Shown here: positions 1-39,107 of the stretch, piece by piece
How positions within the stretch are numbered: position 1 is the first letter of the stretch
How the letters are laid out: each line of letters opens with the position of its first letter
Assembly: GCA_017941345.1 (NCBI GenBank)
Contig: JAGAWQ010000007.1
Span: forward strand, 1 to 39,107
Reading direction: 5' to 3'
Length of the DNA stretch: 39,107 nt
Source: Prevotella sp.
GTDB taxonomy: Bacteria; Bacteroidota; Bacteroidia; Bacteroidales; Bacteroidaceae
Notes under the pieces: generated by a model
What the model was told of the DNA's origin: nothing
The model's database searches: none
The model's input: only the letters and a program-made list of their open reading frames with translations
Translations under genes and position numbers: made by a program

Positions 1-95
1 CAAAGTCTCCAGCTTCTTGTACTACTACTTCTTCTGTTTTATGTAAGACTTTCAAAGAACTCTTTCTTCATTGCCAACAGGTCTTACCCTGAAAG
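1..95 (-). other. Probable rRNA-operon leader (16S gene would lie just left of the window)
   Basis: Reading leftwards from a strong promoter, this stretch has no convincing ORF. It contains GTTCTTTGAAAG (minus strand, positions 60 to about 49), which resembles the boxA antitermination element of bacterial rRNA leaders (E. coli TGCTCTTTAACA). It is followed by an A- and AG-rich stretch ending at the edge. A promoter, boxA and then a non-coding leader is the usual arrangement before 16S rRNA in Bacteroidales, as I remember it. The 16S start itself is outside the window, so this is an inference. Confidence 0.45.
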
Positions 96-101
96 CGGAT
101 G

Positions 102-132
102 CAAAGGTACAACTATTTTTTGATTCCACAAA
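102..132 (-). promoter_or_regulatory. Bacteroidetes-type promoter reading out of the left edge
   Basis: On the minus strand TTTG (132-129) is followed, after 19 bp, by TACCTTTG (109-102). This is an exact match to the Bacteroidetes -33/-7 consensus TTTG-N19-21-TAnnTTTG. It drives the boxA-bearing leader at 1-95. Confidence 0.8.
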
Positions 133-163
133 CTTTTTCGAGAAGAAATTTTTCTTTTCGTTG

Positions 164-197
164 AAAAAAAATCGGAACTTGACAAAAATCAAGTCCC
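164..197 (-). terminator. Intrinsic terminator of the OmpA-family gene
   Basis: Reading the minus strand, GGGACTTGA (197-189) pairs with TCAAGTTCC (182-174) across a 6-nt loop, with one mismatch. Eight T residues (171-164) follow. It lies about 45 bp after the OmpA-family stop codon, and so separates that gene from the next promoter in the same direction. Confidence 0.7.
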
Positions 198-242
198 AAA
201 ATATAGTACACCTTATTATATAATATATAAGGAACAAAAAAT

Positions 243-1079
243 TTACTTACCTTCTTCTGGTGCCTGTCCAATGAGTTCCATGAACTCGTCAAGCTTGGGA
301 GTAATAATAATCTGTGTACGACGATTGCGCATCTTACCTACCTCTGAAGTGTTAGGCTGAAGAGGATTGTACTCACCGCGACCACCAGCAGTCAGGCGCT
401 TAGGATCTACTCCATAGTCGTTCTGCAAGGCCTGAACAACACTGCTAGCACGCAAACAAGAGAGGTCCCAGTTGTTACGAATATTCTCACGAGAGATGGG
501 TACATTATCGGTATTACCCTCTACCAGAACATCGTAGTCCTTGTAATCCTTGATAATCTTGGCAATTTTCGACAAGGTCTCTGCAGCACGGCTGTTGATC
601 TTGTAAGTACCACTCTCATACAGCATATTGTCAGCCAACGAGATGTAGACAACACCTTTCAGCACCTGAACATCGACCTCCTTCAGCTCTTCCTTAGAGA
701 GAGAACGTGTCAGGTTATTAGTGAGAACCATATTCAAAGAATCACTCTTAGACTTCACCTCTACCAGATGACGAATATACTGATTCGACTCATTGATCTG
801 GTCGACCAGTTTCTCAATACTGATATTGTTCTGGCTGGCATTGGTCAAACTCTTGTCGAGAGATTTCTGTAGTGTTTCATTCGTCTGCTGGGCAGCAGTT
901 AACTGCTCCTGGAGACTTGCGACACGGGTATTGGCAGCTGCCAGTTGCTCCTTGGTGTTCTGATAATTGGTTTGCAAAGCCTTATTATCTTCCTGGCAAG
1001 CTTGAAGTTCCTTCTTCGAAGCACAACTGGTAAACAGGACACCTGCTACCAAAACAATCATGAATACTGTCTTTTTCAT
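243..1079 (-). CDS. OmpA-family peptidoglycan-binding lipoprotein
   Basis: This predicts a 278-residue lipoprotein that would anchor the outer membrane to peptidoglycan. The reading frame is open upstream to 1115, but the chosen start at 1079 gives MKKTVF, a hydrophobic stretch and the lipobox LFTSC, with the lipidated Cys near residue 19. Residues from about 25 to 105 are rich in Gln, Leu, Asn and Ala with heptad spacing and look like a coiled coil. The C-terminal third has the OmpA/MotB fold signatures: the GNTDNVPI strand-loop, NWDLSCLRASSVV and GMRNRRTQIII-like Arg residues that contact diaminopimelate in the family. It is monocistronic, with its own promoter and terminator. The specific paralogue cannot be named from sequence alone. 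Confidence 0.88.
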   Translation of the reverse strand: MKKTVFMIVLVAGVLFTSCASKKELQACQEDNKALQTNYQNTKEQLAAANTRVASLQEQLTAAQQTNETLQKSLDKSLTNASQNNISIEKLVDQINESNQYIRHLVEVKSKSDSLNMVLTNNLTRSLSKEELKEVDVQVLKGVVYISLADNMLYESGTYKINSRAAETLSKIAKIIKDYKDYDVLVEGNTDNVPISRENIRNNWDLSCLRASSVVQALQNDYGVDPKRLTAGGRGEYNPLQPNTSEVGKMRNRRTQIIITPKLDEFMELIGQAPEEGK

Positions 1080-1125
1080 AAACTTAAATATTTCTTTAAT
1101 ACTAAAATTTGTCACTTTGACGGTG

Positions 1126-1133
1126 CAAAGTTA
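1126..1133 (-). promoter_or_regulatory. -7 element for the OmpA-family gene
   Basis: TAACTTTG on the minus strand matches TAnnTTTG and lies 46 bp before the chosen start at 1079. No good TTTG is found at the right distance upstream (the best is TTTC, about 23 bp away), so only the -7 half is supported. It is back to back with the purL promoter. Confidence 0.55.
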
Positions 1134-1160
1134 ATCATTAGACGCATATTTTGATTGAAA

Positions 1161-1194
1161 GTTGCATCAATTTAGATATTTTTAAGTAACTTTG
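1161..1194 (+). promoter_or_regulatory. purL promoter
   Basis: TAACTTTG at 1187-1194 matches the -7 consensus. GTTG at 1161-1164 is a near-match -33 element with a 22-bp spacer. The expected transcript has a leader of about 30 nt before the ATG at 1232. No PurR-type operator or riboswitch is evident in so short a leader. Confidence 0.65.
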
Positions 1195-1231
1195 CCCCCA
1201 AAATCGTAAATTTATAAGGTAAAAAAGGATT

Positions 1232-4200
1232 ATGATTCTCTTTTTCAAGACTCCACAACAGAGCGTGATAGCCACTCAAACAGACCATCAGCTCGACGAA
1301 CAAGAAGTGAAAGAACTATGCTGGCTCTATGGCGAGGCCACCCTGCTAAGCGACCCGATGCTGACGGGATATTATGTTGGTCCACGTCGAGAGATGGTTA
1401 CCCCATGGTCGACGAATGCTGTTGAAATCACGCAGAACATGGGTCTCAAGGGTATTCTGCGCATTGAGGAATACTGGGCTGTCAGTTCCAAGGACGCTGA
1501 GCACGACCCGATGTTGCAGCGCATGTATGATGGCCTGAACCAAGACATCTTCACTGTTAACATCAAGCCCGAGCCCATCAAGTATGTGAACAACCTGGAG
1601 GAATACAACGAACAAGAAGGTCTGGCTCTCTCGCCTGAGGAGATAGAATATTTGCACAAGATTGAAAAAGAGAACGGGCGACCCCTGACAGACTCAGAGA
1701 TCTTTGGCTTTGCCCAAATCAATTCCGAGCATTGCCGCCACAAAATTTTTGGTGGCACGTTCATCATCGACGGCAAGGAGATGGAGAGCTCGCTTTTTGC
1801 GATGATCAAGAAGACCACTCAAGAGAATCCCAACAAGATTCTGTCAGCTTATAAGGACAACGTAGCTTTTGCGCAAGGTCCTGTAGTGGAACAGTTTGCA
1901 CCTGCAGACCAGTCGACCAGCGACTATTTCCGTGTAAAAGATATTGAGAGTGTTATTTCGCTGAAAGCTGAGACGCACAACTTTCCCACCACGGTGGAGC
2001 CCTTCAATGGTGCTGCTACCGGTACGGGAGGTGAGATTCGTGACCGTATGGGTGGTGGCGTTGGTTCATGGCCTATTGCTGGTACGGCTGTCTATATGAC
2101 GGCCTACCCTCGCATTCAGGATGAGACTCGCGACTGGGAGGACATCATGCCTGCCCGCGAGTGGTTGTACCAGACCCCTGAGCAGATTCTGATTAAGGCC
2201 TCGAATGGTGCCTCCGACTTCGGTAACAAGTTTGGCCAACCACTAATCACAGGATCAGTACTGACTTTTGAGCATCAGGAAGGACAAGAGAAATATGCCT
2301 ATGACAAAGTCATCATGTTGGCAGGAGGCGTAGGCTACGGCACCAAGCGCGACTGTTTGAAGAAAGAGCCCCAGAAAGGGAACAAGGTCGTTGTAGTTGG
2401 TGGTGACAACTATCGCATCGGACTGGGTGGTGGTTCTGTATCATCTGTAGATACTGGTCGCTATAGCAACGGCATTGAGTTGAACGCTATTCAACGTGCC
2501 AACCCTGAAATGCAGAAGCGTGCCTACAACCTGGTGCGTGCCCTCTGCGAGGAGGACAACAATCCTGTTATCTCTATTCACGACCACGGTAGTGCGGGTC
2601 ACCTGAACTGCCTCTCCGAGCTTGTCGAGGAATGTGGTGGTGAGATTGACATGTCTAAGTTGCCGATTGGTGACAAAACGCTCTCATCGAAGGAGATTAT
2701 TGCCAACGAGAGTCAAGAGCGTATGGGTTTGTTGATTGATGAGAAACATATCGAACACGTACAGAAAATTGCAGAGCGCGAACGAGCTCCGATGTATGTA
2801 GTTGGCGAAACTACTGGCGATGCTCATTTTTCATTCAAACAGGCTGATGGCGTGAAGCCCTTCGACCTGGATGTGGCCCAGATGTTTGGTCATTCGCCCA
2901 AGACTATCATGCGCGACAATACCGTTGAGCGTAAATATGAAGATGTCATCTATTTGCAAGATAAGATAAACGAGTATCTTGAGCGCGTGCTTCAGTTGGA
3001 GTCTGTAGCCTGCAAAGACTGGCTGACGAATAAGGTAGACCGCTCTGTGACGGGTAAGATAGCACGCCAGCAATGTCAGGGTGAGATTCAGTTGCCGCTA
3101 AGCGACTGTGGTGTCGTAGCCCTCGACTATCGTGGTCGCAAGGGAATTGCCACCGCATTAGGCCATGCGCCTCAGGCCGGCTTGGCCAATCCTGCCGCCG
3201 GTAGTGTGCTTTCTGTTGCCGAGGCCTTGACAAATATAGTATGGGCACCATTGGCTGAAGGAATGGACTCACTCTCACTAAGCGCCAACTGGATGTGGCC
3301 TTGCCGTTCACAAGAAGGTGAGGATGCTCGTCTTTACACCGCTGTAAAGGCCTTGAGCGATTTCTGCTGCGAATTACACATCAACGTGCCTACAGGTAAA
3401 GATTCGCTGTCGTTGACCCAACAATATCCCAATGGCGAAAAGATTATATCGCCTGGCACTGTTATCGTCAGCGCAGGTGGCGAGGTATCAGACATCCGCA
3501 AGGTAGTAAGTCCTGTGTTGGTGAACAACAAGAATGCCTCGCTCTATCACATCGACTTCTCGTTTGACGAGCAGCATCTGGGCGGAAGTGCTTTTGCACA
3601 GAGTCTGGGCAAAGTGGGTAGCGACGTACCTACCGTGAAGAATGCAGAATACTTTACCGATGCATTCATGGCTGTTCAGCAACTGATAGAGAAAGGTTGG
3701 GTAATGGCAGGGCACGACATCTCAGCAGGTGGTCTGATTACCACCCTGTTAGAGATGACATTCGCCAACACCAAGGGCGGCATGCACATCAATCTACACG
3801 ACATCTGTCAGGATGGTGACGTTGTGAAGACTTTGTTTGCAGAGAATCCAGGCGTCATCATCGAGGTAAGCGACATGCACAAACAGGAGTTCAAGGACTT
3901 CATGGAGGATGCTGGTGTAGGCTTTGCTAAGATTGGCTATCCTGTAGAGAACAGCCGCAGCATTGTCGTGAAGGCTAATGACAAAGAGTTCACTTTCGAC
4001 ATCGACACCTTGCGCGATACATGGTTTAAGACCAGTTATCTGTTGGATTGCAAGCAGAGTTTCAATGGCAAGGCCAAGGAACGTTTCGAGAACTACAAAC
4101 AGCAACCGCTGGAGATGAAGTTCAATCGCGACTTCACTGGTACGCTTAAGCAATATGGCATCTCTGCAGACCGCCGTGAGAATACAGGCATCAAGGCCGC

Positions 4201-4927
4201 TATCATCCGTGAGAAAGGTACCAACGGTGAGCGCGAGATGGCTTACTCGATGTATCTGGCAGGCTTCGACGTTAAAGACGTGATGATGACCGACCTAATC
4301 AGTGGTCGTGAGACGCTCGAAGACATCAACTTCATCGTCTTCTGCGGTGGATTCTCCAATAGTGACGTGCTTGGCTCGGCTAAAGGATGGGCTGGTGCTT
4401 TCCTCTTCAATCCTAAAGCCAAGGAAGCCCTCGATAAGTTCTATGCCCGCAAGGACACTCTCTCACTGGGTATCTGTAACGGTTGCCAGCTGATGGTCGA
4501 GTTGGGTCTGACAGGTGCCAAAGGTGCCAAGATGCTCCACAACGACTCGCGGAAGTTCGAGAGTGAGTTTATTACCCTCAGCATTCCTCAGAACAACAGC
4601 GTAATGTTCGGAAGTCTAAGCGGCAATAAGCTTGGTCTCTGGGTAGCTCATGGCGAGGGTAAGTTCCATCTGCCCGAGGCAGAGAGCGCCTACAACATAA
4701 TTGCTAAATACAACTACGCAGGCTATCCCGCTAATCCCAACGGTTCTGACTATAACGTAGCAGGTATCTGCTCTGAGGATGGTCGTCATCTCTGCATGAT
4801 GCCACACCTTGAACGCGCCATTTTCCCCTGGCAATGTGCATGGTATCCAGAGCGTCGTCGCATGGACGAGGTTACCCCATGGATTGAAGCATTCGTGAAT
4901 GCCCGCAAGTGGATTGAGCAGCAATGA
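1232..4927 (+). CDS. purL: Phosphoribosylformylglycinamidine synthase, single-chain (large) type
   Basis: This is the fourth step of de novo purine synthesis: FGAR, glutamine and ATP give FGAM in the cytoplasm. The 1231-residue length fits the fused PurL of Gram-negative bacteria, as opposed to the separate PurS/PurL/PurQ. The N-terminal and linker regions are followed by the synthase core with the motif NSEHCRHK (about residues 164-171). The C-terminal glutaminase domain shows GICNGCQLM with the catalytic Cys at residue 1085. The catalytic His and Glu lie in PHLER (His1192, Glu1194). The start at ATG 1232 follows the promoter at a normal distance. The stop codon overlaps the next start (ATGA), which suggests translational coupling to the transporter genes downstream. 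All key residues are present. Confidence 0.97.
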   Translation: MILFFKTPQQSVIATQTDHQLDEQEVKELCWLYGEATLLSDPMLTGYYVGPRREMVTPWSTNAVEITQNMGLKGILRIEEYWAVSSKDAEHDPMLQRMYDGLNQDIFTVNIKPEPIKYVNNLEEYNEQEGLALSPEEIEYLHKIEKENGRPLTDSEIFGFAQINSEHCRHKIFGGTFIIDGKEMESSLFAMIKKTTQENPNKILSAYKDNVAFAQGPVVEQFAPADQSTSDYFRVKDIESVISLKAETHNFPTTVEPFNGAATGTGGEIRDRMGGGVGSWPIAGTAVYMTAYPRIQDETRDWEDIMPAREWLYQTPEQILIKASNGASDFGNKFGQPLITGSVLTFEHQEGQEKYAYDKVIMLAGGVGYGTKRDCLKKEPQKGNKVVVVGGDNYRIGLGGGSVSSVDTGRYSNGIELNAIQRANPEMQKRAYNLVRALCEEDNNPVISIHDHGSAGHLNCLSELVEECGGEIDMSKLPIGDKTLSSKEIIANESQERMGLLIDEKHIEHVQKIAERERAPMYVVGETTGDAHFSFKQADGVKPFDLDVAQMFGHSPKTIMRDNTVERKYEDVIYLQDKINEYLERVLQLESVACKDWLTNKVDRSVTGKIARQQCQGEIQLPLSDCGVVALDYRGRKGIATALGHAPQAGLANPAAGSVLSVAEALTNIVWAPLAEGMDSLSLSANWMWPCRSQEGEDARLYTAVKALSDFCCELHINVPTGKDSLSLTQQYPNGEKIISPGTVIVSAGGEVSDIRKVVSPVLVNNKNASLYHIDFSFDEQHLGGSAFAQSLGKVGSDVPTVKNAEYFTDAFMAVQQLIEKGWVMAGHDISAGGLITTLLEMTFANTKGGMHINLHDICQDGDVVKTLFAENPGVIIEVSDMHKQEFKDFMEDAGVGFAKIGYPVENSRSIVVKANDKEFTFDIDTLRDTWFKTSYLLDCKQSFNGKAKERFENYKQQPLEMKFNRDFTGTLKQYGISADRRENTGIKAAIIREKGTNGEREMAYSMYLAGFDVKDVMMTDLISGRETLEDINFIVFCGGFSNSDVLGSAKGWAGAFLFNPKAKEALDKFYARKDTLSLGICNGCQLMVELGLTGAKGAKMLHNDSRKFESEFITLSIPQNNSVMFGSLSGNKLGLWVAHGEGKFHLPEAESAYNIIAKYNYAGYPANPNGSDYNVAGICSEDGRHLCMMPHLERAIFPWQCAWYPERRRMDEVTPWIEAFVNARKWIEQQ

Positions 4928-5457
4928 ACAATTACTGGGAATCGTTTCGCACATTCTTTAAGATTGGCATATTCACCCTTGGTGGCGGATATGCCATGAT
5001 ACCACTAATTGAGGAAGAGGTGGTCAACAGACACCAATGGGTATCAAAGGACGAGCTACTCGACCTGATAGCTATTGCACAGAGTTGTCCTGGCGTGTTT
5101 GCCATCAATATAGCCATCTTCATCGGATATAAATTAAATAAGGTACGCGGAGCGTTAGCTACCGCATTTGGTACTGCCCTACCCTCATTCATGATTATCC
5201 TGGCCATTGCCATATTCTTCCATCAGTTTGAGGACAATCATGTGGTAGCCGCAATGTTTCAGGGTATCCGTCCTGCCGTTGTAGCCTTAATAGCCGTACC
5301 TACATTCAATATGGGTAAGCGTGCCAAGCTCAACAAGTATACTATCTGGATTCCCATCGCGTCAGCCTTACTGATATGTATGATGGGTGTTTCACCTATC
5401 TGGATTATCATCGTTGCGGGCATTGGTGGCTATATTTATGGGAGGATTGCCGCATGA
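4924..5457 (+). CDS. CHR (chromate transporter) family protein, first half
   Basis: This 177-residue membrane protein is one half of a split CHR transporter. It has the family signature FxxGGxxMIP near the N-terminus (TLGGGYAMIPLIEEE). The conserved QSCPGVFAINIAIFIGYK region follows, then hydrophobic segments consistent with about five or six membrane passes. Short-chain CHR proteins are normally encoded as tandem pairs that assemble together, and the second half follows directly. The family exports chromate in Proteobacteria. In anaerobic gut bacteria the natural substrate is unknown, so the name marks the family and not a proven function. The start overlaps the purL stop (ATGA). Confidence 0.9.
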   Translation: MNNYWESFRTFFKIGIFTLGGGYAMIPLIEEEVVNRHQWVSKDELLDLIAIAQSCPGVFAINIAIFIGYKLNKVRGALATAFGTALPSFMIILAIAIFFHQFEDNHVVAAMFQGIRPAVVALIAVPTFNMGKRAKLNKYTIWIPIASALLICMMGVSPIWIIIVAGIGGYIYGRIAA

Positions 5458-6029
5458 TATTCTTCTCGTTATTCTACACGTTCTTCATGATAGGCCTCTT
5501 CGGATTTGGCGGGGGCTATGGCATGTTGTCGCTCATTCAGCACGAAACGGTGGAACACTGGCATTGGTTGTCATCATCAGAGTTTACCGACATTGTAGCT
5601 ATTTCACAGATGACACCCGGTCCTGTAGGCATCAACTCAGCCACATATTGTGGCTATACGGCCTGTGTCAACGCGGGCTATTCGATGCCTATGGCCATTT
5701 TAGGCTCGACAACTGCCACTTTTGCGCTGGTACTGCCTTCATTGATTTTGATGGTTTTAATTAGCAAAATGTTCATGCGATACATGCATACCCGCACGGT
5801 GACCTCTGTTTTCACTGGTTTGCGACCTGCTGTTGTGGGACTTTTAGCCGCTGCCACCCTGCTCCTTTGTAGCAAAGAAAACTTCTCAACACCTACGGAG
5901 AACCCTTGGCAGTTCTGGATTAGCTGTGGACTATTTGCGGCAACTGCCTTCGGTACAGGGGTTTTAAAGATTAACCCCATCCGCATGATATGCTATGCAG
6001 CCATTGCGGGATTGGTGTTATTCTATTAA
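5454..6029 (+). CDS. CHR (chromate transporter) family protein, second half
   Basis: This 191-residue partner of the preceding gene overlaps its stop by ATGA at 5454-5457. Upstream in-frame starts would lie deep inside the first half, so ATG 5454 is preferred. It repeats the family signature (GFGGGYGMLSLIQHE) and has the paired motif ISQMTPGPVGINSATYCGY, where the first half has AQSCPGVFAINIAIFIGY. The remainder is hydrophobic helices. The difference between the two motifs is typical of antisymmetric CHR pairs, which insert in opposite orientations. The gene ends only 8 bp from the convergent FMN-binding gene, and no terminator is visible between them. Confidence 0.9.
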   Translation: MIFFSLFYTFFMIGLFGFGGGYGMLSLIQHETVEHWHWLSSSEFTDIVAISQMTPGPVGINSATYCGYTACVNAGYSMPMAILGSTTATFALVLPSLILMVLISKMFMRYMHTRTVTSVFTGLRPAVVGLLAAATLLLCSKENFSTPTENPWQFWISCGLFAATAFGTGVLKINPIRMICYAAIAGLVLFY

Positions 6030-6037
6030 AGAATCCT

Positions 6038-6421
6038 CTATTTGTGCTTCCAATAATACTCCAAGCCACGTTTGACATTTTCCTTGACAGCATCTGATGT
6101 AAAAGTAGCACCAGTCAGGCCATCCACCTCTGCATACTTGTTCTTCGACACCTTCTGTCCTTCATAGGCAGGCAGCATCTGCTTCTTGATGCGAGCATTG
6201 TATTTTGGTGTCTCCTGGCTCTTCAGCAGCACCACCTTGACTATCTTGTTCTTTTTGATGTAAATCTCCACAGGTGTTGGGCCATTGTAGCCCTCTACAT
6301 CCTGTGCCAGTGTCGTGGTATTCACAACATAGGTACCATCTTTCTCCTTCTTCATCACGTCATCTGCCTGTGCAGCCAGTCCGCACATCAGCAACATGGC
6401 TATCAAAATATTTTTCTTCAT
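6038..6421 (-). CDS. Secreted FMN-binding domain protein
   Basis: This 127-residue protein has an N-terminal signal peptide (MKKNILIAMLLMCGLAAQA) followed by a single FMN-binding domain like those in RnfG and NqrC. The hallmark is DGLTGATFTSDAV near the C-terminus. In this family FMN is attached through a phosphoester to the second Thr of the (S/T)GAT motif, here about Thr106. A stand-alone secreted version would be a small periplasmic flavoprotein electron carrier, flavinylated by ApbE, which is not in this window. It has its own -7 element and is convergent with the CHR genes. Partner and function are unknown. Confidence 0.85.
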   Translation of the reverse strand: MKKNILIAMLLMCGLAAQADDVMKKEKDGTYVVNTTTLAQDVEGYNGPTPVEIYIKKNKIVKVVLLKSQETPKYNARIKKQMLPAYEGQKVSKNKYAEVDGLTGATFTSDAVKENVKRGLEYYWKHK

Positions 6422-6447
6422 TTTCTTGTTTTATTGATTTGAGAGCG

Positions 6448-6455
6448 CAAAGTTA
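6448..6455 (-). promoter_or_regulatory. -7 element for the FMN-binding gene
   Basis: TAACTTTG on the minus strand lies 27 bp before the start at 6421. A consensus -33 is not evident. It is only 12 bp from the divergent -7 of the hydrolase gene, so the two promoters must overlap. Confidence 0.6.
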
Positions 6456-6467
6456 AGCATTTTTTCG

Positions 6468-6475
6468 TAACTTTG
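6468..6475 (+). promoter_or_regulatory. -7 element for the alpha/beta-hydrolase lipoprotein, adjoining the start codon
   Basis: TAACTTTG ends 4 bp before the ATG at 6480. In Bacteroidetes transcription starts a few bases after this box. The mRNA would therefore be leaderless or nearly so if this is the promoter in use. Confidence 0.55.
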
Positions 6476-6479
6476 CCCC

Positions 6480-7361
6480 ATGAAACATTTTTATTCACTC
6501 TTTTTAGCAATCTTTTTCGCCAGTTGTACAACAGTCCATCGTGGATTCATTCCCGTTTCAGGCCATGGAAAACTGTACTACGATGAACGGGGTAAAGGTG
6601 AACCTGTACTTCTGCTGCATGGGCACTCGTTAGACAGAAGGATGTGGGACGAACAATGGCGACCGCTGTCCAAACAATACCGAACGATAAGAATAGACTT
6701 TCGAGGCTATGGCCGCTCTTCAGAGCAACGCGAAGACTTACAGATGACACATGTAGACGATGTTATTACACTAATGGACTCATTCCACATTCAGCGTGCC
6801 CACATTATTGGTCTTTCGATGGGAGCCTTTGTAGCAGGCGATATGCTGGCGATGTATCCTGACAGACTTATTACCTGCACTATGGCCAGCGGAGGCATCC
6901 GTAACTCCAAAGGTCCCAGCGAACCGATGGACACAGCAGAAAGCAAGAAACGAGACCAAGAAATAAAAGCACTTCAAGTGAAAGGCGTAGCGAAGATGAA
7001 ACAAGAGTGGATAGAACAGTTGATGGCATCAGGAGGGTCGCAACGAGAACGGATGCGCAAGCCTCTGACCCAGATGATCGACCAATGGACAGCATGGCAA
7101 CCCTTGCACAAAGAAGTACGCCTGTTCTATGGCAAGGAGGCGTGGCAACGATTCATTCAACAAAAGAACACCACTCCCACCCTGCTGATTCGTGGTGCGA
7201 AAGAACTAAATGGCAAGAAAGGCGAGCCTCGCGAACTGCAATATCTGAAAAATGGCCGCTACATCGTTATTCCCGACTGCGGCCATATGCTGAACATGGA
7301 ACGACCCAAGGAGTTCAATCAGGCCGTTCTTGAATTTCTCAATAGTTTCCCAATGCACTGA
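6480..7361 (+). CDS. Alpha/beta-hydrolase lipoprotein
   Basis: This 293-residue protein has a short lipoprotein signal (hydrophobic stretch, then FASC with Cys at about residue 16), so it is probably anchored in a cell-envelope membrane. The alpha/beta-hydrolase fold is clear: oxyanion region LLLHGHSLDRRMWDEQW, RIDFRGYGRS, nucleophile elbow GLSMGAF with Ser113, and C-terminal CGHMLNMERPKEF with the catalytic His269. The acid normally found in RGxxD appears here as Glu in IRGAKEL, so the triad acid may be Glu or may sit elsewhere. The substrate cannot be deduced. The last 23 bp overlap the convergent GH127 gene. Confidence 0.85.
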   Translation: MKHFYSLFLAIFFASCTTVHRGFIPVSGHGKLYYDERGKGEPVLLLHGHSLDRRMWDEQWRPLSKQYRTIRIDFRGYGRSSEQREDLQMTHVDDVITLMDSFHIQRAHIIGLSMGAFVAGDMLAMYPDRLITCTMASGGIRNSKGPSEPMDTAESKKRDQEIKALQVKGVAKMKQEWIEQLMASGGSQRERMRKPLTQMIDQWTAWQPLHKEVRLFYGKEAWQRFIQQKNTTPTLLIRGAKELNGKKGEPRELQYLKNGRYIVIPDCGHMLNMERPKEFNQAVLEFLNSFPMH

Positions 7362-9354
7362 TACTCTGAGGCATCCACACTTCCATCAGTCCTGCTCCAC
7401 GATGGTTCCAAGCATAGTAAGGAATCATCGTCAGTTGAGCTGACTTGACGTTGACTTCACCTGTTTTATTCTGTTCAACAGCTTGTCCGTCAACCTTGAT
7501 GGCCTTGACGTCAAACGACTGATTGCCGTAGCTAATCAGCTGGTCAACTACAGCAAACTGGGGCTGACGAGGCATCAGGAAATTGAAGATATTGAAGTCT
7601 TTGTTGTCCACTCCCTCAGCACAACAGACCAGTGGGCCACGTTCTACAGCAATGCGCCCACGATCATCAGCTACCCGATGGTTTGCCTTGATGGTACGCA
7701 CAGGCATATCGAAGTGGATAGTCACTACATCGCCCCTCTTCCACTTACGGTTCAAACTAAGATACCCCTTGACTATCTCTGTCTGTACCGTCTGTCCGTT
7801 CACCTTAACACTATAGCTACCCAATACATCGTCGCTGAAACGATAGAGGTCAGAAGGTACTGGCGACTGGCTTACCCAACCTGGCAAGCGAATCATCATA
7901 TTGAAAGCCTTAGCCTTGGTCTTCACCACCTTGAGGTTGATATCACCATCCCAAGGATAGTTGGTCTTCTGCTCCAGCGTCACCTGCTTGTCTTCCACCT
8001 GCATGGTAGCCGTATTGCCAGCAAACAGGTTCACATAGAGATTGCTCCCCTTGACGGCATACATATAACCTGGGAACGAGGGGATGAAGCGACAGAGGTT
8101 CGAAGGACAGCAGGCACAACCGAACCAAGGCTGGCGTTCGACCGTACCGTCAGCATTAAACTTGTACTTACCATCTGAAGACAGCGGATTAGGGTAGAAG
8201 AAACGACCACCATCAACGCTCATACCGCTGATGACACCATTATACAACGTACGCTCCATGCAGTCGATATACTTGGCATCACCATGCAAAAGAAACATAC
8301 GGTGGAACAGGTAGACCATCGAGATAGCCGCACACGTCTCGTTGTAAGCAGTCAGGTTAGGCAACTCATAATCGGCACCAAAAGCCTCACCCTGATGACG
8401 TGCTCCGACACCACCCGTAATGTAATATTTCTTTGATACGATATTCTCGTAGATGGCATCGATGGCCTTAATATATGCAGAGTCGCCTGTCAAGGCAGCA
8501 ACATCAGCCATGCCAGCATACATATAGCCCGCACGAACAGCATGTCCCCAAGCCTCCGTTTGCTCTACGACAGGCCTGTCGCTCTGTGAGTAGACATCAT
8601 GACGTTGCGTCTTGCCACGATAGTCGAGCAAAAACCTGGCTTCGTCCAGATATTTCTGTTCACCTGTCAGCAGATAAAGACGAGCCAACGCCATCTCTGC
8701 TATCTGATGACCTGGTACCACACAAGCCTGTCCTTCTTTTGGTCCGACCTCACGGACTACACAATCAGCATAGCGACGCGCTATATTGAGGAACTTATCC
8801 GACCCCGTAGCCTGATAGTGGGCACAGGCCGCATCCACCATGTGACCCAGATTATAGAGTTCATGACTCAACACCTCTTCCTTCTCCCAACGCTTCGTAC
8901 CAGCCCACGAATGGGGATGCCAAGGGTTCATGGTACGCGGAGTATAGAGATAGCCATCTGGTTCCTGAGCAGCCCCTACGATGTCGAGTACAGAGTCAAT
9001 ATATGCCTTGAGTTTGGCATCAGGATAGGTCTGCAGCACATAGCTGGCACCCTCGATGGTCTTATAGACATCCGTATCATCAAACGAGAACCCTGACGGC
9101 GGATAGTCAGGACTGGGATTCAGACACTGCACGAAATTCTTGTATCTTCCCTCGCTCTCACACTTCGAGAAAGCCAGCGGGATAGTTACTTCGCGAGCAG
9201 CACGGATACGTTCTCCCCAGAAAGTGTTGGGCGTCACCTTTACTGCGGTAAACGGCACTTGAGTGATAGGATAGCCGTTCGAGATGTTTTTTTGTGCCTG
9301 AGCGGTCGTCAGCAGGACCAAGCCCAACAGAAGTGTTGTCAGTCGTTTCATCAT
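7339..9354 (-). CDS. GH127-family glycoside hydrolase (beta-L-arabinofuranosidase type)
   Basis: This secreted enzyme of about 671 residues has an (alpha/alpha)6 barrel of the DUF1680/GH127 family. The start at 9354 (or the adjacent ATG at 9351) gives a clean signal peptide ending TAQAQ; the frame upstream of it runs through the promoter. The metal and catalytic site of the family is intact: NETCA supplies Glu (about 338) and Cys (about 340), and GCACCPSN supplies Cys at about 414 and 415, corresponding to the Glu and Cys residues of Bifidobacterium HypBA1. GH127 releases beta-L-arabinofuranose. At least one Bacteroides member instead acts on aceric acid of RG-II, so the exact substrate is open. 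It diverges from the multi-enzyme gene next door. Confidence 0.9.
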   Translation of the reverse strand: MMKRLTTLLLGLVLLTTAQAQKNISNGYPITQVPFTAVKVTPNTFWGERIRAAREVTIPLAFSKCESEGRYKNFVQCLNPSPDYPPSGFSFDDTDVYKTIEGASYVLQTYPDAKLKAYIDSVLDIVGAAQEPDGYLYTPRTMNPWHPHSWAGTKRWEKEEVLSHELYNLGHMVDAACAHYQATGSDKFLNIARRYADCVVREVGPKEGQACVVPGHQIAEMALARLYLLTGEQKYLDEARFLLDYRGKTQRHDVYSQSDRPVVEQTEAWGHAVRAGYMYAGMADVAALTGDSAYIKAIDAIYENIVSKKYYITGGVGARHQGEAFGADYELPNLTAYNETCAAISMVYLFHRMFLLHGDAKYIDCMERTLYNGVISGMSVDGGRFFYPNPLSSDGKYKFNADGTVERQPWFGCACCPSNLCRFIPSFPGYMYAVKGSNLYVNLFAGNTATMQVEDKQVTLEQKTNYPWDGDINLKVVKTKAKAFNMMIRLPGWVSQSPVPSDLYRFSDDVLGSYSVKVNGQTVQTEIVKGYLSLNRKWKRGDVVTIHFDMPVRTIKANHRVADDRGRIAVERGPLVCCAEGVDNKDFNIFNFLMPRQPQFAVVDQLISYGNQSFDVKAIKVDGQAVEQNKTGEVNVKSAQLTMIPYYAWNHRGAGLMEVWMPQSISALGNY

Positions 9355-9378
9355 TGTCAAAGTTTTGGTTTTCCTCCG

Positions 9379-9410
9379 CAAAGGTACGTATTTAGTTACA
9401 AACAGCCAAA
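9379..9410 (-). promoter_or_regulatory. GH127 promoter
   Basis: On the minus strand TTTG (9410-9407), a 20-bp spacer and TACCTTTG (9386-9379) match the consensus exactly, 25 bp before the GH127 start. No TAnnTTTG element was found facing the divergent gene at 9443. That gene may use an activator-dependent promoter in the same 88-bp interval. Confidence 0.8.
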
Positions 9411-9442
9411 CTTTTCGTCTTATAATAAATAATGTATGTAAC

Positions 9443-12400
9443 ATGAGACAACGTTTTTGCATCTTTTTCCTGCTGCTGAGCACGATGCTGACGGCACAAG
9501 CCCAGCGCAAAGTATACTTTTCGACATCGTTTCACGAGCCTGCCACAGATGGTTTGCGCTTTATCTATAGCCATGACGGCTGGAACTGGAAGGCCATAGA
9601 CGGTGTATGGCTTAGACCTGAGGTAGGCAAACAGCGCGTCATGCGCGACCCGTCCGTCATCCGCACACCTGATGGTATGTTCCACCTGGTATGGACCTCC
9701 AGTTGGCGAGGCGACAGAGGCTTTGGATATGCCTGTTCAAAGGACTTGGTACATTGGAGCGAACAGCGCTTCATTGAGGTGATGACCGACACCACTACTG
9801 TCAACGTATGGGCTCCTGAGCTGTTCTGGGACGATGTCAAACAGCAGGCCGTCATCGTCTGGGCATCATGCATTCCAGGCAAGTTCCCTGACGGACAGGA
9901 AGACCACAAGAACAACCACCGTCTCTACTACACAACGACAAAGGACTTCAAGAAGTTCAGCCCTACGAAACTGATGATAGACCCTGGTTTCTCGTGCATC
10001 GATGCCACATTGGTGAAGCGAGGCAAGCAGGACTACGTGATGGTGCTGAAGGACAATACACGCCCTGAGCGCGACATCAAGGTGGCCTTTGCCACGTCGC
10101 CATACGGTCCGTGGAGCAAAGCCAGCGAACCCTTTACAGGTAAGATGATGGAGGGTCCGACAACCATCAAGGTAGATGACGGATGGCTTATCTACTACGA
10201 CCGCTACCGTCTCTTCGATTTCGGTGCCCACTACACGAAGGATTTTAAAACGTTTAAGGATGTGTCCGACCAAGTGGATGTACCCAATCTGCACAAGCAC
10301 GGCACCATCTTCGAGGCTGATGAAACCATCCTTCAAGGGTTGCTGAATGCCAAGAAGATACACTATACGGGTAAGACGTTGAGCAATCCCAATCGCCACG
10401 ACGGAGGGCTATCTCCTGTCGTTGGTGTGCATAACATCCAGATTCTGCGTGCCAACCGCGAACACCCCTCTGAGGCTAACGGACAGGGTTGGACCTACAA
10501 CCACCAACCCATGATGGCCTATTGGAACAATCAGTTCTATGTGCATTACCTCTGTGACCCCAAGGATGAACATGTGCCGCCTTCGCACACGATGTTACAG
10601 ACCTCGAAAGATGGCTATACATGGAGCGACCCACAGGTGCTGTTCCCAGAGTTACAGGTGCCTGAAGGTTTCCAGAAACCCAATCGTCCTGAGAAGGCAC
10701 ACAACCTCATTGCCATTATGCATCAGCGTGTGGGTTGGTATGTCGCCAAGAGTGGACAGTTGTTTGCTATTGGCAACTACGGCGTCGCCTTCGACAAGAA
10801 AGACGACCCCAACGACGGCAATGGCATTGGTCGCGTCATTCGTGAGGTAAAGAAAGACGGCACACTGGGCCCCATCTATTTCATCTACATGAATTCAGGA
10901 TATTCCAGACAATCCAGAAATTCCGGAAAATCCACCATTTTCCCCTACTACACCAAAGCCCCCAAGGATATTAAGAAGGCCTGCGAAGAGATTTTGGCAA
11001 ATCCCCGATATCGCATGCAATGGGTGGAGGAGGCTGATCGTGAAGACCCGTTGATTCCTTTGCACAAGGAATACAAGGCTTACTGCGACTATACCCTACC
11101 CGACGGACAGATTGCATCGCTATGGAAACACGCCCTGACCTCCACTAGCGCTGATGGTGGACTCACGTGGGCTCAGCCTGTGGAACGAGCCAAAGGCTTT
11201 GTCAACAGCAATGCCAAGATATGGGGACAACGCTTGTCAGATGGCACATACGCCACCATCTATAATCCCTCTGAATACCGTTGGCCACTGGGTATTTCCT
11301 TGAGTAAGGACGGCTATGAATATGTGACCTTGAATTTAGTTCAAGGTGAAGTTCCCCCTATGCGCTATGGTGGCAACTACAAGTCGTATGGCCCGCAGTA
11401 TGTGCGAGGCATTCAGGAGGGCAACGGTGTACCTGAAGATGGTGACCTGTGGGTAACCTACTCGATGAACAAGGAAGACATGTGGGTATCGCATATCCCC
11501 GTACCTGTCCAGACAGAGGCGCACCAGCATGCTGAGGGTCAGGAGTTTCGTATGAACGAGTTGGCAAAGCTTAAGAGTTGGAATATTTATTCGCCCGTCT
11601 ATGCCCCTGTATCGCTGAGCGATGGCTGGCTGACGCTAAAGGATAGCGACCCCTTCGACTATGCCCGTGTGGAGCGCAAGATTCCTGCCTCGAAAGAGCT
11701 GAAGGTAGCCTTCGACCTGCGTGCCTTGCAAAACGACAAGGGGCTGTTACAGATTGAGTTCCTCGACGAACACGGTACTGCATGCTCACGTATTGAACTG
11801 ACTGCTGAAGGCACCATGCGCTGCAAAGGCGGTGCCCGTTATGGCGGACTGGGCAAATACGAGCCCAACACCACTTATCACATCGAGGCCATTCTGAGTG
11901 TTTCGAAGCGAATGATAGAGGTATATATCAACGGCAAGAAAGCAGGTCAGCGCATGTTCTTTGCCCCCGTCGAGAGCATCGAGCGCGTCATGTTCCGCAC
12001 AGGTTCTGAGCGTCGCTTTCCTGATGTCGACACACCTGCTGACTGGGATGGTACACTTGGCAAAGCTGGTGAGCGCGAGCCTGAAGTCATCTTCGCCATT
12101 GCCAACGTCAAGACAGAATCAATGGATGAGAATGCAACAGCCGCTTTCCTGAAATACGACGACTTTAAGCACTACGTCGACTACTTCAACACGATGGAGG
12201 ACGAGAACATCGTGCAGGCCATTCCTAATGCGAAAGCGTGGGAGTGGATGACGCAGAATGTGCCCCTGTTCGATTGTCCCAACAAGGACTTCGAAGAGAT
12301 GTGGTACTACCGCTGGTGGACTTTAAGAAAACATATCGAGAGCACCCCTGTGGGCTACGCCATGACGGAGTTTCTGGTGAAGCGCAACTATGCTGACAAA

Positions 12401-13612
12401 TGGAAACTCATTGCCTCAGGCGTGGGCCATCACATTCATGAGAGTCGCTGGCTCAGAGACAGCACCTATCTCGACCAGATTGTTTGCACTTGGTATAAAG
12501 GCAACGAGGGTAAGCCAATGGCTAAACTCCTGAAATATTCTTCCTGGATAGCCCATTCTTTGTGGCAGCGCCACTTGGTGGATGGTCGCCAACAATGGTA
12601 CATCAACATGCTGCCCTCGCTGGAATGGGAGTATAACGAATGGGAAACCACTCACACCCGCGAAGGTGGATTCTACTGGCAGGAAGATGTGCGCGATGCG
12701 ATGGAAGAGACCATCTCAGGTGGACGCAAGAAGAAGTATCTGCGCCCCTCTATCAACAGCTATATGTATGGCAACGCAATGGCCATTGGCAACATCGCCC
12801 AACTGGCTGGCGACAAGGATAAGGCCAAGAAATATTTCGATAAAGCCAGCGACCTGAAAGAGAAAGTACATCAGAAACTATGGAACGAGCACCACGCATT
12901 CTTCGAGACCCATCGCGTAGACTCTTCAGCTAATGTGCGCGAAGCCATTGGTTTCATGCCTTGGTACACCCATCTGGCTAAAGATGAGGCGAAATATGGT
13001 GTGGCTTGGTTGCAGGCTGCTGACCCACAAGGATTCTCTGCCCCCTACGGACAGACTACTGCCGAGCGTCGCCACCCAGAGTTCCGCACGCATGGTGTGG
13101 GCCAGTGTGAATGGGACGGTGCCGTATGGCCCTTTGCTACCTCGCAGACGCTGACCGCTATGGCCAACTACCTGAACGACTACAGCCAGCCCGTCATCAG
13201 CGACTCGCTGTATTTCGCTGAGATGGAGAAGTATATGCAGAGCCAACACATGCGCGGCAAGCCCTATATCGGTGAGTATCTCGACGAGACGACAGGCTAC
13301 TGGCTGAAAGGCGACCAGGAACGCTCGCGCTACTATAACCACTCTACTTGGAACGATCTCATGATAACAGGCATCTGCGGCCTGCGTCCACGTGCTGACC
13401 AAGCCATTGAGGTCAATCCCCTACTGCCTGCTGGCAAGTGGGCTTACTTCTGTCTGGATAATGTGCTGTATCACGGCCACAACATCTGCATCGTGTGGGA
13501 TGAGGACGGCTCACGCTACCATGCGGGCAAGGGTCTTCGTGTCTATGTTGACGGACAGTTGAAAGGCCAGCGCGACATTTTGGGCAAACTGATAATCAGC
13601 AACGCTCTATGA
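9443..13612 (+). CDS. Three-enzyme fusion: GH43-like, GH143-like and GH142-like modules
   Basis: The 1389-residue secreted protein starts at ATG 9443 (signal peptide ending TAQAQ). Residues about 25-330 form a GH43-like five-bladed propeller with the expected acids: Asp69 in RDPSV, Asp187 in CIDAT, Glu237 in MEGPT. Residues about 330-690 look like a second, sialidase-like propeller (BNR-like SKDGYTW and SADGGLTW repeats). About 690-890 is a concanavalin/LamG-like jelly roll. About 890-1389 is a six-hairpin barrel (WWTLRKH, GVGHHIHESRWLRD, WEWDGAVWPFATSQT-like features). This order matches what I remember of B. thetaiotaomicron BT1021 (GH43_18) followed by BT1020 (GH143-GH142), enzymes acting on arabinose and Dha of rhamnogalacturonan-II. 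Family numbers beyond GH43-like rest on that memory. It overlaps GH78 by ATGA. Confidence 0.75.
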   Translation: MRQRFCIFFLLLSTMLTAQAQRKVYFSTSFHEPATDGLRFIYSHDGWNWKAIDGVWLRPEVGKQRVMRDPSVIRTPDGMFHLVWTSSWRGDRGFGYACSKDLVHWSEQRFIEVMTDTTTVNVWAPELFWDDVKQQAVIVWASCIPGKFPDGQEDHKNNHRLYYTTTKDFKKFSPTKLMIDPGFSCIDATLVKRGKQDYVMVLKDNTRPERDIKVAFATSPYGPWSKASEPFTGKMMEGPTTIKVDDGWLIYYDRYRLFDFGAHYTKDFKTFKDVSDQVDVPNLHKHGTIFEADETILQGLLNAKKIHYTGKTLSNPNRHDGGLSPVVGVHNIQILRANREHPSEANGQGWTYNHQPMMAYWNNQFYVHYLCDPKDEHVPPSHTMLQTSKDGYTWSDPQVLFPELQVPEGFQKPNRPEKAHNLIAIMHQRVGWYVAKSGQLFAIGNYGVAFDKKDDPNDGNGIGRVIREVKKDGTLGPIYFIYMNSGYSRQSRNSGKSTIFPYYTKAPKDIKKACEEILANPRYRMQWVEEADREDPLIPLHKEYKAYCDYTLPDGQIASLWKHALTSTSADGGLTWAQPVERAKGFVNSNAKIWGQRLSDGTYATIYNPSEYRWPLGISLSKDGYEYVTLNLVQGEVPPMRYGGNYKSYGPQYVRGIQEGNGVPEDGDLWVTYSMNKEDMWVSHIPVPVQTEAHQHAEGQEFRMNELAKLKSWNIYSPVYAPVSLSDGWLTLKDSDPFDYARVERKIPASKELKVAFDLRALQNDKGLLQIEFLDEHGTACSRIELTAEGTMRCKGGARYGGLGKYEPNTTYHIEAILSVSKRMIEVYINGKKAGQRMFFAPVESIERVMFRTGSERRFPDVDTPADWDGTLGKAGEREPEVIFAIANVKTESMDENATAAFLKYDDFKHYVDYFNTMEDENIVQAIPNAKAWEWMTQNVPLFDCPNKDFEEMWYYRWWTLRKHIESTPVGYAMTEFLVKRNYADKWKLIASGVGHHIHESRWLRDSTYLDQIVCTWYKGNEGKPMAKLLKYSSWIAHSLWQRHLVDGRQQWYINMLPSLEWEYNEWETTHTREGGFYWQEDVRDAMEETISGGRKKKYLRPSINSYMYGNAMAIGNIAQLAGDKDKAKKYFDKASDLKEKVHQKLWNEHHAFFETHRVDSSANVREAIGFMPWYTHLAKDEAKYGVAWLQAADPQGFSAPYGQTTAERRHPEFRTHGVGQCEWDGAVWPFATSQTLTAMANYLNDYSQPVISDSLYFAEMEKYMQSQHMRGKPYIGEYLDETTGYWLKGDQERSRYYNHSTWNDLMITGICGLRPRADQAIEVNPLLPAGKWAYFCLDNVLYHGHNICIVWDEDGSRYHAGKGLRVYVDGQLKGQRDILGKLIISNAL
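10892..10936 (+). repeat. In-frame 9-bp repeat array in the GH143-like module
   Basis: Five 9-bp units with consensus AATTCCAGA encode the tripeptides NSG, YSR, QSR, NSG and KST (residues 484-498 of the fusion enzyme). They sit between FIYMNS and IFPYYTK, flanked by normal unique sequence. Confidence 0.8.
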
Positions 13613-15951
13613 GAAGAATGTTTCATGACAGGCTAGTCATACTAGTCGTACTCGTTTTACTCGTGCCACTAGGTGCCTCTGCCCAAGACTATTTTGGGAG
13701 AGCAAAATGGATTGGAGCTATCACGCGGCAGGATGCCAGGATTCCTGAGGGCAGGACCTATACGGGAGGCGTACTGAAAGAGACAAAAGCACTATGGGCA
13801 CAGGTCGATACCCTATCGCGAAGAAGCATTGTGCTGCGCCGCTCGTTCAGGCCTTGGAAAGCCATCAAGAAAGCCGAGTTGCGCATCAGCGGATTAGGAT
13901 TCTATGAGCTGACCATCAATGGTGAGAAGGTAGGCAGTTCAGAACTTGCCCCCCATTGGAGCGACTACGACAAGACCGTATTCTTCAATGTCTATGATGT
14001 GACCGCCTATCTGGAACAAGGCGACAACGAGTTTCGCGCGCTGTTAGGCAATGGTTTCTACAACGAGCAAGGCGGACGATACCACAAGCTACGCATATCC
14101 TTCGGTCCTCCCACCCTACTCTTCTTTCTCTATGTCACCTACGAAGACGACCTGTGCGAACGACTGCTCAGCGACGAGCATTGGGAATGGGCGCTGAGTC
14201 CCGTCACGTTCAATAGTATCTATGGCGGCGAGGATTACGATGCACGGAAAGAACCCACAGAATGGCATCCTGTAGTCATCCAACAGGCACCTCATGGCCA
14301 GCTCCGTTTGCAGATGGCTGAGCCTGTGAAACTGATGGAGCGCTACCCCGTCAAGCAAACGCTTCGGAAAGACAGCATCCTCGTGCTCGATATGGGACAG
14401 AATCTGGCGGGCTATCCGGAAATCACCGTTGAGGGCAAGGCCGGCCAATGGCTGAAGCTGACTCCTGGCGAGACGCTGACCCCTGAAGGATTGGTAAACC
14501 AGAAACAGACGGGCCGTCCCCATTACTACACCTATATATTAAAGGGGCAAGGGGCAGAGAGCAAGGAGCAAGAAGTCTGGCATCCACGCTTCTCCTATTA
14601 CAGTTACCGCTATCTGCAAGTAGAAGGTGATATCGACGTATTGAAGAAGGTGGAGTCGTGTTTCATCTATAACTCCGCCAAGCGCATAGGCACCTTCAAG
14701 TGCTCCAATCCGCTTATCAACGATACCCACCAACTCATCGACCGAGCCATCCGCAGCAATTGGCAAGCCGTATGGACCGACTGTCCTGCTCGCGAGAAGC
14801 TTGGCTGGTTGGAACAAGACTGGCTGAACGGTGAGGCTTTGGTCTATAACTACGACTGTCAAACCATGCTGATGCAAACTATGCAGAACATTGTGGATGC
14901 CCAGCATGCTGACGGCTCAATGCCTGAGATAGCGCCTGAGTACACCATCTTTACAGGCTCGTGGGCCAAACCATTCCAGGAGTCACCAGAATGGGGAGGT
15001 GCCATCATCGCCCTGCCTATGCTTTACTGGCAACACTATGGCGACCTGTCGCTGGCGCGTCAGCACTACGACGCCATGAAGCGCTATATGGACTATTTGG
15101 CCACACAAGACTCCTGCTATATCCTGAAGATGGGACTTGGCGACTGGTACGACTATGGACCAGGTCGCGCCGGTTTCTCGCAGAACACGCCTATGCCACT
15201 CGTTGCCACCGCTCACTACTACCAGTGGATGTGCTATATGTACGTGATTGCCAAACATTTAGGCCACAAGCAAGATGCCGAGTACTTCAACCAGCAGGCA
15301 GAACGCATCAGACAAGCCTTCAATCGCGAGTTCTATAATGCGGAGAAGAAAATCTACGGCACGGGTAGCCAATGCTCGCTGGCCCTACCTCTCTACCTGA
15401 AACTTGTGCCTGAAGGCGACTACCAGGCTGTACTTGACAATTTGTTAAAAGAAATTCATGCACATGGCGACCGACTGACAACTGGTGATGTGGGTAACCG
15501 CTACCTGTTCTACACATTGGTGCAGAACAACCAGCGCGAACTGCTCTACAAGATGCTGAACCACTACGATGTGCCTGGCTATGGCTTCCAGATTAAGAAG
15601 GGTCAGACCACGCTGACGGAGCAGTGGAATCCAGAGCATGGAGCCTCCATGAACCACTTCATGATGGGGCACGTCGAGAACCTGCTCATCCCCGATTTGT
15701 TGGGCATTCAGCGCAAGGGCGACCTCATCGAGATAGCACCCCACCCTGTGGGCGACTTGACGTGGTGCAAGGGTTCGACGATGAGTGCCTTTGGCGAGAT
15801 CAAAGTGTCATGGAAAATCAATAACGGACTATTCCTGCTCGACATTGAAGTTCCCGAGGGTGGTTTTGCCGATGTCTACATGCCCTTCTCCTATCGTGCT
15901 GAGAGCGTACAAGGAGGAAAGCACCATTTTCAAGAACCTATCCGACATTAA
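13609..15951 (+). CDS. GH78 alpha-L-rhamnosidase
   Basis: This 780-residue secreted enzyme would remove terminal alpha-L-rhamnose. It starts at ATG 13609, overlapping the previous stop by ATGA; ATG 13618 is an alternative. The signal peptide ends ASAQD. In order it has the beta-sandwich N domain (ISGLGFYELTINGEKVG and HWSDYDKTVFFNVYDVT), the characteristic GGEDYDARKE, LDMGQNLAGY and the six-hairpin catalytic domain. That domain carries WTDCPAREKLGWLEQDW, GLGDWYDYGPG and TEQWNPEHGASMNHFMMG. All are GH78 signatures. A 34-bp array of 7-bp units lies in a loop (14542-14575), and the signal peptide core is built from 9-bp units. Expression is coupled to the fusion enzyme upstream, which suggests the two act on one substrate. 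Confidence 0.93.
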   Translation: MRRMFHDRLVILVVLVLLVPLGASAQDYFGRAKWIGAITRQDARIPEGRTYTGGVLKETKALWAQVDTLSRRSIVLRRSFRPWKAIKKAELRISGLGFYELTINGEKVGSSELAPHWSDYDKTVFFNVYDVTAYLEQGDNEFRALLGNGFYNEQGGRYHKLRISFGPPTLLFFLYVTYEDDLCERLLSDEHWEWALSPVTFNSIYGGEDYDARKEPTEWHPVVIQQAPHGQLRLQMAEPVKLMERYPVKQTLRKDSILVLDMGQNLAGYPEITVEGKAGQWLKLTPGETLTPEGLVNQKQTGRPHYYTYILKGQGAESKEQEVWHPRFSYYSYRYLQVEGDIDVLKKVESCFIYNSAKRIGTFKCSNPLINDTHQLIDRAIRSNWQAVWTDCPAREKLGWLEQDWLNGEALVYNYDCQTMLMQTMQNIVDAQHADGSMPEIAPEYTIFTGSWAKPFQESPEWGGAIIALPMLYWQHYGDLSLARQHYDAMKRYMDYLATQDSCYILKMGLGDWYDYGPGRAGFSQNTPMPLVATAHYYQWMCYMYVIAKHLGHKQDAEYFNQQAERIRQAFNREFYNAEKKIYGTGSQCSLALPLYLKLVPEGDYQAVLDNLLKEIHAHGDRLTTGDVGNRYLFYTLVQNNQRELLYKMLNHYDVPGYGFQIKKGQTTLTEQWNPEHGASMNHFMMGHVENLLIPDLLGIQRKGDLIEIAPHPVGDLTWCKGSTMSAFGEIKVSWKINNGLFLLDIEVPEGGFADVYMPFSYRAESVQGGKHHFQEPIRH
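13633..13677 (+). repeat. 9-bp repeat array forming the GH78 signal-peptide core
   Basis: CTAGTCATA, CTAGTCGTA, CTCGTTTTA, CTCGTGCCA and CTAGGTGCC are five consecutive degenerate 9-mers. They encode LVI, LVV, LVL, LVP and LGA, the hydrophobic core of the signal peptide. Confidence 0.75.
14542..14575 (+). repeat. 7-bp repeat array inside the GH78 gene
   Basis: AAGGGGC, AAGGGGC, AGAGAGC, AAGGAGC and the start of a fifth unit, AAGAAG, encode KGQGAESKEQE in a loop between YTYIL and VWHPRFSY. The loop tolerates insertion in other GH78 enzymes. Confidence 0.8.
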
Positions 15952-15970
15952 CTACGTTAAATAAAAGGAA

Positions 15971-16028
15971 AAATTCAGCCTACATTTGGTAGTTTGCACG
16001 ATTTGCAGTACCTTTGCAGGCTGAATTT
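15971..16028. repeat. Perfect 11-bp inverted repeat enclosing a promoter
   Basis: AAATTCAGCCT at 15971-15981 is repeated in inverted orientation (AGGCTGAATTT) at 16018-16028. The 36 bp between them contain the whole promoter of the next operon. A T-rich stretch follows the right arm, so the structure might also terminate the GH78 transcript. It might instead be an operator. The loop is rather long for a standard intrinsic terminator. Confidence 0.75.
15985..16016 (+). promoter_or_regulatory. Promoter of the four-gene head-group operon
   Basis: TTTG at 15985-15988, a 20-bp spacer and TACCTTTG at 16009-16016 match the consensus fully. The ATG of the first gene is 33 bp downstream. The hexamer TTTGCA occurs three times in and around it (15993, 16002, 16013). 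Confidence 0.85.
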
Positions 16029-16048
16029 GATTTTTCTATAAAAACGAA

Positions 16049-17029
16049 ATGAACGAAGAGTTTAAGAAAACACTAAAGTCGTCGGAGACAGAAGACTGGT
16101 TAGACCTGCACTTTGTGCGTCCGTTCTGCTACTACTGGGCTCTGTTTTTTGCGCGCTTTGACATACATCCCAATACGGTGACTATCCTCTCGATGTTCAT
16201 CGGAGCAGGCAGTGCCTTCTTCTTCGCCTGTGCCAGCTACTACTATTGTGGTATCGTTGGCCTGTTGCTGAACATCGTGGCTATCCTGCTGTTGTGTCTG
16301 GCTGATATCTTCGACTGCACCGACGGACAGCTGGCTCGCATGACGGGCAAGAAGAGTCGTCTGGGACGTATCCTCGACGGAGCAGCTGGCTTCACGTGGT
16401 TCGTCCCCATCTACCACGCGATGGTCTATCGTTTCTACCTGCACCACGACCTGGAGTTCCAATGGCTGGGCATCAGCGACACACCAGAGAACGTGCTCAT
16501 TGCGACCTTCGTGGCTTATGCGTTGGGCGTTATCTCAGGCTTCACGGGTATTGCCGGCCAGCAACGTCTGGCCGACTACTATATCCAGGTACACCTCTTC
16601 TTCCTGAAGGGCGAGAAGGGCGCTGAGCTCGACAACTCGAAGCGCCAGCAGGAGATTTACGACCAGATGGACGCCTCGACCCCTTGGTATGAGCGCTACT
16701 TCCAGAAGTCATACATCGGTTATACCCAGAAGCAGGAGGCCGCTACTCCGCAGTTTCAGCGTCTGATGGCCCGTCTGCGTGAGAAGTACGGTGCTGCTGA
16801 CCAGATACCCCAAGCTGTTCGCGACGAGTTCCGTCGCTACTCGCTGCCCGTCATCAAGTGGAATGGTCTGCTGACCTTCAATTTCCGCTCTGCCTGGCTC
16901 TTCCTGTTCTGTCTGCTCGACGTGCCTGTGCTGTACTTCGTTTGGGAGATTGTGGGCATGGGACTGCTCTACCTGTATGTGAATCGTCGTCATGAAAACT
17001 TCTGCCGTAAGATGGCCGACAAACTGTAA
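16049..17029 (+). CDS. CDP-alcohol phosphatidyltransferase family protein with a variant active site
   Basis: This 326-residue integral membrane protein belongs to the family that moves a phospho-alcohol from a CDP carrier to an acceptor hydroxyl, or the reverse. The signature DxxDGxxAR is present (Asp89, Asp92), with the following Gly and Asp110 in GRILD. The last Asp of the canonical Gx3Dx3D, proposed as the catalytic base, is replaced by Gly114 (LDGAAGF). The N-terminal region WLDLHFVRPFCYYWALFFARF precedes HPNTVTILSM, normal for the family. Several hydrophobic helices follow. It heads an operon with a flippase-like protein, a PLP enzyme and a cytidylyltransferase. That context suggests it attaches an amino-alcohol phosphate. 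The acceptor (ceramide, diacylglycerol or glycan) is unknown. Confidence 0.85.
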   Translation: MNEEFKKTLKSSETEDWLDLHFVRPFCYYWALFFARFDIHPNTVTILSMFIGAGSAFFFACASYYYCGIVGLLLNIVAILLLCLADIFDCTDGQLARMTGKKSRLGRILDGAAGFTWFVPIYHAMVYRFYLHHDLEFQWLGISDTPENVLIATFVAYALGVISGFTGIAGQQRLADYYIQVHLFFLKGEKGAELDNSKRQQEIYDQMDASTPWYERYFQKSYIGYTQKQEAATPQFQRLMARLREKYGAADQIPQAVRDEFRRYSLPVIKWNGLLTFNFRSAWLFLFCLLDVPVLYFVWEIVGMGLLYLYVNRRHENFCRKMADKL

Positions 17030-17032
17030 CTT

Positions 17033-18076
17033 ATGAAGTGGACGAAGCAACGCCTGAATAATCTATTCTTCTTCCTGGGCTGTGCCGCTGTGGTGGTGAT
17101 GCTGCTGACGTTTGATGTCAGCTTCATCGAGCTATGGGAGCACATCTGCCATGCTGGCTACTGGCTCATTCCCATCATCGGAATCTGGGTGGTGGTCTAT
17201 GCGCTCAACGCGTTGGCGTGGAAGGCGATGATAGAAGGTAACATCGGGCGCAAGGCCCCTATCAGCTTCTGGCGTCTGTTTCAGCTCACCATCACAGGCT
17301 ATGCCCTGAACTACGCCACACCCGTTGGCGGACTAGGTGGTGAGCCCTACCGCATCATGGAGCTGTCGAAGGACATCGACAAGGAGCATGCTACATCAAG
17401 CGTCATCCTCTATGCTATGATGCACTTCTTCGCCCATTTCTGGTTCTGGTTCCTCAGCATCTTCATCTATCTGGCGCTGGCCGCTGCAGGCGACCTGCCT
17501 ATCACACCCGTCATAGGCACTACGTTAGGTATCATCGTGGTGTTCTGCCTGTTCTTCTTCTACCTCTTCTCACGAGGCTACAAGAACGGACTGGTGAAGT
17601 ATGTGCTGGGCGTGGTGAGTCGGATACCAGGACTGAAGCGCTGGACGCTACGCCTCTGGGCGCGTCACCATGAGGCCATCGACAACATCGACTGCCAGAT
17701 AGCAGCTCTCTACCAGCAAGACACGAAGGCTTTCTACAAGAGTCTGGTGCTGGAGTATTTCTCGCGTGTAGTACAGAGCGCTGAAGTGCTGTTCATGTTG
17801 CTGCTCTTCGGTATCGACAACGGAGGCGGACTGGCAGGAATATCCATCACTTTCCTGCACAGCATCCTGATTGTCTCGTTCACGACGCTGTTTGCCAATC
17901 TGATAGGATTTCTGCCCATGCAGTTGGGTGTGCAGGAGGGAGGTTTCGTGCTGTCCATCGCTGCATTAGGTCTGTCTGCAGCATTGGGCATCTTCGTCAG
18001 TATCATCTGCCGTGTGCGCGAGATTATCTGGATTGCAATTGGCATGCTTCTGATGAAAGTGAAAAGTGAAAAGTGA
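17033..18076 (+). CDS. Flippase-like / LPG-synthase transmembrane-domain protein (AglD/UPF0104 family)
   Basis: The 347-residue polytopic membrane protein begins 3 bp after the previous stop. It has about eight hydrophobic segments and the family's conserved pieces YALNYATPVGGLGGEPYRI, where the Pro-Gly-Gly-Glu-Pro region is diagnostic, and LIGFLPMQLGVQEGGFV near the C-terminus. Relatives include the membrane half of lysyl-phosphatidylglycerol synthase (which carries the flippase) and archaeal AglD. In this operon it most plausibly translocates the lipid or lipid-linked product across the inner membrane. Its 3' end, including the stop codon, lies in an array of AAGTGAA 7-mers (18057-18091), so the last few residues (VKSEK) may be a late addition. 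Confidence 0.85.
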   Translation: MKWTKQRLNNLFFFLGCAAVVVMLLTFDVSFIELWEHICHAGYWLIPIIGIWVVVYALNALAWKAMIEGNIGRKAPISFWRLFQLTITGYALNYATPVGGLGGEPYRIMELSKDIDKEHATSSVILYAMMHFFAHFWFWFLSIFIYLALAAAGDLPITPVIGTTLGIIVVFCLFFFYLFSRGYKNGLVKYVLGVVSRIPGLKRWTLRLWARHHEAIDNIDCQIAALYQQDTKAFYKSLVLEYFSRVVQSAEVLFMLLLFGIDNGGGLAGISITFLHSILIVSFTTLFANLIGFLPMQLGVQEGGFVLSIAALGLSAALGIFVSIICRVREIIWIAIGMLLMKVKSEK

Positions 18077-18091
18077 AAAATTAAAAGATAA
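18057..18091. repeat. Array of 7-bp units (AAGTGAA) across a gene end
   Basis: AAGTGAA occurs three times in perfect tandem (18057-18077), followed by decayed units AAATTAA and AAGATAA. The third unit supplies the TGA stop of the flippase-like gene. It reaches to within 5 bp of the next start. Confidence 0.8.
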
Positions 18092-18096
18092 AGATT

Positions 18097-19125
18097 ATGA
18101 ACTATCTCGACAGAAACGAATTTAATTTTGAGCCCAGCCAGAAAGTGGTGGAGGCCATCAAGAATTTCGACCCCAAGACGCTGTGCTTCTACACCCGCAT
18201 CTACGACCAGGGCAAGAAGAGCGTCATCTCCGTCCGCCTGAGCGAAATCTACGGTGTTCCTGAGAATCAGGTGCTGCTGACCTATGGCGGCGAAGACATG
18301 CTGAAGAATGCCATCCACTATTTCCTGATGGTTGGCGACAACAAGAAGATACTGATTCCTGAGTTCTCCTGGTGGTACTACAACCGTGTAGCCTCTGAGT
18401 GTGGCGGCACGTTCGAGATGTATCCCCTGCACGAACAGGAAGACACCTTCGCCTACGATATCGACGAGGTCATTGAGTACACCAACCGCGTTCATCCGCG
18501 TATGCTGTTGCTCGCTTCGCCCAACAACCCCACAGGTAACGGCTTGACCCCTGAGGAGATTGGTCGCATCATGGAGAACATTCCCTCAGACACGATGGTA
18601 CTCATCGACGAGGCCTATGCCAGCTTCATCTCGATGGACACAGCCTATATCGCTCCGCTGGTTGAGAAGTACAACAACCTGATCATCTCGCGCACGCTGT
18701 CTAAGTTCTACGGACTGCCCGGCCTTCGCGTAGGCTTCGGATTCATTGGCAAGGGTCACGACCAGTTCGAGAGCTACATCAACAAGTATCTGGGCTACAA
18801 CCGCTTCTCTGAGGCCGTAGCGCTGGCTGCTTTGGATAGCAACGAGCACTATCGTCAGGTGGCTGATGATATGCAGTGGGGACGCGACCTGTTCAAAAAG
18901 GAACTGGGTCATCTGCCTGGCTTCAAGGTTTACAAGTCGGTAGCCAATTTCATCCTCATCAAGTATCCTGTGGAAATCAAGGACAAGCTGATGGATGCCC
19001 TGAAGGTGCAGGACTACAAGATTAAGTTCATGACTGACAAGGGTTTGGAGTCGTGTCTGCGCATCACGCTGGGGCGCAAGGAACAGACGCAAACCGTTGT
19101 TGACACCATCAAGCGTTGCTTATGA
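18097..19125 (+). CDS. HisC/CobD-like class I/II PLP-dependent aminotransferase or decarboxylase
   Basis: This 342-residue fold-type I PLP enzyme shows ASPNNPTGN (substrate/PLP loop), VLIDEAYASF (Asp to the pyridine N), SRTLSKFYGLPGLRVGFG with the Schiff-base Lys at about 203, and a late CLRITLG with the carboxylate-binding Arg. The closest familiar relatives are histidinol-phosphate aminotransferase and threonine-phosphate decarboxylase (CobD), both of which handle small phosphorylated amines. No his or cobalamin genes are nearby. Instead it sits between a flippase-like gene and a LicC-like cytidylyltransferase, and overlaps the latter by ATGA. A role in making an amino-alcohol phosphate, by transamination or decarboxylation, is the best contextual guess. 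It should not be called hisC. Confidence 0.85.
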   Translation: MNYLDRNEFNFEPSQKVVEAIKNFDPKTLCFYTRIYDQGKKSVISVRLSEIYGVPENQVLLTYGGEDMLKNAIHYFLMVGDNKKILIPEFSWWYYNRVASECGGTFEMYPLHEQEDTFAYDIDEVIEYTNRVHPRMLLLASPNNPTGNGLTPEEIGRIMENIPSDTMVLIDEAYASFISMDTAYIAPLVEKYNNLIISRTLSKFYGLPGLRVGFGFIGKGHDQFESYINKYLGYNRFSEAVALAALDSNEHYRQVADDMQWGRDLFKKELGHLPGFKVYKSVANFILIKYPVEIKDKLMDALKVQDYKIKFMTDKGLESCLRITLGRKEQTQTVVDTIKRCL

Positions 19126-19898
19126 TTGGAGTTATCTTAGCTGCAGGCATGGCCAAGCGCCTACGTCCATTGACTGATACGAAGCCTAAGTGTCTGCTGG
19201 AGGTTGGCGGGCGCACGCTCCTTGAGCGCACCGTCCGTGCAATGCAGCAGGCTGGCATCACCGAGTTTGTAGTGGTGACGGGCTATCGTGGTGAGCAGAT
19301 ACGCGGTTTTCTGGAGACTAGTATTTCTAGTATTCCTAGTAGTAGTAGTAGTTCTACTAGTGATACTAGTACGACTAGCCCCCACTTTACTTTTCTGCAT
19401 AATAGCGATTACGAGCACAACAACAACATCTACTCGCTGTGGATGGCGGGTGAGGTGGTGCGCGGACGCGAGTTCTTGCTAATGGACAGCGATATCCTGT
19501 GCGACCCAGCTGCTGTGGTGGCTATCGCAAAGCAAGAGGAGTCGGCTCTGGCGCTGAACCGTCATGAGTGTGGCGAGGAGGAAATCAAGGTCATCGTGGA
19601 TGCCAACCAGCACATCACGGAGATCAACAAGACCTGCAACCCAAAGGATGCCATTGGCGAGTCGGTGGGTATCGAGAAAATGACTGCCGAATACAGCACA
19701 GCCCTCTATCGGGAGCTCGACCAGATGATAGTGAAGGAAGGCCTCATCGACATCTTCTACGAGCGTTGCTTCGAGCGACTGATTCCCCAGGGGCATACCT
19801 TCAAGGTGGTTGATACGACCCACTATTTCTCATACGAATTGGACACGCCAGAGGATTTCCAGCGTGCCCAAGAACTTATTCCTGCTGAGTTGCTTTAA
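19122..19898 (+). CDS. LicC-like sugar/amino-alcohol-phosphate nucleotidyltransferase
   Basis: The 258-residue cytoplasmic protein has the nucleotidyltransferase N-terminus LAAGMAKRLRPLTDTKPKCL with the signature GxxxRxxPxTxxxPK. It also has EHNNNIYSLWMA and a metal-binding MDSDILCD, both features of phosphocholine cytidylyltransferase (LicC) and the N-domain of PntC. CTP activation of a small phosphorylated or phosphono amine is therefore likely. The ATG at 19122 overlaps the PLP-enzyme stop; a TTG at 19116 is less likely. Between the GYRGEQIRGFLE region and FTFLHNSDYEHNN lies a 21-residue Ser/Thr-rich insert (residues 66-86) encoded by a 9-bp repeat array, in a surface-loop position. The terminator hairpin begins inside the coding 3' end. 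Confidence 0.85.
   Translation: MIGVILAAGMAKRLRPLTDTKPKCLLEVGGRTLLERTVRAMQQAGITEFVVVTGYRGEQIRGFLETSISSIPSSSSSSTSDTSTTSPHFTFLHNSDYEHNNNIYSLWMAGEVVRGREFLLMDSDILCDPAAVVAIAKQEESALALNRHECGEEEIKVIVDANQHITEINKTCNPKDAIGESVGIEKMTAEYSTALYRELDQMIVKEGLIDIFYERCFERLIPQGHTFKVVDTTHYFSYELDTPEDFQRAQELIPAELL
19317..19379 (+). repeat. In-frame 9-bp repeat array in the cytidylyltransferase gene
   Basis: Seven 9-bp units of the form ACTAGTATT/TCTAGTATT/CCTAGTAGT and variants encode seven tripeptides (TSI, SSI, PSS, SSS, STS, DTS, TTS). The flanking sequence is non-repetitive and conserved in the family. This marks the array as an insertion or expansion that kept the frame. Confidence 0.85.
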
Positions 19899-19918
19899 CC
19901 CAGCAGGAATATTTTTTT
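19877..19918 (+). terminator. Intrinsic terminator of the head-group operon
   Basis: TATTCCTGCTG (19877-19887) pairs perfectly with CAGCAGGAATA (19901-19911) across a 13-nt loop and is followed by seven T residues. The left arm and loop include the last codons and stop of the cytidylyltransferase gene. The T-tract touches the stop codon of the convergent M13 peptidase gene. Confidence 0.9.
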
Positions 19919-21860
19919 ACCAGATTGCTACGCGCTTGGCAGGTTCCAGATAGAGGGTACCGCTCTTGATGTCATAGGCATCGTACCACGCATTGATGTT
20001 ACGCACTACACCGTTGCAACGCTCGCGCAACTGTGAATGTTCATCGTCGTAATATCGGCTCTTGGCAAATTCCAGATCATAGCTGCCGCTCCATGCGATA
20101 GCCCATCCCTGGAAATAACGTTTAGTCAGTTGCTTCTGCTGTTCGGGAGTAGCCTCCGGGTGCTTGCTGAGCAGGATGTCCAATGACAGGCAGCAGCCAC
20201 CGATATCGGCGATATTCTCACCTAGTGTATTCTTGCCGTTGTCATAGAGCGTCTTGTCCGCCCAAGGCATCATCAGCAGTTCACTGTAGTTTTCAACGAG
20301 CTGCTTGCTGTACGTATTGAACTTGATGGTATCTGCCGGTGTCCACCAGTTTTTGTATGCACCATTTTTGTCGTACAAACGACCACCATTGTCGAAGCCG
20401 TGAGTCAGCTCGTGACCGATGGTCGAGCCTAAGACAGCCAGCCTCAGCGCATCCTCGTCACCATCATGGATATAAGGAGCCAACAGGTTGGAAGGATTGA
20501 TAAATACCGCATTCGTTGCCCGGTCATAGTAAGCGTTGTCATCCAAGCAGCTAACACTAAAGTCATATGTGGACAGCAACATGATAACTTCCCTACGGGT
20601 GCGACCAATCATCCATTTATAGCTGTCTAAGCGAGCCTGTCGCAACTGGCGCACCAACGATATGATGCCCTCGTTCTTCAGCTTAGGTGTAGCCACATCG
20701 GGCGTGGCGTCAGGCTCTGTAGCAACAAAGAACTCCATGTTCTTCAGTTTGTCTAACGCATTGGCGCGCGTCTCAGCCGACAGCCACATGTTGTTTTCCA
20801 GTCGCTTTTGGAAAGCGGCACGGAAATCCTCACAATAGCCTGCATACTGGCTCTTCATGCTGGCCGTGATAAACTTTTTGTTGAAATCTCTTACCACATA
20901 GAGACTACCATATAAGAACTTGATGTTTGACATCAGTTTTGACCTGGTGAGACGAAGTTTCACCTGTTTGCCTGATGTCGTCGTGTAAGTCACATTGTTA
21001 TATGCAGTCAGCCAGTCATCAGATATCAGCAGACCATCATACATATACACGCAGGTCTCGATCTCCTTCTTGACAGCCTCTACGGTAGTAAAAGTTTTCG
21101 CCATCGACTCGTAGAGGGTTTTCGCCTCTTTCTCCCAGACAAGCTCATCGGCAGAAAGGCCCAGCCCCAGGCCCTTGACGAATGCTGTCAGATTGGCATC
21201 AGCCTGCCCGACAGCCCTGCGGATGGGCTGTCCGCCACGATAGGCGCGGCGTTTCTCTAATTCCTGTTTACCAAGTTGCGACAAACCCCTATCGTCATAA
21301 TAGAAGGGTCTGCCTTCTTCCATCACCCAGGCAGCCTGACCAGTCACGACTTTCACCACAGGCGAAAACAGTGAGTTATAGCCTGCTACGGTGGCACGTC
21401 CCCATGCCTCCATAGCCTGTTCCATCGTGGTAGCATTCTGCCACAGCTCGTCGACGCGCGGCTTCAGCATTTCCTGCGCTTTCTGCAAGGGAGTAGAGCC
21501 ATCTTCTGATGCAGCATCGCACACGTCCCTCAGTATTTTCACATCAGCATCGGTGGTCGACGACAACATTTCTGATACGCGGTCACTCTGAAGATCACTT
21601 GCATACGAAATCATGCCGTCAGGATAAATGTCTTCCGGATTCCACCAGAACTTACCCTCCATGTGCATGTAGAAGTCGTCGCCCAGCGTACAACTGTCGG
21701 TCTGCCATTTATCAAACTTATCCCAGAATGCAGTCTGGGCTGCAGTCTCGCCAGCAGGACGGGTGGGTGAACCAGGATTGTCGATGTTGTCCGTACACGA
21801 GGTCAACAAGGCTGCAGGGGTCAGGATGGCAGCCATCATCCATTGTTTCATTTTTCTCAT
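19917..21860 (-). CDS. M13-family zinc metallopeptidase lipoprotein (PepO/neprilysin-like)
   Basis: The 647-residue protein has a lipoprotein signal with the lipobox LLTSC (Cys about residue 22), so it is envelope-anchored. The N-terminal two thirds are the helical cap domain of M13 peptidases. The catalytic domain has GHELTHGFDNGG with zinc ligands His483 and His487 and catalytic Glu484. The third ligand Glu548 is in GENIADIGG. It ends in VAIW, matching the conserved terminal Trp of the family, so it is full length. M13 enzymes cleave oligopeptides on the C-terminal-facing side of the envelope; the natural substrate here is unknown. ATG 21851 is an alternative start. Its own promoter lies upstream, and the gene is divergent from the aldolase gene. 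Confidence 0.93.
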   Translation of the reverse strand: MRKMKQWMMAAILTPAALLTSCTDNIDNPGSPTRPAGETAAQTAFWDKFDKWQTDSCTLGDDFYMHMEGKFWWNPEDIYPDGMISYASDLQSDRVSEMLSSTTDADVKILRDVCDAASEDGSTPLQKAQEMLKPRVDELWQNATTMEQAMEAWGRATVAGYNSLFSPVVKVVTGQAAWVMEEGRPFYYDDRGLSQLGKQELEKRRAYRGGQPIRRAVGQADANLTAFVKGLGLGLSADELVWEKEAKTLYESMAKTFTTVEAVKKEIETCVYMYDGLLISDDWLTAYNNVTYTTTSGKQVKLRLTRSKLMSNIKFLYGSLYVVRDFNKKFITASMKSQYAGYCEDFRAAFQKRLENNMWLSAETRANALDKLKNMEFFVATEPDATPDVATPKLKNEGIISLVRQLRQARLDSYKWMIGRTRREVIMLLSTYDFSVSCLDDNAYYDRATNAVFINPSNLLAPYIHDGDEDALRLAVLGSTIGHELTHGFDNGGRLYDKNGAYKNWWTPADTIKFNTYSKQLVENYSELLMMPWADKTLYDNGKNTLGENIADIGGCCLSLDILLSKHPEATPEQQKQLTKRYFQGWAIAWSGSYDLEFAKSRYYDDEHSQLRERCNGVVRNINAWYDAYDIKSGTLYLEPAKRVAIW

Positions 21861-21890
21861 AGTTTGCTTGGTATAAAATCAGTTTGGGGG

Positions 21891-21922
21891 CAAAGTTAAG
21901 AATAATTAAGCGAAAATCCAAA
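21891..21922 (-). promoter_or_regulatory. M13 peptidase promoter
   Basis: On the minus strand TTTG (21922-21919), a 20-bp spacer and TAACTTTG (21898-21891) match the consensus, 31 bp before the start. A small inverted repeat (CGAAAAT at 21911-21917, ATTTTCG at 21922-21928) straddles the -33 element. Confidence 0.8.
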
Positions 21923-21930
21923 TTTTCGTG

Positions 21931-21970
21931 CTAAAAAGATGACAAGGCGACTGGGCAAACGTCTTTTTAG
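21931..21970. promoter_or_regulatory. Inverted repeat upstream of the aldolase gene, candidate operator
   Basis: CTAAAAAGA (21931-21939) and TCTTTTTAG (21962-21970) form a perfect 9-bp inverted repeat with a 22-bp spacer, 27 bp before the aldolase start. No TAnnTTTG promoter for the aldolase was found, so an activator-dependent promoter with this as a binding site is possible. Confidence 0.35.
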
Positions 21971-21997
21971 AAAAGGACAAACATTAATAAAAACGAT

Positions 21998-22939
21998 ATG
22001 ATTACACCAAGTTTTAAAACTCCACTGAGCGGCATTATCCCACCGCTGGTAACCCCACTGAAAGATAACGAGACACTGGACATCGAGAGTCTGGAGCGAC
22101 TGATAGAGCACCTCATTGCGGGTGGCGTACACGGACTCTTCGTGCTGGGCACTACAGGCGAGGAGCAAAGTCTGTCGTACGATGTGCGTAAGCAGATGAT
22201 TCGCGAGTCGTGCCGCATCAATCGCGGACGGTTGCCCCTGCTGGCTTGCATCACCGACACCTCGATAGTGGAGAGCATCAAACTAGCCCGTGTGGCTGCC
22301 GACTGTGGCGCTGACGGAGTGGTCAGTGCTCCCCCCTACTACTTCGCTACGGGTCAGCCCGAGCTGGCTCAGTTCTACGAGGAGCTGGTGCCTCAGCTGC
22401 CGCTTCCCGTGTTCTTATATAATATGCCTTCGCACGTGAAGGTGAGCTTTGCTCCTGATACCGTTCGTCGCATTGCTCAGAACCCTCAGGTGGTGGGCTT
22501 CAAGGACTCCAGCGCCAATGCCGTCTATTTCCAGTCGGTCATGTATAAGATGCAGCATCGTCCTGACTTCGCCATGCTTGTCGGTCCTGAGGAGATTACG
22601 GGCGAGTGCGTACTGTTAGGTGGTGACGGCGGCATCAACGGCGGTGCCAACATGTTCCCTGAGCTCTACGTGGCGATGTACGATGCTGCCCAGGAGCGCA
22701 ACATCGATAAGATGCTGCCGTTGCAACAGCTCATCATGCAGATTTCGACCTCTATCTACACCGTAGGCAAGCATGGCAGCAGCTATCTGAAGGGCTTGAA
22801 GTGTGCCCTCTCCCTCTTAGGCATCATCAACGACGACTTCGTGGCCTCGCCGTTCTACAAGTTCGAGGCTCCCGAGCGTGAGAAAATCCGTCAGGCACTC
22901 GACGCACTACCCATCAAGAATGGAAAACTAAAGTTTTAA
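21998..22939 (+). CDS. NAL/DHDPS-superfamily aldolase (2-keto-3-deoxy acid lyase type)
   Basis: The 313-residue TIM-barrel class I aldolase has the family elements VTPLKDN, VLGTTGEEQSL (pyruvate carboxylate site), YNMPSHV (Tyr141) and VGFKDSS with the Schiff-base Lys169. The superfamily includes dihydrodipicolinate synthase, N-acetylneuraminate lyase and KDG aldolase. The two-gene pairing with an SSS symporter, away from lysine genes, argues for a catabolic lyase rather than DapA. Given the neighbouring GH143-like module, Kdo or Dha (3-deoxy-2-ulosonic acids of RG-II) are attractive substrates. Sialic acid is an alternative, but no sialidase of the GH33 type or epimerase is present. The substrate is not proven by sequence. 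Confidence 0.85.
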   Translation: MITPSFKTPLSGIIPPLVTPLKDNETLDIESLERLIEHLIAGGVHGLFVLGTTGEEQSLSYDVRKQMIRESCRINRGRLPLLACITDTSIVESIKLARVAADCGADGVVSAPPYYFATGQPELAQFYEELVPQLPLPVFLYNMPSHVKVSFAPDTVRRIAQNPQVVGFKDSSANAVYFQSVMYKMQHRPDFAMLVGPEEITGECVLLGGDGGINGGANMFPELYVAMYDAAQERNIDKMLPLQQLIMQISTSIYTVGKHGSSYLKGLKCALSLLGIINDDFVASPFYKFEAPEREKIRQALDALPIKNGKLKF

Positions 22940-22968
22940 ATGAAAGAAATCTTTCATTCCTTTCATTT
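22938..22968. repeat. Intercistronic hairpin built of CTTTCATT units
   Basis: AAATGAAAG (22938-22946) is complementary to CTTTCATTT (22960-22968), with another CTTTCATT at 22951-22958. It lies between the aldolase and symporter genes and starts in the aldolase stop codon. It could stabilise or attenuate the dicistronic mRNA. It may also be a decayed member of the short-repeat arrays seen elsewhere in the window. Confidence 0.5.
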
Positions 22969-22982
22969 AACAAAAATATATT

Positions 22983-24500
22983 ATGCATCTAGTTGATTTC
23001 ATCATCTTCATCGTCTTCACGCTAGGCGTCGTGGTGTTTGGCTGTTCGTTCTTCAAGAAGGGCTCCAGCGCTGACGAGTTCACCTCAGCAGGTCACTCCA
23101 TTCCCGGCTGGGTGGTAGGCATGTCGATTTTTGCCACCTACGTGTCGAGTATTTCCTACATCGGTTATCCGGGCAAGGCATTTGCTGCCGACTGGAATGC
23201 CTTTGTATTCTCGCTCAGCATCCCTATTGCGAGCTATTTCGCCGCCAAGTATTTCGTGCCGTTCTACCGGCATAGCGGGAGCGTTTCTGCCTATACGTTC
23301 TTGGAGGAGAAGTTTGGCGCGTGGGCGCGTCTGTATGCCTCAGCGTGCTACCTGCTGACACAGATTGCGCGCATGGGCAGCATCCTCTATCTGCTGGCCG
23401 TTCCGATGTATATCCTCATGGGTTGGGACATGCATACCGTCATCATCCTCACGTCCATTGGCATCATCGTCTATTCGATGATGGGAGGCCTGAAGGCGGT
23501 CATCTGGGCAGATGCCATACAGGGTATTATATTAATAGGTGGAGCGCTGCTGTGCTTGGCCATCCTGATGTTCTCGATGCCCGAGGGCCCGATGCAGACG
23601 TTCGAACTGGCGGCTAACTCGCCCATGGGCAACAAGTTCTCGCTGGGTGCATTTACGTCTGATTTGACCACCTCGACCTTCTGGGTATGCCTCATCTACG
23701 GCATCTTCATCAATCTGCAGAACTACGGCATCGACCAGAACTACGTGCAACGCTATCATGCGGCCAAGACCGACAAGGATGCGAAGTTCTCGGCACTCTT
23801 CGGAGGTTACCTGTTTATCCCCGTCAGCGCCCTGTTCTTCCTCATTGGCTCCGCCTTGTACTCGTACTATCAGGCGGGCGTAGCCCCATTGCCTGCTGAG
23901 ATTCAGGCCAAGCCCGACTACGTCTTTCCTTATTTTATTGTGAATGGCCTGCCCGTAGGCTTGCGCGGCCTGTTGATTGCGAGCATCTTTGCGGCGGGCA
24001 TGTCGACCGTTTCGACCAGCGTGACCTCTGCGGCTACGATTATCTTGACCGACTATGTGCGCCCGTTCTTCCTCAAGGCGCGCAACGTGGCTGACCACTT
24101 GCGACACCACGACCCGCAAGACCATCACCGACATCAGCGGCTGGAGCTGGCCATCGTGCGCCTCTCGAGCTTTGGCGTGGGCATTCTGGGTGCCTGTGTA
24201 GCTATTGCTATGCTCTCCGTAGAAAGCATCATCGACGCGTGGTGGACACTCTCGAGCATCTTCTCAGGCGGCATGCTGGGCTTGTTCCTGCTGGGTTGCA
24301 TCCCACAACGCATCAGCCGCCTCGCAGCCTTCTTAGGGTGCCTCTGCGGCATCTTCGTGATTGGCTGGATATCGTTGGCCGAGATGTGGCAGCTGCCAGG
24401 CATCCACCTGCATCCCTATCTGGCCATCGTGCTGGGCACCTCAGTCATCTTCCTCGTGGGATTTCTGGCCACATTCCTCGTAAAAGGCAGGCTTTCTTAA
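22983..24500 (+). CDS. Sodium:solute symporter (SSS family)
   Basis: This 505-residue inner-membrane transporter has about 13 hydrophobic segments. It begins with a helix containing DFIIFIVFTLGVVVFG, then the SSS pattern SSADEFTSAGHSIPGWVVGMSIFATYVSSISYIGYPGKAF. MMGGLKAVIWADAIQG is a classic family motif, and AAGMSTVSTSVTSAATI carries the Na2-site Ser/Thr residues. The gene follows the aldolase by 43 bp in the same direction, so it probably imports the aldolase's substrate. SSS members carry sugars, sialic acid, amino acids or carboxylates, so specificity cannot be read from sequence. It is full length; no terminator is obvious after it. Confidence 0.92.
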   Translation: MHLVDFIIFIVFTLGVVVFGCSFFKKGSSADEFTSAGHSIPGWVVGMSIFATYVSSISYIGYPGKAFAADWNAFVFSLSIPIASYFAAKYFVPFYRHSGSVSAYTFLEEKFGAWARLYASACYLLTQIARMGSILYLLAVPMYILMGWDMHTVIILTSIGIIVYSMMGGLKAVIWADAIQGIILIGGALLCLAILMFSMPEGPMQTFELAANSPMGNKFSLGAFTSDLTTSTFWVCLIYGIFINLQNYGIDQNYVQRYHAAKTDKDAKFSALFGGYLFIPVSALFFLIGSALYSYYQAGVAPLPAEIQAKPDYVFPYFIVNGLPVGLRGLLIASIFAAGMSTVSTSVTSAATIILTDYVRPFFLKARNVADHLRHHDPQDHHRHQRLELAIVRLSSFGVGILGACVAIAMLSVESIIDAWWTLSSIFSGGMLGLFLLGCIPQRISRLAAFLGCLCGIFVIGWISLAEMWQLPGIHLHPYLAIVLGTSVIFLVGFLATFLVKGRLS

Positions 24501-24560
24501 CAAAAAATCATGATTAAGGTCATGAAATTCAAGTTTTTTTTGCATTTTTTTCGACTTTTA

Positions 24561-24592
24561 TTTGGAACATATTCAGAAAAACCCTATATTTG
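24561..24592 (+). promoter_or_regulatory. Promoter of the beta-barrel outer-membrane protein
   Basis: TTTG at 24561-24564, a 20-bp spacer and TATATTTG at 24585-24592 match the consensus exactly, with an AT-rich upstream region (24530-24560). The transcript would have a leader of about 38 nt. Confidence 0.85.
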
Positions 24593-24637
24593 CATCGAAT
24601 TAGACAAAATCATAGTATTAACTAAATTCAAAAGAAA

Positions 24638-25216
24638 ATGAAAAAAATGATGATGATTGCCGCCATGATGCTGATGAGCATGGGCGCATTTGCACAGAAT
24701 GCAATTGGTCAGTTAACCATTAAGCCAATGGTAGGTATGACATTGACGACTATCACTGGTGGTAATGCTGACATGAAGGTAGGTCTGGCAGCTGGTGCTG
24801 AGGTTGAGTACGGTATCGCTGACAAGTTTGGCTTGACTGGAGGTCTGATTTACTCTATGCAGGGAGCCAAGTATACTCCTAGTGGCTCTTCAGTTAAGGT
24901 TACAACCAACCTTGATTACATCAACATTCCTATTCTGGCCAACTACTATGTATATCCTGGTTTGGCTATCAAGGCAGGTCTGCAGCCTGGTTTCAATGTT
25001 CGTGGCAAGACAAAGACCGATGCTGGCAACTCTACTCAGGAGGTTGATTCCAATGCCAAGACCGTTGACTTCTCAATTCCCTTTGGCATTTCTTACCAGT
25101 TCTCAGACTTCGTTATCGATGCTCGTTACAACCTTGGTCTGACTAACACATCCGATGGTGGCAGCAGCAAGAACAGCGTATTCATGTTCTCTGTAGGCTA
25201 CAAGTTCGAGCTCTAA
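24638..25216 (+). CDS. Small outer-membrane beta-barrel protein (PorT/OmpX-like fold)
   Basis: The 192-residue protein has a signal peptide (Met-rich, ending GAFAQN) followed by alternating hydrophobic and polar strands punctuated by Gly and aromatic residues. Examples are AAGAEVEYGIADKFGL, GLIYSMQGAKY, YINIPILANYYVYPG and VIDARYNLGLT. It ends with the strand FMFSVGYKFEL, the usual BAM-recognised terminal strand. It matches the broad 'outer membrane protein beta-barrel' family of about eight strands. It is monocistronic, with a strong promoter and strong terminator, as expected for an abundant envelope protein. Function is unknown. Confidence 0.85.
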   Translation: MKKMMMIAAMMLMSMGAFAQNAIGQLTIKPMVGMTLTTITGGNADMKVGLAAGAEVEYGIADKFGLTGGLIYSMQGAKYTPSGSSVKVTTNLDYINIPILANYYVYPGLAIKAGLQPGFNVRGKTKTDAGNSTQEVDSNAKTVDFSIPFGISYQFSDFVIDARYNLGLTNTSDGGSSKNSVFMFSVGYKFEL

Positions 25217-25239
25217 TCAATCTCAAAATTAGAAAAACA

Positions 25240-25277
25240 CCCCCGCTGTCATCGCTGTCAGCGGGGTTTGTTTTTTT
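25240..25277 (+). terminator. Intrinsic terminator after the beta-barrel gene
   Basis: CCCCGCTG (25241-25248) pairs with CAGCGGGG (25259-25266) around a 10-nt loop, followed by TTTGTTTTTTT. The whole 26-bp hairpin recurs in inverted orientation, with one mismatch, at 27819-27844. Confidence 0.92.
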
Positions 25278-25320
25278 AGCGTAATAGTAGCACATAGAGG
25301 TAAGATAACCTTACTAATTT

Positions 25321-25352
25321 CTTGCTCATTCCGAAAAAATGTCTTACCTTTG
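25321..25352 (+). promoter_or_regulatory. Subtilase promoter
   Basis: TACCTTTG at 25345-25352 is a perfect -7. CTTG at 25321-25324 is a one-off -33 with the correct 20-bp spacer. The leader before the ATG at 25397 is about 38 nt. Confidence 0.75.
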
Positions 25353-25396
25353 CCTGCGATTTACATTGTAGAAACAACAAACAAAACAAACTGAGT

Positions 25397-27793
25397 ATGA
25401 GGAAAAATTTACTTCGTAGCTGTCTGTCGCTGTCGCTGTTGCTGGCAGGTCAGACGGTATTGGCACAAAGTGCATTCTCGCCAACGGTGAACGGACTGAG
25501 AAGCAATTATCAGACACGACGCGCAGCAGCAGCTGATGCCGCTCAGGAGCGCGGGTCGTTCATCGTGACGTGTAGCGTGGATGCCAGTGCTGCTGACATT
25601 GCCAACAAGATGATTGAGATGGGCGCCCAGATTGGTGCGCTGATGGGCAACCAGCTGATTGTCGACCTGCCTATGTCGAAGCTGGAGGATGCGGCTGCCA
25701 TAGAGGGTGTGCTGCTGATTGACCTGCCTGGAGTAAGCACCGAGAAGACCGACATGACGCGTAAGGCATCACACGTAGATGAGGTGCATCAGGGCAAGGC
25801 CGAAGGTCTGAAAGACCTGCCCCAGGCCTATACGGGCAAGGGTGTCATCATCGGACTGATTGACGGGGGCTACGACTTCACCCACCCGATTTTCAAGGAC
25901 AAGGACGGCAAGTTGCGCATCAAAGGTGTCTATATGGCTTCTGAAGAACAGCTGCGTGCGGATGGTGAGTCGCTGGACAACATCACCGTCACCGATGACA
26001 AGGGCCAGACGACACAGGTATCGCTGCCAGGTGCATTCCTCACCAATCCTGACGTGATTCTGGACACGCTGAAACTGAAGGACATCTATGGCAGTCATGG
26101 TACCCACTGCGCTTCGATTGCCGCAGGCACTATCATGACCGATACGAAGGGTGTGGCCGAAGGTGCGTTAGGCGGTATGGCTCCTGATGCAGAACTGCTT
26201 CTGACAGACCCCAGTCCCACGAATGGACAAGTTAATGCCTCAGGAATGTCAACCAATGCCCTCAGGGATATCAACAGAATGAAGGCCCTGTGGCTCATGC
26301 AGAAGTATGCCAAGGAGCAGAACAAGCCTCTGGTAGTCAGCTGGAGCCAGAACAACCACGACGGATTCCACAACGGCACCAGCTCGCAGTCGCGCTTTAT
26401 TGGCCATTACTGCAAGGCTGGCAACATCATGGCACTCTGCTCGAGCAATGAGGGTGGCGACTCGATGTTCGTCGAGCGAAAAATCAATAAGGGAAAGACC
26501 ATCTACATCAACACGTTCCCAGAAAACAATAACGCCACTACCTTAGGCTTCATCCAGACTGACAAGAACATCACAATCACCCTGAACGTGATAGACGCCC
26601 AGCGCAACACGGCATATAGGTGCAACCTGCCTCTTTCGGCCAACGGGTTGAACAGTTATGAGCAAACATTCCAATATAAGGTAGAATGGGAAGGAAACCA
26701 AAAGGACTGGTACTATTACGATAAATATTATAGCAATCATGGCCCGATGGGTGCTCTGCTCGATTACATCAATGAAGGTGAAATATCGCTCAGCATCAAC
26801 AAAGGCAGCTTGCTGGACGTCAATGGTGCGCAGGTTCCGTTCGTGCGCTACGAGCTGAAAGTAAACGGCCTTCGTACGGAGAAAGACCCCAACAGCGCTC
26901 AAGGCTATCGCTACACCTTCGAGCTGGAAGTGGGATCGCCTGAGGAAGACGTGACCATGTATGCCTGGGGCGACTACTACTCGCTCTATGCCACCTCGAT
27001 GGAAAAGGAGGATATCTATATGCCAGGCTCTAGCGACCACTCGATGGGCGACATGAACACCAGCGGCGAACCTGTAAGCATTGGTGCCTACGTGGCTAAC
27101 AACAAAAAACCTTACAAAGGTGTGCTGGAGGAGGACAAAGACGAGAAGGTAGGCCGCTACGCCAGCTTCAGCAGCTATGGCTACGACCTCAGCAAAGAGC
27201 GTCGCAAGTATCCTGACGTGGTGACTCCAGGCGTTTCCGTCTTGGCTGCCTACAACAGCTTCGGCAACGAACTTGGCTCATGGATTACCAAGTCGTATTC
27301 TAAACAGTTCAAGGGCCAGACAGAGCCTCGCACTTACGCTTACGACTTCATGTCGGGCACGTCGATGGCCACTCCCGCCGCCGCCGGTGTCATAGCCCTC
27401 TGGGTACAAGCTGCCAACGACAAGGGCAAGACGCTGACCAACAAGGACATCAAGGACATCATTGCCCACAGCAGCGAGACGGACGACTTCACCAAAGCTG
27501 AGCCGCTGCGCTACGGTTCAGGCAAGATGAATGCCTACAAGGGTCTGCTCTATGTGCTGGATATGGCAACAACCGTACCTGACCTGCCCACCGAGCACAT
27601 CAGCGCTACGCTGAACGGTCGCACGCTGCACATCAGCGGCGATCCTGACATTCAGGTGACCGTCTACAACCTCTCAGGTGTGAAGGTGCTCGACACACAG
27701 GCCCAAGGCGGCATCGTAGAACTGCCCATGCTGCCCGCCGGCGTCTATGCCGTCAAGATTGGCACCAAGGGCTCGACGCTCATCAGGCTGTAA
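25397..27793 (+). CDS. Secreted S8 subtilisin-like serine protease with a T9SS sorting domain
   Basis: The 798-residue protein starts at ATG 25397 (an upstream in-frame extension crosses the promoter). It has a Sec signal ending VLAQS, then an inhibitor-like prodomain to about residue 120. The S8 catalytic domain contains Asp156 in GLIDGGYD, His234 in GSHGTHCAS and Ser656 in SGTSMATPA. A large insert separates the His and Ser motifs, containing a beta-rich domain of about 250 residues. The C-terminal 60 residues (IQVTVYNLSGVKVLD, LPAGVYAVKI and a terminal basic strand) match the type A sorting domain of the Bacteroidetes type IX secretion system. It is therefore probably exported to the cell surface or outside. 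It stands alone between two mirror-image terminators. Confidence 0.93.
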   Translation: MRKNLLRSCLSLSLLLAGQTVLAQSAFSPTVNGLRSNYQTRRAAAADAAQERGSFIVTCSVDASAADIANKMIEMGAQIGALMGNQLIVDLPMSKLEDAAAIEGVLLIDLPGVSTEKTDMTRKASHVDEVHQGKAEGLKDLPQAYTGKGVIIGLIDGGYDFTHPIFKDKDGKLRIKGVYMASEEQLRADGESLDNITVTDDKGQTTQVSLPGAFLTNPDVILDTLKLKDIYGSHGTHCASIAAGTIMTDTKGVAEGALGGMAPDAELLLTDPSPTNGQVNASGMSTNALRDINRMKALWLMQKYAKEQNKPLVVSWSQNNHDGFHNGTSSQSRFIGHYCKAGNIMALCSSNEGGDSMFVERKINKGKTIYINTFPENNNATTLGFIQTDKNITITLNVIDAQRNTAYRCNLPLSANGLNSYEQTFQYKVEWEGNQKDWYYYDKYYSNHGPMGALLDYINEGEISLSINKGSLLDVNGAQVPFVRYELKVNGLRTEKDPNSAQGYRYTFELEVGSPEEDVTMYAWGDYYSLYATSMEKEDIYMPGSSDHSMGDMNTSGEPVSIGAYVANNKKPYKGVLEEDKDEKVGRYASFSSYGYDLSKERRKYPDVVTPGVSVLAAYNSFGNELGSWITKSYSKQFKGQTEPRTYAYDFMSGTSMATPAAAGVIALWVQAANDKGKTLTNKDIKDIIAHSSETDDFTKAEPLRYGSGKMNAYKGLLYVLDMATTVPDLPTEHISATLNGRTLHISGDPDIQVTVYNLSGVKVLDTQAQGGIVELPMLPAGVYAVKIGTKGSTLIRL

Positions 27794-27816
27794 GATTCAA
27801 CCCGATATCGACAATT

Positions 27817-27850
27817 CACCCCGCTGACAGTGATGACAGCGGGGTGTTTT
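27817..27850 (+). terminator. Intrinsic terminator after the subtilase gene
   Basis: CACCCCGCTG (27817-27826) pairs with CAGCGGGGTG (27837-27846) around a 10-nt loop, followed by TTTTG. It is a near-exact inverted copy of the terminator at 25241-25266. Confidence 0.88.
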
Positions 27851-27901
27851 GTTCGTCTTCAAAGATAGAGACGAAACGACTAAAACAAAACAATAACGAC
27901 A

Positions 27902-29725
27902 ATGAAAAAGAACTATCCGAAGATTGGTATTCGTCCGACGATTGATGGCCGCCAAGGTGGCATCCGCGAAGGACTGGAAGAGAAGACAATGGCGCTGGCC
28001 AATGCAGTGAAGAACCTGATAGAGAGCACGTTGAAGAACGGCGACGGAAGTCCTGTGGAGTGCGTCATCTCAGACACGACGATTGGCCGCGTGGGCGAGA
28101 GTGCCGCTTGCGCTGAGAAGTTTGAGCGCGAGGGTGTGGGCTCGACCATCACCGTCACGTCGTGCTGGTGCTATGGCTCAGAGACGATGGATATGAATCC
28201 GCAGTATCCGAAGGCCGTCTGGGGCTTCAACGGAACGGAGCGTCCAGGAGCCGTCTATCTGGCTGCCGTACTGGCTGCTCACGCCCAGAAGGGTCTGCCT
28301 GCCTACGGCATCTATGGTCACGACGTGCAGGACTTGGCTGACAACACCATTCCTGAGGACGTTGCAGAGAAGATTCTTCGCTTTGCCCGTGCTGCTCAGG
28401 CAGTCGCCACGATGCGCGGCAAGAGCTATCTGTCGTTGGGCAACACCTGTATGGGTATCGCTGGCTCCATCGTGAATGCTGACTTCCTGCAGAACTATTT
28501 GGGCATGCGTACGGAGTATGTGTCTCTGGTTGAGATACTCCGTCGCGTCGACTTTGGCATCTACGACAAAGACGAGTTTGCCAAAGCGATGGCGTGGGTG
28601 GAGAAATGCTGCAAGCCCAACGAGGGTCACGACTATAACGAGGACCGTCCGCTGTTCCCAGGTGTACCCATGACCACCTTCAACGGCAAGGGCAAGGGTA
28701 AGAACCGTCAGGAGAAGGACGAGGACTGGGAGTTCACTGTGAAGACGATGATGATTATCCGCGACCTGATGCAAGGCTCAGAAAAGCTGTTGGAGATGGG
28801 CTACAAGGAAGAGGCCATCGGACATAACGCTATCGCAGCTGGTGTGCAAGGTCAACGTCAGTGGACCGACTACAAGCCCAACTTCGACTTCCCTGAGTCG
28901 ATGATGTGTACGTCGTTCGACTGGAACGGACCGCGCGAGGCTTACACGCTGGCTACCGAGAACGACTTCCTGAACGGTATGTCGATGCTGTTCGGTCACT
29001 TGCTGACCAACAAGGGTGTGATGTTCTCAGACATCCGTACCTACTGGAGCCCAGAAGCCGTAAAACGCGTAACAGGCACCGTGCTGAGCGGGTCTGCCGC
29101 TCAGGGTTTCATCCACCTCATCAACAGCGGCGCCACCACCCTCGACGCTACGGGCGCAATGAGCGACAAGGACGGTCAGCCTACCATCAAGAACTTCTGG
29201 GAGATGAAGCAGGAAGACGTGGAGGCCTGTCTGAAGGCAACCTCGTGGATGCCTGCTGACCGTGACTACTTCCGCGGCGGTGGTTACTCGTCACACTTCG
29301 TGACCCGTGGTGGTATGCCCATGACGATGCTGCGTCTGAACCTCGTTGCTGGCTTAGGTCCTGTACTGCAACTCGCTGAAGGCTGGACCGTTGAGCTCGA
29401 CCCCAAGACGCACGACATTCTGGACAAGCGTACCGACCCCACATGGCCTACCACATGGTTTGCCCCACGTCTCGACCCCACGAAAGACGCCTTCAAGGAT
29501 GTGTACTCAGTCATGAACAACTGGGGAGCCAATCACGGAGCTATCTGCTACGGACACGTGGGTGCCGACCTCATTACGCTCTGTGCTATGCTGCGCATCC
29601 CCGTCTGCATGCACAACATTGCCGATAAGGACATCTTCCGTCCCTCATGCTGGAATGCCTTCGGTATGGACAAGGAGGGTGCCGACTATCGTGCATGCGC
29701 TAACTTCGGACCGATCTATAAGTAA
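27902..29725 (+). CDS. fucI: L-fucose isomerase
   Basis: This 607-residue cytoplasmic enzyme interconverts L-fucose and L-fuculose, and in the family also D-arabinose/D-ribulose and, in some members, L-galactose/L-tagatose. The start ATG 27902 gives [22 protein letters not shown], the typical FucI N-terminus. It carries [22 protein letters not shown] and [12 protein letters not shown], and the Mn-site region with Glu and Asp residues around [18 protein letters not shown]. The C-terminal [17 protein letters not shown]-like region follows. Length is normal for the hexameric enzyme (about 590). It heads a run with an esterase and GH95 (a family that includes alpha-L-fucosidases and alpha-L-galactosidases), a logical pairing. 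fucK and fucA are not in the window. Confidence 0.97.
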
Positions 29726-29755
29726 ATGAGAAATGAAGGAAATGAAAGAAATGAG
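29724..29755. repeat. AAATGAR 7-bp repeat array, left arm
   Basis: AAATGAG, AAATGAA, AAATGAA and AAATGAG are arranged with small spacers, starting inside the fucI stop codon. Its complement recurs at 29824-29858, so the two arrays form an imperfect inverted pair separated by about 70 bp. Confidence 0.75.
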
Positions 29756-29770
29756 AAATCGACAAAGTCG

Positions 29771-29788
29771 CTTTGACCTTGGTCAAAG
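29771..29788. promoter_or_regulatory. 18-bp near-perfect palindrome before the esterase gene
   Basis: CTTTGACCTTGGTCAAAG has two 8-bp arms (CTTTGACC and GGTCAAAG) around a 2-nt centre, 17 bp before the esterase start. It may be a regulator-binding site or an mRNA hairpin occluding initiation. Confidence 0.5.
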
Positions 29789-29804
29789 AAATGTAAATGA
29801 AGGA

Positions 29805-31103
29805 ATGAAGAAATGGTTACGGCCATTTCTCATTTCTCTTTTCTCATGTCTCATTTGCGGAGCATCCGCACAAAGTTACGAAACGCAATTTGAGCGCCCT
29901 GTGTCAGATTTGATGCAGGACGTTCAGAAGCGCTTTGGCGTGAAGTTCAAATACAACGTCGATACCGTTGGCAAGCGACTGCCCTATGCCGACTTCCGCG
30001 TGCGCCCCTACTCCATCGAGATGACGCTCGACAACATCTGCAAATACTTCGACTGGAACTGGTGGAAGCAGAGCGATAAGCTCTACAAAATCAAGCCATA
30101 CGAGTATCCACGCCGTCATGAGACGGAGGGTAAGATGATGCTCGACTATCTGTCTTCGCTGTACAGCAACAAGGCACAGTGGGAGGCTCGTCGCGACTCG
30201 CTGCGTCGTGAAGTTCGACAACGTCTGGAGCTCGACGCTTTCCTCGATTCGTGTACGCTGAAGCCCTTACTATCGAAGGTACGCAAACACGACGGCTATA
30301 CCACACAGAATATCTGCATCGAACTGACGCCTGGACAGCACCTCTTTGGTACCATCTACGCTTCGACGAAGAAAGGCAAGCACGCCTTGATTGTCTGCCC
30401 CGACGGTCACTGGCCCTATCGGTATCGCAAGGACGAGCAACAGCGTCTGGGCACGCTGGCTCGCATGGGAGCCGTCTGCGTAGACTTCGACCTGTATGGC
30501 TGGGGCGAATCAGAGAAGGAGGTGGGCGAAGCAGCCCATCATACGGCTCGCGCTCACGTCTATCAAGCCGCTTGCGGCTATGTGCTGCTCGACTATATGC
30601 TCAAGAACCGCAAAGACATCGACCCTGAGCGTGTAGGCGTGATGGGCGGCTCTGGTGGTGGTACGCATACCGTACTGCTCTCTTTACTTGACGAGCGCGT
30701 CACAGCCTCAGCACCTGTGGTACATTTGGCCTCCCATTTCGACGGAGGATGTCCCTGCGAGAGTGGCAAACCCGTTCAGCTCTCTGCAGGAGGTACCTGC
30801 GAACCCGAACTGGCTGCAGTAATGGCCCCCAAACCGATGCTCATCGTGAGCGACGGTGGCGACTGGACATCGAGCGTACCCACTTTAGAGTTCCCCTATC
30901 TGCAACGCATCTACAGCTTCTACGACGCGAAGGACAAAGTACGCAATGTCCACCTGCCCAACGAGCGCCACGACTTCAAAGAGAACAAGCGCCAAGCCGT
31001 CTACGATTTCTTCATCGACGTCTTCGGTCTCGACCGCTCGATGCTCGACGAGAGCAAAATCACCATCGAACCCGACGAAGCGCTAAAATCACTATACAAA
31101 TGA
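29805..31103 (+). CDS. Secreted alpha/beta-hydrolase esterase with an N-terminal STN-like domain
   Basis: The 432-residue protein starts at ATG 29805 with a signal peptide ending ASAQ; upstream in-frame codons are repeat-derived. Residues about 24-105 ([18 protein letters not shown] then [18 protein letters not shown] and LYKIKP) resemble the secretin/TonB short N-terminal (STN) fold. The rest is an alpha/beta hydrolase: [12 protein letters not shown] with Ser283 as nucleophile and His389 in [10 protein letters not shown], resembling acetyl-xylan-type esterases. By context and length it could be related to the RG-II pectin methylesterase BT1017 (CE19), but I cannot verify this. It overlaps GH95 by ATGA, so the two are coupled. 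STN fused to an esterase is unusual. Confidence 0.8.
29824..29858 (+). repeat. CATTTCT 7-bp repeat array in the esterase signal peptide
   Basis: CATTTCT, CATTTCT, CTTTTCT, CATGTCT and CATTTGC are five consecutive units encoding the hydrophobic core [13 protein letters not shown]. It is complementary to the array at 29724-29755. Confidence 0.75.
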
Positions 31104-33484
31104 AACAAATCTTCTTGACCTTAACACTGCTGTCAGCTACAATCACCATGACAGCCAAACAGTACAGACTCTGGTACAACCAACCCGCACAGACGTGGAC
31201 GCAAGCCCTACCCATTGGAAATGGCGTAATGGGTGGTATGGTGTTTGGTACGCCTGCTGTGGAGCGTATACAGATTAATGAGGAGACCATCTGGGCTGGA
31301 CAGCCTAATAATGTGGTGAACCCTAACGCGAAAGAGTACCTGCCAAAGGTGCGCCAGTTGATTTTCGAAGGCAAGTACAAGGAGGCGCAGGACTTGGCCA
31401 ATGCTAAGGTGATGCCAGTAGCTGTTGGCAAGAATATGGGTATGCCCTATCAGCCGTTTGGCGATGTGTATATCGCAATGCCGGGACACGCCAACTACCA
31501 GAACTACGAGCGCTGGCTGGACTTGGACCATGCCAAAAGCATAGTACGATACAGCGTGGACGGGGTGCAGTATGAGCGTGAGACGATAGCCCCGTTAGGC
31601 GGACACGAAGTCATCGCCATCCACCTGACAGCCAGCGAGAAAGGCAAGATTACATTTACTGCTAACATGACGACGCCTCACGAAAATCCACTCATTGGTA
31701 TGGACGGCAACGAGGCTACGCTCCTAGGCGTATCGTCAAAGCACGAAGGTCTGAAGGGTAAGGTGTGCTTTATGGGGCGTATGGCTGTGGATGCCAAAGG
31801 CGGTAAGGTGAGCCAGAGCAATGGTATCATCAGCGTTGTGGGTGCTGACGAGGCCACATTGTACGTTACCGTTGGCACCAACGTCAAGAGCTATAAGGAC
31901 ATCACTGGCGACGAGGCCCGGCAGTCGAAGCAGCGCCTGCACGGAGCAATGACTTTAGGCTATGAGGCCCTGAAAGACTTGCACGAGAAGACCTACAAAA
32001 AATATTACAATCGCGTAAAGCTCGACTTAGGTGACGACCCGTATGAGAAGGTGCCCATGAACAAGCGCATCGAGCGCTTTAGTGTGGTCAGCGATTCTGT
32101 CGCTGACAACCACCTCGTCGCCACCTACTTCCAGTTTGGTCGCTACCTGCTTATCTGTAGCAGTCAGCCCGACAACATGAACCCCGCCAACCTGCAAGGC
32201 ATATGGAACAATAGCTTGTATCCCGCGTGGGACTCGAAATACACCACGAATATCAACCTCGAGATGAACTATTGGCCCTCTGAGGTCACCAACCTGACAG
32301 AGCTGAACGCCCCTCTGTTTAAACTCATCCGCGAGATTAGCGAGACGGGTAAGGAGACGGCTCGCGACATGTATGGCGTTGAGGGTTGGGTGCTGCACCA
32401 CAATACCGACCAATGGCGCATTACAGGTCCTGTGGACCATGCACAGACGGGTTTGTGGCCTACCGGTTCGGGTTGGATTTGTCGCCATTTGTGGGAGCAC
32501 TACCTCTACACAGGCGACAAGGACTTCCTGCGCCAGTACTATCCCATCATGCTCGATGCTGCCCGCTTCTATACACAGACGCTGCAAAAGCATCCTACGA
32601 AGGGCTGGCTCGTTGTCTGTCCTGGTGAATCGCCAGAGCATGGCGGCAAGGGTCGCCCCACACCAATGGATGCCGGTGTGACGATGGACAATCAGATAGT
32701 GACAGAGCTCTACACCAACGTTCTCGAGGCTGCCAAAATCTTAGGCGACGACAACGCACTCCTCTCAGTTATCAGTTCCCAGTTAAAACAATTGCCTCCG
32801 ATGCAAATCGGACGCTGGGGACAGTTGCAGGAATGGCTCGACGACCTGGATGACCCCAAGGACGACCATCGCCACTTCTCACACCTCTATGGACTCTATC
32901 CTTCGAACCAGATATCACCCTTCCGCACGCCAGACCTTTGGAATGCCGCCCGTAAGTCGTTGGAGGCTCGTGGCGACGTGTCGACAGGCTGGTCGATGGG
33001 TTGGAAAGTCTGTTCGTGGGCGCGACTGCTGGATGGCGAGCACGCCTATAAGCTCATCAAGGACCAGTTGACGCTGACCGCTGACACCTTCCTCATCTTT
33101 GGAGCTGTCAAGCAACGTGGCGGCACCTACCCCAACATGTTCGACGCCCATCCGCCCTTCCAGATTGACGGCAACTTCGGTTGTACGGCAGGCATCGCTG
33201 AGATGCTGATGCAGAGTCACGACGGCTTCATCTACCTGTTGCCCGCCCTGCCCAGCGTCTGGAAAGACGGTAGCGTGAAAGGCCTCGTGGCACGTGGCGG
33301 ATTCGAGGTTGACATCGACTGGAAAGACGGCCAGCTAACGAGAGCCATCGTCCGCTCAAGGAACGGCGGTACTTGTATGATTCGCAGCGACAAGACGCTG
33401 AAGGGCAAAGGACTGAGCAAGACAAAGCAAGCCAACGTCTATCAGCTAAAGACGAAGGCTGGAGTCGAATACGAGTTGAAATAG
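31100..33484 (+). CDS. GH95 alpha-L-fucosidase or alpha-L-galactosidase
   Basis: The 794-residue secreted enzyme starts at ATG 31100, overlapping the esterase stop. The open frame further upstream is antisense-like noise over the esterase gene. It has a signal peptide (ending TMTAK), an N-terminal beta-sandwich with [14 protein letters not shown] and [10 protein letters not shown], then the (alpha/alpha)6 catalytic domain. That domain shows [57 protein letters not shown] and [13 protein letters not shown]. These are strong GH95 signatures and the length is normal. GH95 contains 1,2-alpha-L-fucosidases and alpha-L-galactosidases. Location beside fucI fits either, because FucI can also isomerise L-galactose in some bacteria. 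Confidence 0.93.
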
Positions 33485-33510
33485 TTACATATTGTTTCGG
33501 ATTTGTAGCA

Positions 33511-33545
33511 AAATGTGGATTATTGTTTGGATAATCCGCATTTTT
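33511..33545 (+). terminator. Hairpin terminator after GH95, interlocked with the next promoter
   Basis: AAATGTGGATTAT (33511-33523) is complementary to ATAATCCGCATTT (33531-33543) with one G-U pair, around a 7-nt loop and followed by further T. The loop contains TTTG (33526-33529), the -33 element of the GH51 promoter. Confidence 0.75.
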
Positions 33546-33557
33546 CATATATCTTTG
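33526..33557 (+). promoter_or_regulatory. GH51 promoter
   Basis: TTTG at 33526-33529, a 20-bp spacer and TATCTTTG at 33550-33557 match the consensus exactly, 30 bp before ATG 33588. Confidence 0.85.
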
Positions 33558-33587
33558 CAACACGATATTAACTTAACGACGAAATAT

Positions 33588-35561
33588 ATGAAACGTATGA
33601 CACTGGCTGCCCTACTGTTGGCAGCAACGATGGGAATGAACGCCCAAAAGCCAATGAAAGCCCCCCAGGGTGGAAAGGCTATCAGCGACGAATTGATTGG
33701 TATCTTCTTCGAGGACATCAGCTCCAGTGCTGATGGTGGTCTCTATGCGGAACTGATTCAGAACGGTTCCTTCGAATACAGTCCTGCTGAGCGCGACGGA
33801 TGGGGACCAGGAACAGCCTGGAGACAGGTGCGTCCGGGCCACTCACTGGGAACGATGGAGGTGCGCAAGACTGAAGGCATCCATCCCAACAACCCCACCT
33901 ATATGCGTCTGTACGTAGAACGTGTCAAGGAGTATTATGACTACAAAGGCTGGAAGGGTTACGGTCTGGAGAACGAGGGTTTCAAGGGCATCAGCGTAAA
34001 GGCTGGCCAGAAATACGACTTCTCCGTATTCCTGCGTAACAGCGAGAATGCCAAACAGATACGTGTCGTACTGGGTATCCCTCAGGGATGGAATAAAGAC
34101 CCGAAGCTTTTAGCTGAAGCAACCATCAATGTCGACAGCAAGGACTGGAAGAAGTACGAGGCTGTGCTGACGCCCAGCGAGGACTGCAAGAATGCCGTCC
34201 TGCAAGTGCTCGTTCTCAACACGGGTGTGATAGACATCGATATGGTATCGCTGATGCCACAAGACACCTATAAAGGACACGGGCTCCGTAAGGACTTGGC
34301 ACAGGCACTGGCTGACCTGCGACCCAAATTCATGCGTTTCCCTGGCGGATGTGTAGTACACGGAGGTGGCGACGGATTCTGGAACACCTATCGCTGGAAG
34401 ACCACCATCGGGCCAAAAGAGCAGCGTCGCGGTCTGAAGAACACATGGGGTTACCATCAGTCAATGGGACTGGGTTACTACGAGTATTTCCAGTTCTGCG
34501 AAGACCTGGGCATGCAGCCGCTGCCTATCTTGCCCTGCGGTGTTTCGTGCCAAGGAACCAATGGCGGTTGGGGCATGAAGGACCAGGCTCAAGACGTTGT
34601 TCCCATGTCTGAGATGGACGAGTGGGTACAAGATGTACTTGACCTCATTGAATGGGCCAACGGAGACGTCAACACGAAATGGGGACGCATGCGTGCAGAG
34701 GCAGGTCATCCGAAGCCCTTCGGACTGAAATATCTGGGCATTGGCAACGAAGAACGCATCTCACCAGAGTTCTGTGAGCGTTTCCGTTACATGTATAAGA
34801 AAATCATGGAGCAGCACCCCGAAATCGTCATCGTAGGCACAGCAGGTCCTGGCTCGCACCCCGGCAATCCCGACTTGGAGAATGGCTGGAAGCTGGCTGA
34901 CGAGTTGGGCATGCCCATCATCGACGAGCACTACTACGAAAAACGCGACTACTTCCTGACCAGTCGTCAGTACGACAATTACCCACGCCATCGCAAGACC
35001 AAGGTCTATTTGGGCGAGTATGCAGCAAAGGACAAGAAACTCATCGACGCGCTGGCTGAGGGACTTTACCTCTTACACGTAGAAAGGAATGGCGATATCG
35101 TAGCCATGACCTCCTACGCCCCCCTCTTTGCCAAGAAGGATGTCACCAACTGGAATCCCGACTTGATATATTTTGACAACGAGCGTCCCTACCTGACATG
35201 CAGCTACTACGTTCAACAAATGTTCGGTCAGTCAAGTGGCCAGTATTATTACGGCGACTGCGTCGACATCCAAGATGCAAGCAACCTGCAAGGCCAAAGC
35301 GTCATTTTGAATGTGAAGACCCGCCGCCTTTATGTCAAATTGTGCAACGCCAGCGCTGATGCCAAGAAAGCCAACATCAACCTGAGCCGTTTCTCGCTGA
35401 AGAAGCAGGCCACCAAGACCGTGCTCAGCGGACAAGCTGACGATGAGAACAACTACGAGGCACAGCCCATAGCCCCGAAGAAGGAGACCATCAAAGCCCA
35501 GAAGAAATTCTCCATCGATATGGCCCCCTACTCTATGCTCATGCTGGAATACCAACTTTAA
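33588..35561 (+). CDS. GH51 alpha-L-arabinofuranosidase
   Basis: This 657-residue secreted enzyme starts at ATG 33588 (signal peptide MKRMTLAALLLAATMGMNAQ); the open frame upstream covers the promoter. The N-terminal part has the family start ISDELIGIFFEDISSSADGGLYAELIQNGSFEY and an inserted carbohydrate-binding-like beta-sandwich (about 85-225). The TIM barrel follows with LRPKFMRFPGGC, the acid/base Glu388 in LGIGNEE and the nucleophile Glu477 in YLGEY, then a C-terminal beta domain. GH51 releases alpha-L-arabinofuranose from arabinan, arabinoxylan and pectin side chains. It has its own promoter, so it can be expressed apart from the fucI-esterase-GH95 operon. Confidence 0.95.
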   Translation: MKRMTLAALLLAATMGMNAQKPMKAPQGGKAISDELIGIFFEDISSSADGGLYAELIQNGSFEYSPAERDGWGPGTAWRQVRPGHSLGTMEVRKTEGIHPNNPTYMRLYVERVKEYYDYKGWKGYGLENEGFKGISVKAGQKYDFSVFLRNSENAKQIRVVLGIPQGWNKDPKLLAEATINVDSKDWKKYEAVLTPSEDCKNAVLQVLVLNTGVIDIDMVSLMPQDTYKGHGLRKDLAQALADLRPKFMRFPGGCVVHGGGDGFWNTYRWKTTIGPKEQRRGLKNTWGYHQSMGLGYYEYFQFCEDLGMQPLPILPCGVSCQGTNGGWGMKDQAQDVVPMSEMDEWVQDVLDLIEWANGDVNTKWGRMRAEAGHPKPFGLKYLGIGNEERISPEFCERFRYMYKKIMEQHPEIVIVGTAGPGSHPGNPDLENGWKLADELGMPIIDEHYYEKRDYFLTSRQYDNYPRHRKTKVYLGEYAAKDKKLIDALAEGLYLLHVERNGDIVAMTSYAPLFAKKDVTNWNPDLIYFDNERPYLTCSYYVQQMFGQSSGQYYYGDCVDIQDASNLQGQSVILNVKTRRLYVKLCNASADAKKANINLSRFSLKKQATKTVLSGQADDENNYEAQPIAPKKETIKAQKKFSIDMAPYSMLMLEYQL

Positions 35562-35705
35562 GAGTCAAGAAAAGTCGTCGCAGAGCAGTTGCCAGCGGAG
35601 TTTACGGGGCATGACCTGCACCTCTATGGCCGGGTGCAAGACGAGAAAGGGCGGACGTCGGATACCATCTATGTATGGTTGGAGAAAGAGAGTTTAAACA
35701 GATAA
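35562..35705 (+). pseudogene. C-terminal fragment of a small protein (DUF6266-like)
   Basis: Directly after the GH51 stop, in the same frame, an open stretch encodes ESRKVVAEQLPAEFTG then HDLHLYGRVQDEKGRTSD and TIYVWLEKESLNR before a TAA. The pattern (LPxxxxG, a short aromatic strand, an acidic turn, then S/T-x-x-IYV near the end) resembles the last 40 residues of DUF6266-type Bacteroidetes proteins. There is no start codon or promoter, so it is a remnant. It probably belongs to the same family as the fragment at the right end of the window. The assignment is tentative; that it is a real coding relic is more secure. Confidence 0.55.
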
Positions 35706-35710
35706 GGTAA

Positions 35711-36898
35711 ATGGATATTACTAAGAAATATATTATTGCATTTAGTCGTTCTAAGCATATTTGGGAGCCCAAAACAAAACAAATCGAATCCATAGAGCGC
35801 AACGCCAATGGAAAATATTCAATTGTTTTCAAGCCCAGAGAAGACGGAAGAAGAAATAAACCTCTTACCTATAATCCTGACCATATCTCTTTCCTGACAG
35901 AACGCTATTGGTACGCCCCAAATGTTTATAGCATAAAGAAGGGTGAAAAGTTTCTCTATGACATTAAAGATATTTGGCGTTATCCGTCAACGTATGGTGA
36001 CTTTTGGAGGATAGAATTTATTTCCGAATCCATAGGTATCTGCGATTATTCCTCTGACGACATAGAGGTCTTCATGAAATGTTCCGCAGGAGAGAAATCG
36101 ACGAATGTTTTTGAGTATATAAAAGAAATTGCAGACCTTAACCCATTAGGTAAAGACGGCCAGAAACAGAGAGATGAAGAAATCCAGGGCATCCTAAGCA
36201 AGCAGTATAGGTTTCTAAAGGAGATTAACATCAATACTGTATCTGCCTTATACTTAAACCCAAATAGAAAGATTGGGAAAAACAAATGTCGCGCTCTCAT
36301 ATTTCCTTTTGGCTGCAATATGAGTCAAAAAAGAGCTGTACATAACGCCCTGACCTTTCAACTTAGCGTTATTCAGGGTCCACCAGGAACAGGTAAGACA
36401 CAAACCATTCTCAACATTATTGCGAACCTTCTTATGGACGGGAAAAGTATTCTTGTTGTATCAAGCAACAACTCTGCCACCAAAAATGTGGCAGAAAAGC
36501 TTGGCAAGGAAGGATTAGACTTTTTTGTTGCCTCACTGGGCAGTGATGCTAACAAGGACGAGTTCATAGACAACCAACCTGCATTGCCTTCAGACATTAG
36601 TTCGTGGGGCATACAGCATGAAGGCCAGGCTAAATCACATATTAAGACCTGTATCCATCAACTTGACGAGGTTTTCAAACTGCAAAATCGACTGATGGTA
36701 GCCAAACAAGAGCTGCGGGAAATAGAGTTGGAATGGTCTCATTTCAAAAAAGAAGTGGGAGATTTTAACGGGGCAACCGTCAAGGCCCCTTCCACGAAAA
36801 TACTGCATTTATGGCTGAAGTTGCAGAAATACGCGGAAACCGATTATGTGTCCCTCGGTTTCGTGGAGAAAATCATATCAAGGATAAACTGGGCCTAG
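35711..36898 (+). pseudogene. Upf1-like SF1 helicase, N-terminal part up to an amber stop
   Basis: ATG 35711 opens a 395-codon stretch ending at TAG (36896-36898). Residues 1-200 are an unassigned mixed alpha/beta domain. Helicase motif Q/I follows: NMSQKRAVHNALTFQ then the Walker A GPPGTGKTQTILN at about residue 220, SILVVSSNNSATKNVAEKL (motif Ia) and a charged coiled-coil insert. Motifs II-VI are found only after the stop, in the same frame, so this piece alone lacks ATP hydrolysis and strand-separation motifs. No promoter was found; it may be read from GH51. The base composition is clearly more AT-rich than the sugar genes to its left, which suggests a separate origin. Confidence 0.85.
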
Positions 36899-38614
36899 TT
36901 CAAAATCTATGGAAAATATTTTATAAACCTCAAGACAGAGTTAAGCCTAGCCAACCTCATTGAAGTAATCTCAGAATTGCAATCAAATTTCTATCCGACA
37001 AAGATAAACGAGTTGAAAAGCGAAATAGCAGAGGTTTCAAGCAAGCTCGACACATACAATTCGGACAAGCTTATGGATTCTTTGAAGAAAGAGTCCATGA
37101 GGGTGCTTAAATCATCCTTGTCTGTGCAATATGCCAAAGATGGCAACAGAGAGGTCTTTGTTAAGGATGACATCAAAGGGAGATCAGAAGATTTCCTTAA
37201 GCAATACCCTGTTGTATTAAGCACAACCTTCTCGGCAAGGAACTGCATGTCGCAAGATACCCTATTCGACTATATCATCATGGACGAAGCATCGCAAGTG
37301 TCAATAGAGACGGGGTTCTTGGCACTCACATGTGCAAGAAATGCTGTCATAGTAGGCGACCTGCAGCAATTACCCAATGTGGTAACAACCGATGACAAGA
37401 AGAGGTTTCAAGAGGTGTATAAACGATACAAGATACCATCAGGATACAATTGTGCGGACAACAGCTTGTTAAGTTCCCTTTGCTCAGTGATTGCCAATGT
37501 TCCTCAGCAACAATTGTCAGAGCACTATCGTTGCCATCCAAAGATTATCAACTACTGCAACCAGAAGTTTTATGGGGGCAAGCTGGTAATCATGACAGAG
37601 GACCATGGCGAAGAAGACGTCTTGCTTGCAGTAAAATCGCCACAGGGCAATCACAAAAAATCAGAGCACTATAATCAGCGTGAGATTGACATCATTGAGA
37701 AAGAAATCATGCCAAAGCTACAGGGCTTTGATGATATTGGTGTGATTACGCCCTACAAAGAACAGGTGGAATATATCAACAGTCATTTTGAAAAGGAAGA
37801 TTTCGCGGCAACCGTCCATAAATACCAAGGGCGGGAAAACGATGTCATCATCCTGAGCACGGTAGATGACACCATTTCTGACTTCTGCGATGATTCAAAC
37901 ATGGTTAACGTTGCAGTATCAAGGGCAGTTAAGAAATTCTGTCTTGCCACGACAGGCAATGAGCAGAAGAGAGGTGGCAATATCTCTGACTTGCTTGATT
38001 ACATACGATATAACCGATGTGAAGTGTTGGAGAGTAATCTGCACTCGATTTTCGACTATATGTATGATGCATATTCTAAGGAAAGAGAAGCATTCCTGAG
38101 TAAATACAAGAAAGTATCTTCATACGTATCCGAGAATCTAACCTATGCGTTAATCTCTAAAATACTGGAGGAGAATCCCTGTTTCTCACACATCAAGGTT
38201 GTCAGCCATATCCCTTTACGCCATATTTTTGACACTTCCAAGATTGAGTTGGCGGAAGAAAGGGACTATGCGAACCACTGCAATACCCATACAGATTTTT
38301 TGCTGGTTAATAAGGTAACGAAGTTGCCAATCATCGCCATAGAGACAGATGGTTCCGATCACCTTAATAATGAAGAGCAAAAGAGACGTGACAGGCTAAA
38401 GGATTCTATATTCAAGAGTTTTGGCATCCCCCTGCTGAGGTTGTCCACATCTGGCTATGGAGAGGAGCAAAAGATATTAAGCGAATTACAAAGGCAGTCA
38501 TCCGCTTCCGAAATAGACGAGATAAAATCATCAAATGACAAGCTATACTCTAAGTTAAAGGATATCATCGAATCTTTAAGTGACAAAGGAATTAAAATCA
38601 TAGACTGTCTATAG
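36899..38614 (+). pseudogene. Upf1-like SF1 helicase, C-terminal part with a DUF2726-like domain
   Basis: The frame is open without a break from the codon after the TAG at 36898, beginning FKIYGKYFINL. It continues the coiled-coil insert, then TTFSARNC, motif II DYIIMDEASQVS (DEAS, as in Upf1-like helicases), motif III VIVGDLQQLPNV, motif IV EHYRCHPKIINYCN, motif V ATVHKYQGRENDVIILS and motif VI VNVAVSRAVKKF. The last 150 residues (EERDYANHCNTHTDFLLVNK, PIIAIETDGSDHL and FGIPLLRLSTSG) look like DUF2726, a PD-(D/E)XK-like nuclease domain. If translated separately it would begin at TTG 36977 or a later ATG. The whole reads as a nucleic-acid helicase-nuclease of the kind seen in accessory and defence loci; the role is unknown. 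Confidence 0.87.
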
Positions 38615-38750
38615 GCTGACTCATTGAGTTATGAACCCCCTTTTTCAGTTATGGTCAGGGGGGCAGTACAAGGGAACAGCGAAAGAATGGTATAATTGGA
38701 TAATTTCACAGGAAAGATTTTGGTATTTTCGTAGGTTTTTACTAAAAACA

Positions 38751-38782
38751 TTTGCGTAAGTCATATTTTATAGTTATCTTTG
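38751..38782 (+). promoter_or_regulatory. Promoter of the broken gene at the right edge
   Basis: TTTG at 38751-38754, a 20-bp spacer and TATCTTTG at 38775-38782 match the consensus exactly. The ATG at 38822 is 39 bp downstream, a normal leader length. The 38615-38750 stretch before it holds only a weak G/C hairpin. Confidence 0.8.
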
Positions 38783-38821
38783 CCGGACAAAAAGGAGAAT
38801 GAGAGGTGCGACTGGAAAGAG

Positions 38822-39107
38822 ATGAAGAACCTGAAGAACTCCTTCAACGGACATGAGGGGGAGGACGTGATGTCATTTGTCGCAGTTTAACCTCGACACC
38901 AACTCTGCTGTCTATAAAATCAAGGAGAAATTCTTGCTTTACACCGCAGAACAACAGTTTCACCGTGAGGACTGCCCCAATGTAAGTTTCATGATGCGCG
39001 AGGTGAAGCGCGACGAGTTCGCCGTGGTGGACGGATGTCTGGCATTAGTGGATAATGACTTTGCCAACGAGATGAAAGGCTGGGCCTTGGTGCGCGTGAT
39101 GGGCAAA
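38822..39107 (+). pseudogene. Frameshifted, edge-truncated small protein gene (DUF6266-like)
   Basis: A correctly spaced promoter leads to ATG 38822, encoding MKNLKNSFNGHEGEDVMSF, but the frame closes at TAA 38888-38890. From about 38871 the next frame is open to the window edge and encodes QFNLDTNSAVYKIKEKFLLY, EDCPNVSFMMREVKRDEFAV and NDFANEMKGWALVRVMGK. Both frames look coding, so a single-base insertion or two-base deletion between about 38871 and 38890 is likely. The strand pattern resembles the middle of DUF6266-type proteins, and the missing C-terminus would resemble the relic at 35562-35705. I do not recognise a function, and the family call is tentative. Confidence 0.5.

What the first reader, a model, noticed from the sequence alone, without database searches (positions are those of the whole stretch)
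16049..19898. Four-gene operon that looks like a complete CDP-head-group pathway of unknown product
Seen: CDP-alcohol phosphotransferase, flippase-like membrane protein, HisC/CobD-like PLP enzyme and LicC-like cytidylyltransferase, tightly spaced, with one promoter and one terminator. Known: LicC and PntC activate phosphocholine or aminoethylphosphonate with CTP, CDP-alcohol enzymes transfer the head group, CobD decarboxylates phosphothreonine, and LPG-type TM proteins flip lipids. Inference: the PLP enzyme makes a small amino-alcohol phosphate (ethanolamine-, aminopropanol- or serinol-phosphate-like), which is CTP-activated, attached to a lipid such as dihydroceramide or diacylglycerol, or to a glycan, and then flipped. 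This would be a route to an amino-phospholipid independent of phosphatidylserine decarboxylase.
Basis: partly seen in the sequence, partly recalled or inferred. Interest (0 to 1): 0.72.

Follow-up and report, generated by a model that had tools for sequence, protein, structure and literature searches.

The report
Operon making a CDP-amino-alcohol lipid head group
A four-gene operon in a Prevotella-like bacterium probably builds a small amino-alcohol phosphate, activates it with CTP and attaches it to a membrane lipid, using a transferase and membrane protein related to those of the inositol-lipid pathway; the exact head group is still unknown.

Summary
Four genes (CDP-alcohol phosphotransferase CAP, LPG_synthase_TM protein FLP, HisC-like PLP enzyme, LicC/PntC-like cytidylyltransferase NTP) lie at 16049-19898 with a Bacteroidota-type promoter and a strong terminator. 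The set is co-conserved though gene order varies: in 60 same-genus genomes all 21 PLP carriers have NTP and 17 have CAP. Farther relatives keep PLP-NTP beside a window-type CAP, a canonical CAP, LicD or a CDP-glycerol-type transferase, which points to a CDP-alcohol product.

NTP keeps both acids that face the substrate amine in PntC. CAP is nested inside CAPs of the published 'alternative inositol-lipid cluster' of Prevotella, and FLP plus (in some loci) an 855-aa outer-membrane-type protein are shared with it: a head-group swap. One relative has serine palmitoyltransferase, the PLP cassette and the inositol cluster in one locus.

The parts
15985..16016 (+). Bacteroidota-type promoter (TTTG ... 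TACCTTTG)
   Evidence: pattern search, 8 in window against 0.45 expected; consensus recalled, function inferred
16049..17029 (+). CAP: CDP-alcohol phosphotransferase of the inositol-lipid CAP family; DCTDGQLARMTGKKSRLGRILDGAAG, fourth motif Asp replaced by Gly
   Evidence: PF01066; alignments and tree
17033..18076 (+). FLP: LPG_synthase_TM / HpnL-like membrane protein, candidate flippase
   Evidence: PF03706; 45-52% identical to proteins beside CAP in L053, L054 and L056, MIPS seen in the last two
18097..19125 (+). PLP: class I/II PLP enzyme, proposed amino-alcohol-phosphate synthase (transaminase or decarboxylase)
   Evidence: PF00155; below HisC and CobD cut-offs; tree; clade fingerprint
19122..19898 (+). 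NTP: LicC/PntC-like cytidylyltransferase with amine-site acids D122 and E214
19877..19918 (+). intrinsic terminator: hairpin with 11-pair outer stem plus U7
   Evidence: fold -19 kcal/mol, z -7.49

Best explanation
The operon is a CDP-head-group (Kennedy-type) pathway for an amino-alcohol membrane lipid. Step 1 (inferred): the PLP enzyme makes a small amino-alcohol phosphate. I favour serinol phosphate by transamination of dihydroxyacetone phosphate (about 40%) over ethanolamine phosphate by decarboxylation of phosphoserine (about 35%); aminopropanol phosphate or another compound takes the rest. Step 2 (sequence-supported): the LicC/PntC-like enzyme couples it to CTP, giving CDP-X. Step 3 (family-supported): CAP, a relative of the CAP proposed to use CDP-inositol in Prevotella, moves phospho-X onto a lipid hydroxyl, probably dihydroceramide or diacylglycerol. 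Step 4 (inferred): FLP moves the product across the inner membrane. In evolutionary terms it is a head-group swap on inositol-lipid machinery: PLP+NTP stand in place of inositol-phosphate synthase and its cytidylyltransferase, while CAP, FLP and in some loci an 855-aa outer-membrane-type protein are kept.
For: In 60 same-genus genomes (own included), PLP-NTP co-occur in 21 of 21 PLP carriers (Fisher 3e-14) and PLP-CAP in 17 of 21 (2.5e-10); 14 of the 17 have PLP and CAP in the same fetched locus. The 4 carriers without window-type CAP have LicD in the PLP locus, 4 of 4 (L027, L030, L036, L039), against 1 of 17 with CAP (L032). In 42 named-collection loci of the PLP clade (L073-L114), 37 have NTP and 37 have a CDP-alcohol-type transferase: 19 window-type CAP, 7 canonical CAP, 6 LicD, 5 PF04464-like; 5 show none. 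In 16 further phylum genomes, 12 have PLP with NTP and 15 PLP with a CAP. NTP D122 and E214 align with PntC E104 and E196, which face the amine (PMC6697681 passages); in 14 rows E214 is invariant and D122 is Glu only in the fusion row; 6 proposed inositol-type enzymes have Thr and a gap there. CAP nests inside inositol-cluster CAPs with 100/99 and 100/98 support. FLP and the 855-aa protein are shared. L041 holds serine palmitoyltransferase (NF047600 680.6 bits, cut-off 640), two unassigned proteins, PLP-CAP-NTP, and then the inositol cluster with MIPS.
Against: No substrate was tested and no structure could be predicted. NTP's highest NCBIfam scores are sugar-phosphate nucleotidyltransferases, and an inositol-1-phosphate cytidylyltransferase model scores 57.8 bits, all far below cut-off. 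PLP-NTP also pairs with LicD and PF04464-like transferases, which by what is known of those families act on glycans or polymers, so CDP-X need not serve a lipid. Serine palmitoyltransferase was found in L041 only of all fetched loci. CAP has Gly for the fourth motif Asp in 10 of 10 window-type rows, with Phe or Tyr next, where 7 of 10 inositol-family rows have Asp or Glu; activity is therefore less certain. Psd is found in most carriers, so ethanolamine would be partly redundant. The serinol preference rests on ancestry and redundancy arguments only.
Confidence: 0.58

Rival explanations
1. Head group is ethanolamine: PLP decarboxylates phosphoserine, giving CDP-ethanolamine and then PE or ceramide phosphoethanolamine by a bacterial Kennedy route.
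For: Phosphoserine decarboxylation is reported for Cj1436 of C. jejuni (passages in PMC12409886 and PMC11800397). A ~606-aa fusion of a LicC-like enzyme with a CobD-like PLP domain exists in the same genus, beside LicD in 8 of 11 fetched loci, suggesting that CobD-type chemistry plus LicC is used there. B. thetaiotaomicron makes PE-dihydroceramide (PMC9246714 passages).
Against: PLP lies apart from CobD and the fusion in the tree. Psd is found in 96 of 100 relatives (not in the window's own incomplete genome). The operon is accessory (PLP in 21 of 60 same-genus genomes).
Confidence: 0.33
2. CDP-X decorates a surface glycan or capsule, and the CAP/FLP version acts on a lipid-linked glycan rather than a bulk membrane lipid.
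For: LicD or PF04464-like transferases stand in place of CAP in 11 of 42 named loci, and 7 of those 11 loci show blastp matches to glycosyltransferase references.
Against: None of the 9 other window ORFs scanned with Pfam is a glycosyltransferase (other window ORFs were not scanned); CAP descends from inositol-lipid CAPs.
Confidence: 0.2
3. Phosphonate route: PLP makes 2-aminoethylphosphonate and NTP is a PntC.
For: PntC is NTP's best solved match.
Against: PEP mutase (TIGR02320) passes cut-off in 4 of 37 carrier genomes (G050, G055, G102, G111), the incomplete G000 being one of the 33 without.
Confidence: 0.03
4. PLP is the cell's histidine (HisC) or cobamide (CobD) enzyme that merely sits in this operon.
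For: Best NCBIfam score is HisC, 207.8 bits.
Against: Below the HisC cut-off of 276.55. The same genome has L046 grouping with Bacteroidota rows and E. coli HisC, and L045 with CobD on a long branch; the PLP clade of 23 rows has support 97/97. PLP tracks NTP 21 of 21.
Confidence: 0.03

Closest known systems
Alternative (B. vulgatus-like) inositol-lipid cluster of Bacteroides/Prevotella (Heaver et al. 2022, PMC9246714, passages read)
   Same: CAP family (window CAP nested inside it), LPG-synthase-type membrane protein, in some loci an 855-aa SusC-like protein, and the cytidylyltransferase-plus-CAP logic
   Different: MIPS and HAD hydrolase are missing; the cytidylyltransferase is LicC/PntC-like; a HisC-like PLP enzyme stands where MIPS would be. 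The match of L053-L063 to that cluster is by gene content; B. vulgatus sequences were not compared
Lic-1 and PntC pathways
   Same: LicC/PntC-like cytidylyltransferase with amine-site acids; LicD is the partner in several relatives
   Different: X is proposed to come from a PLP enzyme, not from choline kinase or PEP mutase; CAP+FLP instead of LicD in the window
C. jejuni Cj1437/Cj1436 (serinol-phosphate and ethanolamine-phosphate formation)
   Same: PLP enzymes reported to make the same kind of small amino-alcohol phosphates
   Different: Used there to amidate capsular glucuronic acid, not as CDP head groups; I had no Cj sequences to compare
LicC-CobD fusion beside LicD in the same genus and order (L072, L153-L162)
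   Same: Cytidylyltransferase plus PLP enzyme, usually beside LicD
   Different: PLP part is CobD-like (1lc5 6.6e-31), a different lineage from the window PLP; octopine-dehydrogenase-like gene in 7 of 11 loci

Membership tests
Alternative inositol-lipid cluster | MIPS (inositol-phosphate synthase) in the cluster | tested here: not met
   tblastn with L041 MIPS (E <= 1e-20) gave no window hit
Alternative inositol-lipid cluster | CAP of the cluster's family | tested here: met
   nested with 100/99 and 100/98 support; the deeper forks are weaker (91/57, 83/43)
Alternative inositol-lipid cluster | its own NTP transferase type | tested here: not met
   window NTP matches PntC at the amine-site positions, 6 cluster NTPs do not
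Alternative inositol-lipid cluster | HAD hydrolase | tested here: not met
   no window hit in tblastn with L041 HAD at E <= 1e-20
LicC/PntC cytidylyltransferase | nucleotidyltransferase motif and amine-site acids | tested here: met
   AAG..RL..PK motif, D122, E214; the LicC row is offset by one residue at D122, so that equivalence goes through PntC and the paper
LicC/PntC cytidylyltransferase | CTP plus phosphocholine or AEP activity | not testable with these tools
   needs an assay
HisC | TIGR01141 curated score | tested here: not met
   207.8 against 276.55 bits
CobD | TIGR01140 curated score | tested here: not met
   111.2 against 290.55 bits; separate branch in the tree
CDP-alcohol phosphotransferase | DxxDGxxARx8GxxxDxxxD motif | tested here: not met
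   fourth Asp is Gly in 10 of 10 window-type rows; PF01066 score still over cut-off
LPG_synthase_TM flippases (MprF, HpnL) | family score and transport activity | tested here: inconclusive
   PF03706 met; HpnL model 72.6 of 195.65 and MprF 16.2 of 600 not met; transport untested

The most novel reading that the evidence does not exclude
An undescribed bacterial Kennedy-type pathway, spread over several phyla, in which a HisC-related transaminase makes serinol phosphate from dihydroxyacetone phosphate, a LicC-like enzyme makes CDP-serinol, and interchangeable transferases put phosphoserinol on sphingolipids, glycerolipids or glycans; in Prevotella the lipid branch was rebuilt from inositol-lipid parts.
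Probability: 0.27. Interest if true: 0.82.

Novelty: new variant of a known kind. Interest (0 to 1): 0.62.

Why it matters
It would add a new amino head group, or a new way to make one, to the lipids of gut and rumen Bacteroidota. It suggests that head groups can be swapped by exchanging the pair of genes that make the CDP-alcohol while transferase and membrane protein are kept. It gives a ready test set: one PLP-NTP pair with four kinds of transferase, and one locus (L041) with sphingolipid, X and inositol genes side by side. In the open-licence papers searched I saw no paper on such an operon; most subscription papers are not in that library.

Tried and rejected
Phosphonate head group: disfavoured by PEP mutase counts. 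Replacement for PS decarboxylase: disfavoured; Psd was missing in 4 of 100 relatives (G000 at 60% completeness, G023, G056, G089) and in G105, G107 and G109 of 14 further carriers (one Aminicenantes and two Krumholzibacteriia MAGs of unknown completeness), which I did not follow up. CobD identity of PLP: rejected by scores and tree. Sphingolipid linkage across many loci: tblastn for serine palmitoyltransferase over all loci then fetched hit L041 only. Cys in the DCxDG motif of PLP-linked CAPs (17 of 17 rows) against Ser in inositol-family CAPs (10 of 10) looked like a specificity mark, but a second PLP-linked CAP type (CAPb, 4 of 4) has Ser, so no claim is made. sigma-70 promoter scan: nothing before CAP. 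tRNA and Rfam scans of the window: no hits. Viral contigs: 6 weak hits of 24-29%, not followed up. Direct repeats in the NTP region: none reported. Literature: searches gave zero papers; some searches listed papers, none on such an operon by title and abstract start. No whole paper was read; passages only of PMC9246714, PMC6697681, PMC12409886, PMC11800397, PMC12096443, PMC11982090 and PMC10434233.

Limits of counts: in the named set I used 42 of 80 loci (L073-L114); the other 38 (L115-L152, 26-32% identity) were left out because they fall outside the clade in the tree, L115 and L120 being its nearest outside rows. Several loci end at contig ends. PF04464 was scanned with Pfam only in L105; the other four are phmmer matches to that protein. 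Of the 12 loci I call inositol-type (L041, L053-L063), MIPS was seen in 7 (L041, L054, L055, L056, L059, L062, L063); L053 shows only CAP and FLP although its tree row is labelled MIPS. The listing was cut, so counts of the fusion would be lower bounds; fusion and PLP together were verified at locus level in G019, G034, G035 and G037. Tree roots are midpoints, for drawing only, and the CAP tree carries a long-branch warning for the CAPb rows.
Full report
1. Observation. The four genes are present as described, tightly spaced, with an ATGA overlap between PLP and NTP. Pfam supports each domain above its curated cut-off. A Bacteroidota-type promoter precedes CAP (15985-16016) and a strong terminator follows NTP.

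2. Conservation. Among 60 same-genus genomes (the window's included), PLP orthologues (58% identity or more) occur in 21, NTP orthologues (54% or more) in 23 and window-type CAP in 18. All 21 PLP carriers have NTP and 17 have CAP (Fisher 3e-14 and 2.5e-10). The two NTP-only genomes are 78% and 62% complete. Of the 17, 14 have PLP and CAP in the same fetched locus; in G001, G040 and G049 they are apart. The four PLP carriers without CAP have LicD in the PLP locus, 4 of 4, against 1 of 17 with CAP. Gene order varies: CAP-FLP-PLP-NTP as in the window, PLP-CAP-FLP-NTP, NTP-PLP-CAP-FLP and split arrangements.

3. Beyond the genus. A named-genome search with the PLP alignment gave 80 loci. Of the 42 that belong to the clade (L073-L114: Prevotellaceae, Salinivirgaceae, Ignavibacteria, Desulfobacterales, Aminicenantes, Krumholzibacteriia, Acidobacteria and others), 37 have NTP in the locus and 37 have a transferase that by its family uses CDP-alcohols: 19 window-type CAP, 7 canonical CAP, 6 LicD, 5 PF04464-like; 5 show none. 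Prevotella sp. oral taxon 299 has PLP-NTP-LicD. In a phylum sample of 395 genomes, 17 had the PLP clade at E <= 1e-70, G000 included; of the 16 others, 12 have PLP with NTP and 15 PLP with a CAP in the fetched stretch. The common factor of these transferases is a CDP-alcohol donor (known for the families, not tested here). This is the main argument that PLP+NTP make CDP-X. A LicD-type enzyme, mf1, has been shown to accept CDP-ethanolamine (PMC11982090 abstract and passages).

4. Cytidylyltransferase. In PntC, Glu104 and Glu196 are positioned to interact with the amine of AEP, and LicC has Asp105 and Asp192 there (PMC6697681, passages). Window Asp122 and Glu214 align with PntC Glu104 and Glu196 (my alignment sets the LicC row off by one at the first site, so that equivalence rests on the paper). 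Glu214 is invariant in 14 aligned rows; Asp122 is Glu only in the fusion row. Six NTPs of inositol-type loci have Thr and a gap. This favours an amine-bearing substrate. Against it, NTP's highest NCBIfam scores are sugar-phosphate nucleotidyltransferase models, all far below cut-off.

5. PLP enzyme. It scores below the cut-offs of both HisC and CobD. In a tree of 79 rows the clade of 23 (97/97) lies with the HisC rows, across a 96/93 branch from CobD and the LicC-CobD fusion. The same genome's L046 groups with E. coli HisC and Bacteroidota rows, and L045 with CobD on a long branch. The clade has its own fingerprint: DRNE, WWYY, SPNNPTGN, and Lys where HisC and CobD have an Arg. Transamination of DHAP, as reported for Cj1437, or decarboxylation of phosphoserine, as for Cj1436, would each give a suitable product. 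I lean to serinol phosphate because HisC's own substrate, imidazole-acetol phosphate, is a substituted DHAP (recalled), because Psd already supplies PE in most carriers, and because the genus also has a LicC-CobD fusion, usually beside LicD, that is a better candidate for CDP-ethanolamine. This is inference.

6. Transferase and membrane protein. Window CAP is nested within CAPs of inositol-type loci. By gene content these correspond to the alternative cluster that Heaver et al. propose to make CDP-inositol and then PI (PMC9246714, passages). FLP is 45-52% identical to its counterparts in three such loci (MIPS seen in two of the three), and the 855-aa SusC-like protein of L023, L024 and L066 is 56-65% identical to those in six inositol-type loci. 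All 10 window-type CAPs have Gly for the fourth motif Asp and Phe or Tyr next; 7 of 10 inositol-family rows have Asp or Glu at that next position. The 16 canonical and CAPb-type CAPs of other PLP cassettes in the tree keep the Asp, except none (15 of 15 rows). The catalytic consequence is unknown.

7. One relative (L041, genome G079 of the same order) has, in one direction, serine palmitoyltransferase (over the NF047600 cut-off), two unassigned proteins (no NCBIfam match; one also without Pfam match; GNAT is my guess), PLP-canonical CAP-NTP, a LysE-like transporter, a second NTP, a TetR-type regulator, a weak RimK-like match, CAP, FLP, HAD and MIPS. This is the best single piece of evidence that X, like inositol, is a lipid head group. 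It is also the only fetched locus with serine palmitoyltransferase. The LysE-like transporter sits beside the cassette in five further loci (L163, L166, L168, L172, L174), a possible counterpart of FLP.

8. Psd (PF02666) is found in 96 of 100 relatives, 11 of 14 further PLP carriers and 16 of 16 phylum carriers, so in most carriers the operon is additional to the PS route; the window's own 60%-complete genome has no match. PEP mutase is over cut-off in 4 of 37 carriers.

9. Verdict. A real, co-conserved CDP-head-group module, new to me in its combination (HisC-like PLP enzyme, LicC-like enzyme, inositol-family CAP and FLP), but built from known kinds of parts; the product is predicted, not shown.

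Noticed in passing
window 19328-19383: NTP carries a Ser/Thr-rich low-complexity insert from AGT/CTAGT-rich DNA; L021 has a different low-complexity insert at the same place.
   Followed up: partly
L072:6836-8653 and L153-L162: A ~606-aa fusion of a LicC-like cytidylyltransferase with a CobD-like PLP domain, beside LicD in 8 of 11 loci and an octopine-dehydrogenase-like gene in 7 of 11.
   Followed up: partly
L041, L055-L058, L060-L062: Inositol-type loci contain a protein related to a ~270-aa weak RimK-like match of L041 beside CAP or NTP; I did not see it named in the passages read of the inositol-lipid paper.
   Followed up: no
L109, L165, L167: Some cassettes have two different CAPs flanking PLP-NTP.
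   Followed up: partly
genomes G105, G107, G109 (L110, L112, L114): No PS decarboxylase match in one Aminicenantes and two Krumholzibacteriia MAGs that carry the PLP clade; completeness unknown.
   Followed up: no
window 21998-29725: DHDPS-family gene followed by a sodium:solute symporter gene, then a subtilase gene and an L-fucose isomerase gene.
   Followed up: no
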